Shown piece by piece: positions 1-64,000 of a DNA stretch of 64,000 nt (positions are counted from its first letter, which is position 1; each line of letters starts with the position of its first letter). Both the position numbers and the translations under genes were made by a program. The notes below the pieces were generated by a model, which made no database searches, had not been told where the DNA came from, and saw only the letters and a list, made by a program, of their open reading frames with translations. The DNA is from Flavobacterium sp. 102 (lineage in GTDB: Bacteria > Bacteroidota > Bacteroidia > Flavobacteriales > Flavobacteriaceae), in assembly GCF_003634615.1 (NCBI RefSeq), contig NZ_RBKX01000001.1, forward strand, positions 2,604,001-2,668,000, written 5' to 3'.

Positions 1-1
1 A

Positions 2-997
2 CAAATTCAAGTACCGCTTTATCAAGGCACAAAAATCATTGGCTTCATGATTGTAGCCATGTCGCTTGAGGATTCCATAATGGTTTTAAACAATTTGTTT
101 ACCATTATGCTGATTGCTTATCCAATGATATTATTAGTGCTGTTTCTCATCGCTCGATTTATTGCCGGTAGAAGTATAAAGCCAATAAGTACTATCATTG
201 AAACGTCTAATGATATTACAAAAGACAATCTGAAATCGAGAATTCCGTTGCCTCAAAATCGCGATGAATTGTTTATCTTATCGCAAACTATCAATAACTT
301 ATTGGATAGGGTAGAGAATGCCATTGAACGCGAAAAACAGTTTACATCAGATGCGTCTCATGAACTGAGAACACCATTGGCAGTAATTAAAGGAACTTTA
401 GAAGTGTTAGTTCGTAAACCTCGTAATCCTGAGGAATATAAAGAAAAAATAGACTTTTGTATTAATGAAGTAAATCGTTTGAATCACTTGGTAGATGAAT
501 TGCTTTTATTGGCTCGTTTCGAAAACCAAAAGCAAACTTTAAAGTTGGAAAAGGTTTCATTAAACGCCATTTTCCTCGATGTTATTTCTCGAAATTCAAC
601 CATTATAAGCGAGAAGAAAATTAAATGTGTGGCCAACTTCCCGAAAGATTTTTATGTTACTACCGATGCGTATTTGCTTGGCATTATAGTAAACAACATT
701 TTAACCAATGCGGTGAAATATTCTAAACCCAATGACACCATCAACTTTGACATCATTGAAACCGAAAATAAATTGATTTGTTCTGTTTCTGATCAAGGAA
801 TTGGTATTGCAGAAGAAGATTTGCAGAAGATTTTTGACCAATTTTATCGTTCCAAATCAAACGAACATCCGGAAATCAAAGGAACAGGCTTGGGATTGTC
901 CATTGTAAAAAGATTATCGTTATTACTTCAAATTGATTTGCAAATAGAAAGCGAAGAAAATAAAGGAACCAAAGTCATTTTAGGCTTTATTAAATAA
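2..997 (+). CDS. Sensor histidine kinase, 5' end outside window
   Basis: This is the C-terminal part of a membrane-bound two-component sensor kinase. The reading frame is open to the first base of the window, so the true start lies upstream; the ATG at 47 is internal. The visible order is one membrane helix (codons near 110-165), a HAMP linker, then a HisKA helix with the motif ASHELRTPL, whose His (codon at 359-361) is the expected phospho-acceptor. The HATPase domain has an N box (NNILTNAVKYS), G1 (DQGIGI) and G2 (GTGLGLSIV). All catalytic boxes are present, so the enzyme should be active. The partner response regulator is probably just upstream but cannot be seen. The signal sensed is unknown. 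Confidence 0.93.
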   Translation, partial: QIQVPLYQGTKIIGFMIVAMSLEDSIMVLNNLFTIMLIAYPMILLVLFLIARFIAGRSIKPISTIIETSNDITKDNLKSRIPLPQNRDELFILSQTINNLLDRVENAIEREKQFTSDASHELRTPLAVIKGTLEVLVRKPRNPEEYKEKIDFCINEVNRLNHLVDELLLLARFENQKQTLKLEKVSLNAIFLDVISRNSTIISEKKIKCVANFPKDFYVTTDAYLLGIIVNNILTNAVKYSKPNDTINFDIIETENKLICSVSDQGIGIAEEDLQKIFDQFYRSKSNEHPEIKGTGLGLSIVKRLSLLLQIDLQIESEENKGTKVILGFIK

Positions 998-1072
998 TTG
1001 ACAATGTGACAATTATCATGTTCCGCAAAGTAAATAATGAGTATTTTTGAATTAAACTAAACAACAAAAACC

Positions 1073-1570
1073 ATGAACGACGCTCACTTACACCTATTAG
1101 TTAACCATTTTCCAATCATCGGGACGATTATTGGATTGGGCATTTTAATTGCCGGTATTGTATTAAAAAACAAGGCGGTAAAGAACACGGCATTTGTTGT
1201 ACTGATTGTGGCAGCTGTTTTTGGCTTTGCGTCAATGTCAACCGGTGAAGGCGCAGAAGAATTGGTAGAAGACATGCCAAGTGTTGGTAAAAAAATAATT
1301 CACGAGCACGAAGAATTAGCAGAGAAGTTTGTTTTGATACTTTATGTTACGGGAGCTTTCGCGCTATTGTCCTTAATTGCCACCGCTAAAAACCATTCTA
1401 AAGCCAAATTATTTACGCGGATAACTTTACTGTTAACCATAGTTACAGTAGTCTTGGTAAAAAATGTTGGTACTTCAGGTGGTGAAATTCGCCATACAGA
1501 GATTAGAGCCAATGCCAACAGTCCTGAAATTGCTGCTCCCGAAAATGGAGGCGAACAGGAAGAAGATTAA
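1073..1570 (+). CDS. Small four-helix membrane protein, DUF2231-like
   Basis: A 165-residue protein with four predicted membrane helices (about residues 12-31, 38-54, 86-103 and 115-129) and a short acidic soluble tail. The N-terminus carries HLHLLVNHFPIIG, resembling the His-rich first helix of DUF2231-type membrane proteins, and a second His/Glu cluster (HEHEE) precedes helix 3. Such histidines can bind haem or metal, but that is inference. It stands alone downstream of the kinase and is followed by a strong hairpin terminator. Function unknown. Confidence 0.8.
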   Translation: MNDAHLHLLVNHFPIIGTIIGLGILIAGIVLKNKAVKNTAFVVLIVAAVFGFASMSTGEGAEELVEDMPSVGKKIIHEHEELAEKFVLILYVTGAFALLSLIATAKNHSKAKLFTRITLLLTIVTVVLVKNVGTSGGEIRHTEIRANANSPEIAAPENGGEQEED

Positions 1571-1593
1571 ACTTTTTAAACTTACTATAAACG

Positions 1594-1619
1594 AACCTAA
1601 CAGTTATTTCTGTTAGGTT
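1594..1619 (+). terminator. Intrinsic terminator after the DUF2231-like gene
   Basis: A perfect 10-bp stem (AACCTAACAG and CTGTTAGGTT) with a 6-nt loop is followed by a run of T on the plus strand. Confidence 0.88.
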
Positions 1620-1702
1620 TTTTTATTTTAAAGCGATATAAATTAAGATATTTCAATAAAAAATATGCATTATCGATTATCTGCTAATTTTTTTGAAACG
1701 CT

Positions 1703-1732
1703 TTGTTAGCAAGCAGCAATAAAGTATATTTA
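1703..1732 (+). promoter_or_regulatory. Bacteroidota-type promoter for the esterase/peptidase/ligase operon
   Basis: TTG at 1703-1705, a 19-bp spacer, then TATATTTA at 1725-1732, one base from the TAnnTTTG -7 box. It lies 27 bp before the ATG at 1759 and would drive the plus-strand operon of region 1. Confidence 0.55.
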
Positions 1733-1758
1733 CGTTCTATGTAAAATAAAGATTAAGC

Positions 1759-2901
1759 ATGCGCAGCACTGATGACAATGTAACGGAAGATTTAGCACTC
1801 AAGAAAATTATTGAACCCCAACTCAATATTATTTTAACTACTGACGAAGACGACGAAAGACCGGTTTATATCTCCGGTAACTTCAATAATTGGGTAACTC
1901 AAGACAAGAATTTTGAAATGGAACGCGTAGGGCAAGGTTTGTATCATTACAAGTTTGCCCACGATTTTACTTATCCCGACGAACTTTTATACAAATTTAC
2001 CCGCGGCGATTGGAGCGAAGTCGAAATAGATAAATTTGGGAATCGTACTGAAAACAGAAGTTGCAAACAACACAACGGCGTGCGCAAAGAGCATGTGGCC
2101 AAATGGCGACACAATTGGTTACCATTTAAATCAAAGTTTTTACCGAAAGTTCATTTGATTTCTGAAGAATTCGAAATTCCGCAATTGAATAAAACCCGCA
2201 GAGTATGGGCATTGTTGCCTCATGATTATGAAAAGACAACAGAGACTTATCCGGTGTTGTATCTTCAAGATGCCCAAAATTTATTCAATGAAAAAGCCAA
2301 ATACGGCAATTGGGAAATCGATAAAAAACTCGCTGTAATGGCGGAATACAAGATTGGCAAAATCATCATTATAGCAGTTGAACATGCTGAAAAAGAAAGG
2401 ATTAAAGAATACAATGTCGGCAATACCGTTTTAGGCAGTGGCGAAGGCAAAAAGTACATTCGTTTTGTTACCGAAACGTTGAAACCCTTTGTAGATGCCA
2501 ATTTCAGAACCAAACCCGAACGCGAATACACCGGAATTGGTGGCAGTTCTATGGGCGGATTGGTCAGCATTTTTTCGGGGATTATGTATCCGGAAATCTT
2601 TGGCAAGTTGATGATATTTTCGCCATCGCTTTGGGTTGTTCCTAAAATCAAATTGTCATTCCTGGACATTGACGAACCACAAGAAACGCGAATTTATCTT
2701 TATGCCGGTGGCGATGAAAGTGCGACCATGATTGATCACGTGCAGCATTTCAAAAAACGATTACTCAAAAAAGAAGGTTTCGCCGATAAAATGAAAGTGC
2801 GTTTAAGCCTCGATATGGAAGGCAAACACAACGAGAGATATTGGAGCGATGAATTCCCAAAAGCAATAGAATGGCTTTATTTTAGTACTAAAGAAGAATA
2901 A
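1759..2901 (+). CDS. Esterase D-like alpha/beta hydrolase with N-terminal E-set/CBM48-like domain
   Basis: A 380-residue two-domain protein. Residues about 20-110 resemble the glycogen-binding/E-set fold (YISGNFNNW), and residues 130-375 form an alpha/beta hydrolase of the enterochelin-esterase (PF00756) type. The nucleophile elbow is GGSSMGGL and a candidate catalytic His is in EGKHNERYW. No signal peptide is visible, so it is probably cytoplasmic. It starts an operon with the M17 peptidase 9 bp downstream and an ATP-grasp ligase after that, so its substrate may be an ester, thioester or amide made by the neighbouring ligases rather than a siderophore. A second, shorter esterase of similar class lies at the head of the convergent operon. 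The exact substrate cannot be told from sequence. Confidence 0.88.
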   Translation: MRSTDDNVTEDLALKKIIEPQLNIILTTDEDDERPVYISGNFNNWVTQDKNFEMERVGQGLYHYKFAHDFTYPDELLYKFTRGDWSEVEIDKFGNRTENRSCKQHNGVRKEHVAKWRHNWLPFKSKFLPKVHLISEEFEIPQLNKTRRVWALLPHDYEKTTETYPVLYLQDAQNLFNEKAKYGNWEIDKKLAVMAEYKIGKIIIIAVEHAEKERIKEYNVGNTVLGSGEGKKYIRFVTETLKPFVDANFRTKPEREYTGIGGSSMGGLVSIFSGIMYPEIFGKLMIFSPSLWVVPKIKLSFLDIDEPQETRIYLYAGGDESATMIDHVQHFKKRLLKKEGFADKMKVRLSLDMEGKHNERYWSDEFPKAIEWLYFSTKEE

Positions 2902-2910
2902 ATTAGAATT

Positions 2911-4332
2911 ATGAAAACAAAACAAATAAAAACCCTTGACGGATTTACCGGAACCATTTTAATTCCGGTGTATGAAACCAATGCTAAAAGTATAGTGCCG
3001 ATTGAATACCACGGCACCACAGTTTCTTCCAAGGTATTTTACGGAAAAAAAGATACGCATTATTTAGTCGAAAAATACGATTGCACTCATGTCTTTATCG
3101 GTTTAGGTGCAGCCATTGATTACAAATCGATTAAAACCATTTTCAGACGAATTGCTTCCAAACAAAAAGAGGTTTTCGGTCAAAATGTAGCTTTGGCTTT
3201 TCCGGAAAAATTCAATCCGAATGAAGTAGAAGCAGCTGTTTCCGGATTGGTTTTAGGAACTTATGATTTAGGTCATTACAAGAAAAATGAAACGCATCCT
3301 TTAGCAAAAGACAATTTCGAATTGCAATATTTGGCCAAAAACGATGTAGAAGAAGCGATAAACAAAGGAATCAAAATCGCCAACGCGCAATTAGAAACTT
3401 TCAACTTGGTTGATTTACCACCTAATAAAGTCAACCCAAAATACTTAGCCGATTGGGCCACCGAAGCCGGTGAAAAATATGGTTTTGAAGTAACCGTTTT
3501 TGGGAAAGCAAAATCAACTGAAATAGGTTTGCATTCTTTTCTGTCGGTTGGCAAAGGCAGTGCCAATGAACCGCAATTCATCATCATGGAATACAAACCC
3601 GAAAAAGCGAAGAAACATATCGGTTTGGTTGGGAAAGGAATTACGTTTGACACCGGAGGATTGAATATTAAAACCGCCGGAATGGTTCAAATGAAATGTG
3701 ATATGGCCGGTGGCGCAGCAGTTTTAGGCGCAATGCAATTGATAGCTGATTTGCAATTGCCTTATCGCGTGACTGCTATTGTGCCTGCGTGTGAAAATTC
3801 GGTGGATGCGCATTCGTTTATGCCGAGTGATGTGATTCAAAGTTATGCCGGACATTCAATAGAAATCATTGATACCGATGCTGAAGGCCGATTGATATTA
3901 GTCGATGGATTATCGTATTTGATTAAAAATTACAAACCGGAAACGGTGATTGATTTAGCTACTTTAACCGGAAGTGTCATTGGCACTTTAGGCTACGAAT
4001 GCGCCGGTTTGTTTACCAATAATGAAGAGTTGTCCAAAAGATTACAGCAATCAGGTGACGCCATCGGTGAGCGTTTGTGGCAATTACCGCTTTGGGATGA
4101 ATACAAACCGGATATCGACAGCGAGATTGCCGATGTGAAAAACTATTCGGGTAAACCGGTTGCCGGAGCGATTTCGGCAGCGAAGTTTTTAGAATATTTC
4201 ACCGAAGACCATAAATCGTGGGCACATTTGGATATAGCCGGCGTGGCTTTTGGCGATGATGAATTCGCTAAGACCAAACATGCAACAGCTTATGGCGTAC
4301 ATTTAATTACTAAATTTATTGAAAATCTATAG
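2911..4332 (+). CDS. M17 leucyl aminopeptidase family protein
   Basis: A 473-residue cytosolic metallo-aminopeptidase of family M17. The C-terminal catalytic domain shows the metal-binding Lys/Asp motif VGKGITFDTGG and the family signature DTDAEGRLILVD, with the catalytic Arg in AEGR. The N-terminal half is the usual less conserved domain. It removes N-terminal residues from peptides. It lies 9 bp after the esterase and 3 bp before an ATP-grasp ligase, so it is very likely cotranscribed with peptide-forming enzymes. That suggests it trims or recycles a specific peptide rather than acting only as a general housekeeping peptidase (inference). Confidence 0.95.
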   Translation: MKTKQIKTLDGFTGTILIPVYETNAKSIVPIEYHGTTVSSKVFYGKKDTHYLVEKYDCTHVFIGLGAAIDYKSIKTIFRRIASKQKEVFGQNVALAFPEKFNPNEVEAAVSGLVLGTYDLGHYKKNETHPLAKDNFELQYLAKNDVEEAINKGIKIANAQLETFNLVDLPPNKVNPKYLADWATEAGEKYGFEVTVFGKAKSTEIGLHSFLSVGKGSANEPQFIIMEYKPEKAKKHIGLVGKGITFDTGGLNIKTAGMVQMKCDMAGGAAVLGAMQLIADLQLPYRVTAIVPACENSVDAHSFMPSDVIQSYAGHSIEIIDTDAEGRLILVDGLSYLIKNYKPETVIDLATLTGSVIGTLGYECAGLFTNNEELSKRLQQSGDAIGERLWQLPLWDEYKPDIDSEIADVKNYSGKPVAGAISAAKFLEYFTEDHKSWAHLDIAGVAFGDDEFAKTKHATAYGVHLITKFIENL

Positions 4333-4335
4333 CAT

Positions 4336-5553
4336 ATGGAAAATCCAATCAAAAATTTCATTTGTATTTCCAACTATTTTAAAGGGAATGATTTCTTAAT
4401 TAATTTGAAGAAACAGGGCAATAAAGTCTATTTAATCACTTCGGAAAAGTTGCGCGACAAACCGTGGGCTTTTGATTACATAGACGAAATATATTTTATG
4501 CCCGGACAAGATGTTGATTGGAATTTGGAGGAATTATTAGCCGGTGTTGCCGGTTTAATGCGCGAAAGAAAGATTGACGGCATAGTGGCGTTAGATGATT
4601 TTGATGTGGAAAAGGCAGCTTATTTGCGTGAGAATCTAAGAATCTCCGGAATGGGACAAACCACCGGAAGGTATTTCCGAGACAAATTGGCGATGAGAAT
4701 GCGAGCCAAAGACGCAGGTATTCCGATTCCTGCTTTTAGTCCGTTGTTTAATGATGTTGAAATTAATGAATTTGCCGATACGGTTGCGCCACCATGGGTT
4801 TTAAAACCACGTTCGGAAGCTTCGGCTTCGGGAATTATGAAGGTTCATTCTGCAGCCGAACTTTGGGAAAAAATCCACGGATTAGGCGATAATCGAATCA
4901 AATATTTGGTGGAACAATTCAAACCTGGTGCGGTTTATCACTGCGATGGATTGAATTGGCACGGCAAAACGTTATTCTCCATAACGTCTCAATATTTGGC
5001 AACGCCAATGGAAATCTCCCAAGGCGGCGGTATTTTCAGAAGTGCCAATATTCCTTATGATTCCAAAGACGACAAAGCCATCAAAAAACAAAACGAACAA
5101 GTTTTAAAAGCTTTTGGCATGCAACATGGTGCCAACCATACCGAGTTTATCAAATGCAATGATGATGGTAAAATCTACTTTTTAGAAACGGCATCGCGTG
5201 TTGGTGGCGCGCACTTAGCCGAAATGGTTGAGGCGGCTTCAGGTGTAAATCTTTGGAGCGAATGGGCCAAAATAGAAGATGCGTTAGTCAAAGGCAAACA
5301 ATACAAATTGCCAACCATCAAAAAAGAATTCGCCGGGATTGTACTGACGTTGTCCAAATTTGAACATCCTGATTTATCCGGTTTTAATGATACTGAGGTT
5401 TGTTTCCGTGTACCTTTAGATTTCCACGCCGGGTTGATTGTAAAAAGCGATAATCACGCTCGTGTCAGAGAATTATTAGACGATTATGCGGAACGATTGA
5501 TTCGAGATTATGCTACTGTAGCCCAACAGGAAGCAGTTAAGAAATTACATTAA
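4336..5553 (+). CDS. ATP-grasp carboxylate-amine ligase
   Basis: A 405-residue ATP-grasp enzyme of the carbamoyl-phosphate-synthase/PurK-like superfamily. Central motifs include the ATP-binding Lys and loop in WVLKPRSEASASG, the hinge YLVEQF, and the Mg-binding segment KIYFLETASRVGG. Such enzymes activate a carboxylate as acyl-phosphate and join it to an amine or thiol. The start is 3 bp after the peptidase stop, so the two genes are translationally close. With the GCS2-type ligase and two further ATP-grasp proteins on the other strand, it supports a peptide or amide biosynthetic role. The substrates are unknown. Confidence 0.92.
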   Translation: MENPIKNFICISNYFKGNDFLINLKKQGNKVYLITSEKLRDKPWAFDYIDEIYFMPGQDVDWNLEELLAGVAGLMRERKIDGIVALDDFDVEKAAYLRENLRISGMGQTTGRYFRDKLAMRMRAKDAGIPIPAFSPLFNDVEINEFADTVAPPWVLKPRSEASASGIMKVHSAAELWEKIHGLGDNRIKYLVEQFKPGAVYHCDGLNWHGKTLFSITSQYLATPMEISQGGGIFRSANIPYDSKDDKAIKKQNEQVLKAFGMQHGANHTEFIKCNDDGKIYFLETASRVGGAHLAEMVEAASGVNLWSEWAKIEDALVKGKQYKLPTIKKEFAGIVLTLSKFEHPDLSGFNDTEVCFRVPLDFHAGLIVKSDNHARVRELLDDYAERLIRDYATVAQQEAVKKLH

Positions 5554-5600
5554 TAAATACGCAGATTAAAACATTATAAAATAATCTGCGGTAAAAATTT

Positions 5601-6149
5601 ATGACCAATAAAACCTATACCAAACTAAACTTTCATTCCCATACCTTTTGTATTTGGAAAGAAGTGCCTTTTAACCAAATCAAGGATTTAAAAATCAATT
5701 ATACCAGTCAATCAGGTAGTCAATATATTTTTACGGCTGAAGGTTTGTATCGCATTTCCAATCATTGGGGTCGAGTAGCGAATTGTCATTGGCGATTAAT
5801 TCCATTAACGGAATTTAAAAACCAAAACATCACGGTTGCCTTTGCACAATGGACTGATTTTTATTCTAATGATGACACTTCGAAGTTGTTTTATGTCAAA
5901 GTAAATAGGGAAACCAAAGAAGTTAATTTTTACCACAAACTCTCGGCAGATGACAATGAAAAAGTGGTTTTAAGAAACGCCAAAGATACTGCCAAAACCA
6001 TCAGAACTATCAAAGAAGTCTTGACCCAAGACGATTGGGCGAAGTATTTACAATATGATGATTTAGAAACTTTGCGAAGCGAAATTGTAAACGAATTGGT
6101 GCACACTCCTAAAAGCTTTTTGGAAGTAAAGAAGACTTATTTAGGTTAG
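5601..6149 (+). CDS. Uncharacterised protein at the end of the ligase operon
   Basis: A 182-residue soluble protein that I do not recognise. It is rich in aromatic residues and His in its first half (FHSHTFCIW, SNHWGRVANCHWRL) and has an amphipathic helical second half. There is no signal peptide or membrane helix. It is 47 bp downstream of the ATP-grasp gene and its stop overlaps the stop of the convergent gene by 3-4 bp. Its position in the amidoligase cluster suggests a role in that pathway, for example a substrate-binding or maturation factor, but this is guilt by association only. Confidence 0.75.
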   Translation: MTNKTYTKLNFHSHTFCIWKEVPFNQIKDLKINYTSQSGSQYIFTAEGLYRISNHWGRVANCHWRLIPLTEFKNQNITVAFAQWTDFYSNDDTSKLFYVKVNRETKEVNFYHKLSADDNEKVVLRNAKDTAKTIRTIKEVLTQDDWAKYLQYDDLETLRSEIVNELVHTPKSFLEVKKTYLG

Positions 6150-7339
6150 TCTTGTTCAAACATGCCAACTGTTCCGCCAACCCAATCTTTGTCTTTGTTG
6201 AATTTGACACCAATCATTTCACCACGACTTAATCGAACTAAATTGGTGACTAGAGTGGGAGATGGAGCGTCTTTTTTCCAAACGGCCAGTATTCGAACTT
6301 CTGCCTTTACTTTTCCGTCTGGTGATTGAATGATGGGTTTATAGTTGACTTTTTTCTGTAATATGTATAAATCTTTTTCTTCTACAGCTTCAATATCTCC
6401 GGGCTTTACGTGAAAAATCACACCGCTGCCTGAGAAAGAAAATAATGGTTTCAAAACATAATTTTCTAAATCGGTTGGGATTGCTGTTAAGTCGGAAAGC
6501 AAAGTGGTTTCGATGAAATATTTTCCTTTTAAATAGGGTAAGATGAACTTACTGATTCTGAAAAACCAATTCGGATGACCTGCCCATTCTACATCGTATT
6601 CTTTCGAGAAATCGAAGTTCAATTGCAAATCGGTGCGCAAATCTAATTCATCAAAAATCACGCGATTGTATATGCGCTTCACTTGCGTTTCTTCGCCTTG
6701 AGTATTTTTATAGAAAAGTTGGTTCTCTTTTTCATACAATTCGGTCACACAAACTACTGGAATGCCTAAATCGCTGTGACAATAGTAGAAATCAATCTTA
6801 GTATTTTGCTTTTCAGGTTCGATTTCTAACAGGATTACATTCTCTTTTGGTAAGTCATTGCAAATTACTTCTTCTATTAGTCTCAAATAACTTTCCGGAT
6901 TCAATCCATTAAAAAATGGCGTCAACTCAGACAGAAAAGGGTAATGGTTGACAAATTTTTGGGACAAATGATTCTGAAAATTAAACAACGAAGGGAAACC
7001 TTGTACTTCAATCAGCTTTGGTACAATTTCGCAATCTTCTTCACAAATGCCAAAATCAATCGCTAAAAAAGTAGTGTGATTGTCTTCATTCGGCACTTTT
7101 CTGTTTAATTCTAAAGCTCTATCGGTAAGTGATTTGAATTCGTTCTTTTGAATGAAACTAATAACTTCCTGACAACCTTCTAGTAATTGTTCTTTTAACG
7201 AATTCGGAATAAAAAAAGGAGTTTCACCAATTCGGAACGTCACTTTATAATCGAAATCAGAAGTGATATCTGCTTGCATGGCGTCGTATTTGGCCACGGT
7301 AAAGTTGTCGTTGAAAAGTTGGCGGTATTTTGGATTCAT
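6146..7339 (-). CDS. ATP-grasp-like protein of unknown substrate
   Basis: A 397-residue protein whose C-terminal third looks like the ATP-binding half of an ATP-grasp enzyme: YVLKPLFSFSGSG near residue 293 matches the Lys plus Gly/Ser-rich loop, followed by EVRILAVWK and LVRLSRGEMIGV. The N-terminal two thirds contain several acidic, conserved-looking segments (AIDFGICEEDCEIVPKLIEV) that resemble the permuted glutathionylspermidine-synthase-like arrangement, though not clearly enough to assign. It follows the amidotransferase gene by 9 bp, so the two are an operon. A carboxylate-amine ligase role is likely, but specificity cannot be inferred. Confidence 0.8.
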   Translation of the reverse strand: MNPKYRQLFNDNFTVAKYDAMQADITSDFDYKVTFRIGETPFFIPNSLKEQLLEGCQEVISFIQKNEFKSLTDRALELNRKVPNEDNHTTFLAIDFGICEEDCEIVPKLIEVQGFPSLFNFQNHLSQKFVNHYPFLSELTPFFNGLNPESYLRLIEEVICNDLPKENVILLEIEPEKQNTKIDFYYCHSDLGIPVVCVTELYEKENQLFYKNTQGEETQVKRIYNRVIFDELDLRTDLQLNFDFSKEYDVEWAGHPNWFFRISKFILPYLKGKYFIETTLLSDLTAIPTDLENYVLKPLFSFSGSGVIFHVKPGDIEAVEEKDLYILQKKVNYKPIIQSPDGKVKAEVRILAVWKKDAPSPTLVTNLVRLSRGEMIGVKFNKDKDWVGGTVGMFEQD

Positions 7340-7348
7340 TTTATAAAT

Positions 7349-8173
7349 CTAATTGGAAAGCGATTTTCTATGTTTCATCAAGTCATTAATGGCTATGCGT
7401 AAGAAATTCGGAATAATGGTTTCGTTGGTTTTATAGATTTTGTCTTCGTCTAATAAATCTTCTAACATATCGCGAAACTTGGTTTTACCTTTCATGGCGA
7501 TAATGTGTTCGCGTCTTTCTTTGTTTTTTAAATTGGCAACAAAACTCAACGCATCAGCTTCGGGATGAAATTGTAAGCCAACGAATTCATCCGAAAAACG
7601 AACACCCATAATGGCACGTTCGTATTCTACATGCGTTCTCATTTTTTCCAAAGCGATAATCATGGCGCCTTTTTTGCTGAAAATGCTCAGCTTAGGCTGA
7701 ACCACTTGGTAATCGCGACTATCAATGGCATAAAAAGGATTATTCAAACCTTCTAAAACCGGGTCGTTAGTTCCGGCTTCTGTTTTGTGAATGGTCATTA
7801 CGCCGAAAGAAGTAGCCTTTCTTTTATTGATTGTTGCCAATCCGAAATGATGACAAGCCATTTGGAAAGAATGACAGATAAACAACATGTGTTTTTTAAC
7901 TTTTTGTTCTTTGTTCCAATGCCATAATTGATCCACAAAATCATACCATTTTAAATCCCAACCATCGCCTTCTAAAGGATTTCCCGGTCCGCCGGTGGAA
8001 ATAAAAATATCATATTTCTGAATGTCCGGAAACTCTGATTTTCCTCTGACATCAAAAATTTGAAAGGTAACTATTTGGTTAAATCGGTTGACAATATCAA
8101 TAATACAGCGCATTCCTTGATTCGGTTCTCCGTTGTACATATCTAAAATCGCTATGCGAATGGGGTGACTCAT
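7349..8173 (-). CDS. Class I glutamine amidotransferase (GATase1) domain protein
   Basis: A 274-residue protein with a class I glutamine amidotransferase fold. The nucleophile Cys sits in LFICHSFQMA and the His-Glu pair in GLQFHPEAD, so the catalytic triad is complete. Normal GATase1 domains hydrolyse glutamine and pass ammonia to a synthetase partner; related stand-alone proteins hydrolyse gamma-glutamyl bonds. The partner synthetase is not fused here, and the next gene 9 bp downstream encodes an ATP-grasp-like protein that could take the ammonia. Alternatively it could remove a gamma-glutamyl group added by the YbdK-type ligase encoded 115 bp upstream. Both are inferences from context. Confidence 0.9.
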   Translation of the reverse strand: MSHPIRIAILDMYNGEPNQGMRCIIDIVNRFNQIVTFQIFDVRGKSEFPDIQKYDIFISTGGPGNPLEGDGWDLKWYDFVDQLWHWNKEQKVKKHMLFICHSFQMACHHFGLATINKRKATSFGVMTIHKTEAGTNDPVLEGLNNPFYAIDSRDYQVVQPKLSIFSKKGAMIIALEKMRTHVEYERAIMGVRFSDEFVGLQFHPEADALSFVANLKNKERREHIIAMKGKTKFRDMLEDLLDEDKIYKTNETIIPNFLRIAINDLMKHRKSLSN

Positions 8174-8193
8174 TTTTTTACAATTTGGTAACG

Positions 8194-8201
8194 CAAAGAT
8201 A
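8194..8201 (-). promoter_or_regulatory. Possible -7 box upstream of the GATase gene
   Basis: On the minus strand TATCTTTG matches TAnnTTTG 21 bp before the GATase start. No TTG lies at the correct distance upstream, so this is a weak call. It would allow the last two genes of the operon to be transcribed separately. Confidence 0.3.
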
Positions 8202-8288
8202 ACTTTTATGGTTGTGGGTTGTATGTTCTGGGTTGTAAGTTTTCAAAAGGCTATCAACAAATATTGCCCTACAACTTATAACGTACAA

Positions 8289-9398
8289 CTATAAACCTCT
8301 GGTAAATTCGCTGGTAATCATATCAACTACTTTTGTCAAATCTTGCGTGTAATTGAAAACAGCTAATTGTTTATCGGCTCCGGTTCCTTCATTTAGAATG
8401 GTGTGAACGTAGTTGATTTCGTCACGACTGCCTAATTCGTCAACCACATCGTCAATAAATTCAAGTAATTCGAGGATCAGACATTTGGTATTGACTTCTT
8501 GTTGCAAACCAAAATCAATCATATTGCCTTCAACGCCATATCTTGCGGCACGGAATTTATTTTCCTTAATCAAAGCAATTCTGTAAATATTGAAACTGGT
8601 GTTTGCCATAGTCAATTTGTATAATTTTGCAACAATGGCTTGAATGACGGCAACAATACACATCGCTTCATCAACGGTCAAACTCATGTCTGTGATACGA
8701 AATTCAATCGTGTCATAGAACGGATGCAAACGCAAATCCCACCAAATTTTCTTCGGATTGTCGATGCATTTGGTTTTGACCAAAGTCTCCAAATAGTTGT
8801 CATATGCTTGAACGCTATCAAAATATTCCGGCAAACCTGTACGTGGAAATTTATCAAATACTTTAGTTCTAAACGATTTATAACCGGTATTTCTTCCTTC
8901 CCAAAAAGGTGAATTGGTAGACAACGCAAAAATATGCGGTAAGAAATAAGTCGCCTGATTCATTAGCTGTAAACCAATTTCACGATTTTCTATTCCGACG
9001 TGACAATGCATCCCAAAAATCAGATTGGAACGTGCTGCATCTTGCAATTCGTTGACAATGTGATGGTATCTTGGATCGTCAGTAATAGGTTGGTCTTGCC
9101 AACGAGAAAACGGATGTGTTCCGGCGCCACCGACAACTAGGTTTTGTTTGGAGGCCAATTCTACTATTTTACTTCTCAGAAAGCGGATTTCGGCTTTGGC
9201 TTCCTTGACGTTTTTACAAATATTGGTGCCAACTTCAACGACGGATTGGTGCATTTCGGCTTTTACCTGTTCGTTTAAAATGATCTTAGCACCATCTACA
9301 ATTTTGGATAAATGTGACCGCAAATCGCGGGTTTCAGGATCTATAATTTGATATTCTTCTTCTACACCTAAGGTAAATACGGGTAATTTCTTCGTCAT
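8289..9398 (-). CDS. YbdK-type carboxylate-amine ligase (GCS2 family)
   Basis: A 369-residue member of the glutamate-cysteine ligase type 2 family. The N-terminal signature GVEEEYQ, the middle GMHCHVGIE and the C-terminal WWDLRLHP plus TIEFRITD are the family's metal and substrate motifs, all intact. E. coli YbdK has weak gamma-glutamyl-cysteine ligase activity. In this cluster, next to an ATP-grasp gene 28 bp upstream, it more likely joins glutamate (through its gamma-carboxyl) or another acid to an amine as part of a dedicated pathway. Length is normal and there is no sign of truncation. Confidence 0.93.
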   Translation of the reverse strand: MTKKLPVFTLGVEEEYQIIDPETRDLRSHLSKIVDGAKIILNEQVKAEMHQSVVEVGTNICKNVKEAKAEIRFLRSKIVELASKQNLVVGGAGTHPFSRWQDQPITDDPRYHHIVNELQDAARSNLIFGMHCHVGIENREIGLQLMNQATYFLPHIFALSTNSPFWEGRNTGYKSFRTKVFDKFPRTGLPEYFDSVQAYDNYLETLVKTKCIDNPKKIWWDLRLHPFYDTIEFRITDMSLTVDEAMCIVAVIQAIVAKLYKLTMANTSFNIYRIALIKENKFRAARYGVEGNMIDFGLQQEVNTKCLILELLEFIDDVVDELGSRDEINYVHTILNEGTGADKQLAVFNYTQDLTKVVDMITSEFTRGL

Positions 9399-9426
9399 TA
9401 TTTCACTTTTAAATTAAAGGAAAGTG

Positions 9427-10374
9427 TTATTTCTCTGCGGCTGCGTTTTTGATAAAATCGCCCCAAGTCAAGTTGATTTTGCCCGGTTTTTGCTTTTTAG
9501 CGAAAGCTATCGCCATTTGAGCCGCTTCTTCTACAACCCATTCAAAATTTTCGGCACCAACTGAAGTATATTCTGCATCCGGAGCAGGATTTCCAAAATC
9601 GATGGCGTATGGAATTCCGTCACGAACAGCAAATTCAACGGTATTGAAATCATAACCTAAACCTTTGCAAAGACGAAGCGTGTAATCTTTAATCGTTGCC
9701 ATTAGTTTTTTGTCCGTATTTGGATTTTCGACTACATATCTTAAATGGTGCGGATTTCTTGGTTCGTATGGCATAATGCGAACGGCCTTTCCGCCCAAAC
9801 AATACACACGATAATAATCATCGAAGACAATTTCCTCTTGTAAAAGCATTACCAACTGTCCGGTTTCTTGGTGTTTTTGCCAAAATTCTTCCTTGTTTTC
9901 TAATCGGTAAACATTTTTCCAACCACCACCGGCATAGGGTTTCATATAAGCCGGAAAACCGATGTATTCGAAAATACCTTCCCAATCCATAGGATATTTA
10001 AGATTTCTGAATGATTTTGAAGTTGTATCGGTCGGATGTTCCGCAGAAGGCAAAATTACCGTGTTTGGTAGTGGAACGCCCAGTGTATCCGCTAAAGCAT
10101 TATTAAAAAATTTATCATCGGCACTCCACCAAAATGGATTATTGATTACGTTGGTTCCCGTGAGTGCAGCATTTTTTAAATACGCACGATAAAAAGGAAC
10201 GTCTTGTGAAATTCTGTCTATAATTACGGCATATTCACCACCTTTGTTTTGCACTACTTTGTCTATGGAAACGGCTTCAGCGATAATTCCTTTTTCGTTT
10301 TTTGAGTTTACTCTTTCGATAAACGCATAAGGAAAAGTGTCTTCCATTCCGAATAAAATACCAATCTTTTTCAT
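9427..10374 (-). CDS. RimK-like ATP-grasp ligase
   Basis: A 315-residue ATP-grasp enzyme. Visible motifs are the ATP-binding Lys in YMKPYAGGGWKNV, the hinge LLQEEI, and the C-terminal Mg-binding segment VEFAVRDGIPYAIDFGNP. Overall it resembles RimK/glutathione-synthetase-like peptide ligases that add amino acids to a carboxylate. It lies 39 bp downstream of the esterase and 28 bp upstream of the YbdK-type ligase in one transcription unit. Two different ligase folds side by side suggest sequential couplings to build one product. Confidence 0.92.
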   Translation of the reverse strand: MKKIGILFGMEDTFPYAFIERVNSKNEKGIIAEAVSIDKVVQNKGGEYAVIIDRISQDVPFYRAYLKNAALTGTNVINNPFWWSADDKFFNNALADTLGVPLPNTVILPSAEHPTDTTSKSFRNLKYPMDWEGIFEYIGFPAYMKPYAGGGWKNVYRLENKEEFWQKHQETGQLVMLLQEEIVFDDYYRVYCLGGKAVRIMPYEPRNPHHLRYVVENPNTDKKLMATIKDYTLRLCKGLGYDFNTVEFAVRDGIPYAIDFGNPAPDAEYTSVGAENFEWVVEEAAQMAIAFAKKQKPGKINLTWGDFIKNAAAEK

Positions 10375-10413
10375 AACTCTGTTGTTTATTATTTTGTCTT
10401 ATTTTGTATTCTT

Positions 10414-11127
10414 TTAAAAAAACTTAATTCTGGATAAATAATGTGGAAACATTTCGCGCCAAACCGGCCAATCGTGTTCTCGGTCTTGGCGAACGTCTAA
10501 CCAATGCGGAATGTCTCTTTGGGAAAGAATTTTGCTCAACTTCAAATTGGCATCAAAACAAATGTCCCAATTGGAAGTGCCGAGTATGATGTCCATATTC
10601 CATAATTCAGCGTCGTTTAATCCGTGTAAATAATCTTCCGGACTATTGTAGAATACATTATCGTCCCAATGACCATCCATAAAACTTTTAATGGAAAAGG
10701 CTCCGCTTAGCGAAAACATATGACTGACATAACCCGGATGTTTGAGAGCAAAATTTGCTGCATGATAACCACCAAAACTACAGCCGGCTACCGCTACTTT
10801 TCCAGCGTAAGTGTTATTTCTTATCTTTTCTACAATTTCGTGGCAAATCATTTTATCGTACCAAACATGGTTTTGGATGCGATGAACAGGATGGATGTTT
10901 TTATTGTAGAAACTTTCTTTGTCTATGCTATTAGGACAAAAGATTTGTATCAAACCTTGATCAATATACCATCGGGCACTTTCTATTAAACCTTGGTCTT
11001 TATTTTCGTGGTAACTTCCCATAGAAGTAGGGAAGAGGATTACCGGATATCCCGAATGTCCAAAAACCAACATTTCGATTTCACGGCTCAAATTAGGCGA
11101 ATACCATTTAAAATATTCTTCTTTCAT
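10414..11127 (-). CDS. Alpha/beta hydrolase esterase (PF00756-like)
   Basis: A 237-residue single-domain esterase that heads the minus-strand operon. The nucleophile elbow is AGCSFGGYHA and the candidate catalytic His is in DREHDWPVW near the C-terminus. It lacks the N-terminal domain seen in the region 1 plus-strand esterase, and no signal peptide is present. As the first gene of a ligase operon it may release or hydrolyse an activated intermediate, but it could also be a general carboxylesterase. Confidence 0.9.
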   Translation of the reverse strand: MKEEYFKWYSPNLSREIEMLVFGHSGYPVILFPTSMGSYHENKDQGLIESARWYIDQGLIQIFCPNSIDKESFYNKNIHPVHRIQNHVWYDKMICHEIVEKIRNNTYAGKVAVAGCSFGGYHAANFALKHPGYVSHMFSLSGAFSIKSFMDGHWDDNVFYNSPEDYLHGLNDAELWNMDIILGTSNWDICFDANLKLSKILSQRDIPHWLDVRQDREHDWPVWREMFPHYLSRIKFF

Positions 11128-11366
11128 AATTGTTATTCATTTTAACAATTATAATGAAAAATTTGTTGTGAAATATGTAAAACTTTGAATCTTATTAAGT
11201 TTTACGATAAAATATTTAATGATATTTAGTTTTTGAAAATTCTCCAAAAAAAGCACTAAATACAAATACGGAATTTAATTATTGTCAAGAATAACAACAA
11301 TATAAATCCCGTAAGTATAGATAAACAGTAGTTAAAACTGTTTTTGTAGCATAAAAATATAACCAA

Positions 11367-11765
11367 TTAGGCTACGAGTTCAATTAATTGAATTTGACTT
11401 TTAAGTCTTTCAATCAACATATTCATCATGCGTTTATTGATATTGGAAGAATTTTGGATATATTCTGCATATTCGTCTAAAGTAAAAAAGGCAATGACCA
11501 TACCTTTCAAAGAGTTTCTGAATTTGATATCTCTTTGGATAACATTTTCTACGTAGGCCATTTTCTTTTCGGGTGTAAGAGAAAAGAAAACATTCTTTTG
11601 TTTCATTGCATAATTGATAAAAACTTGAATGAACAAATCATTTTGTAACTTTAAAATAGGACGAAGGGTTTTGTTTTGAAAAACTTCCTCAAGCGAGGAC
11701 TGACTGGTTATCGTTCCTAAAGATTCTCCTCTTAACTCTAGAACATTGTTATCTCTGGCTTCCAT
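11367..11765 (-). CDS. Conserved flavobacterial protein of unknown function
   Basis: A 132-residue helical protein starting MEARDNNVLELRGESLGT. It resembles a family often labelled glyoxalase in flavobacterial annotations, but I see no glyoxalase metal motifs, so that label should not be relied on. No signal peptide or membrane helix. It lies alone between the esterase and the OmpA-type gene. The 239-bp gap on its downstream side, before the ligase operon, holds only AT-rich sequence. Confidence 0.75.
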   Translation of the reverse strand: MEARDNNVLELRGESLGTITSQSSLEEVFQNKTLRPILKLQNDLFIQVFINYAMKQKNVFFSLTPEKKMAYVENVIQRDIKFRNSLKGMVIAFFTLDEYAEYIQNSSNINKRMMNMLIERLKSQIQLIELVA

Positions 11766-11897
11766 ATCGGGATTGTATTAGTGGGTTTATATGTTATTTA
11801 AAGCGGACTAAAGTTCGCGTACCTTACTGTCACTGGTAGTTTTCCTCTTAATATCAAATATCACTGGCTTCCATTGTTTTTTTAAAGTTATAAAAAA

Positions 11898-11919
11898 ACC
11901 TCTGTCGTAAAACAGAGGT
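11898..11919 (-). terminator. Intrinsic terminator after the OmpA-type gene
   Basis: On the minus strand ACCTCTGT and ACAGAGGT form an 8-bp stem with a 6-nt loop, followed by a T run. It lies 28 bp past the stop of the outer membrane gene. Confidence 0.88.
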
Positions 11920-11946
11920 CATTTTATAGTTATTAATAATTAATTG

Positions 11947-13239
11947 TTAATTAGTTATCTTGAATACCGCTTTGCGAACTAAGCGTCTGGCGTAGTCAGA
12001 GTTCTTATCGACTGAGCTGTCAATTCCGGCTCCTTTAGCATTCAATCTTGAAGGATTGATTCCGGCTTTGATTAAGATTGCTTTGACATTCTCAGCTCTT
12101 GTAGAAGCCAGTTTCTCATTTTTAGCACTGTCCCCAACTTCGTCAGCATAACCCGAAATCTCTACAGATGCCGTTGGATTATTTCTTAAGTAGTTCAACA
12201 CAAATCCGATGTTGTCTGCTGAAGCAGGTGTAGGTTGTGAGTTACTCTTGTCAAAATAAGCAGCAATATAACCTTCATTGATTAATTGCTCAATCATATT
12301 TTTAGACAAAGCAACATTATTATTGTTGGTAATTGTATTGTCAATGTATTTTTCTAATTCATCAGGAACACCATTCGTGTTTTTATCAACCATTCTTCCT
12401 TTTGTATCCACGGCAACTCCGGCAAGAGAATTGTTTTCAGCATCTAAATAATCAGGAACACCATCTTTATCAGAATCATTCATTAAGGTTTCAATTTCAC
12501 CGATTCTGCCATTCAAAGCTTCAATTTCTTTGTCTTTCTTATCCTGAATAATTGCCCAATCTCCGTGGATTTTTTCATTACCGAATGAATAAGAAAGTCC
12601 AAGAGTCATAACAATCATTTGTCCTGATAAGTTTTCTGAGCTGTCGGCATAAGATCCATCCCAACTCAAATGTTGTCTGAAATTATTCAAAAGACTGATA
12701 TCGCCTACAACAGAGAGAGAGTTTGAAATTCTGAACTGAGGAGAAAATCCAACGATTAATCCTCCATTAAGTTCGTCTTTGTCTAAAAGGTCTGAGTGCA
12801 TTCTGGATATTTGAAGACCTCCATGCAATAACAAACCAAAACGTCCGACAGAATCTTCTAATCCAAACAATCTAACCGCATTGACAACACCTTGAAATCC
12901 TACTCTGTATTGGTAAGTTTCAAAGTCTAAACTTCCACTGCCTTTTTGATTGGTGAATTTATCATAATTTAAATCCATTTTTAAACCAAACTTTGGGCTT
13001 AACATATAGCGAGCAGCTGCTCCGAAAGAATTTACTTGAAATCCACCGAAAGATCTAGAAGGATCGCTTGAGTAATAACCGTCAGCATATGGTTTAATAC
13101 CTTTGGCTTGTCCGGCATAAACATCTATAGTCCATCTGTTATAACTATCTCCTAAAGTACCGGTAGTATCAACTGCGACTTGTGCATTTGAAAAATTAAA
13201 GGAAAAAATAGCAGTTAAAAGTAGTAGAAAATTCTTCAT
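11947..13239 (-). CDS. OmpA-family outer membrane protein with TSP3-like repeats
   Basis: A 430-residue outer membrane protein. A signal peptide ends near FSFNFSNAQ. Residues about 30-215 look like an eight-strand beta barrel, the middle has calcium-binding thrombospondin-3-like repeats (NDSDKDGVPDYLDAE, DKNTNGVPDELEKY), and residues 310-430 form the OmpA peptidoglycan-binding domain (VEISGYADEVGDSAKNEKLA, then LASTRAENVK). It anchors the outer membrane to the cell wall. It has a textbook Bacteroidota promoter and its own terminator, so it is probably strongly expressed and monocistronic. Confidence 0.94.
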   Translation of the reverse strand: MKNFLLLLTAIFSFNFSNAQVAVDTTGTLGDSYNRWTIDVYAGQAKGIKPYADGYYSSDPSRSFGGFQVNSFGAAARYMLSPKFGLKMDLNYDKFTNQKGSGSLDFETYQYRVGFQGVVNAVRLFGLEDSVGRFGLLLHGGLQISRMHSDLLDKDELNGGLIVGFSPQFRISNSLSVVGDISLLNNFRQHLSWDGSYADSSENLSGQMIVMTLGLSYSFGNEKIHGDWAIIQDKKDKEIEALNGRIGEIETLMNDSDKDGVPDYLDAENNSLAGVAVDTKGRMVDKNTNGVPDELEKYIDNTITNNNNVALSKNMIEQLINEGYIAAYFDKSNSQPTPASADNIGFVLNYLRNNPTASVEISGYADEVGDSAKNEKLASTRAENVKAILIKAGINPSRLNAKGAGIDSSVDKNSDYARRLVRKAVFKITN

Positions 13240-13279
13240 ATATGTTTATTTGCGATTATTAAAAATGTTAAAATCATTA

Positions 13280-13309
13280 CAAATATAAATGTTTACAATT
13301 AATAATCAA
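13280..13309 (-). promoter_or_regulatory. Strong Bacteroidota promoter of the OmpA-type gene
   Basis: On the minus strand TTG (13309-13307), a 19-bp spacer and TATATTTG (13287-13280) match the -33/-7 consensus exactly. The ATG lies about 40 bp downstream. Confidence 0.7.
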
Positions 13310-13419
13310 CTTTTTTACCTATTAATGGCAGAAGTGACTAGGTTTTAATTCTAAATTTAATCATAAATTAATATTGGCTGTGTCTTTGAAATCGATTTCG
13401 GTTAATGATTTGCCAATTT

Positions 13420-13452
13420 TTGGAAGTGCTCTGACTGAAATGGTTAATTTTG
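13420..13452 (+). promoter_or_regulatory. Probable promoter of the acyl-CoA thioesterase gene
   Basis: TTG at 13420-13422, a 22-bp spacer and an exact TAATTTTG at 13445-13452, 24 bp before the start codon. The spacer is at the long end of the accepted range. Confidence 0.45.
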
Positions 13453-13476
13453 TTTTGCTAATAAAAACAGATCAAT

Positions 13477-13869
13477 ATGAGATTTCATACCAGAAAATGG
13501 GTAAAACCGGAAGATTTAAATCCTAACAGCACTTTGTTTGGCGGAAGACTATTGGCTTGGATAGATGAAGAATTGGCTCTCTATTCCATTATTCAATTGG
13601 AAAATCCTAAAATTGTAACCAAACACATGTCCGAGATTAACTTCAGAAGTTCGGCTAAGCAAGGCGATATTATTGAAATAGGTATTGATGTTGTTAAATT
13701 CGGTGGTTCTTCATTGACTTTGACTTGTCAAGTAAGAAACATGATGACACGTGAAATCATTATCACTATTGACTCTATTACTATGGTAAGTCTTGGCTCG
13801 GATGGGAAACCAAAACCACACGGAAAAACGCAAATTGAATATATTCAGGACAGATTGGGCGGTTATTGA
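13477..13869 (+). CDS. Acyl-CoA thioesterase, hotdog fold (YciA-like)
   Basis: A 130-residue hotdog thioesterase that hydrolyses acyl-CoA to free acid and CoA. The motif NPNSTLFGGRLLAWIDE carries the family's catalytic Asp region, and MSEINFRSSAKQGDIIEIG is the conserved central strand. Length is normal for the YciA/ACOT12-like group. It is monocistronic and converges on the MscS gene, overlapping its stop by 7 bp. Chain-length specificity cannot be read from sequence. Confidence 0.9.
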   Translation: MRFHTRKWVKPEDLNPNSTLFGGRLLAWIDEELALYSIIQLENPKIVTKHMSEINFRSSAKQGDIIEIGIDVVKFGGSSLTLTCQVRNMMTREIIITIDSITMVSLGSDGKPKPHGKTQIEYIQDRLGGY

Positions 13870-15125
13870 TCTACAAAATCACTTTTACCGGAAGGCATTT
13901 CATAAATTTCTAAGTCGAAATAGGGAATAGAAGCAAAAATATGATCGAAAATATCGGACATAATGTATTCGTAATTCTCAAACCGCTTATCATTCGAAAA
14001 AGTATAAATTTCCAATGGAATTCCCTGCGGCGTTGGTTGCAACTGTCGACAAAGCAATATCATATCTTTATTCAAACCCGGATATTGGCTTAAATACTGG
14101 GTAATGTATTTTCGGAACAACCCAAAATTAGTCATATTCCTTCCGTTAATGAGCAGTGATTTATCAATATTGTGCATTTGATTAAACTTCTCAATTTCAT
14201 TTTGACGGTGTTCAATATAATTGGTTACCAATTGGATTTTCTTCAACTCTCTTAATTCTTTTTCGTTTAAAAAACGAATGCTGTTGGCCTTAATTAAAAT
14301 GTGCCTTTTGATTCTTCTACCATTCGAATCCAGCATACCGCGCCAGTTTCTGAAGGAATCTGAAATCATGCTGTAAGTTGGAATAGTAGTGGTAGTATTG
14401 TCAAAATTTCGAACTTTTACGGTCGCCAAATTTATTTCGATTACGTCTCCATCGGCACCAAATTTGTCAAATGTAATCCAATCACCAATGCGAACCATAT
14501 CATTTAAGGAAACCTGAACACTGGCTACAAATCCCAAAATGGTATCTCTGAATATCAAAATGATAATAGCAGAAATAGCTCCGAATGTTCCCAACATTGC
14601 ACCGGTACTGATTTCAAATATTTTGGAAATAATCATGATAAAACCAAAAACCCACAACACTATCATGATAACCTGAATGTAACTATCAATAGGCTTATCA
14701 CTGTAAGACGGGTTTGATTTTAAATGATCACGAAAAGCATTAAGAATGGTTTTGATAATCCACAAAGTCAGCAATACGATATAAATACCAACGAGTTTTC
14801 CGAAAATGCCTTCCCAATAAACAAAGTTTTCTAAAATAATTGGAACTGATTTGTAGATAAACAATAGCGGAATCAAATGGGCAATGTATTTAGCAGTCTT
14901 ATTGGAGACCAATAAATCATCGAATCTGGTTTTGGTTCTTCTGGCAACAATAATCATACTTCTTACCAATACATATCGGAATACCCGATAGATTGCATAA
15001 ACAATTATCATTAGCACCACGATGTTTATCGCCAAACTCAAATAGGAAGATAGTGTTTCGCCAAAATCCCATTTTTTGAACAGCGGATAACTCCAACCAA
15101 ATATTTTATCGACGATTTTATGCAT
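13863..15125 (-). CDS. MscS-family mechanosensitive ion channel
   Basis: A 420-residue inner membrane channel of the MscS superfamily (YbdG-like size). Five or so N-terminal membrane helices run to about residue 205, with the pore-lining helix rich in Gly/Ala (TGAMLGTFGAISAIIILIF). The beta domain follows (GDWITFDKFGADGDVIEINL) and then a cytoplasmic domain. It relieves turgor during osmotic downshift. Its start overlaps the upstream DUF3817 gene by 8 bp, so the two are cotranscribed. Confidence 0.92.
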   Translation of the reverse strand: MHKIVDKIFGWSYPLFKKWDFGETLSSYLSLAINIVVLMIIVYAIYRVFRYVLVRSMIIVARRTKTRFDDLLVSNKTAKYIAHLIPLLFIYKSVPIILENFVYWEGIFGKLVGIYIVLLTLWIIKTILNAFRDHLKSNPSYSDKPIDSYIQVIMIVLWVFGFIMIISKIFEISTGAMLGTFGAISAIIILIFRDTILGFVASVQVSLNDMVRIGDWITFDKFGADGDVIEINLATVKVRNFDNTTTTIPTYSMISDSFRNWRGMLDSNGRRIKRHILIKANSIRFLNEKELRELKKIQLVTNYIEHRQNEIEKFNQMHNIDKSLLINGRNMTNFGLFRKYITQYLSQYPGLNKDMILLCRQLQPTPQGIPLEIYTFSNDKRFENYEYIMSDIFDHIFASIPYFDLEIYEMPSGKSDFVDQ

Positions 15126-15402
15126 TCTTCACATATTTTCTTTCTACATAAAAAGTAGCAAACGGAAATAATGACGCCAATTGAACTATCGCAAGTTCTT
15201 TTAAACTCCATTTTTGACTTTTAAAAATAGCAAATGCCAATACCACATAACCAATAAACAAAACACCATGCGCCATTCCTATTGGGAATAATAATGTTTT
15301 ATACAAATCCAAATTGGAAGGTTTGATTACTAACATATTAAAAAATAAAACTAAATAGGATATTCCTTCAGCAATGGCAGTGAACTTGAAAAGTTTGGTC
15401 AT
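15118..15402 (-). CDS. DUF3817 membrane protein
   Basis: A 94-residue protein with three membrane helices. The sequence MTKLFKFTAIAEGISYLVL and the middle PIGMAHGVLFIGYV fit DUF3817. I place the start at 15402 and not at the upstream ATG at 15423, because the best -7 promoter box covers 15421-15428 and would leave the longer start untranscribed. It forms an operon with the MscS channel. Function unknown. Confidence 0.87.
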   Translation of the reverse strand: MTKLFKFTAIAEGISYLVLFFNMLVIKPSNLDLYKTLLFPIGMAHGVLFIGYVVLAFAIFKSQKWSLKELAIVQLASLFPFATFYVERKYVKNA

Positions 15403-15420
15403 GTTTTTTTTATTTAAACG

Positions 15421-15453
15421 CAAAATTAAGTAATAACATCAATAAAGAACCAA
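15421..15453 (-). promoter_or_regulatory. Promoter of the DUF3817-MscS operon
   Basis: On the minus strand TTG (15453-15451), a 22-bp spacer and TAATTTTG (15428-15421). It decides the start of the DUF3817 gene at 15402. Confidence 0.55.
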
Positions 15454-15461
15454 AAAGCGTT

Positions 15462-15469
15462 TACTTTTG
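15462..15469 (+). promoter_or_regulatory. -7 box of the DUF6155 gene
   Basis: TACTTTTG matches the -7 consensus 16 bp before the ATG at 15486. No good -33 TTG was found. It is divergent to the promoter at 15421-15453, with overlapping regulatory space. Confidence 0.4.
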
Positions 15470-15485
15470 TTAGTATAAAAATGAG

Positions 15486-16001
15486 ATGAGTAAAAGAGAT
15501 TTGAAGAAATACCTGAATGAACTTTCCAAAGCGCAATTGGAAGAGCAAATTATAGAACTGTACGACAAATTCAGTGATGTAAAAGTTTATTACAATTTTG
15601 CCTTTAATCCCAATGAAGACAAATTGGTTCGTGAAGCTAAGTTTAAAATCTCTAACGAATATTTTCCGGTAAAGGGAAAGAAATCTAAAATGCGTCGTTC
15701 TGTTGCCCAAAAATTCATCAAACACTTCATATCACTGGGCGTTGATTCCTTTATCATTGCCGATATCATGCTTTACAATATTGAAATTGCACAGACTTTT
15801 TCTGCTGAAAAGGTAGTTAAACAAGAATTATTCTTCAAAAGCATGCTGACTTCTTACCAGCAAGCAGTTAGCTTTATGATAGAAAAGGGAATTCTGCATG
15901 ACTTTAAAAATAGAGTAGTGGCAGTCAAAGATGAAAGTGCTGCTCAAAACTGGTTCAATCAGTACGAGTTTATGGCCGTTGTAGAAAGACTCGAATATTA
16001 A
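15486..16001 (+). CDS. DUF6155 family protein
   Basis: A 171-residue helical soluble protein beginning MSKRDLKKYLNELSKAQLEE, typical of DUF6155 in Flavobacteriia. No catalytic motif is recognisable. It lies divergently from the MscS operon and upstream of a helicase gene that has its own promoter. Function unknown. Confidence 0.85.
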   Translation: MSKRDLKKYLNELSKAQLEEQIIELYDKFSDVKVYYNFAFNPNEDKLVREAKFKISNEYFPVKGKKSKMRRSVAQKFIKHFISLGVDSFIIADIMLYNIEIAQTFSAEKVVKQELFFKSMLTSYQQAVSFMIEKGILHDFKNRVVAVKDESAAQNWFNQYEFMAVVERLEY

Positions 16002-16024
16002 TTTTTTGTTATTTGGAAATTAAA

Positions 16025-16057
16025 TTGTGTGAGAACTCCTTTTTAGGTGTACTTTTG
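16025..16057 (+). promoter_or_regulatory. Promoter of the helicase gene
   Basis: TTG at 16025-16027, a 22-bp spacer and an exact TACTTTTG at 16050-16057, 19 bp before the ATG at 16077. It rules out the in-frame start at 16047, which falls inside the promoter. Confidence 0.55.
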
Positions 16058-16076
16058 CAAAATTGTACAAATCACC

Positions 16077-17603
16077 ATGTCTCATAAAGATTTTAACGCC
16101 GAAATTGAAGAGAAAAAGGAACTTTACGGTTACCAAAAGGGCGATATTGACAAAATTTTTGAACGATTAGATAATGGTCCGGAAAACCATCATTTGTTGT
16201 ACCAATTACCAACCGGCGGTGGAAAAACCGTAATTTTCTCCGAAATTGTTCGCCGTTATTTATCCCAACACGATAAGAAAGTGGTTGTTTTAACACACCG
16301 AATTGAGCTTTGCAAGCAAACTTCCAAAATGCTTAAAGGCTTTGATGTCAAAAACAAAATCATCAACAGTAATATCAAAGAATTGCCCGATCAAGATGAA
16401 TATTCTTGTTTTGTAGCGATGGTGGAAACGTTGAAAAATCGTTTAAACGATGAGAAACTGATGATTGATAATGTAGGTTTGGTGATTATTGACGAAGCGC
16501 ATTATAATTCGTTTCGGAAACTGCTCAGCCAATTTAAAAAATCTTTCATTTTAGGGGTTACAGCAACACCTTTGAGTTCAAATATTAAGTTGCCAATGCA
16601 TCACAATTATGATGAATTGATTGTAGGCGACACCATTCAATCGCTTATAGACAAAGGCTTTTTGGCGAAAGCTACGACTTACAGTTACGATGTTGGACTG
16701 ACTTCGCTTAAAGTGGGAATCAACGGTGATTATACCGTAAAATCTTCCGACGATTTGTATATGAATATGATCATGCAAGAAAAATTATTGCATGCTTATA
16801 CAGAGAAATCATTGGGCAAAAAAACGTTGATTTTCAATAATGGTATCAATACTTCGTTGTATGTGTACGATACTTTTAAAGAAGCCGGTTATCCAATAAA
16901 ACACTTAGACAATACAACGTCAGCTGAAGATAGAAAAGATATTTTACAATGGTTCAAAAAGACTCCGGACGCCATTTTAACTTCGGTTGGCATTTTAACT
17001 ACAGGATTTGATGAACCAACAGTGGAAAGCATAATTTTAAATCGAGCTACGAAATCATTGACTTTATATTTTCAAATGATTGGCCGTGGTTCGCGTAAAT
17101 TGCCACATAAAGATAATTTTACCGTTATCGACTTAGGAAACAATGCTTTGCGATTTGGTTTGTGGAATGATCCGGTTGATTGGCAGCATATATTTAAATC
17201 TCCGGAATATTACTTGGAAAGTCTGCGTGATGATGCCGAAATTGAATACGGTTTCAAATATACCATGCCGGAAGTAACGCGTAAATTGTTTGCCAAAACT
17301 TCTAACATTGATATGGATATTGAAGAAGAATTTAAAAAGAATGCGGCTTTAAATTTGCGTTCTAAAGAAGTCCTTGAAAAATCGATTAACCAACATGCTT
17401 TAATGTGTGTTGAAAATACTTCAGATTTGAATGCGGCACGAATGTTGTCTAAAATTTTAGGCGATGATATTGAAAGTCGCGTCAGACGATTTGTAAATTG
17501 CTTAGGAAAAACGAGTAAGAATTACCGCGAATGGTTAATTGAAGATTATAAAACCAAATTAACTTTAGCAATAGGAAAAAAGTTTCGTGAATTAAATTTA
17601 TAA
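16077..17603 (+). CDS. Superfamily II DEAD/DEAH-box helicase
   Basis: A 508-residue SF2 helicase. Motif I is LPTGGGKTVIF (Walker A), motif II is IIDEAHYNSF, motif III is GVTATPL, and motif VI is QMIGRGSRKLP in the second RecA domain. The layout resembles the type III restriction/XPB-like translocases, but with no nuclease or methylase neighbour. It is expected to unwind or translocate on DNA using ATP. The C-terminal 140 residues do not match a domain I recognise. I chose 16077 because the promoter lies just upstream and the sequence MSHKDFNAEIEEKKELYGYQ begins the conserved region. Confidence 0.93.
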   Translation: MSHKDFNAEIEEKKELYGYQKGDIDKIFERLDNGPENHHLLYQLPTGGGKTVIFSEIVRRYLSQHDKKVVVLTHRIELCKQTSKMLKGFDVKNKIINSNIKELPDQDEYSCFVAMVETLKNRLNDEKLMIDNVGLVIIDEAHYNSFRKLLSQFKKSFILGVTATPLSSNIKLPMHHNYDELIVGDTIQSLIDKGFLAKATTYSYDVGLTSLKVGINGDYTVKSSDDLYMNMIMQEKLLHAYTEKSLGKKTLIFNNGINTSLYVYDTFKEAGYPIKHLDNTTSAEDRKDILQWFKKTPDAILTSVGILTTGFDEPTVESIILNRATKSLTLYFQMIGRGSRKLPHKDNFTVIDLGNNALRFGLWNDPVDWQHIFKSPEYYLESLRDDAEIEYGFKYTMPEVTRKLFAKTSNIDMDIEEEFKKNAALNLRSKEVLEKSINQHALMCVENTSDLNAARMLSKILGDDIESRVRRFVNCLGKTSKNYREWLIEDYKTKLTLAIGKKFRELNL

Positions 17604-17801
17604 TACGATAGTTTAAGTAAGGTAAATTAGATTGTTATTTTACAGATATTTACAAATGATAATTAAAACACAAAAACGCGTACTTTTGAAACTATAATTT
17701 ATATTATGTAAAATAGAATTTTTAAAACATACAACACTATTGCTTTCTTTAGTTTTGAAATGTTTTTTAACAATCACTCTCTAACTTGCCTAAACCTTTA
17801 C

Positions 17802-17809
17802 TATTTTTG
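17802..17809 (+). promoter_or_regulatory. Possible -7 box for the DUF294 operon
   Basis: TATTTTTG lies 37 bp before the ATG at 17847 and matches TAnnTTTG. The only nearby TTG is 13 bp upstream, which is too close. The rest of the 243-bp gap from 17604 is AT-rich with a second -7-like box (17681-17688) and no other feature. Confidence 0.35.
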
Positions 17810-17846
17810 TGCAGTCAAATCAATCTGATTAAATTCAATTAATGCT

Positions 17847-19763
17847 ATGAGTAATTCAATTGCTGAAAATATTGCCAACTTTTTAAAAGAATATCCGCCT
17901 TTTAATTATTTGAGTTATGATGAACTGACTCAAGTTGTAACCAATATTGGCGTTGTCAACTTGGACAAGCACAAAGTTTTATTCAAAATTGATGATAAAT
18001 TACATGATAGTTTTTATGTTGTAGCTTCCGGAGTAATTAATCTTTCTGTGATTGCCGATTCTGAAGAAACTTTATTAAACAAATGTTATCCCGGAGATGT
18101 TTTTGGTCTGCGTCCTTTTTTTGCTAAAAACAATTATATGATGACCGCCAAATCACGTGAAGACAGCATTGTTTATGCTGTTCCTATTAGTGCCTTCAAA
18201 CCTTTTGTGGCACAAAACCCTCAAGTTTTGGACTTTTTATTAGAAAGTTTTGCCACCAATACGCGTAATCCATTTGACAAAGAAAATCGCGGAAAGCTTA
18301 TCACTGACAACGTTTACACTGAAAATCAAACCAACGAAATACAATATTTTCAGTCATTGGCCTATAATAAAACGCCTCTGAAAATTGCCGGAAATGCAGC
18401 TGTGAAAGATGCTGCCCAATTGATGACCGAAAATTTAATCGACAGCGCTATCATTATTGAACAAAATTGCCCTATTGGAATTGTTACTGATACTGATTTC
18501 AGAACCAAAATTGCCAATGGACGCTTCCCTATTTCAACTACTGTAGACAAAATTATGTCGTCGCCAGTAATTACAGTACCTGAAAATGTCTCTGTTGCTG
18601 AAGCCCAATTGTTATTATTGAAATACAATGTCAGTCATTTGTGTGTCACTAATGATGGTTCTGATAAATCTGAAGTAAAAGGTATTATTTCTGAACACGA
18701 CTTAATTGTTGCGCAAGCTAATAATCCTGGCGTTTTAATTAAGGAAATTAAACGTTCCCTATCGCCTAAAGAATTGAAATTGGTCCGTGAAAAACTAACC
18801 GATTTGATTCAATCCTCAATCGCTAAAAATATTCCGCTTCCTCATATTTATAATATTACTGGCGAAATTATCACCGCAATTATAAAACGTTCAGTAGAAT
18901 TGGCAATTCTTGACTTAGGTTCTCCTCCATCGCGATTTGCTTGGTTGAGTATTGGAAGTCAAGGGCGAAAAGAACAACTTTTGTTAACCGACCAAGACAG
19001 TATTCTGATTTTTGAAGATGTAGCACCGGAAAAATACCGTGATGTTAAAGATTATTTCTTGAAATTGTCCAAAAGAACTACAACCATTTTGGAAAAAGTA
19101 GGTTACCAATTTTGTCCAAATGGCCATATGGCGAGCAATATGCTTTGGTGTAAATCATTGAGCGACTGGATGAAACAGTACAATAATTGGATGAAAACAC
19201 CGGGAGAAACTTCCAATGATATCAGTAGTATCTTTTTTGATTTTGAAATTGCTTTTGGTGAAGGAAAAATTGAAGATACTATTGCCGATTTGATCTTTAG
19301 CAATACTAAAAATAATGCGCTGTTCTTTGATTATCTTGGCAATGATGCACTTCGCAAAAATCCACCGCTTAACTTTTTCAAAAAATTTAATTTGGAAGAA
19401 GAAGGTGAAAACAAAGGTAAATTTGATATCAAAAATAGAGCTATCATGCCATTAGTTGATGGTGCTCGACTTTTTGCCATCAGCATGAATTTAAGAGGAA
19501 TCAACAATACTTATTCACGTTTCAAACAATTGGCTTTAATTGATCCTAAATTCTCTGAAATCTATTTGAATTGTGCCGATGCTTTCTTGATATTGTCTAA
19601 ATTTAGAACTTTAGAAGGCTTAAAAAATGACAATTCCGGAGATTTTATCAATATTGAAGAACTTACCAAAGTTGATAAAGAAAAATTAAAAAATGCCTTA
19701 GCTCCAATGAGAGAATTAGAAGAACTGATCAAGGATAAATTTCAATTAACACAATTCTCCTAA
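17847..19763 (+). CDS. cNMP-binding, CBS-pair, DUF294 nucleotidyltransferase-like regulator
   Basis: A 638-residue cytoplasmic signalling protein. Residues about 10-140 form a cyclic-nucleotide-binding domain (GVINLSVIADSEETLLNKCYPGD), 165-300 a CBS pair (PIGIVTDTDFRTKIANG; KGIISEHDLIVAQ), 320-460 the DUF294 nucleotidyltransferase-like domain with SIGSQGRKEQLLLTDQDS, and the rest DUF294_C. The Gly-Ser and Asp-x-Asp pattern of nucleotidyltransferases is present, though transfer activity of the family is not proven. Homologues act with acetate uptake or DnaQ-type proteins. Here the exonuclease-like gene begins 1 bp after this stop, so they are an operon. Confidence 0.92.
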   Translation: MSNSIAENIANFLKEYPPFNYLSYDELTQVVTNIGVVNLDKHKVLFKIDDKLHDSFYVVASGVINLSVIADSEETLLNKCYPGDVFGLRPFFAKNNYMMTAKSREDSIVYAVPISAFKPFVAQNPQVLDFLLESFATNTRNPFDKENRGKLITDNVYTENQTNEIQYFQSLAYNKTPLKIAGNAAVKDAAQLMTENLIDSAIIIEQNCPIGIVTDTDFRTKIANGRFPISTTVDKIMSSPVITVPENVSVAEAQLLLLKYNVSHLCVTNDGSDKSEVKGIISEHDLIVAQANNPGVLIKEIKRSLSPKELKLVREKLTDLIQSSIAKNIPLPHIYNITGEIITAIIKRSVELAILDLGSPPSRFAWLSIGSQGRKEQLLLTDQDSILIFEDVAPEKYRDVKDYFLKLSKRTTTILEKVGYQFCPNGHMASNMLWCKSLSDWMKQYNNWMKTPGETSNDISSIFFDFEIAFGEGKIEDTIADLIFSNTKNNALFFDYLGNDALRKNPPLNFFKKFNLEEEGENKGKFDIKNRAIMPLVDGARLFAISMNLRGINNTYSRFKQLALIDPKFSEIYLNCADAFLILSKFRTLEGLKNDNSGDFINIEELTKVDKEKLKNALAPMRELEELIKDKFQLTQFS

Positions 19764-19764
19764 T

Positions 19765-20361
19765 ATGCTGGGTTGGATTAAAAATATCAATAAAGAATAC
19801 CCCGACTTTTGGAAAACCTACTTGTCAAAGTTTGAAACCAAAACCAATAGGTACGTAATTCTAAACACTGAAACCACCGGTTTAAATCCGAAGAAAGATG
19901 TAATTCTGTCTTTTGGCGCTATCGCTGTGATAAATGATGTGATTAAAATCGGAGACAATTTTGAAGTAGTAATTTTACAATACAAATACTTACATGATAA
20001 TGGCTTGTCCAATGAATTTTTAATCGAAAGTAAGTTGCCTAAACTTTCCGAATATAACGCCATTCAAGCATTAGTAGAATATATTGAAAATGCGGTTTTA
20101 GTGGGGCACCGAATACACTTTGATATCGAACTGATTAATGAAGCGCTCGAGAAAATGGAATGCGGCAAATTGAAAAATGAAGCCTTAGATATTGAAATCA
20201 TGCATCAAAAATTAATGGATATCACTAATAAATCCTTTTCTATAGAGGATTTAGTTAAACACTACAAACTTCCTGTAAATGAGCGAAATTCAGCTTCTGA
20301 TGATGCTTATTCAATTGCTTTATTGTTTTTAAAATTGAAAACAAGATTAGGTTTTAAATAA
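19765..20361 (+). CDS. DnaQ-like 3'-5' exonuclease domain protein, probably inactive
   Basis: A 198-residue DEDDh exonuclease-fold protein. ExoI reads ILNTETTGLNP, where Asn34 replaces the first catalytic Asp. ExoII is VGHRIHFDIELINEAL with its Asp kept. ExoIII reads NSASDDAYS, where Asn175 replaces the catalytic His and Asp180 is kept. Two of the catalytic residues are therefore missing, which suggests loss of nuclease activity and a binding or regulatory role. It is tightly coupled to the DUF294 protein (1-bp gap), as in other bacteria where the two are paired or fused. Confidence 0.88.
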   Translation: MLGWIKNINKEYPDFWKTYLSKFETKTNRYVILNTETTGLNPKKDVILSFGAIAVINDVIKIGDNFEVVILQYKYLHDNGLSNEFLIESKLPKLSEYNAIQALVEYIENAVLVGHRIHFDIELINEALEKMECGKLKNEALDIEIMHQKLMDITNKSFSIEDLVKHYKLPVNERNSASDDAYSIALLFLKLKTRLGFK

Positions 20362-20366
20362 CTAAA

Positions 20367-20390
20367 AAGCCCGTTTGGGGAAACGGGCTT
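20367..20390. terminator. Hairpin terminator between convergent genes
   Basis: A 10-bp stem (AAGCCCGTTT and AAACGGGCTT) with loop GGGG. It has A/T flanks on both sides and could end both the exonuclease operon and the CAP lipoprotein gene. Confidence 0.75.
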
Positions 20391-20427
20391 TAGCGATCTG
20401 TCAAAATCAAACAAAACAATAATCAAA

Positions 20428-20922
20428 CTATTTTTTTATTAACATATTAGTGTAATATTTTCTTCCGGTATCCGGATTTGTTGTAACTGAAATTCCAAAG
20501 TGCGTGTAGTCACCTTCTATGTTAGCTTTGTGTGCCGGACTGTTTAACCAAGCCGCAAATGCACTTTCCGGAGTTTGATAATTATAGGCAATATTCTCGC
20601 CTACTCTTTCTGCTCCTAATACTCTGATTAAGTTGTCTGATCGTTGCTGAAAATAATCGTGATTAAACACATTTTTTTCAATCATGTAATAATTGTGCTC
20701 TTCTGATTTGTAAGAGATGTGATTGATTACTTGAAGGGTGTTTAATCCAAGGCTCTCGCGGTAGTCGTTAATTAGCGTAACTAATTTTAACTCATTCTCG
20801 TTGTAATTGTAGGTAGTTACAACTTGTTTGTCTTCTGTTGTTCCTTCTGAGTCAGAAGAACAAGACACCATAGTGAACACGATTGCTAGCGGCAACAATG
20901 CTCTAAACATTTTTGCTTTCAT
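20428..20922 (-). CDS. CAP-domain (SCP-like) lipoprotein
   Basis: A 164-residue lipoprotein with a signal peptide and lipobox (FTMVSCSSDS) followed by a Ser/Thr/acidic linker and a CAP domain. CAP motifs GENIAYN and WLNSPAHKANI are present, with a His in HNYY and in the SPAH segment. CAP proteins often bind lipids or glycans and some act as peptidases; the role here is unknown. The upstream region holds two exact 34-bp repeats that look like an operator pair. Confidence 0.9.
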   Translation of the reverse strand: MKAKMFRALLPLAIVFTMVSCSSDSEGTTEDKQVVTTYNYNENELKLVTLINDYRESLGLNTLQVINHISYKSEEHNYYMIEKNVFNHDYFQQRSDNLIRVLGAERVGENIAYNYQTPESAFAAWLNSPAHKANIEGDYTHFGISVTTNPDTGRKYYTNMLIKK

Positions 20923-20936
20923 AGTAGTAGGTTAAG

Positions 20937-21022
20937 TTTTAATAAAGTAGATGTGGGGCAAACACTTTATTCGATTAATTTTGACAGGTTTTAATAAAGT
21001 AGATGTGGGGCAAACACTTTAT
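20937..21022. repeat. Two exact 34-bp repeats with inverted arms upstream of the CAP gene
   Basis: Copies at 20937-20970 and 20989-21022 are identical, with starts 52 bp apart. Each contains inverted arms ATAAAGT and ACTTTAT around a 15-bp G-rich centre. Fifty-two base pairs is close to five helical turns, so both would face the same side of the DNA. The 322-bp gap 20923-21244 holds this pair and the pdxH terminator and nothing else recognisable. Confidence 0.85.
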
Positions 21023-21194
21023 AGATTTTGTTTTTTAAGAACGTATTGTTTTATTTTCTTGAACAATATTAGCAAAAACACCGATTAAAATACAAATAAA
21101 ATCGTTGAAATACACTATTATATAAATTTAATAAGATATTTTCTTACTATTATGCATTTCGTCGATGATTTATATCGATGTGGACAAAACTAAA

Positions 21195-21216
21195 AAACCA
21201 CTCCGAAGAGTGGTTT
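21195..21216 (-). terminator. Intrinsic terminator of pdxH
   Basis: A 9-bp stem (AAACCACTC and GAGTGGTTT) with loop CGAA, followed by T on the minus strand, 28 bp after the pdxH stop. Confidence 0.88.
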
Positions 21217-21244
21217 ACATAATTTTCAACATTATTTATATCAT

Positions 21245-21889
21245 TTAAGGAGAAAGCCTGTTGATTTCCCAAACATAGTTCTCTTTTAGTTTATATCTTA
21301 TTCTGTCGTGCAACCTATTTGGTCTGCCTTGCCAAAACTCAACCTCTATTGGACGAACCATAAATCCACCCCAAAAATTAGGTCGTGGAATTGGTTTTCC
21401 TTCGTATTCCTTTTCGAGTTCCTTTAATTTGTTGTCTAAATAGTCTCTTGACGGTATGGTTTCGCTTTGTGCTGAAACTATGGCGCCTAACTTACTTCCA
21501 TCGGGTCTTGAATCAAAATAATTGTCGGAAATGATATCGGAAGTTTTCTCGGCAATTCCTTTTATAATAACTTGTCGTTCCAGGCTTTGCCAAAAGAAAG
21601 ACAAACAAATATTAGGATTATTGAGGATGGCTTTGCCTTTTTCAGAATTGTAATTGGTATAGAAAATGAATCCTTCTTCGGTGAATTTTTTCAGTAGCAC
21701 TACTCTACTCTTTGGAAACCCGTCTAAGCCTATGCTGGCTACTGTCATGGCATTGACTTCTTCTACGCCTCCAAATTCTTCCATTTCGTAAAACCATTTG
21801 TGGAAAAGATTGATAGGATCTTCGGGAATGTTGGTTTCCAGTAGTTCGCTCTTCTCGTATGATTTTCTGTAGTTGCTTAAGTCTTTCAT
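21245..21889 (-). CDS. pdxH: Pyridoxamine 5'-phosphate oxidase
   Basis: A 214-residue FMN enzyme that oxidises pyridoxamine or pyridoxine phosphate to pyridoxal phosphate, the last step of vitamin B6 supply and salvage. Motifs include SRVVLLKKF, FYTNYNSEKGKAI and the C-terminal signature FWQGRPNRLHDR, all intact. Length is normal. It is monocistronic, with a terminator just downstream. The start is preceded by dispersed short repeats rather than a clear promoter. Confidence 0.97.
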   Translation of the reverse strand: MKDLSNYRKSYEKSELLETNIPEDPINLFHKWFYEMEEFGGVEEVNAMTVASIGLDGFPKSRVVLLKKFTEEGFIFYTNYNSEKGKAILNNPNICLSFFWQSLERQVIIKGIAEKTSDIISDNYFDSRPDGSKLGAIVSAQSETIPSRDYLDNKLKELEKEYEGKPIPRPNFWGGFMVRPIEVEFWQGRPNRLHDRIRYKLKENYVWEINRLSP

Positions 21890-21973
21890 AGTGGCAATAG
21901 TTTGAAGTTGCTAAGTTACTAAGTTTTCAGATTAAAAATGGATTCCTTTTTAGCCCTGATGGAAATGGAAATC

Positions 21974-22017
21974 TTTTTGTTTTGTCCTTCGACAAGCTCA
22001 GGATGACAAAACAAAAA
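21974..22017. repeat. Dispersed hairpin element, copy 1
   Basis: Inverted 13-bp arms (TTTTTGTTTTGTC and its complement) enclose an 18-nt loop with the core CTTCGACAAGCTCAGGAT. A related palindrome CCCCGAA-GT-TTCGGGG follows at 22042-22057. The core matches elements at 41411-41450 and 62087-62149. Confidence 0.75.
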
Positions 22018-22088
22018 ATTGTAATGGACAGCAGGAATTGCCCCCGAAGTTTCGGGGCCGATAAATCCCGAACCATTCGCTCCTAACC

Positions 22089-22997
22089 TTAATCAAAGTC
22101 AAATACTTTCCCGTCATCGCCTAACAGTACATTGGGAAAAATGGTCTCTGCTTCTTCTTTAAACAACTCTATACTGCTGTAACGCGTGCTGTAATGTCCG
22201 AGCAGTAATTGTTTGACGTTGGCCAACTTGGCAATGGCTGCCGCTTCTTTAGCCGTACTATGCATGGTTTTTTCGGCTTTGTCAGCCTCGGATTCGAGAA
22301 AAGTGGCTTCATGGTACAAAACATCTACGTCTTGAATCAATGGGATAATGCTTTCATCATAGATTGTATCGCTGCAAAACGCGTAGCTTTTGGTTGGTTC
22401 CGGGTCGAATGTCAATTCGGTATTAGGAATTACGGTTCCGTTGTCTAAAGTAATATCGCCGCCGTATTTTATTTTTCTGTAGTAAACCGTATCGATGTTA
22501 TAATTCTCTACCGCTTCGATATTGAGTTTGCGTTCTTTGGGTTTTTCCTGGAACAAATAACCATTGGTATAAACGCGGTGTTTTAGCGGAATGGTTTTGA
22601 CGATTACTTTTTCATCTTCAAAAACGACTTCACTTTCTTTAGACTCTAATTCGTGAAAATACAAATTGTAACCGGTATACGAATTAGAATAACGCAATTG
22701 TAACAAAATAATTTCTTTGATTCCTTTTGGTCCGTAAACATGCAAATCAGTTTTGCGATTCAATAACATAAAGGTAGAAATCAATCCGACGAGTCCATAA
22801 AAATGGTCACCATGCAAATGCGAAATAAAGATGTGGTTGATTTTGGAAAACTTGAGTTTGTTTTTACGCAGTTGCACTTGTGTTCCTTCGCCGCAATCAA
22901 TCAAAAACATTCGGTTGCGAATTTCCAGTATTTGTGCGGTTGGATTGGTTATCGTTCTTGGTGTGGCTGCGTAGCAACCCAATATGGTTAATTTCAT
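22089..22997 (-). CDS. rnz: Ribonuclease Z
   Basis: A 302-residue metallo-beta-lactamase-fold endonuclease that trims tRNA 3' ends. Motifs include the zinc-binding HLHGDHFYGL, the SDTIYDE Asp, HEATFL, HSTAKEAA and the final His in LLGHYSTRY. All metal ligands are present. A 110-residue protein is encoded 6 bp upstream in the same operon. Length matches the short bacterial form. Confidence 0.97.
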   Translation of the reverse strand: MKLTILGCYAATPRTITNPTAQILEIRNRMFLIDCGEGTQVQLRKNKLKFSKINHIFISHLHGDHFYGLVGLISTFMLLNRKTDLHVYGPKGIKEIILLQLRYSNSYTGYNLYFHELESKESEVVFEDEKVIVKTIPLKHRVYTNGYLFQEKPKERKLNIEAVENYNIDTVYYRKIKYGGDITLDNGTVIPNTELTFDPEPTKSYAFCSDTIYDESIIPLIQDVDVLYHEATFLESEADKAEKTMHSTAKEAAAIAKLANVKQLLLGHYSTRYSSIELFKEEAETIFPNVLLGDDGKVFDFD

Positions 22998-23003
22998 AAT
23001 GGT

Positions 23004-23336
23004 TTAAAATCCTAAATCGCGCTCAATTTCTTCCATTTCTATAATGTCGTGAGCTTCTAAAAGCGTTGGCACCAAGATGATATTTTTGGGCACCGCATTG
23101 AAGTTAACATTATCAGCTACAAGCACTATGGACTTCTTTTGTTTTTTGTGGCTTTTGATGAGTTCTGTGAATGACTTTACGTCTTCCATTTTTAAATTCT
23201 TATCGTGCGTCAAATCTAAAATAAGATTGGTGTTTTTATAACTGTTGTATTCATGAGTGAATTTGGTTAAAAACGCTTCGGTTTGCCCTAGAGTATCTTT
23301 AATAATAGTAGTGTGGCCTTTTTGTTCGACTTTCAT
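23004..23336 (-). CDS. STAS-like small protein cotranscribed with rnz
   Basis: A 110-residue protein with alternating strands and helices (NLILDLTHDKNLKMEDVKSF, SIVLVADNVNF) resembling a STAS or anti-sigma-antagonist-like fold. Database entries sometimes call it ribonuclease Z because of its fixed position 6 bp before rnz, but it has no metallo-beta-lactamase motif. It may regulate or partner RNase Z; this is inference. Confidence 0.78.
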   Translation of the reverse strand: MKVEQKGHTTIIKDTLGQTEAFLTKFTHEYNSYKNTNLILDLTHDKNLKMEDVKSFTELIKSHKKQKKSIVLVADNVNFNAVPKNIILVPTLLEAHDIIEMEEIERDLGF

Positions 23337-23637
23337 TGGTGAAGTAAATAATTTAATACGAAGCTAATTTAGGAAGTTTTTACCATTTTTTGGCTATTGT
23401 GCAAAGGTTTGTGATTTGGATGTTGTAGTTCATAGAAATTTTTGGCTTTTCATCGGTGAAATACCTGTTTTTTTAACATTTTCTAGACTAACGGCACGAT
23501 AAAAACGCCGAAAACCCTTGAATTCATTGATTTTGTCGATTAAACGACTTTTGAGGTTAGTTATCGAAAAAATTTCGGTTGCGAATAGTCTTGAAGTAGT
23601 TTTGACCCAGAAATCAGAAACAAATTAAAACACACTT
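23337..23637. other. Non-coding gap between divergent genes
   Basis: A 301-bp AT-rich gap between the STAS-like gene and a small secreted-protein gene. It contains short inverted segments (for example GGCACGATAAAAACGCCG) but no clear promoter match, repeat or RNA fold that I can support. Confidence 0.4.
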
Positions 23638-24009
23638 ATGAAAACAACAAATAACAGAATAGCTCAAAAAAATGTAACCAACGTTAGATTATTTGTTTTA
23701 TTCGTTTTATTGGTTTTGTCAAGCAATGGTGTTTTTGGTCAAGAAGTTAAAGTTGCAACCGTAACAAACACAACTTCAACTGAAGTTTCAATCGCTAAAA
23801 ATGATTCAATTGTTATCGCTAAAGAAACTACAATTGCTTCAATGGATTTCGCAGTATGGTTTATGGGAACTAACAAAACTACTACCGGTAGTAAATCAAA
23901 TGTTAGCTTCAGCAAAAAAGCCTTAATCAACTCTGGTATCAATACTAACAGCGTTTTAATCAGATCGCTTTTGAAAAAAGTTAGTACTTCTGAAAGCAGC
24001 GTTGCCTAA
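23638..24009 (+). CDS. Small secreted protein of unknown function
   Basis: A 123-residue protein with an unusually long N-terminal region followed by a signal peptide (LFVLFVLLVLSSNGVFGQ). The mature part is Ser/Thr/Lys rich and has no recognised domain. It is followed by a bidirectional hairpin terminator. No neighbour suggests a function. Confidence 0.7.
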   Translation: MKTTNNRIAQKNVTNVRLFVLFVLLVLSSNGVFGQEVKVATVTNTTSTEVSIAKNDSIVIAKETTIASMDFAVWFMGTNKTTTGSKSNVSFSKKALINSGINTNSVLIRSLLKKVSTSESSVA

Positions 24010-24060
24010 TTAAATTTTAAGTTAAGTTTGGATTAAATATAATTGGTTAGTTTTAAAAGA

Positions 24061-24084
24061 AAAGTCCCGATGCCACGGGACTTT
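24061..24084. terminator. Bidirectional terminator
   Basis: A 9-bp stem (AAAGTCCCG and CGGGACTTT) with loop ATGCCA and a T run on the plus strand. It ends the secreted-protein gene and lies against the stop of the convergent Smr gene. Confidence 0.88.
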
Positions 24085-24086
24085 TT

Positions 24087-24629
24087 TTATTTTACATTCT
24101 GCTTGAAGTAAACTTCTGTAGCACCGGAACCATACTTCTGGAAATTGGCATCCTGAAAGCTTATGTTATCATAGCGGCCGAGCATAAAATCGAGTTCCGA
24201 TTTTAAAATGCCTTCGCCTACGCCGTGAATAAAGACGATTTTGGGTATTCTGTTTCGAATAGCAAACTCGATGTGACGTTTAGCAGTTTCAGTTTGAATG
24301 GTCAATATATCGTAGTTACTTAATGATTTATGGTTTTTAACCAACTTTTCAATGTGTAAATCAAAATCGGGAACCGGAATTTCCTTTTTAGACTTTTTCT
24401 CTGTGTTGGTATAATTGGGTTTAGGAATTTCTTTTTCCGCTATAACCTGACTTTTATTAAAACTGAAATTCATGTCATTGGTATTCCCAATCTTGATTAG
24501 CTCGTTACTTTTAAAAGTCAAATTAAAACCATCGGTAGTTTCAATAGTCACTTCGTTGCCTTGTACATCAACGACAACGCCATCAATGGCATCATCTAAT
24601 ACTGAAACTTTATCGCCTTTAGTTATCAT
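24087..24629 (-). CDS. Smr-domain (MutS2-like) protein
   Basis: A 180-residue protein. The N-terminal part is a KOW/SH3-like barrel (GDKVSVLDDAIDGVVVDV) and the C-terminal part is an Smr domain with FIHGVGEGILKSELDFML. Smr domains have nicking or RNA-cleaving activity, and the HGxGxG motif is intact. It lacks the MutS ATPase, so it is a stand-alone Smr protein. It overlaps the upstream 61-codon gene by 11 bp, so translation is coupled. Confidence 0.9.
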   Translation of the reverse strand: MITKGDKVSVLDDAIDGVVVDVQGNEVTIETTDGFNLTFKSNELIKIGNTNDMNFSFNKSQVIAEKEIPKPNYTNTEKKSKKEIPVPDFDLHIEKLVKNHKSLSNYDILTIQTETAKRHIEFAIRNRIPKIVFIHGVGEGILKSELDFMLGRYDNISFQDANFQKYGSGATEVYFKQNVK

Positions 24630-24804
24630 TTTCTTCTTCTGTTTCTGAGTGTTTACTTGGTGTTTTGGCGCTTAATCGCATCATACCATACATAAAGATG
24701 ACAATGGCTACAATCATGATGTAGAGATTGGGTTGGGCTTTGCTTTGTTCGTATAAACCAATGCCTATCGCCACTATCATTAACGGAAGTACTATTTTTT
24801 TCAT
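24619..24804 (-). CDS. Small two-helix membrane protein
   Basis: A 61-residue protein with two membrane helices (IVLPLMIVAIGIGLYEQ and LYIMIVAIVIFMYGMMRL) and a polar C-terminal tail. Overlaps the Smr gene by 11 bp, supporting it as a real gene. Function unknown. Confidence 0.7.
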   Translation of the reverse strand: MKKIVLPLMIVAIGIGLYEQSKAQPNLYIMIVAIVIFMYGMMRLSAKTPSKHSETEEENDN

Positions 24805-24818
24805 TTACCAAAAATAAA

Positions 24819-24843
24819 AAAACCGACTGAAATAGTCGGTTTT
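24819..24843 (-). terminator. Terminator of the DUF5362 gene
   Basis: A 10-bp stem (AAAACCGACT and AGTCGGTTTT) with loop GAAAT, then a T run on the minus strand. It separates the DUF5362 gene from the Smr operon. Confidence 0.87.
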
Positions 24844-24866
24844 AAATAAGTATATTTTGTAATTAA

Positions 24867-25322
24867 TTATAATCCACTCGCCATACTTGCAGCAAATATA
24901 AATCCAACAATAATCGCTAAAACATATAATGACAAAACAACAATAGTCATAATTCCCAAAAACTTATGGTGTGATTTTAAGTTCACTAATCCTTCAGCAA
25001 TCATCTCATCATTGTTAAATGACAAACCTTCTTTTATACCTTTTGAATATTTGTATAAATAAAGAATGGGGAAAAAATAAATAGCCGCCATCACCAAATA
25101 CATAATGCCAATATAATTTTTTATGGCTGCAAGCGGATTGTAAGCTCCGAAAGCAGCTTCATCAGGAATTGCAGCAAAAGTAATGGTCATGAATATACCT
25201 CCTAAAAGCATTAGGCCAATAAAAATAAATCCTACGATTGATAAAAACATAGTCCATTTAGCGCTTTCTCTCAACGAATCAATAGCTAAATCATTTAATG
25301 TCAAATTGTTTTGGTTTTCCAT
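24867..25322 (-). CDS. DUF5362 membrane protein
   Basis: A 151-residue protein with four membrane helices. The start MENQNNLTLNDLAIDSLRES followed by AKWTMFLSIVGFIFIGLM is characteristic of DUF5362 in Bacteroidota. No enzymatic motif. It stands alone with its own terminator, downstream of rocD by 42 bp. Confidence 0.85.
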   Translation of the reverse strand: MENQNNLTLNDLAIDSLRESAKWTMFLSIVGFIFIGLMLLGGIFMTITFAAIPDEAAFGAYNPLAAIKNYIGIMYLVMAAIYFFPILYLYKYSKGIKEGLSFNNDEMIAEGLVNLKSHHKFLGIMTIVVLSLYVLAIIVGFIFAASMASGL

Positions 25323-25364
25323 AATTAAAAGTTTTTTTGGTTGGTTTATAAATTGGTTAATTGA

Positions 25365-26609
25365 CTATTTTTCAAATTGTTTTAAAGTATTGATAATGAT
25401 AGCAACACAATCTAACAATTGTTCTTCCGTCATTACCAATGGTGGTGCAAAACGAATGATATTGCCATGCGTTGGTTTGGCTAACAAACCGTTTTCAGCC
25501 AATTTCATACAGATATTCCAAGCCGTATCGCTTTCCTCAGTGTCGTTAATCACTACAGCATTTAGCAAACCTTTTCCACGTACTAATGTAGCAATAGAAG
25601 AAGTTTTGATATACTTTGCCAGTTCCGAACGGAAAATTTTACCTAAACGTTCCGCATTTTCGGCCAGTTTTTCATCGGTCACTACTTCTAAAGCGGCAAT
25701 CGCTACCGCAGCGGCGACAGGATTTCCACCAAAGGTTGAACCGTGTTGTCCCGGTTTAATCACATTCATAATAGCATCATTAGCCAAAACTGCTGACACT
25801 GGATAAACGCCGCCAGAAATGGCTTTGCCTAAAACCAAAATATCCGGTTGTACATTTTCGTGGTGAACGGCTAATAATTTTCCGGTACGCGCAATTCCGG
25901 TTTGTACTTCGTCTGCAATGAACAAAACATTATGGTCTTCGCACAAAGATTTGGCTTTCGCCAAATAACCTTCGCTTGGTACGTAAACGCCTGCTTCACC
26001 TTGAATGGGTTCAACTAGAAAACCGGCAATATTCTTAGATGACGTAATCGCTTTTTCCAAAGCCTCTATATCGTCATAAGCTATTTTGATAAATCCGGCC
26101 GTGTATGGTCCGAAGTTTTTGCGTGCATTTTCATCGTTAGAGAATGAAATAATCGTCGTAGTTCTTCCGTGGAAGTTACCGTCGCAAACAATGATTTGCG
26201 CTTCATTTTCTGGAATTCCTTTTTTCTCGTAAGCCCATTTTCTACACAATTTCAAAGCGGTTTCCACTGCTTCGGCACCGGTATTCATGGGTAATACTTT
26301 ATCAAAACCAAAATACTTGGTAATGAATTCTTCGTAAACGCCTAATTTGTCGTTGTAAAAAGCACGCGAAGTCAAAGTTAAAGTTTGTGCTTGTTCCATC
26401 ATGGCACCCACAATTTTCGGGTGACAATGACCTTGGTTAACGGCAGAATAAGCCGAAAGAAAATCATAATACTTTTTGCCTTCTACATCCCAAACATAAA
26501 CACCTTCTCCTCTATTCAGCACCACCGGTAACGGATGATAATTGTGGGCTCCATACTTGTTTTCTAAGCTAATGGCATCGGCTGAAGTTAATTTTTCTAA
26601 AACTGACAT
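25365..26609 (-). CDS. rocD: Ornithine--oxo-acid aminotransferase
   Basis: A 414-residue class III PLP aminotransferase that converts ornithine and 2-oxoglutarate to glutamate semialdehyde and glutamate, linking arginine and proline metabolism. The PLP Lys is in [14 protein letters not shown], the Asp before it in [14 protein letters not shown], and the substrate loop [13 protein letters not shown] is intact. The N-terminal [16 protein letters not shown] is typical of RocD and not of acetylornithine enzymes. Confidence 0.96.
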
Positions 26610-26672
26610 TGTTGTTGTAATTTAAATTCTGTAATATCAATTCCTTCTTTTGGAGAGAAATCATCCATAAAG

Positions 26673-26680
26673 CAAAAGTA
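26673..26680 (-). promoter_or_regulatory. -7 box upstream of rocD
   Basis: TACTTTTG on the minus strand, 63 bp before the rocD start. No TTG sits at the expected spacing. A 17-bp direct repeat (26691-26707 and 26716-26732) lies just upstream. Confidence 0.35.
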
Positions 26681-26749
26681 TAAAAAGATTGTTAGACTTC
26701 TTAGATTATTAGAAAGTTAGACTTCTTAGATTTTCACCAAACAACTCAA

Positions 26750-27451
26750 CTACTTCTTGATTTTTTCTAAGATATCATTCATCATCTCAATCTGCACTTT
26801 CTGAATTTCGATTAACTCTTGTTGTTGGTGCATGATTAAATGGTCTACTTTCTCATCGAGCATTCTGATTTCGAGTTCTGATTTTAGATTAATCATATAG
26901 TCTTTCTTGGCGCGGTCGCGGTCTTTTTCTTCCTGACGGTTTTGGCTCATCATAATCACCGGTGCTTGCAAGGCCGCCAAACATGACAAAATCAAGTTCA
27001 ATAAAATAAACGGATAAGGATCAAAACCTTTATTCAATAAAATGTAAACATTGGAGCCAATCCAAATCAGAATAAAGATAAAGAACGAAATGATAAACGT
27101 CCAGCTTCCGCCAAAATCGGCTACTTTATCGGCTATCAATTGACCAAAAGTACGATTGTCAGGTTCGTCTTGAACTTTAGACACAAAGGACTTATCAGCT
27201 GTTAATGATTTGATTACATTTTTCTGCAAATCTGATAATTCACCTACTTCCGATTGCAAAAATTTAGCAATGTATTTTTCTCTGTACACATTGAGTTCAC
27301 TGCTGGCAATGCAACCTTCGCTAGTAAAATCAGGATGGTCATTTTTGATTAAATCGAAGATTGAAGTCCGAATAGATTTTACCCAAACTCTTTCACTATT
27401 GGGAAACTCAGCACCGGAAATTACGCTTTTAAAAGTGGGTTTTGAACTCAT
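26750..27451 (-). CDS. DUF1003 membrane protein
   Basis: A 233-residue protein with a soluble N-terminus, two adjacent membrane helices (SWTFIISFFIFILIWIG and FILLNLILSCLAALQ) and the DUF1003 signature APVIMMSQNRQEEKDR, followed by a helical C-terminal coiled-coil-like tail. Function unknown. It is monocistronic. Confidence 0.92.
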   Translation of the reverse strand: MSSKPTFKSVISGAEFPNSERVWVKSIRTSIFDLIKNDHPDFTSEGCIASSELNVYREKYIAKFLQSEVGELSDLQKNVIKSLTADKSFVSKVQDEPDNRTFGQLIADKVADFGGSWTFIISFFIFILIWIGSNVYILLNKGFDPYPFILLNLILSCLAALQAPVIMMSQNRQEEKDRDRAKKDYMINLKSELEIRMLDEKVDHLIMHQQQELIEIQKVQIEMMNDILEKIKK

Positions 27452-27518
27452 TTATTTGGTTTAAAATTAGTTTAAAGGTTTCAATAGTTTTTATTCCTTC
27501 CAACAAATTTAAACAATG

Positions 27519-28064
27519 TTAAACTCCATTAAACATTTCCAACAATTTATTAACGGTATTCCAATTTCGCGTCGTAGAAACCACATTCATGCTTTTCTCT
27601 ATCCATTTGTTATCCAAACGGGTTTTGGCGGGAGAAACGTCATATTTCAGGTAAATTCTTTTGCCGTCGAGCTGGATTTCATCGGGTTTGATGAAGTTTA
27701 AATTGAGTTGGGTAATCATATTCTCCGGCAATTCGGAAGAGATAAACGACACATACAATTTTTTTAAATCGACTCCATCTTCATTAAGGAATAAATTTCT
27801 ATCCAAACACGCTTGTAAATCTTCTTTGCCAATGACAATCACCGGAACATCGTGTCCGAACTCTTTGAAAATTTCCTGCTTGATGAGGAAACCAACTTTC
27901 CCCGGACTTTCTTCTTCGGTATCGACAAACACATTCCCCGATTGGATATAGGTCACGACATTGGTAAACCCAATGCCTTCGAGTGCTTTTTTCAAAGCGA
28001 CCATATTAATCATTTTGTGACCGGAGACGTTGATGCCGCGGAGAAGGGCTAAGTGGGTTTTCAT
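27519..28064 (-). CDS. DUF1697 protein
   Basis: A 181-residue protein starting MKTHLALLRGINVSGHKMIN, which is the DUF1697 signature, with TYIQSGNVFVDTEE following. The reading frame extends upstream to 28151, but the conserved start is at 28064, 1 bp after the stop of the Roco gene. Function unknown. The short gap suggests read-through from the Roco gene. Confidence 0.93.
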   Translation of the reverse strand: MKTHLALLRGINVSGHKMINMVALKKALEGIGFTNVVTYIQSGNVFVDTEEESPGKVGFLIKQEIFKEFGHDVPVIVIGKEDLQACLDRNLFLNEDGVDLKKLYVSFISSELPENMITQLNLNFIKPDEIQLDGKRIYLKYDVSPAKTRLDNKWIEKSMNVVSTTRNWNTVNKLLEMFNGV

Positions 28065-28065
28065 A

Positions 28066-31000
28066 TTAATTAATTTTCTTTTTTCTATGTAAGTCAATAA
28101 AGGAATTCTCTTTTGAAGGATCAAAATTTCTCTCATACCACATTTTTCCAATTAGAGCATTCCATATAAATGCTAAAACCAAACCTATCCATTTAAACCA
28201 TTCTCCGTCTTTAAATTTATCCCAATCATCATTATTCATTATAAAGGTATTTTCATTGACATATATACTAATAATGGACGCTGTTAAAAGCAGAGAAATT
28301 GCAAATATGAAGTTTGACCTATTTTTCCAGCTTTTTACTGCTTTTTTTTCAACTTCACTCAATCCTATTTTCAAATGTTCTTTTTCTTCTTTAATTGGAT
28401 TAACATTTTGAGTTTCTATCTTATTTTCACTACCAATAATCCCAGCATTAACTGGAGCATTAAAATTATAAATCACTGAATTATCCGCTTTTTTCTCTTT
28501 ATCCATTAGTATTTTCTTATCAATTAAATGACAATATTCTATGTCTTTGTTTTTTTTATTTTGCCCATTCTCATTTATAAAATTTATTTCTGATAAATCT
28601 TCATTCTTCTTTAACTCTTTCCATTCAATAAAAAATTCCCCATCAATACTCACTTGAACATTAAAGAAATTTGACTCCCATCTATATCTATTATCCCAAT
28701 TTCTAGCCTCAAACTCTTGCAGATATCCTTCATATTCTTGAATTCGTTCTGAAAAATGAGGTGAATAATCGACATCATTTTCATCCATTACATCAATCCA
28801 TCTTTTACTTCTATGATTATCAAAATTTCTTTTAGGAGAAGAAATATCTTCTGGTAAATCTAAAATAAAATCTACTATTTCTTTTTGTAACTCAATATTT
28901 TTATTCTCTTTGTCTGGAAACAGTTCTATTGTTTGTGTCTCTCTTATAAATTGTATCATTAAAATTGAATCATCTTTTTTAATAATAATGCCATTTCTCC
29001 AAAACCTATATTCTTTTTGTTCTCTACTAACGTAATTCCCGTACTTTGAAAATATTTTTAGCATCGCAATACTCATCAAATAATTGTCAGCTATAATTTT
29101 AATATTACAACGATTAAATATCTGCTCTTGAAAATCAATGATGTATGGACTCTTATCTTTTAAATATTGGGGAATAAAATATGTGTTTTTTTCTTCAGCT
29201 ATTTCAAAAACTAAGTTGAATTTTTTTAATAATAAAATAACATCTTCTATACTTAATTGCAAAGAATTGGCATTAATAGATTTTTCAATTTCTGCTTTTG
29301 TCAATCTATCTTTTTTTTCCTTACTTAGTACTTTCTCATATAGTAAATCTAGTAATACTTGCGGTTTACAAAAGATTTTATCGGGTATAAGTTCAGAAAA
29401 ATAAAGTAACATTCCCATATTATGAAATACTTTCATAGCCGCAGTAACATTATCTTTGTGAGGTCTGTTATTTATCTCATCAATAATTACAAAATCTTTA
29501 TTCATTTCTTGAATTCTCTTCCAGAATACATCATAAAAAGAAGGATAATTAAATTTTGAAATTATTGTCTCCGCTAATTCAAAAAATAGTTCTTTAAAAC
29601 TTTCTATTCTTTGTGAAGTTAATAAGCTAATACTCGAATAGTTTAAGTTCAAAGTTTGAAATTTACTCGCAAGTTCAAATTGATTTAGACTAGATACTGT
29701 ATTTGGAGGATTATTAAGGTCTATTTTGTTTTCAAGAATTATCACTTCTTCCTTTACTGATTTAAGATTCAACTGTTCAACAGTTCTTAACCAATAATTT
29801 AAATCATAAAATTGGTTTTCAACTTTATCATTATTTCTTGCTATATCTTTTCCCCATAAAACAATATTTAAGGCATTTGGACTAAAAAAGAGTTTATGCG
29901 TTGCATGAAAATATTCCTGTCCACCAAAGTCCCAAAAATGAAAGTCAATGTTATTTAATTTTAGTTGCTTATATTCGATACCGTGTGTAGTCTGACTATC
30001 CGTTAACAAAACACTTCTAGCAAAGTAACGTAAAAGACTTGTTTTACCCATGTTTGAATTTCCTAATAAGAGAACTTTAATATTCTTAAACGGAACTTTT
30101 TCTTTAGAGTCTTCAGCATATTGTTTTATGGCTTCCCAACCAGCTTCTACTATAGTTGGAGCAAAATCAATTTCAATTTTTTTATTTCCCTGTAAATCAA
30201 CTTTCTTTAAATTATCTAATTTTAAGATATCAGTTATATCGGAAACATTATTATTATTAATTTTCAATCTAGTCAATAATGACAAGTCTTTTAGATGTGA
30301 AATGTCAACAATCTGATTTATAGAGATATCTAAATAATTTAATTTAATCAAACTTCTCAATGGTGAAACATCATTAATCTTATTATCCTGTAGCCATAAT
30401 TTCTCGAGAGATTTTAACTCACTTAAAACAGAAATATCTAAAACTTTATTATGTGTTAGATTCAATCTCTTTAAATTTTCTAAGTTCTTTAAAAATGAAA
30501 TATCTTCAAGGTCATTAAACATTAAGGTTAATTCTTCAAGATGTGAAAAGTGAAGTAAAAAATTGAAATTGGGCTTATAATTATAACTACTAACATAACT
30601 AATATCTAGACTTTTTAAATTTTTTATATCTTTTAAAAAGGAAATATCAAGACAAGGATTTTTGCCGAATTTTAGGATCTCTAAATGTTTTAGTTCTTTG
30701 AGAATATCAAAATTCGCAATATGGTTTTGAGTTACGTCTAATTCAATTAAATATTCTAAATCTATAATTGGTGCTAAATCCTCAATGAGATTGTTACTAA
30801 TATTTAAAACAATTATACTTTTTGTTTTTTTAAGGAATGATAAATTTCGAATCTTACAACTGCTTAAATTTAAATAAGCAATCTTTCTAAATTCTTCTAA
30901 AAAATTAAAATCTTCAATTATTAATTCGCTTAAATCTAAACCTGTAATTTCATTTTCAGCGTTAGTTTCAAAAGTGTAATACTTATTCCAAACATTAAAA

Positions 31001-31083
31001 GATTTTCTTTGTTTAATATCAAATAATTCAATGCCTAACTTATTCTGTAGCTTTAAAACACTTTCTGGCTTCATAAAAATCAT
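28066..31083 (-). CDS. Roco protein: LRR, Roc GTPase, COR, C-terminal membrane helices
   Basis: A protein of about 1005 residues. Residues about 20-315 are SDS22-type leucine-rich repeats (LKRLNLTHNKVLDISVLSEL). The Roc GTPase follows with P-loop LLLGNSNMGKTSLL, switch II FWDFGGQEYFHATH and G4 LENKIDLNN. The COR domain (VFHNMGMLLYFSE) and a charged linker come next, then two membrane helices near the C-terminus (FIFAISLLLTASIISIYV and WIGLVLAFIWNALIG). All G motifs are intact, so it should bind GTP. The start at 31083 (or 31074) is favoured by a -7 box at 31091-31098; the upstream extension reads a REP palindrome. Base composition is clearly AT-richer than neighbours, suggesting transfer. Its role is unknown. 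Confidence 0.9.
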   Translation of the reverse strand: MIFMKPESVLKLQNKLGIELFDIKQRKSFNVWNKYYTFETNAENEITGLDLSELIIEDFNFLEEFRKIAYLNLSSCKIRNLSFLKKTKSIIVLNISNNLIEDLAPIIDLEYLIELDVTQNHIANFDILKELKHLEILKFGKNPCLDISFLKDIKNLKSLDISYVSSYNYKPNFNFLLHFSHLEELTLMFNDLEDISFLKNLENLKRLNLTHNKVLDISVLSELKSLEKLWLQDNKINDVSPLRSLIKLNYLDISINQIVDISHLKDLSLLTRLKINNNNVSDITDILKLDNLKKVDLQGNKKIEIDFAPTIVEAGWEAIKQYAEDSKEKVPFKNIKVLLLGNSNMGKTSLLRYFARSVLLTDSQTTHGIEYKQLKLNNIDFHFWDFGGQEYFHATHKLFFSPNALNIVLWGKDIARNNDKVENQFYDLNYWLRTVEQLNLKSVKEEVIILENKIDLNNPPNTVSSLNQFELASKFQTLNLNYSSISLLTSQRIESFKELFFELAETIISKFNYPSFYDVFWKRIQEMNKDFVIIDEINNRPHKDNVTAAMKVFHNMGMLLYFSELIPDKIFCKPQVLLDLLYEKVLSKEKKDRLTKAEIEKSINANSLQLSIEDVILLLKKFNLVFEIAEEKNTYFIPQYLKDKSPYIIDFQEQIFNRCNIKIIADNYLMSIAMLKIFSKYGNYVSREQKEYRFWRNGIIIKKDDSILMIQFIRETQTIELFPDKENKNIELQKEIVDFILDLPEDISSPKRNFDNHRSKRWIDVMDENDVDYSPHFSERIQEYEGYLQEFEARNWDNRYRWESNFFNVQVSIDGEFFIEWKELKKNEDLSEINFINENGQNKKNKDIEYCHLIDKKILMDKEKKADNSVIYNFNAPVNAGIIGSENKIETQNVNPIKEEKEHLKIGLSEVEKKAVKSWKNRSNFIFAISLLLTASIISIYVNENTFIMNNDDWDKFKDGEWFKWIGLVLAFIWNALIGKMWYERNFDPSKENSFIDLHRKKKIN

Positions 31084-31090
31084 ATTTCCC

Positions 31091-31098
31091 CAAATATA
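31091..31098 (-). promoter_or_regulatory. -7 box of the Roco gene
   Basis: TATATTTG on the minus strand, 8 bp before the ATG at 31083. Candidate TTGs lie at 11 and 14 bp, shorter than usual. It supports a short leader and excludes the longer upstream start. Confidence 0.4.
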
Positions 31099-31147
31099 AT
31101 AATTTCCTACAACAACTGTTAAAATATCTATCGTGTGTTGATTCACC

Positions 31148-31175
31148 GTAGAGACGCGATTAATCGCGTCTCTAC
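31148..31175. repeat. REP-like 28-bp perfect palindrome, upstream of the Roco gene
   Basis: A perfect palindrome whose half is GTAGAGACGCGATT. It begins with GTAG on each strand, the tetranucleotide recognised by REP-associated transposases. It falls in the extended reading frame upstream of the Roco gene. Confidence 0.92.
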
Positions 31176-31263
31176 ACACAAATGCATGACCAAAAGCCAA
31201 TTAAATATCTATAATAAATGATCTGTGGAGACACAATCTGTGGAGACGCGATTTGTACGATTT

Positions 31264-31291
31264 GTAGAGACGCGATTAATCGCGTCTCTAC
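31264..31291. repeat. REP-like 28-bp perfect palindrome, second copy
   Basis: Identical to the copy at 31148-31175. The 40 bp before it carry decayed fragments of the same family (TGGAGACGCGATTTG). Confidence 0.92.
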
Positions 31292-31389
31292 ATCCCTATT
31301 TTGCAGAACTATTGCTCTAAATAAGGACATTAATTGTCTTCACCAGGGATTTGGTTTTCCTATTTAGGGAATTGGTTTCCATGAATGCT

Positions 31390-31417
31390 GTAAAGACTCG
31401 ATTAATCGCGTCTCTAC
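31390..31417. repeat. REP-like palindrome with mismatches, third copy
   Basis: Same family with changes in the left arm (GTAAAGACTCGATT) and an intact right arm. The 480-bp stretch 31084-31564 holds these three copies, the terminator at 31523 and no gene I can support. Confidence 0.8.
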
Positions 31418-31522
31418 AATCCAATTTAAGGGAATGCGTTTTCTTGGGAAGGAATATTGTTCTCTTTTTCAGTGAATTAATTCCCTTCGGATGGAAACCG
31501 GTTATAACATTTAGAGCAAAAA

Positions 31523-31546
31523 AAACCAGCTCGATGGAGCTGGTTT
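31523..31546 (-). terminator. Terminator of the 153-residue gene
   Basis: A 10-bp stem (AAACCAGCTC and GAGCTGGTTT) with loop GATG, followed by T on the minus strand, 18 bp after the stop at 31565. Confidence 0.86.
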
Positions 31547-31564
31547 ATTAAGATTATACATTTA

Positions 31565-32026
31565 CTAAGCGGATCGTCGTCCTTGTCCTTTGAATCGCCT
31601 ACCAATTTGCTGTACTAGTTCCTTAGCATTGGCATCGGTTTTAGCCGCTATTTTAAGAAAGCTATATACTTCATCTCCTTCTTTCATAGCATCAGAACCT
31701 AAAGCTAAAATGGTATCACTCAACCCTTCTGTCAGAGCTTGTGAAGCTACTAAAATGGGATAGAGTTTATTAATTAAGGTAACATCTTTCGCAAATTCAT
31801 CTATCGGAAAGTCTCCGGGTAAACTGTTAGAAAATTGATTGGCTCCCGTGAGGTTGTCATTCACATAGTCAACACTTTTAGGACCCATTTTTCGGAATTT
31901 CTTTCTGTCTTCAGCAGAAAGGTTAATTAAAAAAGGTAAAGATACTATTGTGTCATTAATATTGGCTATAGCAGTACTCACTACGTTGTCTGCTACTTCG
32001 GCTGAGATTAAATTTTGTCTTGCCAT
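31565..32026 (-). CDS. Conserved protein of unknown function
   Basis: A 153-residue, all-helical soluble protein that I do not recognise. It begins MARQNLISAEVADNVVSTAI and ends with a basic tail (GRRFKGQGRRSA), which could bind nucleic acid or a membrane, but this is speculation. It has its own terminator and codon usage similar to the core genome, unlike the AT-rich Roco gene, although it sits between two REP-rich stretches. Confidence 0.75.
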   Translation of the reverse strand: MARQNLISAEVADNVVSTAIANINDTIVSLPFLINLSAEDRKKFRKMGPKSVDYVNDNLTGANQFSNSLPGDFPIDEFAKDVTLINKLYPILVASQALTEGLSDTILALGSDAMKEGDEVYSFLKIAAKTDANAKELVQQIGRRFKGQGRRSA

Positions 32027-32169
32027 TTTAAATAAATTTAAGAGTTAAACATTGGTAATTAGAGTGCACTTGATATGTAAAACGCAGGAATTTTACTTGT
32101 AGTATTTGGACTATGAATGTTTAACAAGAATTTAACAGCTTGATAATTAATAAATTAAATATTTTTTTC

Positions 32170-32745
32170 GTAGAGACGCGATTTATCGCGTCTCAATACA
32201 ATCCGTCAATAATTAACATAAATTAAATGGCTATAACATAAACGCGTTTTATAGAAACGCGATTTATCGCGTCTCAATACAATCCGTCAATAATTAGCAT
32301 AAATTAAATGGCTATAACATAAACGCGTTTTATAGAAACGCGATTTATCGCGTCTCAATACAATCCGTCAATAATTAGCATAAATTAAATGGCTATAACG
32401 TAAACGCGTTTTATAGAAACGCGATTTATTGCATCTCAATACAATCCCTCAATAATTTACATAAATTAAATGGCTATAACGTAAACGCGTTTTATAGAAA
32501 CGCGATTTATCGCGTCTCAATACAATCCGTCAATAATTAGCATAAATTAAATGGCTATAACGTAAACGCGTTTTATAGAAACGCGATTTATCCCATCTCA
32601 ATACAATCCCTCAATAATTAACATAAATTAAATGGCTATAACGTAAACGCGTTTTATCGCGTCTCAATACAATCCCTCAATAATTTACATAAATTAAATG
32701 GGCATTCCGTAGAGACGTCATTTACCGCGTCTCAATACAATACGT
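32170..32745. repeat. Array of 81-bp tandem repeats containing REP-like palindromes
   Basis: Units recur exactly every 81 bp at 32178, 32259, 32340, 32421, 32502 and 32583, then a shortened unit with an internal deletion near 32650 and a diverged end copy near 32709. Each unit carries a near-palindrome ACGCGATTTATCGCGT and the segment TCAATACAATCCGTCAATAA. Small differences between units (for example CCGTC and CCCTC) show independent change. The 898-bp gap 32027-32924 consists mainly of this array and the 15-bp array. Confidence 0.95.
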
Positions 32746-32788
32746 TTACAATTAACAATCTACAATCAAAGCAAATGAATGTGCCGTT

Positions 32789-32893
32789 GACGCGATTGAC
32801 AGAGATGCGATTGACAGAGACGCGATTGTCAGAGACGCGATTGTCAGAGACGCGATTGTCAGAGACGCGATTGTCAGAGACGCGATTGACAGA
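32789..32893. repeat. 15-bp tandem array derived from the palindrome half
   Basis: Seven contiguous 15-bp units GACGCGATTGTCAGA (or GACAGA variant). The last unit runs into a complete palindrome at 32892-32916. One reading frame encodes repeated VSDNR, which is a by-product and not a gene. Confidence 0.93.
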
Positions 32894-32916
32894 GACGCGA
32901 TAAATCGCGTCTCTAC
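32892..32916. repeat. REP-like palindrome downstream of the RAYT gene
   Basis: GAGACGCGAT and ATCGCGTCTC arms around AA, ending in CTAC (GTAG on the minus strand). It lies 9 bp beyond the RAYT stop. Confidence 0.88.
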
Positions 32917-32924
32917 GGACGAAT

Positions 32925-33554
32925 TTATAAATCACGATTCCATTTTTCAGGATTTGATTTAATATATTGTATCACTGCAAAATATTCATTTTTATTTCTA
33001 ATAATTCTGTCATAATACCTTGATTGCCATGCAAATTCAGGATTTATTTTACGCAATTCGAATGTTGCTCTGCCTTTAAACCAACGAATAATTTTTGGAA
33101 TACCATTTTTAAACATTGGATTATTATTTCCGGTAATTCCGCCTTTGTCAATTGATTCGGGTTGTAGAGACGCGATTAATCGCGTCTCTACGTCATCGTA
33201 ACCGGTAAAAATTAATCGCGTCTCTACGTCATCGTAATCGGTAAAAATTAATCGCGTCTCTACGTCATCATCTGAAATTATTGCTTTTTGGATTTTTATA
33301 ATGAAATGAATATGGTCCGGCATTATAATATACTCAACTATCCTAATATCTTGAAATTGAACTGCTATATTCGGTATTAATCTTTCTACAATCAATCCCA
33401 TTTCAGATAATGTCACATTCTCTGCCTCTATCTTACCAAAATATTGCATTTTACCAGCTGTACAGATTGTAATAAAATAATCACCATTACTTGAATAATC
33501 ATAGTTTGGTAACCTAGCTGATGGAATTCTATATTTATTATTGAATCTTTTCAT
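32925..33554 (-). CDS. REP-associated tyrosine transposase (RAYT, Y1_Tnp)
   Basis: A 209-residue single-strand DNA transposase of the IS200/Y1 superfamily. The start MKRFNNKYRIPSARLPNYDY is typical of the family, the metal-binding motif is IMPDHIHFII, and the C-terminal Tyr region is AWQSRYYDRIIRN with YIKSNPEKW. Between these lie three in-frame repeats of about 12 residues (DDVETRLIFTGY), encoded by a REP palindrome and a 36-bp tandem expansion, so the gene has been invaded by its own element yet stays open. I use 33554 as start because a -7 box lies just upstream and the longer frame reads another palindrome. The insertion may or may not have destroyed activity. Confidence 0.92.
   Translation of the reverse strand: MKRFNNKYRIPSARLPNYDYSSNGDYFITICTAGKMQYFGKIEAENVTLSEMGLIVERLIPNIAVQFQDIRIVEYIIMPDHIHFIIKIQKAIISDDDVETRLIFTDYDDVETRLIFTGYDDVETRLIASLQPESIDKGGITGNNNPMFKNGIPKIIRWFKGRATFELRKINPEFAWQSRYYDRIIRNKNEYFAVIQYIKSNPEKWNRDL
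33164..33282. repeat. REP palindrome and 36-bp tandem repeat inside the RAYT gene
   Basis: A perfect 28-bp palindrome at 33164-33191 overlaps the first of three 36-bp units that start at 33175, 33211 and 33247 (ATTAATCGCGTCTCTACGTC then a short spacer). Thirty-six is a multiple of three, so the transposase frame is kept and gains 12 residues per unit. Confidence 0.93.
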
Positions 33555-33559
33555 TGTAT

Positions 33560-33567
33560 CAAAAATA
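33560..33567 (-). promoter_or_regulatory. -7 box of the RAYT gene
   Basis: TATTTTTG on the minus strand, 6 bp before the ATG at 33554. No TTG at the proper distance. It supports the short start. Confidence 0.35.
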
Positions 33568-33607
33568 ATAAAAATATTACAAATATGTATTTTGATATGG
33601 TGCAATT

Positions 33608-33635
33608 GTAGAGACGCGATTAATCGCGTCTCTAC
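33608..33635. repeat. REP-like 28-bp perfect palindrome upstream of the RAYT gene
   Basis: Identical to the copies at 31148 and 31264. Together with 32892-32916 it brackets the transposase gene. Confidence 0.92.
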
Positions 33636-33694
33636 ACATAAATATCGAATAAATAATTTTTTCTTAAATCCCATCCAAGTTTTCCCCAATAGTT

Positions 33695-33702
33695 TATTTT
33701 TG
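33695..33702 (+). promoter_or_regulatory. -7 box very close to the rlmD start
   Basis: TATTTTTG ends 4 bp before the ATG at 33707. If used, the transcript would start at or near the start codon. No -33 TTG is evident. Confidence 0.35.
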
Positions 33703-33706
33703 CCCC

Positions 33707-35119
33707 ATGGGAAGAAAACAAACAAACAAAGTCATTTTTGAAAATATAACCGTTTTAGATGCCGGTGCCAAAGGCGTATCCATTGCTAAAGCGCCTGAAG
33801 GTCAAATCATTTTTATACCCAATGTCGTTCCCGGCGATGTGGTAGATGTGCAAACGCTTAAAAAACGCAAAGCCTATTTTGAAGGCAAAGCCATTAAATT
33901 TCACGAGTATTCTACTGACAGAGTTGAACCGGTTTGCCAGCACTTTGGTTCTTGCGGCGGTTGCAAATGGCAGAATATGAATTATGACAAACAATTGTTT
34001 TACAAAAACCAAGAAGTTTTCAATAACCTGAAACGCATTGGTAAAATTGAATTACCTGATTTTGAGCCGATATTAGGCTCGGAAAAGCAATTCTTCTATC
34101 GCAACAAAATGGAATTCGGGTTTTCTGACACGCGTTGGATGACCGATGCCGAGATTCAATCCGGAGTGGAATTTGACAACAAAAATGCTTTAGGTTTTCA
34201 TATTCCACGCATGTGGGACAAAATTTTAGACATTGAGAAATGTCATTTACAAGAAGATCCATCGAATGCGATTCGCAATGAAATCAAGCGTTTTGCTACC
34301 GAAAATAATTTAGAGTTTTTCAACGCGCGTAGTCATGAAGGTTTGTTGCGTACGTTGATGATTCGCACTGCTTCAACCGGAGAAATTATGGTACTGATTC
34401 AATTTTACAAAGAAGACAAAACGCAGCGCGAATTGTTGATGAATCACATTCATGCCACGTTTCCACAAATTACGTCGCTACAATATGTGATTAACGGCAA
34501 AGCCAACGATACTTTGTATGACCAAGACATTAAACTGTTTAAAGGCAGAGATTATATTTTGGAAGAAATGGAAGGTTTGCACTTTAGTATCAATGCGAAA
34601 TCGTTTTACCAAACCAATTCCGACCAAGCCTACGAATTATATAAAATCACCAGAGAATTTGCAGGTTTAACCGGTAATGAAGTGGTTTACGATTTATACA
34701 CCGGAACCGGAACTATTGCGCAATTTGTTTCCAAACAAGCGAAGAAAGTAATTGGCGTTGAAGCCGTTCCCGAAGCTATTTTTGATGCCAAAGAAAACGC
34801 CAAGCGCAATAGCATTAACAATTGTGAGTTCTATGTTGGCGACATGAAAAACGTATTCAACGATGACTTCATCGCCCAACACGGCCAACCGGATGTGATT
34901 ATTACCGATCCGCCAAGAGACGGCATGCACAAAGACGTCGTAGAACAAATTCTGAAAATCGCTCCGGATAAAGTGGTTTATGTTAGTTGTAATTCGGCTA
35001 CACAAGCGCGCGACTTGGCTTTAATGGACGAAAAATACAAAGTAACACGTGTTCGTCCGGTAGATATGTTTCCGCAGACACATCACGTGGAAAATGTTGT
35101 ACTTTTGGAAAGAAGATAA
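33707..35119 (+). CDS. rlmD: 23S rRNA (uracil-5-)-methyltransferase RlmD family
   Basis: A 470-residue TrmA/RlmD-type enzyme that methylates uracil C5 in 23S rRNA using S-adenosylmethionine. The N-terminal TRAM-like domain is followed by iron-sulphur Cys residues in VCQHFGSCGGCKWQN and a further Cys in IEKCHLQ. The methyltransferase domain has VVYDLYTGTGTIAQFV, the DPPRDG motif and catalytic Cys in YVSCNSATQARDL. All residues are intact. It lies divergent from the RAYT gene. The exact target uridine is assigned only by family. Confidence 0.95.
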   Translation: MGRKQTNKVIFENITVLDAGAKGVSIAKAPEGQIIFIPNVVPGDVVDVQTLKKRKAYFEGKAIKFHEYSTDRVEPVCQHFGSCGGCKWQNMNYDKQLFYKNQEVFNNLKRIGKIELPDFEPILGSEKQFFYRNKMEFGFSDTRWMTDAEIQSGVEFDNKNALGFHIPRMWDKILDIEKCHLQEDPSNAIRNEIKRFATENNLEFFNARSHEGLLRTLMIRTASTGEIMVLIQFYKEDKTQRELLMNHIHATFPQITSLQYVINGKANDTLYDQDIKLFKGRDYILEEMEGLHFSINAKSFYQTNSDQAYELYKITREFAGLTGNEVVYDLYTGTGTIAQFVSKQAKKVIGVEAVPEAIFDAKENAKRNSINNCEFYVGDMKNVFNDDFIAQHGQPDVIITDPPRDGMHKDVVEQILKIAPDKVVYVSCNSATQARDLALMDEKYKVTRVRPVDMFPQTHHVENVVLLERR

Positions 35120-35160
35120 AAGAATTACGAATTAGTAATTACGAATTACGATTTGCTGCT

Positions 35161-35661
35161 ATGAAAAAAATACTTGCCCTCTTATTACTTGCCATTTCAT
35201 TCTCGGGTTGTGAGAAAGATGATATTTGTGTGGATGAAACCACGCCCAGATTAATTATCGAATTCTATGATGATGCCAATCCGGCTAATTTGAAGAATGT
35301 TACGAATCTTGAAGTCACTGAAGTAGGTCGAACGGATTCCTTAAAAATCTTTAGCGGTGTTAGTGTTATCGAATTGCCTTTAAAGAATACAGCCGACATG
35401 ACCAAATACAGTTTGGTTTTAAACAGCACCAGTACAATTCCGGGTTTACCCAATGATGACTATCTTGAATTTAATTACACCCGTGAAAATGTATTTGTTT
35501 CCAGAGCTTGTGGTTACAAAACCATTTTTAAATTAAACAACAGTAATGGATTTATCCCAACAGATTCTGAAGCACTGGATTCACCTTGGATCCTAAACCA
35601 TAGCATACAAACCTCTAACATTGAAACCGAAAATGACGTCCATATCAAAATTTACTTTTAG
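35161..35661 (+). CDS. DUF6452 lipoprotein
   Basis: A 166-residue lipoprotein with signal peptide and lipobox (AISFSGCEKDD). The sequence fits the DUF6452 family seen downstream of rlmD in Flavobacteriia. It overlaps the following gene by 29 bp, so both are translated from one message. Probably on the periplasmic side of the envelope; role unknown. The 41 bp before it contain short GAATTACGAATTA repeats. Confidence 0.87.
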   Translation: MKKILALLLLAISFSGCEKDDICVDETTPRLIIEFYDDANPANLKNVTNLEVTEVGRTDSLKIFSGVSVIELPLKNTADMTKYSLVLNSTSTIPGLPNDDYLEFNYTRENVFVSRACGYKTIFKLNNSNGFIPTDSEALDSPWILNHSIQTSNIETENDVHIKIYF

Positions 35662-36400
35662 TATCGCCTTGGTATTGCTTTCATTGACGAGCAATGCACA
35701 AGAGAAGGTCACCGCCAAAAAAGACAGTATTCCACCAAAAATGGAGCGTTATGGTTTGCGACTAGGCGTAGATTTATTCAAACTTACCCGTTCGTTTTAC
35801 GAAAAAGACTATCGTGGTTTAGAAATCGTTGGTGATTATCGTTTGACGCGCAAGCATTATCTGGCTGCAGAAATTGGAAACGAAGACAAAACGGTTGATG
35901 ACACCCAAGTAAATTTTACCACCAAAGGAACTTATATCAAAGTAGGTTTTGATTACAACAGTTATCAAAATTGGCTCGATATGGAAAATATTATTTCCGT
36001 TGGATTGCGTTATGGCGTGAGCAGTTTTAGCCAAACCTTAAACAGTTATGAAATTTACGATCCCAATAACCAATATTTTGGAGAACCACCAACGGTTTTT
36101 CCAAATGAAGAATTCAAAGGATTATCTGCACAATGGATTGAAGTTGTCGCCGGACTGAAAGTTGAAGTAGTCAATAATATATTCGTGGGTTTCAGTTTTA
36201 GATTGAACCGAATGGTGACTCAAAAACAACCGAGTAACTTTGAAAATCTATACATTCCGGGTTTTAACCGAACGTATAACGGAGATTTTGGCGTAGGATT
36301 TAACTATACGGTTTCTTATTTTATACCGTTGTACAAATCAACAGTCAAGGCAAAAGCCAAAGCAGAAGAAAAAGCGAAAGCTACTGATAAAAAGAAATAA
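35633..36400 (+). CDS. DUF6048 outer membrane-like protein
   Basis: A 255-residue protein with a signal peptide (FSIALVLLSLTSNAQ) and a body of alternating amphipathic strands ending in an aromatic pattern, consistent with a small beta barrel of DUF6048. The Lys/Ala-rich tail (KAKAEEKAKATDKKK) is unusual and probably disordered. Start 35633 is chosen over the TTG at 35621. The pairing with DUF6452 suggests a common envelope function. Confidence 0.85.
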   Translation: MTSISKFTFSIALVLLSLTSNAQEKVTAKKDSIPPKMERYGLRLGVDLFKLTRSFYEKDYRGLEIVGDYRLTRKHYLAAEIGNEDKTVDDTQVNFTTKGTYIKVGFDYNSYQNWLDMENIISVGLRYGVSSFSQTLNSYEIYDPNNQYFGEPPTVFPNEEFKGLSAQWIEVVAGLKVEVVNNIFVGFSFRLNRMVTQKQPSNFENLYIPGFNRTYNGDFGVGFNYTVSYFIPLYKSTVKAKAKAEEKAKATDKKK

Positions 36401-36631
36401 TTAGAACTGCTTTATTCCTTTTATAAATAACCATTTCATAAAAATCTTTTCGCCGTCTCTGGTCTTAACGGCTTGGAATTTGGGTGCCAAAATAGTACCT
36501 ACTACAAAGGAAGTAATTGGTAGCCAAAAACCCGTTAAACCTGAATAAAGTCCGAGTAAAATACGAACTATTATAAAAATTGCTGCGAAACCGATAAGAT
36601 TCCACAATAGTGCTTTTGTTTTGCTGGTCAT
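36401..36631 (-). CDS. Small membrane protein of unknown function
   Basis: A 76-residue protein with two membrane helices (LIGFAAIFIIVRILLGLY and FWLPITSFVVGTILAP) and a short basic C-terminus. The ATG at 36631 is preferred over the upstream one because it begins the conserved-looking MTSKTKALLWN. Its stop abuts the DUF6048 stop. Confidence 0.7.
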   Translation of the reverse strand: MTSKTKALLWNLIGFAAIFIIVRILLGLYSGLTGFWLPITSFVVGTILAPKFQAVKTRDGEKIFMKWLFIKGIKQF

Positions 36632-36748
36632 GTTGTTTGTTTTGTGTGCCAAAGATACTGAATTATTCAAATGGCCAAATCCATTAAAATTAGTATTTTT
36701 ATAGAAACTTAATTTACAAACGGATTTATTACTTAATTATTGGGAACT

Positions 36749-36964
36749 ATGAAAACATTAAACCAGCTCATGCAAGACATCATTCGCTTAACAACTGAAA
36801 TAGAAACCAAATATCCTGAATTGTATAAATACCTTAGCGAAACACCTTTGTCGTTGTGTGAAACAACTTCAGAAAGGGTTCATACTACTGAACTCGAACA
36901 GTATCTCGAAACTTTAAAGTCTCAATTACAACACCATATAGAAACGCACAATACTAAAAGATAA
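36749..36964 (+). CDS. Small helical protein of unknown function
   Basis: A 71-residue protein, mostly helical and acidic, starting MKTLNQLMQDIIRLTTEIE. No domain recognised. The in-frame TTG at 36740 is a less likely start. It lies 72 bp before the NYN gene. Confidence 0.65.
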   Translation: MKTLNQLMQDIIRLTTEIETKYPELYKYLSETPLSLCETTSERVHTTELEQYLETLKSQLQHHIETHNTKR

Positions 36965-37036
36965 CAGCATTAAAAACCATATTGATTTTAAAAGACTACT
37001 TTTAATCAACAAAAACCAACAATAGACCATATCAAA

Positions 37037-37780
37037 ATGGAAAATACCAAATTCAATATAGCCGTATTAATTGACGGCGACAACGCGCAACCCAAATTAA
37101 TCAAAGAAATACTCGAAGAAGTTTCTAAATATGGTAAAGCCACCATTCGCAGAATTTATGGCGATTGGACACAATCACAAATGAATGGTTGGAAAGAAAT
37201 CATCAACCAGTATTCTATAAGTCCGGTACAGAAATTTGCCTACACCACGGGAAAAAACTCAACCGACAGTTCGATGATTATTGATGCGATGGATATTTTA
37301 CACGGAAAAAATATTGATGGATTCTGTATTGTTTCAAGCGATAGTGATTATACCGGTTTGGCCAAAAGAATTCGCGAAGAAGGCCTTTTCGTCATGGGTA
37401 TTGGGCAAAAGAAAACGCCAAGTGCTTTCGTCCAGTCTTGTGAAATCTTTACGTTCAGCGAGAATTTGGCACCACCAATTGAAAAGCAACCGAAAGCCAA
37501 AGCCAAAACAAACACCAAAGAAGCTTCTCCAAAAGAAACAATTCCTCAAAGCAAAGTCAATTTATCTATCATTGACAAAGCATTTGAAATTTCAACTAAT
37601 GAAGAAGATGAAGCTTACATTTCGCATGTTGGAACCAATTTAAGAAAAATTGACCCAAGCTTTGACTCCAGAACTTATGGTTTTAGAAACCTCACCAAAC
37701 TTTTTGAAAGTATCGAAAAATACCAAGTAGTCAAAAATGAAGTCAACGGTTTAAATCATCCTTTAGTAAGATTGAAATAA
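37037..37780 (+). CDS. NYN (PIN-like nuclease) and OST-HTH/LOTUS domain protein
   Basis: A 247-residue protein. Residues 5-150 are a NYN/PIN-like RNase domain with acidic active-site residues in LIDGDNAQ, TDSSMIIDAMD and VSSDSDYTGL. A Lys/Pro-rich linker leads to a C-terminal winged-helix LOTUS domain (LRKIDPSFDSRTYGFRNLTK). The combination is expected to cleave or bind RNA. All acidic residues are kept. No operon partner gives a target. Confidence 0.92.
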   Translation: MENTKFNIAVLIDGDNAQPKLIKEILEEVSKYGKATIRRIYGDWTQSQMNGWKEIINQYSISPVQKFAYTTGKNSTDSSMIIDAMDILHGKNIDGFCIVSSDSDYTGLAKRIREEGLFVMGIGQKKTPSAFVQSCEIFTFSENLAPPIEKQPKAKAKTNTKEASPKETIPQSKVNLSIIDKAFEISTNEEDEAYISHVGTNLRKIDPSFDSRTYGFRNLTKLFESIEKYQVVKNEVNGLNHPLVRLK

Positions 37781-37893
37781 AAGCACGTTGTCGTTCGTCG
37801 GTTTAATTTTACTTTTCCTACAATAAAAACCTAATAATCAGGTATTAGTCGGTATGTTTTTGTTAATTAACATTTCTTTTCAAACGGATTTGT

Positions 37894-37901
37894 TATTTTT
37901 G
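37894..37901 (+). promoter_or_regulatory. -7 box before the 117-residue gene
   Basis: TATTTTTG lies 38 bp before the ATG at 37940. No correctly spaced TTG is seen. Confidence 0.35.
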
Positions 37902-37939
37902 TGGTACCCAAATTTACACAAACTTAAACTTCCCCTATC

Positions 37940-38293
37940 ATGAACAATGTCTATAATTACAGTATCGACCTAAAGAATGAGAAAAAGATTGAAAAAACTG
38001 TAGTCCTGAAGCAACTTTCTCAAAACAGCAAAGAAATTAACACCCTAGAATTTCCTAGTGATGATATTGACGCAATCATTGACGCGCTTCATCAAACAAA
38101 AAAAGCTTTTGTAGGTCTTAACGGATATCACAAAGAAGACGAAAGCATCAATCCCATCATATTAGATACTTTAGTAGAATTATTTTTCTCCGGAATTTCT
38201 ATTCGTGATTTATCATCGCAATATAACTTATCGGAATTACTGATAAAAACCAACTTGGAAAAAAAAGGCATCGTCATTTTTGATGAATTTTAA
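37940..38293 (+). CDS. Small protein with C-terminal HTH-like segment
   Basis: A 117-residue soluble protein. The C-terminal part FFSGISIRDLSSQYNLSELL looks like a helix-turn-helix, which would suggest DNA binding, while the N-terminal part has no recognised fold. It is monocistronic with a hairpin terminator. Confidence 0.7.
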   Translation: MNNVYNYSIDLKNEKKIEKTVVLKQLSQNSKEINTLEFPSDDIDAIIDALHQTKKAFVGLNGYHKEDESINPIILDTLVELFFSGISIRDLSSQYNLSELLIKTNLEKKGIVIFDEF

Positions 38294-38320
38294 TGCTACA
38301 TAACCAACGATACAACTAAT

Positions 38321-38348
38321 AAAAAACACTCAAGCTTTGGGTGTTTTT
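38321..38348 (+). terminator. Terminator of the HTH-like gene
   Basis: Arms AAAACACTC and GGGTGTTTT (one G-T pair) around AAGCTTT, ending in T. Confidence 0.65.
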
Positions 38349-38400
38349 GTTTTTTAAGGAAACTTTAAAAATCTGTATGTTTTTTATTTAAAAAATAGAT

Positions 38401-38408
38401 TATTTTTG
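38401..38408 (+). promoter_or_regulatory. -7 box of the thioredoxin-like gene
   Basis: TATTTTTG, 28 bp before the ATG at 38437. No -33 TTG at the right distance. Confidence 0.35.
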
Positions 38409-38436
38409 GAATTCAAAAAAACAAAAGAGTTTGTAT

Positions 38437-39948
38437 ATGAAGAAATTATTAGCTGTATTTATTTTTTGTTATGCTTCTTTTTATGCTAATGCCCAAAAGG
38501 GATATGAAATTACAATCGATTTAAAAAATTGTAATGACACGCTGGCTTATCTTACTTTCTATAGATTCGATAAAACTTTAATCAAAGATACTTGTACCAC
38601 TATTAAAAACGGACGAATCGTTTTTAAAGGCAAAGACAAATTAGACAAAGGAATTTATTCATTGGTAAGCCAACAAAAAACCATACTCTTCGACTTCTTT
38701 ATTGATGATGAGACACAAAAACTGGAACTCAAAAGTGAAATGGGTGCCAATTTAAATAAAGACTTAACAGCCGTTAATTCAGCTAGAGAAAATGATTTTT
38801 TTAAATACCTGAAATTCTTAGGCGACCAAAACAGAACCTTTTTCGAGTACAAACAAAAAACTGTTTTAGCGACTAAAAATGATTCTTTGGCTTTAACCAA
38901 AAAACAAAAAGCATTGGAACAAAGTATTGTTGACTACGAAGAAAATTTCATTGCCCAACACAAAGGAAGTTACATCGCCGATGTAATTAACTTGAAGACG
39001 GAAAAAGAGTTGAAAAATGTACCCAATGCCTCAAACAGCAGACCGGATAGCATCGCTGTTTACAAATACTACAAAGAGAACTTTTGGCGAAACGTAGATT
39101 TCAAAGACGATGCCATGATGCGCAACCCGTTTTTATTCAGCAAATTGAAAACCTATTTTGACAAGGTAATAATAACGCATCCGGATTCGGTTAGCGTTGA
39201 AATTGATCGCATGCTTTTAAAAACAAAACCCGAAAGTTTGATGTACAAATTACTTTTGGCGCACTTCACTTATACCTATGAAACTTCAAAAATAATGGGA
39301 TTTGACAAAGTGTTTGTCCATATTTCAGACAAGTATTTCAAAACAGGTAATGCCAACGGCATTTACGATGATGCCGATGTTGTGCAAAGAATCATCAAAC
39401 GCGCTGATAAACTGAAACCATTACTCGTTGGCGCCAAAGCTCCTGATTTGTCAATGATTCGAGCCGAAGATTTTCCGAAGTTTAAAGCAATGGGGTTTGA
39501 AGATGCCAAAAACAGTGACGAAATGACCAAAGTCTTCTATAAAAACGTCAACGAAGTCAATAAAATGTTTGTCAAGCTAAGCGAGGTCAAAGCCGAATAC
39601 ACGATACTCGTTTTTTGGGATGTAGATTGTGGACATTGCCAAAAAGAAATTCCGGTGTTGGTTAAAGCTTACGAAGAATTGCTTCAAGAGAAGAAAGATG
39701 TCAAAGTGTATAGTGTTTATACGCTACATGAAGGTGAAAAATACTTAAAATACATAGCCGATAACAAGCTGCCGTTTATAAATTTGTACGACGGCGCCCA
39801 TTATAACAATGCCATCGAAAAATATGACGTCTACTCTACTCCGGTGATTTATGTTTTGGATAAAAACAAAGTGATTAAAGCCAAAAGAATCGATGCCGCG
39901 AATGTAAAAACCATTATTAAAGCAATTGAAACCGACCCGAGACTATAG
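38437..39948 (+). CDS. Secreted thioredoxin-like protein, DUF4369/DUF5106 type
   Basis: A 503-residue exported protein with signal peptide ending near FYANAQKG. Residues about 20-120 are a DUF4369-like beta domain, the middle is helical (DUF5106), and the last 150 residues a thioredoxin-like domain with the redox motif FWDVDCGHCQKEIPVL. The CGHC pair is intact, so a periplasmic thiol-disulphide role is likely. The start at 38437 puts the KK of the signal peptide right after Met; the track start two codons earlier is less likely. Confidence 0.92.
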   Translation: MKKLLAVFIFCYASFYANAQKGYEITIDLKNCNDTLAYLTFYRFDKTLIKDTCTTIKNGRIVFKGKDKLDKGIYSLVSQQKTILFDFFIDDETQKLELKSEMGANLNKDLTAVNSARENDFFKYLKFLGDQNRTFFEYKQKTVLATKNDSLALTKKQKALEQSIVDYEENFIAQHKGSYIADVINLKTEKELKNVPNASNSRPDSIAVYKYYKENFWRNVDFKDDAMMRNPFLFSKLKTYFDKVIITHPDSVSVEIDRMLLKTKPESLMYKLLLAHFTYTYETSKIMGFDKVFVHISDKYFKTGNANGIYDDADVVQRIIKRADKLKPLLVGAKAPDLSMIRAEDFPKFKAMGFEDAKNSDEMTKVFYKNVNEVNKMFVKLSEVKAEYTILVFWDVDCGHCQKEIPVLVKAYEELLQEKKDVKVYSVYTLHEGEKYLKYIADNKLPFINLYDGAHYNNAIEKYDVYSTPVIYVLDKNKVIKAKRIDAANVKTIIKAIETDPRL

Positions 39949-39985
39949 GGCAAACCAAGCATAACTGAAACAAAAACCTGAAAGC

Positions 39986-40234
39986 ATGAAAAAAGAACCG
40001 GAACTTTCCACTTTAACTACCGAGGAGCTTGAAAAAAGAGCCAAAACAACCAAAATGGCTACAAATTTTTTATTGGGTGTTTTAATAGTTCAATTTGCCG
40101 CTGGTGCCTATCTGACTATCAAGCAAGGTTTTAATGTTTTTGTTATTATTCCCATTGCTTTTCTTCCCTTGGTAATTTTAAACTTTACCAATCTGAAAAA
40201 AATAAAAGAAGAAATTGCCAAAAGAAACGGTTAA
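39986..40234 (+). CDS. Small two-helix membrane protein
   Basis: An 82-residue protein with a charged N-terminus and two membrane helices (FLLGVLIVQFAAGAYL and VFVIIPIAFLPLVILNF). It follows the thioredoxin-like gene by 37 bp and abuts the stop of the convergent methyltransferase gene. Function unknown. Confidence 0.72.
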   Translation: MKKEPELSTLTTEELEKRAKTTKMATNFLLGVLIVQFAAGAYLTIKQGFNVFVIIPIAFLPLVILNFTNLKKIKEEIAKRNG

Positions 40235-41404
40235 TTATTCTTCTTCAGTATGCTGCTGAAATTTAGTTCGCTTGCTGCCTTCGTACATTTCGTATTTTAC
40301 CAAACGCGCTTCTAAACTTCCATTGAAAAGTTTGATTTTGCGTGAAGGACGTAGTCCGACAAACTTCAAAGCTTCTAAATTACCGGTAATAAACCAGGCA
40401 TTGGTATTCGGATAATTGTTCTTCAAAGTATCGCCTAATTCACGGTAAAAACGTTCCAATTCAATATCCAAACGTTCTCCATATGGCGGATTGAAAACCA
40501 TATGCAATGGTCCGACCGTTTCTTTTTTGGTATCAAAGAAATTCGCCTGACTGATGGTGATGTATTCATCCAAATTGGCATTAAGAATATTGTCTTTCGC
40601 CTTTTGAACAGCACTTGGCGCTTTGTCGTAACCAATGATATTGTGGTGGAATTCTTTGGTGCGTTTCATCAACGCATCTATAATTTGATCAAACAAATCG
40701 TTGTCCCAATCGTTCCATTTCTCGAAAGCAAATTCTTTTCGGTTGATGTTCGCCGGGATATTACACGCTATCATTGCGGCTTCCGCCAAAATCGTTCCTG
40801 AACCACACATTGGATCCAAAAAATCAGAACTTCCGTCCCAACCTGATAATAACAACATTCCGGCTGCTAAAACCTCGTTTATCGGAGCGATATTCGTAGC
40901 CGTTCTGTAACCTCTGTGATGCAAAGAAGCGCCCGAAGTATCCAGCGCTACAGAACATTGGTCACGGTCGATATGGATATTGATTCTTAAATCCGGGAAA
41001 TCTTTGTCCACACTTGGACGTTGACCTGTTTTATCCCGAAATTGATCTACAATAGCATCTTTGGCCTTTTGCGAAACAAACTGAGAGTGCTTAAAATTAT
41101 CCGAGTGAATCGTAGTATCAATCACAAAAGTTTGGTTGGCGTTCATGTATTTACTCCAATCAATCCCTTGAATGCCTTTGTACAAATTCTGATCATTCGT
41201 AGCACGGAAATAGTAAATTGGTTTGAGAATTTTTAACGCAGTGCGCAACGACAAATTGGCTTTGTACATAAACCCTTTGTCGCCTTTAAAACTCACAGCA
41301 CGCGTCCCGATTTCAACCTCTTGAGCGCCTAATTGTTGTAATTCTTTGACCAATATTTCTTCAAAACCAAAAAAGGTTTTGGCTACCATTTTAAAATTCT
41401 CCAT
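40235..41404 (-). CDS. THUMP-domain rRNA guanine methyltransferase, RlmL N-terminal type
   Basis: A 389-residue class I methyltransferase with an N-terminal THUMP RNA-binding domain and the catalytic segment DPMCGSGTILAEAAM plus the N6/N2-methylase motif NPPYGERL. It should methylate a guanine N2 in rRNA; E. coli RlmL has this module fused to RlmK, which is absent here. Start could also be 15 bp downstream at the second Met. Confidence 0.93.
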   Translation of the reverse strand: MENFKMVAKTFFGFEEILVKELQQLGAQEVEIGTRAVSFKGDKGFMYKANLSLRTALKILKPIYYFRATNDQNLYKGIQGIDWSKYMNANQTFVIDTTIHSDNFKHSQFVSQKAKDAIVDQFRDKTGQRPSVDKDFPDLRINIHIDRDQCSVALDTSGASLHHRGYRTATNIAPINEVLAAGMLLLSGWDGSSDFLDPMCGSGTILAEAAMIACNIPANINRKEFAFEKWNDWDNDLFDQIIDALMKRTKEFHHNIIGYDKAPSAVQKAKDNILNANLDEYITISQANFFDTKKETVGPLHMVFNPPYGERLDIELERFYRELGDTLKNNYPNTNAWFITGNLEALKFVGLRPSRKIKLFNGSLEARLVKYEMYEGSKRTKFQQHTEEE

Positions 41405-41410
41405 AATTTA

Positions 41411-41450
41411 TTCTTGTGTCACCCTGTCCCGAAGCTTCGGGAGTCGAAGG
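41411..41450. repeat. Dispersed hairpin element, copy 2
   Basis: A perfect 14-bp palindrome CCCGAAGCTTCGGG (41428-41441) inside a larger element reading CCTTCGACT...GGTGACA on the minus strand. Related to the elements near 21974 and 62087. Confidence 0.75.
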
Positions 41451-41514
41451 GTCAATATCTATTTCAATGACAATATCAATGCTCAATACAGTCATAAGTT
41501 CGGCAAAAATACAC

Positions 41515-41522
41515 TAATTTTG
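41515..41522 (+). promoter_or_regulatory. -7 box of the methyltransferase gene
   Basis: TAATTTTG, 29 bp before the ATG at 41552. No good TTG. Confidence 0.35.
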
Positions 41523-41551
41523 CGGGTGAAGAATTCATTTGAAAAGAATAA

Positions 41552-42295
41552 ATGTCAGATACTACAAATTGTAAATCCGAAAATTGGTACGCTTCCTGGT
41601 TTGATACACCTTATTACCACATTTTATACAAAGATCGAAACTACCGTGAAGCGCAAATCTTTATGGACAATCTTACCCATTATTTAAATTTACCCGAAAA
41701 AGCAAAAGTTCTTGATTTAGCTTGCGGTAAAGGCCGTCATTCCATTTATTTAAACCAATTGGGTTACGACGTAATTGGTGCCGATTTATCCGAAAACAGC
41801 ATTACTGAAGCCAATAAAAATGCCAATGAAACTTTGCACTTTGTCGTGCATGACAAACGCGTGCCTTTTGAAGAGAAGTATGATGCTATTTTTAACTTGT
41901 TTACCAGCTTTGGTTATTTTGAAAGCGAGGAAGACAATTTAAAAACTTTAGTGGCTATCAAAGAAAGTTTGTCCGAATATGGTTTTGCCGTAATTGATTT
42001 CATGAATGTTTACACGGTTTTAGAAAACTTAATTCCGGAAGAAACTAAGGAAGTCGATGGCATTACTTTTCACATCAAACGCAGTCATGTTAACCATTTT
42101 ATCATCAAGGAAATTGATTTTGAAGCCGATGGTGAACAATTTCACTTTGAAGAAAAGGTAAAAGCTTATACTTTGGAAGATTTCCAGCGCATGATGGACC
42201 AAGCCGGAATTTACTTATTGGATACTTTTGGAGATTATAAATTGAAAAAATTCCACAAGAATACTAGCGAAAGATTAATAATGATATTTAAGTAA
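41552..42295 (+). CDS. Class I SAM-dependent methyltransferase
   Basis: A 247-residue single-domain methyltransferase. Motif I is VLDLACGKGRHSIYL, with the acidic residue of motif II in IGADLSENS. It is close to small-molecule methyltransferases of the Methyltransf_25 type. The substrate is unknown. It precedes the ZIP gene by 61 bp; that gap contains dispersed AGGCAATAAGCTTTAAGC repeats. Confidence 0.92.
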   Translation: MSDTTNCKSENWYASWFDTPYYHILYKDRNYREAQIFMDNLTHYLNLPEKAKVLDLACGKGRHSIYLNQLGYDVIGADLSENSITEANKNANETLHFVVHDKRVPFEEKYDAIFNLFTSFGYFESEEDNLKTLVAIKESLSEYGFAVIDFMNVYTVLENLIPEETKEVDGITFHIKRSHVNHFIIKEIDFEADGEQFHFEEKVKAYTLEDFQRMMDQAGIYLLDTFGDYKLKKFHKNTSERLIMIFK

Positions 42296-42356
42296 ACGCT
42301 ATAGGCAATAAGCTTTAAGCAATAGGATGAACTTAGAACCTATAACTTACAACAAA

Positions 42357-43025
42357 ATGAATTACATACTTCCTTTACTATCAGTTCTTTTCGGCTATGC
42401 AATTGCATTGATTATTAAACCCAAAAAGAAGAACAATCTTAAACTGTTATTGGCGTTTAGCGGTTCGTTTTTACTATCGCTAACCGTAATGGATTTGTTA
42501 CCGGAAGTATACGAAAGTCACAATCATAGCGTTGGGATTTTTATCATGGTTGGGATTTTGTTCCAAATCATTTTAGAGTTCTTTTCCAAAGGCGCCGAAC
42601 ACGGTCACGTTCATGGTCACGACAAAATCAAGCAAATGCCTTGGTTGTTGTTTATCAGTTTGTGTATTCATGCTTTTTTAGAAGGCTTTCCGGTTGGACA
42701 TCACCATGATTTAGCCTTCGGAATTGCAATTCACCACTTGCCTATCGCGATAATCTTGACAACCTTTTTCTTAAATGCCGAATTGAACAAAAAAGTGTTG
42801 TTTGTCTTTATGCTTTCGTTTGCCGTAATGACTCCTTTAGGAACTTTTGTTTCCGATTCAGCGCCAACAATCACACAATATTACACCGAAATCACAGCTA
42901 TTGTAATAGGAATTCTATTCCATATTTCGTCAACGATTATCTTTGAAAGTAGCGAAGGACACAAGTTTAACATTGCTAAGATTTCGATGATTATTTTGGG
43001 AATTTTGTTAGCATGTTTTGTTTAA
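42357..43025 (+). CDS. ZIP-family metal transporter
   Basis: A 222-residue inner membrane transporter with about eight helices. The metal site is in HAFLEGFPVGHHHDL and IAIHHLPIAII, with a His-rich loop (HGHVHGHD) between helices 3 and 4. It should import zinc or iron. The ATG at 42357 is used; the longer frame starts in intergenic repeat sequence. Confidence 0.92.
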   Translation: MNYILPLLSVLFGYAIALIIKPKKKNNLKLLLAFSGSFLLSLTVMDLLPEVYESHNHSVGIFIMVGILFQIILEFFSKGAEHGHVHGHDKIKQMPWLLFISLCIHAFLEGFPVGHHHDLAFGIAIHHLPIAIILTTFFLNAELNKKVLFVFMLSFAVMTPLGTFVSDSAPTITQYYTEITAIVIGILFHISSTIIFESSEGHKFNIAKISMIILGILLACFV

Positions 43026-43078
43026 AAATCTGAACGAAACTTAGTAACTTAGCGACTCAGAACCTTATCAACACAAAA

Positions 43079-43891
43079 ATGTCCTTCACCAAAACCACCG
43101 AACAATCTTCACAATACGAAAGTCTCGAACAAATGTCGGTTCGCGACTTGTTAGCCAATATCAATAACGAAGACAAAACCGTGCCTCTGGCTGTGGAAAA
43201 AGCTTTGCCTCAAATTGAAACTTTGGTTTCTCAAATTGTAGCCAAAATGAAACTCGGCGGCAGATTGTTCTACATTGGTGCCGGAACTTCAGGACGTTTA
43301 GGCATTGTTGATGCTTCGGAATGTCCGCCAACATTCGGCGTTCCTTTTGATTTAGTCAACGGAATTATTGCTGGCGGTGACAAAGCCATTCGCAAAGCGG
43401 TCGAATTTGCTGAAGATGACGCATCCCAAGCTTGGAAAGATTTGCTTGCCGAAAACATAACCGAAAATGACGTCGTAATCGGCATCGCTGCTTCGGGAAC
43501 TACGCCATACGTAATTGGTGGTTTAGAAAAATGCCATGAAAATAACATTATAACAGGATGTATTACTTGTAACGAAGGAAGTCCGTTAGCGTTAACAGCG
43601 CAATTTCCTATTGTTGTGGTTGTTGGTCCGGAGTTCGTTACCGGAAGTTCTCGCATGAAAGCCGGAACCGCACAGAAGTTAGTCTTAAATATGATTTCTA
43701 CGACAACGATGATTCAATTAGGCCGCGTAAAAGGGAACAAAATGGTCGATATGCAATTGAGCAACGTAAAACTCGTTGACCGTGGCGTTCGAATGATTAT
43801 GGGTGAAATTCTGGTGAGTTATGAAGAAGCTTCGGCTTTATTGGAAAAACACGGGAGCGTTAGAAAAGCTGTGGAAGCTTATCAAAGTTAG
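43079..43891 (+). CDS. murQ: N-acetylmuramic acid 6-phosphate etherase
   Basis: A 270-residue SIS-domain enzyme that cleaves the lactyl ether of N-acetylmuramic acid 6-phosphate, recycling cell-wall sugar. Motifs are GAGTSGRLGIVDASECPPTFG (shown in part) and TGSSRMKAGTAQKL. The active-site Glu region is intact. The following gene starts 1 bp after its stop. Confidence 0.95.
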   Translation: MSFTKTTEQSSQYESLEQMSVRDLLANINNEDKTVPLAVEKALPQIETLVSQIVAKMKLGGRLFYIGAGTSGRLGIVDASECPPTFGVPFDLVNGIIAGGDKAIRKAVEFAEDDASQAWKDLLAENITENDVVIGIAASGTTPYVIGGLEKCHENNIITGCITCNEGSPLALTAQFPIVVVVGPEFVTGSSRMKAGTAQKLVLNMISTTTMIQLGRVKGNKMVDMQLSNVKLVDRGVRMIMGEILVSYEEASALLEKHGSVRKAVEAYQS

Positions 43892-43892
43892 G

Positions 43893-44579
43893 ATGAAGAA
43901 AGCAATTAAAATAGTTTTCTTTTTAATTTTTGCCTCGGCAATTGGCATTTATGCTTATCGCAACTCGGTTAGAACTTCGGTAGTCGAATATAAATCGGAA
44001 CTTGATCCTGATGATTATCCCAAAACGCTCGATAGCATCAAACAAATCAGAAGCCAATTGAATGGAAAAAGTACTTCTGAAATTGGAAAATCATTCACCA
44101 ACCAACTGACCAATAAAATATTTCCTTATTGGTACGGAACCAATTGGGATTTTAATGGTACCAGTCAAAAGCCAAATGAAGGTAATATTGCTTGCGGTTA
44201 TTTTGTGACAACGACTCTGAGAGACTTAGGAGTTGCCATCAACCGAGTAAAATTGGCACAATGCGCTTCAGAGGAAATGATTAAGAAGTTGGTTTCAGAA
44301 GATAATATTTATCGGTTTTCGAATAAAAGCATTCAGGAATTTGAAAAAACTTTAAAAGAAAAAGGCAATGGCATTTATGTGGTTGGTTTAGACAATCACA
44401 CCGGTTTTTTATATTTATCGGATGATGGGAATTACTTTATTCATTCTAGTGGCGCACATCCGTTTAAAGTGGTCAAAGAAAAATTCATCGAATCGACTTT
44501 ATTAATAAAATCAAAATACCGAGTGGCTGGCAAACTATCTTCGGATAAAAAATTACTTACTAATTGGACAAAATTGTAA
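43893..44579 (+). CDS. Exported protein with possible cysteine-hydrolase fold
   Basis: A 228-residue protein with an N-terminal membrane anchor or signal (IKIVFFLIFASAIGIYAY). The mature part contains IACGYFVTTTLRDLG and VVGLDNHTGFLYL, whose Cys and His are spaced like the catalytic pair of NlpC/P60 or CHAP amidases. I cannot confirm the family. Being 1 bp after murQ, it may process muropeptides or their products. The start at 43893 was chosen because the longer frame overlaps murQ by 70 bp. Confidence 0.78.
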   Translation: MKKAIKIVFFLIFASAIGIYAYRNSVRTSVVEYKSELDPDDYPKTLDSIKQIRSQLNGKSTSEIGKSFTNQLTNKIFPYWYGTNWDFNGTSQKPNEGNIACGYFVTTTLRDLGVAINRVKLAQCASEEMIKKLVSEDNIYRFSNKSIQEFEKTLKEKGNGIYVVGLDNHTGFLYLSDDGNYFIHSSGAHPFKVVKEKFIESTLLIKSKYRVAGKLSSDKKLLTNWTKL

Positions 44580-44592
44580 AAAATATATAACC

Positions 44593-45060
44593 ATGAAAAA
44601 AATCATAACCATAGCCATATTATTCTTCTCCATACTTTCCTATTCTCAACAAATGAGTTTAGAGAAAGGCAAATTTTATCTCGGCGGAAACCGAATTGAC
44701 AGTCGCGAAGCTCGAAATTTATTTGCTACCAATGTTAAAGCGGCAGCACTTTACAAACAAGCCAAATCAAAAGAAGCTTTGGGTGGATTTTTATTAGGAT
44801 TAGGGATTGGGCTAACCGTTGGTGATTTGGCCATTGGTTTGTTTTCTGATAAAGATTATCCTTCAGCACTAACTTATGCCGGATTGGGTTCGATTGCCGT
44901 TTCTGTGCCGATACTTTCAGGAAGAAAAAAACGATATAAAGAAGCGATTGAAATTTACAATTCGGAACACAAAGAATTAAAATTAGGCGCAACCAATAAC
45001 TCCATAGAACTCAATGCGGTTTCGAATCAAAACGGTTTTGGATTACAATTAAAATTCTAA
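44593..45060 (+). CDS. Exported protein of unknown function
   Basis: A 155-residue protein with signal peptide (IITIAILFFSILSYSQ) and two further hydrophobic segments in the middle (LGGFLLGLGIGLTVGDLAIG and ALTYAGLGSIAVSVP). No known domain. Third gene in the murQ operon. Confidence 0.78.
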   Translation: MKKIITIAILFFSILSYSQQMSLEKGKFYLGGNRIDSREARNLFATNVKAAALYKQAKSKEALGGFLLGLGIGLTVGDLAIGLFSDKDYPSALTYAGLGSIAVSVPILSGRKKRYKEAIEIYNSEHKELKLGATNNSIELNAVSNQNGFGLQLKF

Positions 45061-45063
45061 AAT

Positions 45064-45291
45064 ATGTCAGTCAACAAAACACTACTCGATAAAGGAATTA
45101 AATACATGCTTTATGCTTTACCTTTGATGTTTATTGGTCCGAGTGTCATTTACAATGCCTTCATCAACAAACAAAACACTTGGCATTGGTTGGTTTTAGC
45201 CATTGGAATTGTCCTTTGCTTAACCGCAGTCTATTTTATGTTTAAAGGAATAAAAACGCTTACTGACGCTTTGTTTGATCATGAAAAATAA
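45064..45291 (+). CDS. DUF6095 small membrane protein
   Basis: A 75-residue protein with two membrane helices (MLYALPLMFIGPSVIYNAF and WLVLAIGIVLCLTAVYFMF). Fits DUF6095. It overlaps the next gene by 11 bp, so translation is coupled. Confidence 0.82.
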   Translation: MSVNKTLLDKGIKYMLYALPLMFIGPSVIYNAFINKQNTWHWLVLAIGIVLCLTAVYFMFKGIKTLTDALFDHEK

Positions 45292-45862
45292 CTCCTATTT
45301 AGAAAGTGTTCAAAAGCAATTTCTCTATTATAAAATGTTAGGTGAAAAAGCGATGGAACAACTTGAACCTGAGCAATTATTCATTTCGGTGAATGACGAC
45401 ACCAATTCGATAGCAATAATTGTAAAACACCTTTCCGGAAATATGTTGTCACGTTGGACAGATTTTTTAACTACCGATGGAGAAAAAGAATGGCGTAATC
45501 GTGACGCAGAATTTGATTCCTATTTTCTTGAAAATGACAAAGCGGAACTGATGAAATTGTGGAACAGAGGCTGGGATTGTTTGTTCAATGCGATAAATTC
45601 GTTAACCGCTGAACAATTAGAAACCATTATCTATATTCGCAACGAAGGTCATACGGTTGTGGAAGCGATTAACCGTCAGTTGGCGCATTATCCTTATCAC
45701 ATTGGTCAAATTGTTTTTTATGCCAAAATGCTCAAAAAAGAAGAATGGAATTCGCTTTCCATTCCAAAAAATAAATCCAATAGTTACAATGCAGAGAAGT
45801 TTTCTAAAGACAAAAGCATAAAGAACTTTACGGATGATGAATTGAATAAATTAAAACGTTAA
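45281..45862 (+). CDS. DUF1572 (DinB-like) protein
   Basis: A 193-residue four-helix bundle protein of the DinB/DUF1572 group. His residues that could bind metal are in IIVKHLSGNML and INRQLAHYPYHIGQIV, typical of the family. Substrate unknown; related proteins transfer thiols. The start at 45281 replaces the upstream ATA-like position of the longer frame. Confidence 0.88.
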   Translation: MKNNSYLESVQKQFLYYKMLGEKAMEQLEPEQLFISVNDDTNSIAIIVKHLSGNMLSRWTDFLTTDGEKEWRNRDAEFDSYFLENDKAELMKLWNRGWDCLFNAINSLTAEQLETIIYIRNEGHTVVEAINRQLAHYPYHIGQIVFYAKMLKKEEWNSLSIPKNKSNSYNAEKFSKDKSIKNFTDDELNKLKR

Positions 45863-45967
45863 GGTTATAAGGCACTAAGTCTCTGAGGTTCTGAGAAAAA
45901 CTAAACTCAAAACTAACAACATAGCAACTTAGTACCTTAGCACCTAATACACTTAGCACCTTAACCC

Positions 45968-46339
45968 ATGAAAAAAACATCACTACTCCTACTCGCTTTA
46001 ACCGTGATTGCTTGCTCAGAAAAAGAGCGTAACTGCCAAGATTTTAAAACCGGCACTTTTGAATTCTCTCAAGAAATCAATGGAAAAAAGGTCACCTCAA
46101 CTTTCACACGTACCGAAACACTTCAAATAGAAACCTTTAACGGAAAAACCGATACCGCTTCTGTGCGTTGGGTAAATGACTGTGAATTTGTGTTGCAAAA
46201 ATTACATCCGAAAACCATGAATGAAAAGAAAGCAATCAGCATGAAAATTTTGTTTACTAAAGACAATACCTATACCTTTGACTATTCTTTTGTAGGCGAT
46301 GCGCAAAAACAACGCGGCACTGTAACAAAATTGAAATAA
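45968..46339 (+). CDS. Small lipoprotein of unknown function
   Basis: A 123-residue lipoprotein with lipobox (ALTVIACSEKE). The mature part is a beta-rich sequence with one Cys pair (NCQDF and DCEFV). Some databases name such proteins DNA topoisomerase IV by mistake; nothing here supports that. It lies 35 bp upstream of the TerC gene. Confidence 0.8.
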   Translation: MKKTSLLLLALTVIACSEKERNCQDFKTGTFEFSQEINGKKVTSTFTRTETLQIETFNGKTDTASVRWVNDCEFVLQKLHPKTMNEKKAISMKILFTKDNTYTFDYSFVGDAQKQRGTVTKLK

Positions 46340-46373
46340 ACGCGTTTAACCGATACAAACTTAATTTACAAAC

Positions 46374-47147
46374 ATGGAAGTATTTTTAAATCCCGATGCT
46401 TGGGTAGCACTTTTGACTTTAACTTTTTTAGAAATTGTTCTCGGAATTGACAACATTATCTTCATCTCAATCGTAACCGGAAAACTTCCTCAGGAAAAAC
46501 GCAAAAGAGCCACAAGAATTGGTTTGTTTTTAGCCATGTTTATGCGTATCGGATTGCTATTCGGAATTACATTATTAATCGCTATGAAAGCTCCTTGGTT
46601 TAGTATTGATTGGGGTTGGTTTAGCGCTAGTTTCACCGGTCAAGCCATTATTCTTTTGCTTGGTGGTATATTCTTAATTTACAAAAGTACTAAAGAAATT
46701 CACGAAAAGGTTGACCACAAAGGTGAAGAAGAAAAAGACTTAAAAACTTCAGCTGCGAAATCATTTAGCAGTGTAATTGTCCAAATTCTATTAATCGATT
46801 TAATCTTTTCGGTAGACAGTATTTTAACCGCAGTTGGAATGACCAATGGTGTTGAAGGCGCAATATACATTATGGTTACTGCTGTTGTGATTTCTGTGGG
46901 CGTTATGCTTTTATTCGCTGTCCCGGTTGGCAATTTTGTGAACGCCAATCCATCCATACAGGTTCTTGGTTTAGCCTTCTTAATCTTAATTGGTTTTATG
47001 TTAATCACCGAAAGTATGCATTTATCTAATGCTTCTTTAGTAGGACAGCATGTTGGTGTAGTTCCAAAAGGCTATTTGTATTTTGCCATTGCATTCTCAT
47101 TGGCTGTAGAATTCATCAATATGAAAATGCGCAAAAAGAAACACTAA
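46374..47147 (+). CDS. TerC/YkoY family membrane protein
   Basis: A 257-residue inner membrane protein with seven or eight helices. The signature acidic motifs EIVLGIDNIIFISI and LIDLIFSVDSILTA are present. TerC-type proteins export metal ions such as manganese or support metalation of exported proteins. A clear terminator follows. Confidence 0.93.
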   Translation: MEVFLNPDAWVALLTLTFLEIVLGIDNIIFISIVTGKLPQEKRKRATRIGLFLAMFMRIGLLFGITLLIAMKAPWFSIDWGWFSASFTGQAIILLLGGIFLIYKSTKEIHEKVDHKGEEEKDLKTSAAKSFSSVIVQILLIDLIFSVDSILTAVGMTNGVEGAIYIMVTAVVISVGVMLLFAVPVGNFVNANPSIQVLGLAFLILIGFMLITESMHLSNASLVGQHVGVVPKGYLYFAIAFSLAVEFINMKMRKKKH

Positions 47148-47171
47148 TAGTGAAAATATCAAAAGTATAAG

Positions 47172-47189
47172 CTCCCTATTGATAGGGAG
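47172..47189 (+). terminator. Terminator of the TerC-type gene
   Basis: Stem CTCCCTAT and ATAGGGAG with loop TG, followed by seven T. Confidence 0.86.
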
Positions 47190-47385
47190 TTTTTTTGTAG
47201 CATCTGAGTCTTTTTTTATTTCAATACAAATTGTCCGCAGCTTCTTCTTTTTTTAGATTTTATCCTACATTCTGTCATTTCTATGCTCCTCAACAGTTGT
47301 TAAATGATAATTATCATCTTTTTTTAATCAAAAAAAGATTACTTTTACGATAGTTGAGATTGTTAAAATATAAAATTTATTAGGC

Positions 47386-49038
47386 ATGGGTATGGAAAAA
47401 AGAATAATGATCTTACAAAAATTCTCTTCTTTCAAAATTGTCCTTTTTTATACAATTGTTAGTGCTGTATATATCTTCGCCTCTGATTACTTCTTAGAAC
47501 TACTGATTCCTAATATTAATTTACTCTCCAAACTTCAAACTATAAAAGGACTGGCTTTTATTCTCATTACTGCAATACTACTTTATATATTGGTCAAAAG
47601 AAATATTGATAAAATATCAAGCTATTATCAAGAAATCATCGATATAAAACAACTGTCCGATGAACAATCGATACAATCGAAGGAAGAATATATTTCTTTA
47701 TTTAATCACAGCCCTTTACCAATGTGGCTTTTTGACACAGAAACTCTTCATTTTATACTTGTGAATGAAGCTGCTTGCAGTCATTATGGTTTTTCGCAAG
47801 AGGAATACATGTCAATGACATTAAAAGATATTCGTCCTAAAGAAGATATACTTTTATTAGAAGAAATGCTTGCTCTTTCTTTGAAAACTAACAGTTCACT
47901 TTCGACCATTGTAAGACATCGAAAAAAAAATGGGGAAATTATTCAAGTTAAAGTAAAAACTTGTTTTGTTGCTTTTAATGGAAAAAAATTAAGACTAGCT
48001 TCTGCTGTAGATATCACAGCAGAAATGAATACCCAAAAGAAACTGACAGAGTCAAATTCGAGATTACAAATTGCAAGTGAAATTGCCAGTTTAGGTTATT
48101 GGACAAATGATTTAGTGAAGTCAGAAATCCAATGGTCTGACGAAATGCACAGGATTTTTGAAACTGATCCCAAAACGTTTGAATTGACTTTAGAGGCGAT
48201 AGTAAATCGCTTTCATCCGGATGAACGATTGAAATTCAACACCCAAACATTTTCCAATTTTGACGAAAAAAACATTATAGAAAGTGAGCAGAGAATTATT
48301 ACCGATTCAGGCAAAATAAAATGGATATTGGAGCGAATACATTTAATAAAGAATCATAATAATGTCCCTATTAAACTAGAAGGTATTGCTGTAGATATTA
48401 CCAAAAGAAAACTACACGAACAAGAAATATGGGAAAGCAACGAACGTTTTAAATTGTTGACGAAAGCTACCATTGAAGCCATTATTGATTGGGATATTGA
48501 CAGTAAAACTGTTTTTTGGGGTGATGGTTTTCACTCCTTACTAGGCTATGACCTAAGCAAAACGGATAATCGTTTATGGTCAAGTAACATACATCCAGAA
48601 GACAGAAAAAAAGTATTAAGTGATTTAAACAGAGCTTTAAAAGATCCTACAAAACAGAATTTTAATGCCGAATTCAGATTTTTAAAAGCCAACAGAGATG
48701 TTGCTTACGTACAGCACCGGAGTGTTTTAATAAGAGACATTAACGGCAAAGTGACCAGAGTATTAGGTGCTATGATTGATTTAACTGATACTTTAGAAAG
48801 AATGCGTAAGATTGAAATGCAAAATAAGGTATTAAAAGACATTTCATGGACTCAATCACATATGGCAAGAGCTCCACTTGCAAATATTTTAGGTCTCATT
48901 AATCTTATGAAAGACAATAAAAGCTTAGGTATAAACGATGAAAATCTTATTGATTATATTAGTGAATCGGCCAATAAACTGGATGATATCATACGTGATA
49001 TCGTCAAAAAATCTGCCGAAACCAATAACATTGAATAA
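47386..49038 (+). CDS. Multi-PAS membrane protein with DHp helix, no ATPase domain
   Basis: A 550-residue protein with two N-terminal membrane helices (about residues 18-36 and 51-68), then three PAS domains (about 100-210, 230-340, 350-470). The C-terminus has a histidine-kinase-like dimerisation helix, TQSHMARAPLANILGLINLM, whose His is in the usual phospho-acceptor place, but the protein ends about 50 residues later without any HATPase domain. It could be phosphorylated by another kinase or act as a non-enzymatic signalling scaffold. The next kinase or regulator is not visible here. No frameshift explains the missing domain. Confidence 0.88.
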   Translation: MGMEKRIMILQKFSSFKIVLFYTIVSAVYIFASDYFLELLIPNINLLSKLQTIKGLAFILITAILLYILVKRNIDKISSYYQEIIDIKQLSDEQSIQSKEEYISLFNHSPLPMWLFDTETLHFILVNEAACSHYGFSQEEYMSMTLKDIRPKEDILLLEEMLALSLKTNSSLSTIVRHRKKNGEIIQVKVKTCFVAFNGKKLRLASAVDITAEMNTQKKLTESNSRLQIASEIASLGYWTNDLVKSEIQWSDEMHRIFETDPKTFELTLEAIVNRFHPDERLKFNTQTFSNFDEKNIIESEQRIITDSGKIKWILERIHLIKNHNNVPIKLEGIAVDITKRKLHEQEIWESNERFKLLTKATIEAIIDWDIDSKTVFWGDGFHSLLGYDLSKTDNRLWSSNIHPEDRKKVLSDLNRALKDPTKQNFNAEFRFLKANRDVAYVQHRSVLIRDINGKVTRVLGAMIDLTDTLERMRKIEMQNKVLKDISWTQSHMARAPLANILGLINLMKDNKSLGINDENLIDYISESANKLDDIIRDIVKKSAETNNIE

Positions 49039-49097
49039 ATCACAACCACCGGAAATTTACAGAAACCCGACAAGTTTTTAAAACCTGTCAGGTTTAA

Positions 49098-51815
49098 TTA
49101 TTCTAATGACAATGTAATCTGTCCGTCATCGTCCGTTTCTGTTTGGATATCATCCGAAACATTATCTTCTCCGGTTACTTCAACATCTTCCGGTTGGATT
49201 TCTTCCGGTTCCTCGAATGGTAATGGTTCTAATAAATTGACTTGTTTTAGTTTGTCTGTGGTCAATTGGTTACCAATCGCCTTAATCCCTTTCACTGAAA
49301 TAAATTGTTCTAAATCAACAGTAATTGTATCTTTTTGCACACCTTTGACTTTGGCAAAAACAATTTCCGCCATTGGTCGCCAATCGGTTGAAACGATTTC
49401 TAATTGGGATTTTTCGTGTTCAGTGATAAAGATTTCTTCTTTGTTTTCGTTTTCTACTAAAAAGCGTTTCACGAAATAACGTTCCTTTTCTCCATCATAA
49501 TAAATGGTTGAAATTGGTTTCTTCGGATGCCATTTTTCTAAGACAATCATATCTTCCTCAAAATGCGTGGTCAACTCAGGAACAATCGTTTTCAATTTCC
49601 CCGATTGGTTGATAATGAGCAAACGGTCATTGGGTCTGAATTCACCCAACAACTCACCTCTTCCATCGACATTCAATCTTTGAACCGTATCGTCAAACCA
49701 CACTTTACGCGGACGCAAAGTCGAAATGCCTTTTTCTTTGAGTTCAATTTTCTTAATTGGATATTTGGTCACGGTATTACCACGCGAAGCTCTTCCTTTG
49801 ATGGCAATATCAGAGAAATCGACATCCCATTTGAGTTTTTTGACGCTACCTATTTGGCGCAATAAAATCGTCACCGTTTCTGCTTCACCATTCGGATTCG
49901 CAGAAAAATACAATACTTGACTTCCGGCTTTTTCCTGAGTCAAATCATAGAATTTATCACGAGTAACGCCCGAAACATTGAAACGCTTGATAAACGTTGA
50001 GCCGTTTTTACCATCGCGGTACATCATATTGTAAATCGTGCGTTTGTCATTTTTATCGAAAACCGCAATATGGATAATGTCTTTGCCAACGAACTTTTTG
50101 TCGTCTACTTTGGCAATCATCATTTTTCCGTCACGCAAGAAGACAATCACATCATCAATGTCAGAGCAATCAGCTACGTATTCGTCTTTCTTTAAACCGG
50201 TTCCAAAGAAACCTTCTTCTTTGTTGACGTAAAGTTTGGTATTTCTTAAAACCACTTTCGTCGCTTCAATCGTATCAAAACTTCTCAACTCGGTTAGACG
50301 TTCTCGACCTTTGCCGTATTTGTCTTTGAGCTTTTGAAAGAAATCCACCGTATAGTCAATGATATGGTCTAAATGGTGTTTTACTTCTTCCATTTCAGCT
50401 TCCAACTTCGCAATCGCATCATCGGCTTTGTCCGAGTCGAAACGCGTGATACGAATCATTGGAATTTGCGTCAATTTTTGCAAATCGTCATCATTGATTT
50501 CTCTAACAAACGATTTCAAGAAAGGCTTAAATCGGTCATACATATAAACGTAAAGCGATTCTCTGTCGGAGTACAATTTGAAGTCGATGTACATTTCTTC
50601 TCGGATGAAAATTTTCTCCAACGTTGAGAAATGCCATTTGTTTTCTAATTCGTCTAACTGAATTTCCAATTCGCGTTTGAGCAAATCAACCGTTCGGTGT
50701 GTCGAAATCTTCAACATATCCGAAACACCGATGAACAACGGTTTGTGGTTTTCAATTACACAACCTAATGGCGCTACAGAAGTTTCACAAGCGGTAAATG
50801 CGTAAAGTGCATCAATGGTTTTATCCGGAGAAACGCCCGGCGGAAGATGGATTAAAATCTCTACTTCGGCAGCGGTATTGTCTTCTATTTTTTTGACTTT
50901 GATTTTCCCTTTTTCATTGGCTTTCAAAATACTATCAATCAGCGTTGACGTATTGGTTGAAAATGGAATTTGGGTAATCACCAACGTTTGTTTGTCGAGC
51001 TGACCAATTTTGGCACGCACACGCACTCGTCCGCCACGCAAACCATCATTGTAATTGGAAACATCAGCAATACCTGCGGTTGGGAAATCAGGAAATAAAG
51101 TAAATGGTTTGTTCTTTAATATTTTAATCGAAGCATCTATCAGTTCGTTAAAGTTATGTGGTAAAACTTTAGTCGATAAACCTACGGCAATTCCTTCGGC
51201 ACCTTGCGCTAACAACAACGGAAACTTTACCGGAAGATTAATCGGTTCGGCACGTCGACCATCGTATGACATTCCCCATTGGGTGATTTTGGGAGAATAC
51301 AACACATCGTGGCCAAACTTAGAAATACGCGCTTCAATATAACGCGAAGCCGCAGCACTATCGCCGGTTAGAATATTTCCCCAGTTTCCTTGCATGTCGA
51401 TAATCAAATCCTTTTGCCCTATTTGCACCATCGCATCACCAATACTTGCATCACCGTGTGGATGATACTGCATGGTATGTCCAACGATGTTCGCCACTTT
51501 GTTATAACGACCATCATCCAACTCTTTCATGGAATGCATAATACGGCGTTGCACCGGTTTGAATCCGTCTTCAATCGCAGGAACCGCACGTTCGAGAATT
51601 ACATAGGAAGCATAATCCAAAAACCAATCTTTGTACATGCCTGTAACTTTGGTAATGGTGTCTTCCGGGTTTTCGTCGTTTTCGTAGAAATGGTTGCCCG
51701 AAGATTTAATGTCTTCAAAGCCTTCTTCCATTGCGTCATCGCTTGTCGATTCGTTCAACTCGTCGTTGATCTCGTCTTCGTTTGGGATGATATCGTCTTC
51801 TTCTTCGTCTTTCAT
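49098..51815 (-). CDS. parC: DNA topoisomerase IV subunit A
   Basis: A 905-residue type IIA topoisomerase breakage-reunion subunit. A highly acidic N-terminal extension of about 55 residues precedes the core (YASYVILERAVPAIEDG). The catalytic Tyr is in AAASRYIEARIS. The C-terminal part has beta-propeller-like repeats and ends in another acidic tail. It decatenates chromosomes with ParE. It lies 600 bp downstream of parE, with the GxxExxY gene between. Confidence 0.96.
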   Translation of the reverse strand: MKDEEEDDIIPNEDEINDELNESTSDDAMEEGFEDIKSSGNHFYENDENPEDTITKVTGMYKDWFLDYASYVILERAVPAIEDGFKPVQRRIMHSMKELDDGRYNKVANIVGHTMQYHPHGDASIGDAMVQIGQKDLIIDMQGNWGNILTGDSAAASRYIEARISKFGHDVLYSPKITQWGMSYDGRRAEPINLPVKFPLLLAQGAEGIAVGLSTKVLPHNFNELIDASIKILKNKPFTLFPDFPTAGIADVSNYNDGLRGGRVRVRAKIGQLDKQTLVITQIPFSTNTSTLIDSILKANEKGKIKVKKIEDNTAAEVEILIHLPPGVSPDKTIDALYAFTACETSVAPLGCVIENHKPLFIGVSDMLKISTHRTVDLLKRELEIQLDELENKWHFSTLEKIFIREEMYIDFKLYSDRESLYVYMYDRFKPFLKSFVREINDDDLQKLTQIPMIRITRFDSDKADDAIAKLEAEMEEVKHHLDHIIDYTVDFFQKLKDKYGKGRERLTELRSFDTIEATKVVLRNTKLYVNKEEGFFGTGLKKDEYVADCSDIDDVIVFLRDGKMMIAKVDDKKFVGKDIIHIAVFDKNDKRTIYNMMYRDGKNGSTFIKRFNVSGVTRDKFYDLTQEKAGSQVLYFSANPNGEAETVTILLRQIGSVKKLKWDVDFSDIAIKGRASRGNTVTKYPIKKIELKEKGISTLRPRKVWFDDTVQRLNVDGRGELLGEFRPNDRLLIINQSGKLKTIVPELTTHFEEDMIVLEKWHPKKPISTIYYDGEKERYFVKRFLVENENKEEIFITEHEKSQLEIVSTDWRPMAEIVFAKVKGVQKDTITVDLEQFISVKGIKAIGNQLTTDKLKQVNLLEPLPFEEPEEIQPEDVEVTGEDNVSDDIQTETDDDGQITLSLE

Positions 51816-51826
51816 ATTTTTTGTAG

Positions 51827-51916
51827 CACTATGTTACTCAAAGTTTTCACAGTGTTTCACAATGTTTAAAAATTTCTTTGGGAAACTTTGTGCTTTACAT
51901 AGTGGAACTTTGTGTT
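51827..51916. repeat. Imperfect direct repeat flanking the GxxExxY gene, left copy
   Basis: About 90 bp, matching 52316-52406. The first 18 bp (CACTATGTTACTCAAAGT) are identical and CTTTGTGCTTTACAT is shared further along. Confidence 0.75.
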
Positions 51917-51923
51917 ACTAACT

Positions 51924-52298
51924 TCATAATATCAATCTTTTTATTCCGTCTTTTAATGACTTTTTATAAAAATTTAAAAGTAAACCTAACTTACATTCTG
52001 AAAGACGCATGTAAGTTAGACATTGAGCAGTGTGTTCAATTGTAAAATCCTCAACAACTTTTAATTCAACGATCACTTTATTGTTTACAATTAAATCAAC
52101 TCGGTATCCGCAATCCATTTTTATATCTTCATAAATAACGGGAAAAGGTTGTTCTTGTTTAACCTCTAATCCATGTTTCATCAATTCATAAGCTAAACAT
52201 TCTCTATAAACTTTTTCCAACAAACCAGAACCTAATTTAGTATGGACTTTATAAGCGCAATCCAATATAATTCGACTAATTTCGTTTTCTTCGTTCAT
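51924..52298 (-). CDS. GxxExxY protein
   Basis: A 124-residue protein with the family signature GSGLLEKVYRECLAYEL (Gly, Glu, Tyr) and a PD-(D/E)XK-like centre ending in VIVELKVVEDF. The nuclease-like core is intact, but activity is not established. It lies between parC and parE, bracketed by diverged copies of a 90-bp repeat, which suggests it entered as a mobile or duplicated unit. Confidence 0.9.
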   Translation of the reverse strand: MNEENEISRIILDCAYKVHTKLGSGLLEKVYRECLAYELMKHGLEVKQEQPFPVIYEDIKMDCGYRVDLIVNNKVIVELKVVEDFTIEHTAQCLTYMRLSECKLGLLLNFYKKSLKDGIKRLIL

Positions 52299-52315
52299 AA
52301 TAAATTTAACTGTTA

Positions 52316-52406
52316 CACTATGTTACTCAAAGTCAATCACAAAGTCTCTCAATGTTTTTAAAATTTCTTTGTGTGACTTTGTGCTTTACATTGTGATACT
52401 TCGTGC
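52316..52406. repeat. Imperfect direct repeat flanking the GxxExxY gene, right copy
   Basis: Matches the left copy at 51827-51916 and lies between the GxxExxY start and the parE stop. Confidence 0.75.
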
Positions 52407-52415
52407 ACCAAAAAC

Positions 52416-54269
52416 CTACTTCTCCACCACATCCAATTCCACTTTCAAATTATTGATAATAAAAACCTGTCTGTCCGGTGTATTTTTCCCCATATAGAAT
52501 TCGAGTAAGGTTTCAATCGATGTGGATTTGTCTAACATCACCGGATCAAGTCGAATGCTTTCGCCAATAAAATGTTTGAACTCATCGGGTGAAATTTCCC
52601 CTAATCCTTTGAATCGGGTGATTTCAGGTTTTGGTTTTAGTTTTTCAATAGCATCAATTCGCTCTTGTTCGCTGTAACAATAGATGGTTTCCTTTTTGTT
52701 TCGCACGCGGAATAAAGGCGTTTGCAAAATATACAAATGGCCGTCTTTAATTAGCTCAGGAAAGAATTGCAAAAAGAAAGTAATCAACAACAAACGAATG
52801 TGCATCCCGTCAACATCGGCATCGGTGGCAATTACGATATTGTTGTACCGCAAATCACCCATGTCTTCTTCGATGTCTAAAGCCGCTTGAAGCAAATTGA
52901 ACTCTTCGTTTTCGTAAACAATTTTTTTGGTCATGCCATAAGAATTCAATGGCTTACCACGCAAACTAAATACGGCTTGGGTATTCACATCCCGACTTTT
53001 GGTAATCGAACCGGAAGCCGAATCACCTTCCGTAATGAAAAGCGTGCTTTCTAAACTTCTTGGGTTTTTGGCATCGGTTAAGTGCACGCGACAATCGCGT
53101 AGTTTTTTATTGTGCAGACTCGCTTTTTTGGCTCTGTCTTTGGCTAATTTTCTAATACCCGATAATTCTTTACGCTCGCGTTCGGCTTGAAGAATTTTGC
53201 GCAATAGTAAATCGGCTACTTCAGGGTTTTTGTGTAAAAAGTTATCGAGTTTGGTTTTGATGAAATCGTTAACAAAAGTACGCACTGATGGACCTTTCGG
53301 ACCAATATCGGTTGAGCCTAATTTGGTTTTCGTTTGTGATTCAAAAACCGGTTCTTCGACTTTTACCGCAATAGCAGAAACAATCGATTTACGAATGTCA
53401 GACGCTTCAAAAGGTTTGTTGTAAAACTCTTTGATGGTTTTGACAATTGCTTCGCGGAAAGCACCTAAATGCGTTCCACCTTGGGTTGTATTCTGACCAT
53501 TGACAAACGAATGGTATTCTTCTGAGTATTGTGATTTACTGTGTGTTAAAGCAATTTCAATATCATCACCTTCCAAATGAATTACAGGATATTGCATGTC
53601 TTCCTCCGAAATGGTTTCTTCGAGTAAATCCTTTAATCCGTATTCGGAAAGGTATTTTTCACCGTTGTAATAAATCGTTAATCCACGATTTAAATAACAG
53701 TAGTTTTTGAGCATCTTGATAACATACTCATTTCGGTATTTATAGTTTTTGAAAATGGTTTCATCGGCTACGAAAGACACTTTGGTTCCTCTTCGTTTGG
53801 TCGATTCTACTAAGTCCTCTTCAAGGGTTAAATTTCCGGCGGAGAATTCGGCGGCTTTTTGTTGGTTGTCCCGAACCGATTCCACACGGAAATAATTGGA
53901 CAAAGCATTGACGGCTTTGGTACCTACTCCATTCAAACCAACAGATTTCTTAAACGCTTTGGAGTCGTATTTTCCTCCGGTATTCATTTTGGAAACCACA
54001 TCAACGACTTTCCCTAACGGAATACCACGACCGTAATCGCGTACGGTAACCAATTTGTCTTTGATCGTCACTTCAATGACTTTTCCGGCACCCATGACGA
54101 ATTCATCGATACAGTTGTCGATGGTTTCTTTGAGCAATATGTAAATACCATCATCGGGTGAAGAACCGTCACCGAGTTTCCCGATGTACATTCCGGGACG
54201 CATTCGGATGTGTTCTTTCCAGTCGAGCGAACGGATATTGTCTTCGGTATATTGATTTTGTTCTGACAT
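52416..54269 (-). CDS. parE: DNA topoisomerase IV subunit B
   Basis: A 617-residue type IIA topoisomerase ATPase subunit. GHKL ATPase motifs include [10 protein letters not shown] and VRDYGRGIP, and [10 protein letters not shown]. The TOPRIM domain has [10 protein letters not shown] and the metal triad [12 protein letters not shown]. Length and motifs are normal for ParE. It works with ParC encoded downstream. Confidence 0.97.
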
Positions 54270-54504
54270 TTTAAAAACTAACGATTTTAACTGCGTTCAA
54301 TTCGGTCGTTGCCTTTTGCAACAACCTCGGGTCTGCTAATATAGTGGAATTAGGGTGATTTTTGAAATGATATTTATCAAAGTTATTAAGAATGATATTG
54401 ACAAAATGAGGCAATAGGCATAAGACAAAAGACAATAGTTTAAAGTTGTTGAATTAGATGATTTTCCTCATTCTAGAAATAACATTTAGTGTCAAAAAAA
54501 AAAA

Positions 54505-54524
54505 CCGAAAGTACTAACTTTCGG
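54505..54524 (-). terminator. Terminator of ychF
   Basis: Stem CCGAAAGT and ACTTTCGG with loop ACTA, then a long T run on the minus strand. The rest of the 294-bp gap from 54270 contains word-like repeats (AGGCAATAGGCATAAG) and nothing else clear. Confidence 0.88.
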
Positions 54525-54563
54525 CTTTTTCCTATTGCCTTTTGGCTTATGCCTAATGACTAA

Positions 54564-55658
54564 CTACACATTAAAACGGAAATGCATTACATCACCATCT
54601 TTTACGATGTATTCCTTACCTTCTACTTTGAATTTTCCGGCTTCTTTGGCTTTGGCTTCTGAACCATAAAGCACATAGTCTTCATACGAAATCACTTCGG
54701 CACGGATAAACCCTTTTTCAAAATCGGTGTGAATTACTCCGGCTGCTTTTGGTGCCGTATCGCCTATGTTGATTGTCCAAGCACGAACTTCTTTAACGCC
54801 GGCAGTGAAATAGGTTTGTTGTTTCAATAATTTATAAGCAGCCCGAATTAAAACCGCGGAACCCGGTTCCTTTAAACCTAAATCTTCCAAGAACATTTGA
54901 CGTTCTTCATACGTCTCTAATTCGGTGATATCAGCTTCTGTTCCAACGGCTAAAACGATTACTTCAGCATTTTCGTCTTTAACCAATTCACGAACTAAAT
55001 CAACATATTTATTGCCTGTAGCCGCTGATTCTTCGTCAACATTACAAACATAAAGAACCGGTTTTGTGGTGATTAATTGGAAATCTTCCATCAACGCTTC
55101 TTCGTCGGCATTTTGAGGAATTACTGTTCTTGCTGATTTGGCTTGCAATAAAGCTTCGCGGATTCTGTCTAAGAACGCTTTTTCAACTTGGCCTTCTTTG
55201 TTTCCGGTTTTGGCAGCGCGGTTGACTTTTTCCAAACGTTTTTCAACAGTTTCTAAGTCTTTTAACTGCAATTCGATATCGATGGTTTCTTTGTCGCGAA
55301 TAGGATTCACATTGCCATCAACGTGGATAATATTATCATTGTCAAAACAACGCAAAACGTGTATGATAGCGTTACATTCTCTGATGTTGGCCAAAAATTG
55401 ATTTCCCAAACCTTCGCCTTTACTTGCTCCTTTTACCAATCCGGCGATGTCAACGATATCAACGGTAGCCATTTGAACTCGTTCCGGTTTTACCAATTCT
55501 TCTAATTTGTTGATTCTTGGATCAGGAACGTTTACAACGCCTATGTTTGGCTCAATAGTACAAAACGGAAAATTCGCGCTTTGTGCTTTGGCATTTGATA
55601 AACAATTAAATAAAGTTGATTTCCCTACGTTTGGCAATCCTACAATTCCTGCTTTCAT
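54564..55658 (-). CDS. ychF: Ribosome-binding ATPase YchF
   Basis: A 364-residue Obg-family P-loop protein of the YchF/OLA1 type. P-loop GLPNVGKSTLFN, switch II VDIAGLVKGASKGEGLG, the NVDEE position replacing the usual NKxD (giving ATP preference), and the C-terminal TGS domain are visible. A textbook promoter lies upstream. Confidence 0.97.
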   Translation of the reverse strand: MKAGIVGLPNVGKSTLFNCLSNAKAQSANFPFCTIEPNIGVVNVPDPRINKLEELVKPERVQMATVDIVDIAGLVKGASKGEGLGNQFLANIRECNAIIHVLRCFDNDNIIHVDGNVNPIRDKETIDIELQLKDLETVEKRLEKVNRAAKTGNKEGQVEKAFLDRIREALLQAKSARTVIPQNADEEALMEDFQLITTKPVLYVCNVDEESAATGNKYVDLVRELVKDENAEVIVLAVGTEADITELETYEERQMFLEDLGLKEPGSAVLIRAAYKLLKQQTYFTAGVKEVRAWTINIGDTAPKAAGVIHTDFEKGFIRAEVISYEDYVLYGSEAKAKEAGKFKVEGKEYIVKDGDVMHFRFNV

Positions 55659-55684
55659 ATCAATGTTTTATTATAAAAAGTGTG

Positions 55685-55714
55685 CAAATATAGCGTAATA
55701 AAACCAAGTAACAA
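55685..55714 (-). promoter_or_regulatory. Strong promoter of ychF
   Basis: On the minus strand TTG (55714-55712), a 19-bp spacer and TATATTTG (55692-55685), an exact match to the consensus. The ATG lies 26 bp downstream. Confidence 0.7.
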
Positions 55715-55741
55715 AGTGGATGAAAAAGCAAAAATTTGAAG

Positions 55742-56908
55742 TTAATTTGCTCTGTCTTGCAATTGATTGATGATGGCTTGCTCTTCTTCGGTTGAAGTTA
55801 ATCCCGAGATATCCCAATAAGTGGAAAGAATGGTATTTTTCTTGTTGTAAAGTGTTTTGTCTTTAAAGACTTCGCTTTCTTTGAAGCTGTAATTTTGGTT
55901 GCTGAAATTGGTGGTTACAAAGTAATTTCGGACTTCAATATCGGTAGTTTTATTTTTGTCAATTCGCTCAAAACCAATCTCTTCTTTAGAACTAATTAAA
56001 TAATAATTTTCACCATCTAATCTGTAAATCGTTTTAAATAAAGATTTGTAAATATTCTTGGAACCAACCGCTTTTCTCTCTTTAACATTTGCAATAGTTG
56101 TTGGAGAGATAACGGTGCTTACTTCAATGATAATTTTCTTTTTCCAGTCGTAAATGATTCTAAAGTCATCGCTTAAATCGTCATTATTATCCAATGGCGT
56201 TACTAACATCACATTGTAATCTTGATTGGCAGAATAGCCTTTGATGATAAAGTCAAATTTCTTTTTGGCGACAGCATCCAATATTGGATTCAAATATTTG
56301 AAATTGTAATAATTCTGCATGATGTCGTTGAGATTGTACCCTAAGACATCAGAGTTAATTTGGTCAAATACCAAACCATATGACCTGTTTTGTTCTACTA
56401 AAATATTGCTTTTAAAGTTTTTTTCTTTGCCGAATAATTGGAAATTCATCAAACCATCATTGTAATAAGCATAATTGCCATCCATTTTGAAAAACTCTCT
56501 GGAATAGACTTTTAATCGCGCCGGAACCGTAAGTTTTTTGACTGAATTTGCAACTATACTTTTCAATATTTTTTGCGGATGTTGTTTGGTGACAATAATT
56601 TCATCCAAATCATTGACATTGCTTTTCAAGTAAATCGTATTATCAGTCTTCAGTAAAGCCGATGAACGCACTGTTACTTTTGCATAAGAAGAATGCGTAA
56701 CCTGAATATTTGAGGAACCATTTAGAACAAAAGCCACCTTTCCTTCAGCATTACTCAATAAAGTCTGTTTGGTTTTTATAATGTAAACCGTAACGTCCTC
56801 AATAGGAAGATTGGTTAAAGCGTCTTTCAATATCAATGTCTTCTCAACAGATTGAGCGTATATTGAAACACTAAAAGCTAATAAAAACAGCAGGTAAAGT
56901 TGCTTCAT
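55742..56908 (-). CDS. Exported protein with carboxypeptidase-regulatory-like domain
   Basis: A 388-residue protein with signal peptide ending near FSVSIYAQ. Residues 20-95 are a CarboxypepD_reg-like beta-sandwich (ALTNLPIEDVTVYI), followed by DEIIVTKQHPQKILKSIV, a stretch seen in this Bacteroidota family. The rest is beta-rich. It has no TonB receptor barrel. Start 56908 is favoured as it begins the signal peptide. Confidence 0.83.
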   Translation of the reverse strand: MKQLYLLFLLAFSVSIYAQSVEKTLILKDALTNLPIEDVTVYIIKTKQTLLSNAEGKVAFVLNGSSNIQVTHSSYAKVTVRSSALLKTDNTIYLKSNVNDLDEIIVTKQHPQKILKSIVANSVKKLTVPARLKVYSREFFKMDGNYAYYNDGLMNFQLFGKEKNFKSNILVEQNRSYGLVFDQINSDVLGYNLNDIMQNYYNFKYLNPILDAVAKKKFDFIIKGYSANQDYNVMLVTPLDNNDDLSDDFRIIYDWKKKIIIEVSTVISPTTIANVKERKAVGSKNIYKSLFKTIYRLDGENYYLISSKEEIGFERIDKNKTTDIEVRNYFVTTNFSNQNYSFKESEVFKDKTLYNKKNTILSTYWDISGLTSTEEEQAIINQLQDRAN

Positions 56909-57189
56909 CCTTAGACTAGGTTTGAACAAATTTAGTAAAATTTCATTTTAAATTGATAATACACCATCGTGATGGTTAAATAATTAAAAATAAATTTATT
57001 GAGATTGTTAAAAAAGTTTGACGTAATCACATTGTATCCGATAAACCACTTTAACCTCATAAAAAAACAGATTATAATTTTCAACACTGATTTTATGATT
57101 ATCCTATAACATTTAGAAAGAATTATGTAACACAAAAGAACTCGTTAAGAATTAAATTTGTAATGTACAAACCAATAAAACAAATGATT

Positions 57190-57726
57190 ATGAAAGCTAT
57201 AGTAATAAGTATACTAGCTTTGTTATTATCTATTAATAGCCAAGCGCAAAACACAAATAAAAAATCCGAAGTTAAAACCACCACCACAACTGTAAAAGAT
57301 TCTGATGGTGTGAAAAAAATTGTAAAAACTGAAGAAACTAAAGAAACACAGAAAATTAAATTAGAACAAGAAAAAAACAACACCTTAAATATTCCAACGA
57401 AACCGAGCCAAGTTGATGTTACTACTAAAACACAAGTTTCTGTCGATGGTGTGACTAAATTTGTTGATGTTGACCGTTCAGCATATTACACTTACAACGG
57501 ACAAAAATATCAGGTTGCTATTGACAATAGCGGTTATACAATGACGTTGCCTGATGCCAATGAAAAAACGATTTTAAGAAGAACTTCCAATAACAATTAT
57601 ATTTTTAAAAACAAGGACAAACTCTCTGTTGGTTATTTCGATACCGAAGGAAACCTAGTGGTAGAAACCTACGACGAAAAAACAGACACAGTAGTTCTTG
57701 AAAAATATATTGTTGTGAAGCCTTAA
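57190..57726 (+). CDS. Exported protein of unknown function
   Basis: A 178-residue secreted protein with signal peptide (AIVISILALLLSINSQAQ) followed by a Lys/Thr-rich low-complexity part (SEVKTTTTTVKDSDGVKK) and a beta-rich C-terminal domain (YYTYNGQKYQVAIDNSGY). No known family. Terminated by a hairpin before the ferredoxin. Confidence 0.78.
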   Translation: MKAIVISILALLLSINSQAQNTNKKSEVKTTTTTVKDSDGVKKIVKTEETKETQKIKLEQEKNNTLNIPTKPSQVDVTTKTQVSVDGVTKFVDVDRSAYYTYNGQKYQVAIDNSGYTMTLPDANEKTILRRTSNNNYIFKNKDKLSVGYFDTEGNLVVETYDEKTDTVVLEKYIVVKP

Positions 57727-57748
57727 TATAATTCATGTTTTGTTAGGG

Positions 57749-57773
57749 AAGCCCGGGCTAAATGCTTGGGCTT
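57749..57773 (+). terminator. Terminator of the secreted-protein gene
   Basis: Stem AAGCCC and GGGCTT, 13-nt loop, then eight T. Confidence 0.7.
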
Positions 57774-57800
57774 TTTTTTGAGATTTCACGGAATAAAAAA

Positions 57801-57820
57801 AACCTCAATAACTTGAGGTT
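57801..57820. terminator. Bidirectional terminator before the ferredoxin gene
   Basis: Stem AACCTCAA and TTGAGGTT with loop TAAC, with A/T runs on both sides. It lies just past the ferredoxin stop on the minus strand. Confidence 0.87.
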
Positions 57821-57827
57821 TTTTTTA

Positions 57828-58178
57828 TTATTCGTTGTGTAAAAAAGATTGTCGGTTGAGCAACGTTTCTTCACTTTCCACATGATTGTCATCAGGAATA
57901 CAACAATCCACCGGACAAACTGCCGCACATTGTGGTTCTTCGTGGAAACCTTTACATTCGGTACATTTTCCAGGCACTATATAATAGATATCGTCAGAAA
58001 TTGGAGTTTGCGCTGCATCAGAGTCAACTTCGGTTCCATCAGGTAAAATGACTTTACCTTTTAATTTGGTTCCGTCTTTATAACGCCAATCATCAGCACC
58101 TTCGTAAATAGCAGTATTAGGACATTCCGGTTCACATGCACCACAGTTGATACATTCGTCAGTTATTATGATAGCCAT
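57828..58178 (-). CDS. 4Fe-4S dicluster ferredoxin
   Basis: A 116-residue ferredoxin with two cluster motifs: [15 protein letters not shown] and [13 protein letters not shown] followed by [10 protein letters not shown]. All eight cluster cysteines are present, plus one extra. It transfers electrons in the cytoplasm. It is divergent from the acyl-CoA reductase gene, the usual Bacteroidota arrangement. A 35-residue acidic insert between the clusters is typical of this clade. Confidence 0.96.
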
Positions 58179-58262
58179 ATTTTATATGCTTTATGCTGTA
58201 AGCAAAATGCTATAAGCTTTTATTAATTAAAGTATTATTAAGTGCTTAATGCTTAAAGCGTA

Positions 58263-58291
58263 TTGCTTAAAGCCAAAAAACCTTATTTTTG
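58263..58291 (+). promoter_or_regulatory. Promoter of the acyl-CoA reductase gene
   Basis: TTG at 58263-58265, an 18-bp spacer and an exact TATTTTTG at 58284-58291. It excludes the in-frame TTG at 58263 as start codon. Confidence 0.6.
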
Positions 58292-58331
58292 CGCAAAATT
58301 ACAATCAAAACCATTCATAAACAAGCTACTG

Positions 58332-59390
58332 ATGTTACAAATCGAGAAAAAAAAATGTTTTATTGAATTAGGGAAGTTTTTAAGCCAATTCTCTTTGGAA
58401 CAAAACCATAAAAATGAAGCGGTTCTTCATAACGATTTATTCTTCGATAGATTTGTAGATTTGATCCAGTTGTCGCAATCACACAATGGTTGGTTTACCC
58501 CGGAACAAGTTTATCATTCAGTTCAATCATGGGCTAAAGCTTTGCAAGAAGACAATTTAAAACAATGGTTGTCTAAATACGATTTCTCGAAAGTACAGCC
58601 AAAAACTGTTGGATTAATTCTAGCCGGAAATATTCCGCTGGTTGGATTTCACGATTTTCTTTCCGTATTAATTTCGGGTCATAAAGTTTTAGTGAAAACT
58701 TCTTCCAATGACCAACATTTAATCAAGTTTTTAGCTAAATATCTTGTCGCAGTCAATGCTGAAATAGAAAATTACATCACATTTACCGATGGCAAGTTGG
58801 AAAACTTTGATGCCGTAATCGCTACCGGAAGCAACAACACCGCTCGTTATTTTGAATTTTACTTCAAAGATAAGCCGAGTATTATTCGTAAAAACAGAAA
58901 CTCAGTCGCACTTCTAACCGGAAATGAAACCCAAGAAGATTTAATGAATTTAGGAGAAGATATTTTCCGCTACTTTGGTTTAGGATGCAGAAATGTGTCC
59001 AAATTATTTGTCCCAAAAGAATACGACTTCCAACCTTTTTTTCAGGCGATTTATGAATACAAAGACGTAATATTTTATGAAAAATATTCTAACAATTACG
59101 ACTACAACAAAGCCGTTTTCTTAATGAGTAACTTTAAGTTATTGGACAATGAATTCTTAACTTTAAAAGAAGATACCAGTTACGCCTCGCCTATTTCCTC
59201 AGTGTTTTATGAATACTATGAAAACTTGGAAGACATTAAAAAGCAATTGGAAAACGATGCGGATCAAATTCAATGTGTTGTTTCTAATAATCTGATTCCC
59301 AATTCGATTCCGTTTGGTAAAACCCAACAACCGGAACTTTGGGATTATGCTGACAATATCGATACTTTAACTTTTTTATCGACAATTTAA
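58332..59390 (+). CDS. Acyl-CoA reductase (LuxC-like)
   Basis: A 352-residue enzyme resembling the LuxC fatty-acid reductase and aldehyde dehydrogenase-like superfamily. The segments GLILAGNIPLVGFHDFLSVL and GLGCRNVSKLFVPKEY are characteristic. LuxC is NADPH-dependent and reduces acyl groups to aldehydes. No luciferase or luxD/E gene is present, so light production is not implied. Start is 58332 from the promoter position. Confidence 0.92.
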   Translation: MLQIEKKKCFIELGKFLSQFSLEQNHKNEAVLHNDLFFDRFVDLIQLSQSHNGWFTPEQVYHSVQSWAKALQEDNLKQWLSKYDFSKVQPKTVGLILAGNIPLVGFHDFLSVLISGHKVLVKTSSNDQHLIKFLAKYLVAVNAEIENYITFTDGKLENFDAVIATGSNNTARYFEFYFKDKPSIIRKNRNSVALLTGNETQEDLMNLGEDIFRYFGLGCRNVSKLFVPKEYDFQPFFQAIYEYKDVIFYEKYSNNYDYNKAVFLMSNFKLLDNEFLTLKEDTSYASPISSVFYEYYENLEDIKKQLENDADQIQCVVSNNLIPNSIPFGKTQQPELWDYADNIDTLTFLSTI

Positions 59391-59421
59391 TTCCTACATT
59401 TACTATCTAAACTTGTAGGTT

Positions 59422-60831
59422 ATGAAAAAAATTATCTTTTGCTTTTTGCTATTATTGGTCCAAGTAATTTTTGCTCAGATAGTTTTAACTCCTTTCACAG
59501 CGGATATTCCTTCAAGTAGCTTTACAAGTTCTCTTGATGCTTTTGGCAATGAAATAGTAGTTTCTGCTAACTACCCATTAGATATTTCTCAAAGAAGGTT
59601 TTTTGTCTTTGAAAAAAATGGCAACATAATTAGCCAAGAGACTTTCTTCACTCCTTATGACGTCGCTCCTTATGACAGTTTTGGTGATAATATATCCATA
59701 AACAATGACTTCATTGCAGCCAGCTCGAGATTAAATGATCAAGTAGCATCGAATGCCGGAGCTGTTTATATGTATAGAAAAGTGGATGGCGATTGGATGT
59801 TTTTTCAAAAGATAACTGCCTTTGATGGTGTGGCGGATGATTACTTTGGTTCTGATGTTAAAGTTATTGGAAACCAACTTTTTGTAAGTGCAATTAATAA
59901 TGAACCTATCGGACAACCAACTTCTACCAATAGTGGTGCTGTATACGTATATCATTTCGATGGTGCCAGCTGGATTTATTCACAAAAAATAACAATTAGT
60001 GGGAGTTATCAATTTGGAATTAAAATGAGAGTTTCTGACAGTAAACTTGTAGTGGCTTCAGCTTCAAGTTTTGGGACAGCCTATTTGCATACGTATCACT
60101 ACAATGCAAACACTTGGAACTTTTCATCCTCAATTACTCCAGTCAATCCAATCAACGAATCTATAAGTGATTTTGATTTGGATAACAATCAGCTTTTTAT
60201 TTTACCATTCAACGCTATGGCTTCCAGTATATATGTCTACGACGATATTGCGAACAACTGGAGTTTAAACACTACAATCACGCCATTAAATTACAATGAA
60301 AAAATGGCCACAAATTTTAAGGTTAAAAATGATATTATGTTTGTTAGTCTTAATTTCCATGCGTTGCTCTATACTTCCAAAACTCCTGTGTCAGTGTATA
60401 GAAAAATAAATGACAACTGGACTTTCCAAGAACTAATTTATGGAGAAGGCCCATTTGAACAAGAAGATGCTTTTGGTACTCAAATTGCTATTACGGATGA
60501 TATTGTAGTAATTGGTGCTCCTACAGAGCAATTGCCTTCGGCTTTTAGTGGACGTGCTTACACTTTTGATGTAACTTTAGGAATTAACGAAAACACATTG
60601 AATGACTTAAAAGCATACCCTAATCCAACTTCCCACCTAGTTCATTTGACTAGCAATTTAGCGGAAAACATAAGTACTATAGGTATTTATCAGTTAGATG
60701 GAAAGCTGATGAAAACAATTAATTATTTGCAAAGTCCAATTTCTTTCAAAGAATTCCAAAATGGAGTATATCTTTTAAAAGTAACTATGGCCAACGGTTC
60801 TTACACTTGTAAAAGAATTGTAAAGATTTAA
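59422..60831 (+). CDS. Secreted beta-propeller protein with T9SS sorting domain
   Basis: A 469-residue secreted protein with signal peptide (IIFCFLLLLVQVIFAQ), FG-GAP-like repeats in the middle (GAVYMYRKVDGDWMFFQK; GAVYVYHFDGASWIYSQK) and a type A T9SS sorting domain at the end (LKAYPNPTSHLVHLTS, GVYLLKVTMANGSYTCKRIV). It is exported through the type IX secretion system. Ligand or function is unknown. Confidence 0.92.
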   Translation: MKKIIFCFLLLLVQVIFAQIVLTPFTADIPSSSFTSSLDAFGNEIVVSANYPLDISQRRFFVFEKNGNIISQETFFTPYDVAPYDSFGDNISINNDFIAASSRLNDQVASNAGAVYMYRKVDGDWMFFQKITAFDGVADDYFGSDVKVIGNQLFVSAINNEPIGQPTSTNSGAVYVYHFDGASWIYSQKITISGSYQFGIKMRVSDSKLVVASASSFGTAYLHTYHYNANTWNFSSSITPVNPINESISDFDLDNNQLFILPFNAMASSIYVYDDIANNWSLNTTITPLNYNEKMATNFKVKNDIMFVSLNFHALLYTSKTPVSVYRKINDNWTFQELIYGEGPFEQEDAFGTQIAITDDIVVIGAPTEQLPSAFSGRAYTFDVTLGINENTLNDLKAYPNPTSHLVHLTSNLAENISTIGIYQLDGKLMKTINYLQSPISFKEFQNGVYLLKVTMANGSYTCKRIVKI

Positions 60832-60973
60832 ACTGCTATTTTAAATTATTGTCAATAATTGTTATAAACTAAAACGTTTTCGTTAATAACATAGGCTTAT
60901 TATTGCGGAATTCTAACGGCATATTTTAGCCCTATTTCCGTAATTTGCACTATAATTTTTTTGAAAATCCATC

Positions 60974-62071
60974 ATGAAAAAACACAATTACAGCGCCGGA
61001 CCGTGTATTCTTCCACAAGAAGTTTTTGAAAAATCTGCTCAAGCGGTTTTAAATTTCAACAACTCGGGCTTGTCCTTATTGGAAATGTCACACCGCAGCA
61101 AAGATTTTGTAGCCGTAATGGATGAAGTAAGAGCTTTGGTTTTAGAGCTTTTAGGTTTGGAAGGCAAAGGCTACCAAGCATTGTTTTTGCAAGGTGGCGC
61201 GAGTTTGGAATTCTTAATGGTACCTTATAACTTAATGAAAGTCGATGGCAAAGCCGCTTATTTAGATACCGGAACTTGGGCGAACAATGCGATTAAAGAA
61301 GCTAAATTATTTGGAGAAACAGTTGTCGTTGGTTCTTCCAAAGAAGACAATTACAATCATATTCCAACCGATTATACCATTCCTGCTGATGCGAGTTATT
61401 TCCATTGCACGAGTAACAATACCATTTTTGGGACGCAAATGAAGTCATTCCCAAAAACCGATATTCCGGTGGTTTGTGATATGAGTTCGGATATTTTTTC
61501 ACGCACTTTAGATTTTACACAGTTTGACTTAATTTATGCCGGTGCTCAGAAAAATATGGGCGCAGCCGGTGCAACATTGGTTGTGGTAAAAGAAGAAATC
61601 TTGGGTAAATCAGGCAGAACGATCCCGAGTATTTTGGATTATGAGAAACATATTAAAGCCGAAAGCATGTACAATACGCCTGCCGTTTTTGCGGTTTACA
61701 CTTGTCTGTTGACTTTACAATGGCTAAAAAAACAAGGCGGTATTGCAGCGATTGAAAAAATTAATGAAGCGAAAGCCAATTTACTCTACACAGAAATCGA
61801 CAGAAATCCGTTGTTCATTGGAACTGCAAATCCAGCGGACAGAAGTTTTATGAATGCGACTTTCCTTTTGGTCAATCCTGAACATCAAGAAACGTTTGAC
61901 AAAATGTGGAAAGCAGCCGGAATCTCAGGTTTACCGGGACATCGTTCTGTTGGCGGCTACCGCGCTTCTATGTACAATGCGTTATCGTTAGAAAGCGTTC
62001 AAGTTTTAGTTGATGTGATGAAGGAATTGGAAACGGTTTACAGCAATCAGTCGCAATTAGCAGAAAAATAG
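60974..62071 (+). CDS. serC: Phosphoserine aminotransferase
   Basis: A 365-residue PLP aminotransferase that makes phosphoserine from phosphohydroxypyruvate and glutamate. The start is KHNYSAGPCILPQEV, the PLP Lys is in IYAGAQKNMGAAGATLV, and PGHRSVGGYRASMYNAL is the C-terminal signature. All are intact. serA follows 125 bp downstream. Confidence 0.97.
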   Translation: MKKHNYSAGPCILPQEVFEKSAQAVLNFNNSGLSLLEMSHRSKDFVAVMDEVRALVLELLGLEGKGYQALFLQGGASLEFLMVPYNLMKVDGKAAYLDTGTWANNAIKEAKLFGETVVVGSSKEDNYNHIPTDYTIPADASYFHCTSNNTIFGTQMKSFPKTDIPVVCDMSSDIFSRTLDFTQFDLIYAGAQKNMGAAGATLVVVKEEILGKSGRTIPSILDYEKHIKAESMYNTPAVFAVYTCLLTLQWLKKQGGIAAIEKINEAKANLLYTEIDRNPLFIGTANPADRSFMNATFLLVNPEHQETFDKMWKAAGISGLPGHRSVGGYRASMYNALSLESVQVLVDVMKELETVYSNQSQLAEK

Positions 62072-62086
62072 CCCCGATTGCAGCAA

Positions 62087-62149
62087 GTATCCTTTTTTTT
62101 TTGAGGGAAAGCCTCTCGACTGCGCTCGAGGTGACAAAAAAAAAGATAC
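62087..62149. repeat. Dispersed hairpin element, copy 3, between serC and serA
   Basis: GTATC plus a T run and A run plus GATAC form the arms; the loop contains CTCTCGACTGCGCTCGAGGT. Same family as the elements at 21974 and 41411. It could act as an attenuating hairpin between serC and serA (inference). Confidence 0.7.
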
Positions 62150-62196
62150 TGCGAAAAGCGGGACACGAGCTCCTAAAAAATTACAAATTATAAACA

Positions 62197-63159
62197 ATGA
62201 AAGTATTAGCCAACGACGGAATTTCAAAAAGCGGCATTCAAGCTTTAGAAAAAGGTGGTTTTGAAGTGATCACAACCAAAGTAGCGCAAGAGCAAGTAGC
62301 CAATTATGTCAACGCCAATAACATTTCGGTGGTTTTGGTGCGCAGTGCTACGAAAGTTAGAAAAGATATTATTGATGCATGTCCGGGATTGAAAATCATT
62401 GGTCGCGGCGGTGTTGGTATGGACAATATTGATGTAGATTATGCTCGCAGTAAAGGGGTTCATGTAATCAACACGCCGGCTTCTTCTTCGGAAAGTGTGG
62501 CCGAATTGGTGTTTGCGCATTTGTTTACGGGCGTGAGATTTTTACATGATTCGAACAGAAACATGCCTTTAGAAGGTGATACCAACTTTGACGGTTTGAA
62601 AAAAGCGTATGCTAACGGAATTGAATTGCGTGGCAAAACTTTAGGGATTATTGGTTTTGGAAGAATTGGTCAGGCTGTCGCCAAAATGGCGCTTGGTTTA
62701 GGCATGAAAGTCATTGCTGCCGATAAATATGTTGACAAAGCGGAAGTAAAAGTAGATTTTTACAATGGTCAGTTTATCAATGTAGAATTTGAAACCGAAC
62801 CTTTAGAAGATGTGATCAAACATTCCGATTTTATTACGCTTCACGTTCCGGCGCAAGATGGTTATGTTATTGGCAAATCCGAATTTGAATTGATGAAAGA
62901 AGGCGTTGGTATTGTAAACTGCGCTCGCGGTGGAGTAATTGACGAAGTGGCTTTGGTAGAAGCTTTAGATTCGGATAAAGTATTGTTTGCCGGTTTAGAT
63001 GTTTTTGAAAACGAACCAACTCCGGAAATTCAAATCCTGATGCACACGAAAATTTCGTTGACACCACATATTGGTGCTGCGACTTTAGAAGCACAAGACC
63101 GAATCGGGACTGAATTAGCAGAACAAATTATCAGTTTGTTGAAATCGGAGAAAGTTTAA
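62197..63159 (+). CDS. serA: D-3-phosphoglycerate dehydrogenase, short type
   Basis: A 320-residue NAD-dependent dehydrogenase that begins serine synthesis. The Rossmann motif is GIIGFGRIGQAVAKM, with catalytic Arg in NCARGGVIDEVALVEAL, Glu in FENEPTPE and His in LTPHIGAATLEAQ. It lacks the C-terminal ACT domain, so feedback by serine through ACT is not expected. Confidence 0.96.
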   Translation: MKVLANDGISKSGIQALEKGGFEVITTKVAQEQVANYVNANNISVVLVRSATKVRKDIIDACPGLKIIGRGGVGMDNIDVDYARSKGVHVINTPASSSESVAELVFAHLFTGVRFLHDSNRNMPLEGDTNFDGLKKAYANGIELRGKTLGIIGFGRIGQAVAKMALGLGMKVIAADKYVDKAEVKVDFYNGQFINVEFETEPLEDVIKHSDFITLHVPAQDGYVIGKSEFELMKEGVGIVNCARGGVIDEVALVEALDSDKVLFAGLDVFENEPTPEIQILMHTKISLTPHIGAATLEAQDRIGTELAEQIISLLKSEKV

Positions 63160-63179
63160 GACGTGAAAATATATTTTGA

Positions 63180-63199
63180 GCCACACTGAAAAGTGTGGC
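63180..63199 (+). terminator. Terminator of the serC-serA region
   Basis: Stem GCCACACT and AGTGTGGC with loop GAAA, followed by six T. Confidence 0.88.
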
Positions 63200-63286
63200 T
63201 TTTTTGTATATCCTTAAAAAAATGTCATAATAAAAACCAAGATTAATTTGTTCTCGTAAATGAGGAAAACAAAAAACATTTTTATT

Positions 63287-64000
63287 ATGAAAAATTACAA
63301 AATCAAATTTAGAATCGCGGCATTTTTATTAATGACTTCTTTGGCTGTAACTACCGTATCTTGTAGTGATGATGATGACAACAATAATACAACTGTAGAA
63401 GCTCCAAATGTTAATTTTACTGTATTGACAAATAACAATGTTATTGTTAAGTACAATGCCAGAAATTTAACCTCTCCTATTTCCACTACGCCAATCACAG
63501 GATTAGCCGGTAGTGAACAAATCGTAAGCATTGACTACAGACCGGCAACCGGACAATTGTATGCATTGGGTTCGTCAAGCAGACTGTATTTTATCAATGA
63601 AGAATCCGGTGCAGCTACGGCTTTAGGCAATGCTTCATTTACACCAGCTGTTTCCGGTGCTAATGTTTCATTAGATTTTAATCCAACAGTGGACAGAATC
63701 AGATTGGTCACAGAATCAGGACAAAATTTACGTTTACATCCCGAACTTGGTACAGTTGCCGCTACTGACATTTCTATTGTCGGCAATGCCAATACAAGAA
63801 TTGGTGCTGTTGCTTATACCAATAGTATGGCTGGAGCCAGTACAACCACTTTGTATGATGTTGACTTTGGAGAAGATAAATTGTATATCCAAAGTCCGCC
63901 AAACGATGGAGGTTTACAGCTTGTAGGCGATTTAACTATTGATTTTGAAGGACAAGGCGATTTTGATATCCTTGCAGACAATTCACAAGCTTTGGCTGTG
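63287..64000 (+). CDS. DUF4394 lipoprotein, 3' end outside window
   Basis: The reading frame is open to the end of the window, so this is the first 238 codons of a longer gene. A signal peptide with lipobox is followed by an acidic Asp run (VSCSDDDDNNN), then DUF4394 sequence of a beta-propeller-like kind (VSIDYRPATGQLYALGSSSR and SLDFNPTVDRIRLVTESGQN). Probably a surface lipoprotein. Function unknown. Confidence 0.9.
   Translation, partial: MKNYKIKFRIAAFLLMTSLAVTTVSCSDDDDNNNTTVEAPNVNFTVLTNNNVIVKYNARNLTSPISTTPITGLAGSEQIVSIDYRPATGQLYALGSSSRLYFINEESGAATALGNASFTPAVSGANVSLDFNPTVDRIRLVTESGQNLRLHPELGTVAATDISIVGNANTRIGAVAYTNSMAGASTTTLYDVDFGEDKLYIQSPPNDGGLQLVGDLTIDFEGQGDFDILADNSQALAV

Follow-up and report, generated by a model that had tools for sequence, protein, structure and literature searches.

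A conserved set of amide ligases and hydrolases in Bacteroidota that includes a remote relative of glutathionylspermidine synthase

Results

Organization of the locus

The window analyzed here is a 64,000-nucleotide stretch of the Flavobacterium sp. 102 genome, of which positions 1759–11127 carry nine open reading frames in two convergent operons (Table 1). The plus-strand operon encodes an esterase (A), an M17 aminopeptidase (B), an ATP-grasp protein (C) and a protein without a family (D), and runs into a minus-strand operon encoding an esterase (I), a RimK-like protein (H), a GCS2 protein (G), a class-I GATase-like protein (F) and an ATP-grasp-like protein (E). Coordinates and strands agreed with those of an earlier sequence-only reading. 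That reading had described the gaps as mostly 3–47 bp, which holds for A–B (9 bp), B–C (3 bp), C–D (47 bp), E–F (9 bp), G–H (28 bp) and H–I (39 bp), but not for F–G (115 bp) or for the convergent ends of D and E, which overlap by 4 bp. Consensus promoters and terminators were about as frequent as expected from shuffled sequence, and we gave them no weight.

Table 1. Genes of the two convergent operons (scores in bits)
Gene	Assignment	Position	Strand	Profile evidence
A	Esterase	1759..2901	+	PF00756
B	M17 aminopeptidase	2911..4332	+	PF00883, 371.7 vs cut-off 25
C	ATP-grasp ligase, L-amino-acid ligase type	4336..5553	+	ATP-grasp_4, 30.1 vs cut-off 27
D	182 aa, lineage-specific	5601..6149	+	No family match
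E	Remote glutathionylspermidine synthase/YgiC (GSP_synth) relative	6146..7339	-	hhalign; CP_ATPgrasp_1 sub-threshold, 15.8 vs 23.1
F	Class-I GATase-like; amidotransferase or amide hydrolase	7349..8173	-	PF00117, 38.8 vs cut-off 22.8
G	GCS2/YbdK-type carboxylate-amine ligase	8289..9398	-	PF04107; NF010039, 517.7 vs cut-off 371
H	RimK/LysX-like ATP-grasp ligase, hub of the set	9427..10374	-	No Pfam family; TIGR00768 rimK sub-threshold
I	Alpha/beta hydrolase, esterase type	10414..11127	-	PF00561, 27.8 vs cut-off 25.8; PF00756 also over cut-off

Catalytic positions and family assignments

The claim that the catalytic motifs are intact was borne out among aligned relatives of A, B, F and I. S264 and H357 of A were kept in at least 97% of 62 relatives, the M17 motifs of B in at least 97% of 33, and the C100/H203/E205 triad of F was invariant in all 15 aligned sequences. 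In I, S117 was found in 106 and H218 in 107 of 110 relatives, the nucleophile serine being lost in four loci. An apparent I–H fusion in one locus (L132) was rejected, as the reading frames differ.

Among the ligases, the closest PDB entries to G were 1tt4 and YbdK (1r8g). H matched the rimK family TIGR00768 with an E-value of 3.9e-6 and 26.4 bits, short of the cut-off of 143.4. In profile comparisons C matched solved L-amino acid ligases (PDB 4wd3, E 1.6e-23; 3vot, 5.7e-14; BacD, 1.7e-10), and it fell far under the cut-off of every NCBIfam family that it matched; it is related in sequence to L-amino-acid ligases and is a putative dipeptide-forming enzyme. A Pfam and NCBIfam-type profile search found no family for D.

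E and CP8 are remote relatives of GSP_synth

The sequence-only reading had called E a second ATP-grasp-like protein and had overlooked a further relationship: when its alignment was compared with GSP_synth by hhalign, a match over 286 columns scored 91.4% (E 8.9e-7), indicating homology over most of the domain. Twelve column-shuffled alignments reached at most 0.4% against GSP_synth, as did the alignments of H, C and F against the same profile. Against just three E. coli sequences, E matched at 44.5% over 66 columns. Four E genes of other genomes contained sub-threshold PF03738 matches of 12.8–16.2 bits, and none of the E matches seen reached the cut-off of 29.3 bits; a PF03738 match was absent from at least seven E-positive genomes among those listed, and the window's own genome had none at E ≤ 0.001. 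Ten GSP_synth proteins share 17 invariant columns, the start methionine excluded, which we take to be active-site positions with catalytic roles. In an alignment read by eye, E was identical at seven of them (D95, E111, P256, K264, K297, G304 and Q328), while N117 of YgiC is replaced by Gln113 in E, and R100, D119 and T120 of YgiC, together with others, were unmatched. By the profile comparison, E is distantly related to the peptide-polyamine ligases of the glutathionylspermidine synthase/YgiC family, a relationship new here, and it is a putative peptide-amine ligase.

All 15 genomes with H and F but without E carried another protein, CP8, adjoining H. CP8 matched GSP_synth by hhalign with a score of 96.6% (E 6.3e-10), and we conclude from these profiles that it is another remote relative standing in place of E. 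E and CP8 are linked only through GSP_synth, since their direct comparison by hhalign gave no significant match (4.2%). We also considered that CP8 replaces G, and rejected this, because CP8 occurs in exactly the 15 H- and F-positive genomes lacking E, and seven of these have G.

The genes are kept, lost and exchanged together

Presence and absence were scored in 296 genomes, taken as Bacteroidota from named relatives, with one query per protein at E ≤ 1e-20, so that diverged orthologues count as absent. The counts were 107 genomes for H, 102 for G, 91 for E, 70 for F and 65 for C; those for I take in probable paralogues, many at 30–40% identity. H shared 88 genomes with E, 90 with G, 69 of the 70 F-positive genomes with F and all 65 C-positive genomes with C; related genomes are not independent, and the Fisher p-values for co-occurrence ignore relatedness. 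Among the 107 H-positive genomes, G was missing from 17, F from 38 and C from 42, and consequently no one fixed order of reactions suits all of them.

The sequence-only reading had named a lack of joint conservation in related species as a refutation; the genes were looked for in other genomes and proved to be conserved together. Around E (best 80 named loci), F was present in 77 loci, G and H in 70 each, I in 63, A in 31 (by tblastn, some at just 22–26% identity), C in 28 and B in 27. In 107 H-centred loci, the adjacent pairs were G–H (55 loci), H–I (43, the window included), E–F (32) and F–G (29). Reading frames in the fetched loci came from our own ORF caller, which preferred antisense frames in some (for example L128 and L131). 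In one genus all eight enzymes are collinear in the order E-F-G-H-I-C-B-A, and several lineages have them scattered. Because the same genes recur next to each other in distant genomes, the set is real beyond chance: the eight enzymes are kept, lost and exchanged together by many Bacteroidota. By contrast, D had been read as a pathway member, yet was present in only 9 of the 80 E-centred loci and probably lies outside the core set.

For all of H, G, E, F and I, the window's proteins are closer to those of one genus in a different order than to those of three further genera in its own family. This pattern suggests that the five genes were transferred as one block.

A separable sub-module and a replacement for F

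A, B and C are a separable sub-module that the sequence-only reading had missed. Of 40 C-centred loci fetched, C was unlabelled in three; over the remaining 37, B was the nearest same-strand gene upstream of C in eight.

In a few families the place of F is occupied by an M29 aminopeptidase. In a survey of 80 of the 296 genomes, a close M29 relative (at least 59% identity) was found in 6 of the 34 genomes with H and E but without F, five times beside E and G, and in none of the 31 F-positive genomes; a distant M29 protein (27–31% identity) also occurred in F-positive and H-negative genomes. With only 6 of 34 genomes carrying the close relative, M29 was rejected as a general replacement of F. 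The presence of M29 in the place of F in these few families weakens the case for F as an ammonia donor to a partner synthase and hints at a hydrolytic role.

Discussion

We consider it reasonably probable that the eight enzymes constitute one conserved, horizontally exchangeable module that would make and recycle a nonribosomal peptide-like amide. What can be read from the sequence is four families of ATP-dependent ligases (G, H, E and C), hydrolases with their catalytic positions kept, conserved linkage, joint occurrence across genomes, and nested subsets of genes. In the pathway that we propose, G and H would join amino acids, G perhaps making a gamma-glutamyl start that H extends; E would ligate the carboxylate of the peptide to an amine; C would supply or extend a dipeptide in the larger version of the set; and trimming or recycling of the product would fall to F (or M29), to B (or M14) and to the two esterases, A and I. 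The earlier proposal of one shared amide-forming pathway is supported by neighbourhood, co-occurrence and shared ancestry, but without D. The amine need not be spermidine, because the window's own genome has no match to PF03738 or nspC; spermidine is unsupported there by a search limited to nspC among its routes, and nspC exceeded its cut-off in one of seven genomes searched. The canonical glutathione pathway was looked for through gshB (TIGR01380) alone, rather than the bifunctional GshF, in the same number of genomes, the window's own included, and gshB never exceeded its cut-off (72.4 vs 299 bits in the own genome).

The order of the chemistry would resemble that of GshA–GshB–GspS and of the E. 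coli YgiC/YjfC peptide-spermidine ligases, in which a GCS2-type and an ATP-grasp enzyme precede a GSP_synth-related one. However, the enzymes here are only remotely related to those, E lies under the PF03738 cut-off, no gshB passed its cut-off, and the hydrolases and the C ligase are additional. The structural matches of C recall L-amino-acid ligases and the NRPS-independent ATP-grasp peptide pathways such as that of bacilysin (BacD), although C is below all NCBIfam cut-offs and confined to H-positive genomes. The pairing of a RimK-like ligase with peptidases recalls RimK/RimB ribosomal modification, but H is below the rimK cut-off and its neighbours belong to other families. Amidoligase neighbourhoods, operons mixing ATP-grasp and GCS2-like ligases with peptidases, were reportedly described by Iyer et al. 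in 2009, and gene sets similar to that of the window may have been catalogued then; the GSP_synth link and the replacements of E and F come from this analysis.

Three other explanations were weighed against a single module. The absence of C from 42 H-positive genomes, and the frequent location of A-B-C or B-C elsewhere in the genome, would fit two neighbouring pathways, the core I-H-G-F-E and an independent A-B-C peptide set. We think this unlikely, given that C was never found without H and that the two sets adjoin not only in the window's genome but also in several loci of Flavobacterium, Gelidibacter, Arenibacter and Saprospiraceae, besides being collinear in one genus. A protein-modification role, in which amino acids are attached to a protein by H (together with G or E) and taken off again by the peptidases, by analogy with RimK/RimB acting on ribosomal protein S6, is very unlikely. 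H is RimK-like, some H proteins have Lys-rich tails (most clearly that of L057), and Pseudomonas encodes RimK together with the protease RimB (PMC10092738); but the two esterases, the GCS2 protein and the relatives of L-amino-acid ligases and of YgiC/GspS point to the chemistry of small molecules or peptides, and a non-systematic look at operon ORFs of at least 70 aa noticed no recurring small protein.

A nitrogen or carbon reserve system tied to glycogen and cyanophycin, whose product would be a peptide serving as a store or osmolyte, or else a glycogen-granule conjugate, strikes us as rather improbable, but has several observations in its favour. In one genus the set is flanked by an IaaA-like peptidase, cphB and cphA on one side and by glgB-glgA-glgC on the other. 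Of the 35 families of G-handle loci, 4 had GlgA nearby, 3 GlgC, 3 IaaA and 2 CphB, as compared with 0 or 1 for 38 control genes; this association was noticed post hoc, however, the controls are unmatched for conservation or for how widespread the genes are, and the GlgA matches in two of the families (f29 and f34) are at just 31–35% identity. AMPK1_CBM, a glycogen recognition domain, passed its cut-off in one esterase linked to C (L258); sub-threshold matches lay in another such esterase (L260), in the A protein of L052 and in that of the window, the last a weak resemblance of the N-terminal region (E 0.11), but 8 of the 10 A proteins scanned lack it. Moreover, no glycogen or cyanophycin gene was found within the 64-kb window, and most loci have none.

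A literature search found no product name for this gene set. It is doubtful, if conceivable, that the single module is a remote Bacteroidota counterpart of glutathionylspermidine biosynthesis, whose GCS2, RimK-like and GspS/YgiC-like ligases would make a peptide-amine conjugate within carbon and nitrogen reserve metabolism near glycogen and cyanophycin. The substitutions of CP8 for E and of M29 for F predict clearly which reactions are equivalent. Judged by H (107 of 296), the core is present in roughly one in three genomes of the sample, and should E indeed attach an amine to the end of a peptide, these bacteria would harbour a widespread, so far undescribed class of peptide-amine compounds.

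Layout of the locus

All nine open reading frames (ORFs) of the sequence-only reading were found as described: A (esterase), B (M17 aminopeptidase), C (ATP-grasp) and D (182 aa, without family) on the plus strand, and I (esterase), H (RimK-like), G (GCS2), F (GATase1) and E (ATP-grasp-like) on the minus strand. Its gap range of 3–47 bp held for most of the intergenic gaps, but not for F–G, which is 115 bp, nor for the ends of the convergent operons, which overlap by 4 bp. The catalytic positions, rightly described as intact, were kept in nearly all aligned relatives (Cys-His-Glu in F, Ser/His in A and in I, and the M17 motifs). The nucleophile serine of the I protein is gone in four compared loci of family f16 (L051, L063, L071 and L079), so I may be non-catalytic there.

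Coordinates of the set, its neighbours and related features in compared loci (L numbers)
Position	Strand	Feature
Window 1759-11127	plus and minus	A–I
Window 47-1570 and 13477-15125		Ordinary-looking neighbours: sensor histidine kinase, DUF2231 membrane protein, YciA-like thioesterase (sub-threshold), MscS-like channel
Window 11367-11765	minus	132-aa ORF, no family; 35 of 80 E-centred loci, most of them Flavobacterium, have a relative close to I
L057:9105-10403		H protein with long Lys/Ala-rich, histone-H1-like C-terminal tail
L212:6519-7754		Long H ORF (411 aa)
L217:7704-9035		Long H ORF (443 aa)
L104:6028-9326		Between G and H: MFS transporter, HlyD-type protein, TetR regulator
L151:11201-13610	same as C	M1-type peptidase and DUF4240 protein just downstream of C in a Flavobacterium; ORFs of similar size in five other Flavobacterium loci

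Recurrence of the set in other genomes

The gene set is very probably real. Six separate searches, all run on one draw of 296 genomes (completeness 90% or higher; E-value ≤ 1e-20), found H in 107 genomes, E in 91, G in 102, C in 65, F in 70 and I in 124; H shared 88 genomes with E, 90 with G, 69 with F, 104 with I and 65 with C, and none of the 65 genomes with C lacked H or I. Fisher tests gave p-values as low as 1e-55; these take no account of relatedness and serve only as description. Counting against a reading of the genes as one set, G occurred in 12 H-less genomes, E in 3, F in 1 and I in 20, and among the 107 genomes with H, 17 lacked G, 38 lacked F and 42 lacked C.

Up to 20 kb around H was compared in 106 other H-bearing genomes and the window. 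ORF clustering placed H in 103 of these 107 loci; G was recovered in 58, E and I in 48 each, F in 46, A in 37, C in 11 and B in 7. The direct same-strand neighbours were G–H (55), H–I (43), E–F (32) and F–G (29). Named genomes were also scanned with an E alignment, which gave 585 confirmed places; the best 80 of them, a range biased to close relatives (those listed are Bacteroidota), contained F in 77, G in 70, H in 70, I in 63, A in 31, C in 28 and B in 27. D, counted as part of the set by the sequence-only reading, probably does not belong to its core, being present in only 9 of these best 80 of 585 loci, all nine with an E at least 80% identical to that of the window. Gene order in other Bacteroidota genomes had been proposed as a check: convergence of A-B-C with I-H-G-F-E, whole or partial, recurs in Flavobacterium, Gelidibacter, Arenibacter and one Saprospiraceae genome, and one genus, of the same order but another family, has all eight enzymes collinear as E-F-G-H-I-C-B-A.

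Window proteins are 83% (H), 78% (G), 65% (E), 64% (F) and 72% (I) identical to those of a genome from a different order (G076, L034); the values are 66, 61, 49, 50 and 62% for G226 (L057), of the window's own family, and 66–67, 60–61, 40–41, 46–47 and 37–38% for three further own-family loci. Of the 17 other genomes listed for the same genus, only 2 carried H. The identities and this occurrence of H fit an exchange of the block between lineages.

E and its counterpart CP8

Fifteen genomes have H and F without E, and all 15 carry CP8 (~457 aa) beside H; among the 226 loci compared, CP8 was found nowhere else. E or CP8 is thus present in 103 of 107 genomes with H (88 and 15, respectively), and the four with neither (G007, G087, G160 and G287) have the most divergent H, 34–45% identical to window H.

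Direct comparison of CP8 with E gave no match; each matched GSP_synth (PF03738, the GspS/YgiC peptide-polyamine ligases). Against solved structures, Escherichia coli YgiC was the only plausible relative of E found by sequence, and a weak one (E-values 0.075 and 0.0081). A PF03738 search of 128 genomes gave seven sub-threshold matches, four of them inside E genes (G125, G072, G126 and G076), and no match in at least seven other E-bearing genomes listed. A GSP_synth profile of ten proteins (YgiC, YjfC and eight from the PF03738 genome search) matched the E profile over 286 columns (91.4%, E-value 8.9e-7) and CP8 (96.6%, 6.3e-10), whereas twelve column-shuffled versions gave at most 0.4%, as did comparison of GSP_synth with the profiles of H, C and F. 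An earlier comparison of E with three E. coli sequences only had given 44.5%. Of the 17 columns invariant in GSP_synth, E has the identical residue in seven. Because E does not reach the Pfam GSP_synth cut-off and the best Pfam match of CP8 is a sub-threshold CP_ATPgrasp_2, we name both, as judged from these profiles, remote GSP_synth relatives, not members. RefSeq annotates YgiC and YjfC as peptide-spermidine ligases, whose biochemistry is cited in PMC12568646. It is plausible, with an even chance in our view, that E or CP8 links the carboxylate of a peptide to an amine.

C, G, H and F

The C profile matched solved L-amino acid ligase structures (4wd3, 1.6e-23; 3vot; BacD), G is a YbdK-type ligase above the family cut-off, and H is a divergent RimK/LysX-like ATP-grasp protein with no Pfam match. 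Four loci of family f24 (L090, L097, L098 and L108) have H adjoining a ~500-aa gene that we take, from its motif, to be ammonia-lyase-like; G lies ~8–14 kb from H on the same contig there, and E elsewhere in the genome.

C was labelled in 37 of 40 C-centred loci fetched, where the nearest same-strand upstream gene was M17 in 8, M14 carboxypeptidase in 3, A-like esterase in 3 and another gene in 23; pairing of C with a hydrolase is therefore a feature of several lineages, not of all. Pfam confirmed two M14 and two A-like esterase genes upstream of C, and both esterases matched AMPK1_CBM, one above cut-off.

An M29 aminopeptidase lies between E and G in four F-less loci. Close M29 relatives (at least 59% identity) were found in 6 of 34 genomes with H and E but without F, versus none of 31 F-bearing genomes tested; 28 of the 34 have neither. 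On a small scale, this pattern resembles that of E and CP8. Since M29 occupies the F position, F may act in hydrolysis and not in supplying ammonia.

Storage genes near the set

The collinear genus has an IaaA-like peptidase (below family cut-off), cyanophycinase and cyanophycin synthetase on one flank and GlgB-GlgA-GlgC on the other. GlgA or GlgC also lies near the set in families f5, f29, f34 and f42 (GlgA matches of f29 and f34 being just 31–35% identical) and in the named Saprospiraceae loci L201 and L217. Families f9 and f18 and the Hymenobacter locus L212 have IaaA-like or CphB genes nearby. Across 146 loci from genomes with G handles (35 families), GlgA reached 4 families, GlgC 3, IaaA 3, CphB 2, CphA 1 and GlgB 1. 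The 38 control genes comprised 28 window genes and 10 E. coli genes; 27 of them reached no family and 11 reached one. Because the storage genes were picked after being noticed beside the set and the controls are unmatched for how widespread they are, the link is a lead. No Glg, Cph or IaaA gene was present within the 64 kb of the window.

Proposed pathway

Iyer et al. 2009 is reportedly the most relevant older catalogue. It lies outside the literature searched, in which no named product for this set was found, and is cited in PMC4431377. We favor a nonribosomal pathway that couples a series of ATP-dependent ligations to built-in turnover. G, H and then E or CP8 would carry out the ligations, joined by C in the larger version of the set; the turnover would fall to the esterases A and I, to F or M29 and to B or M14.
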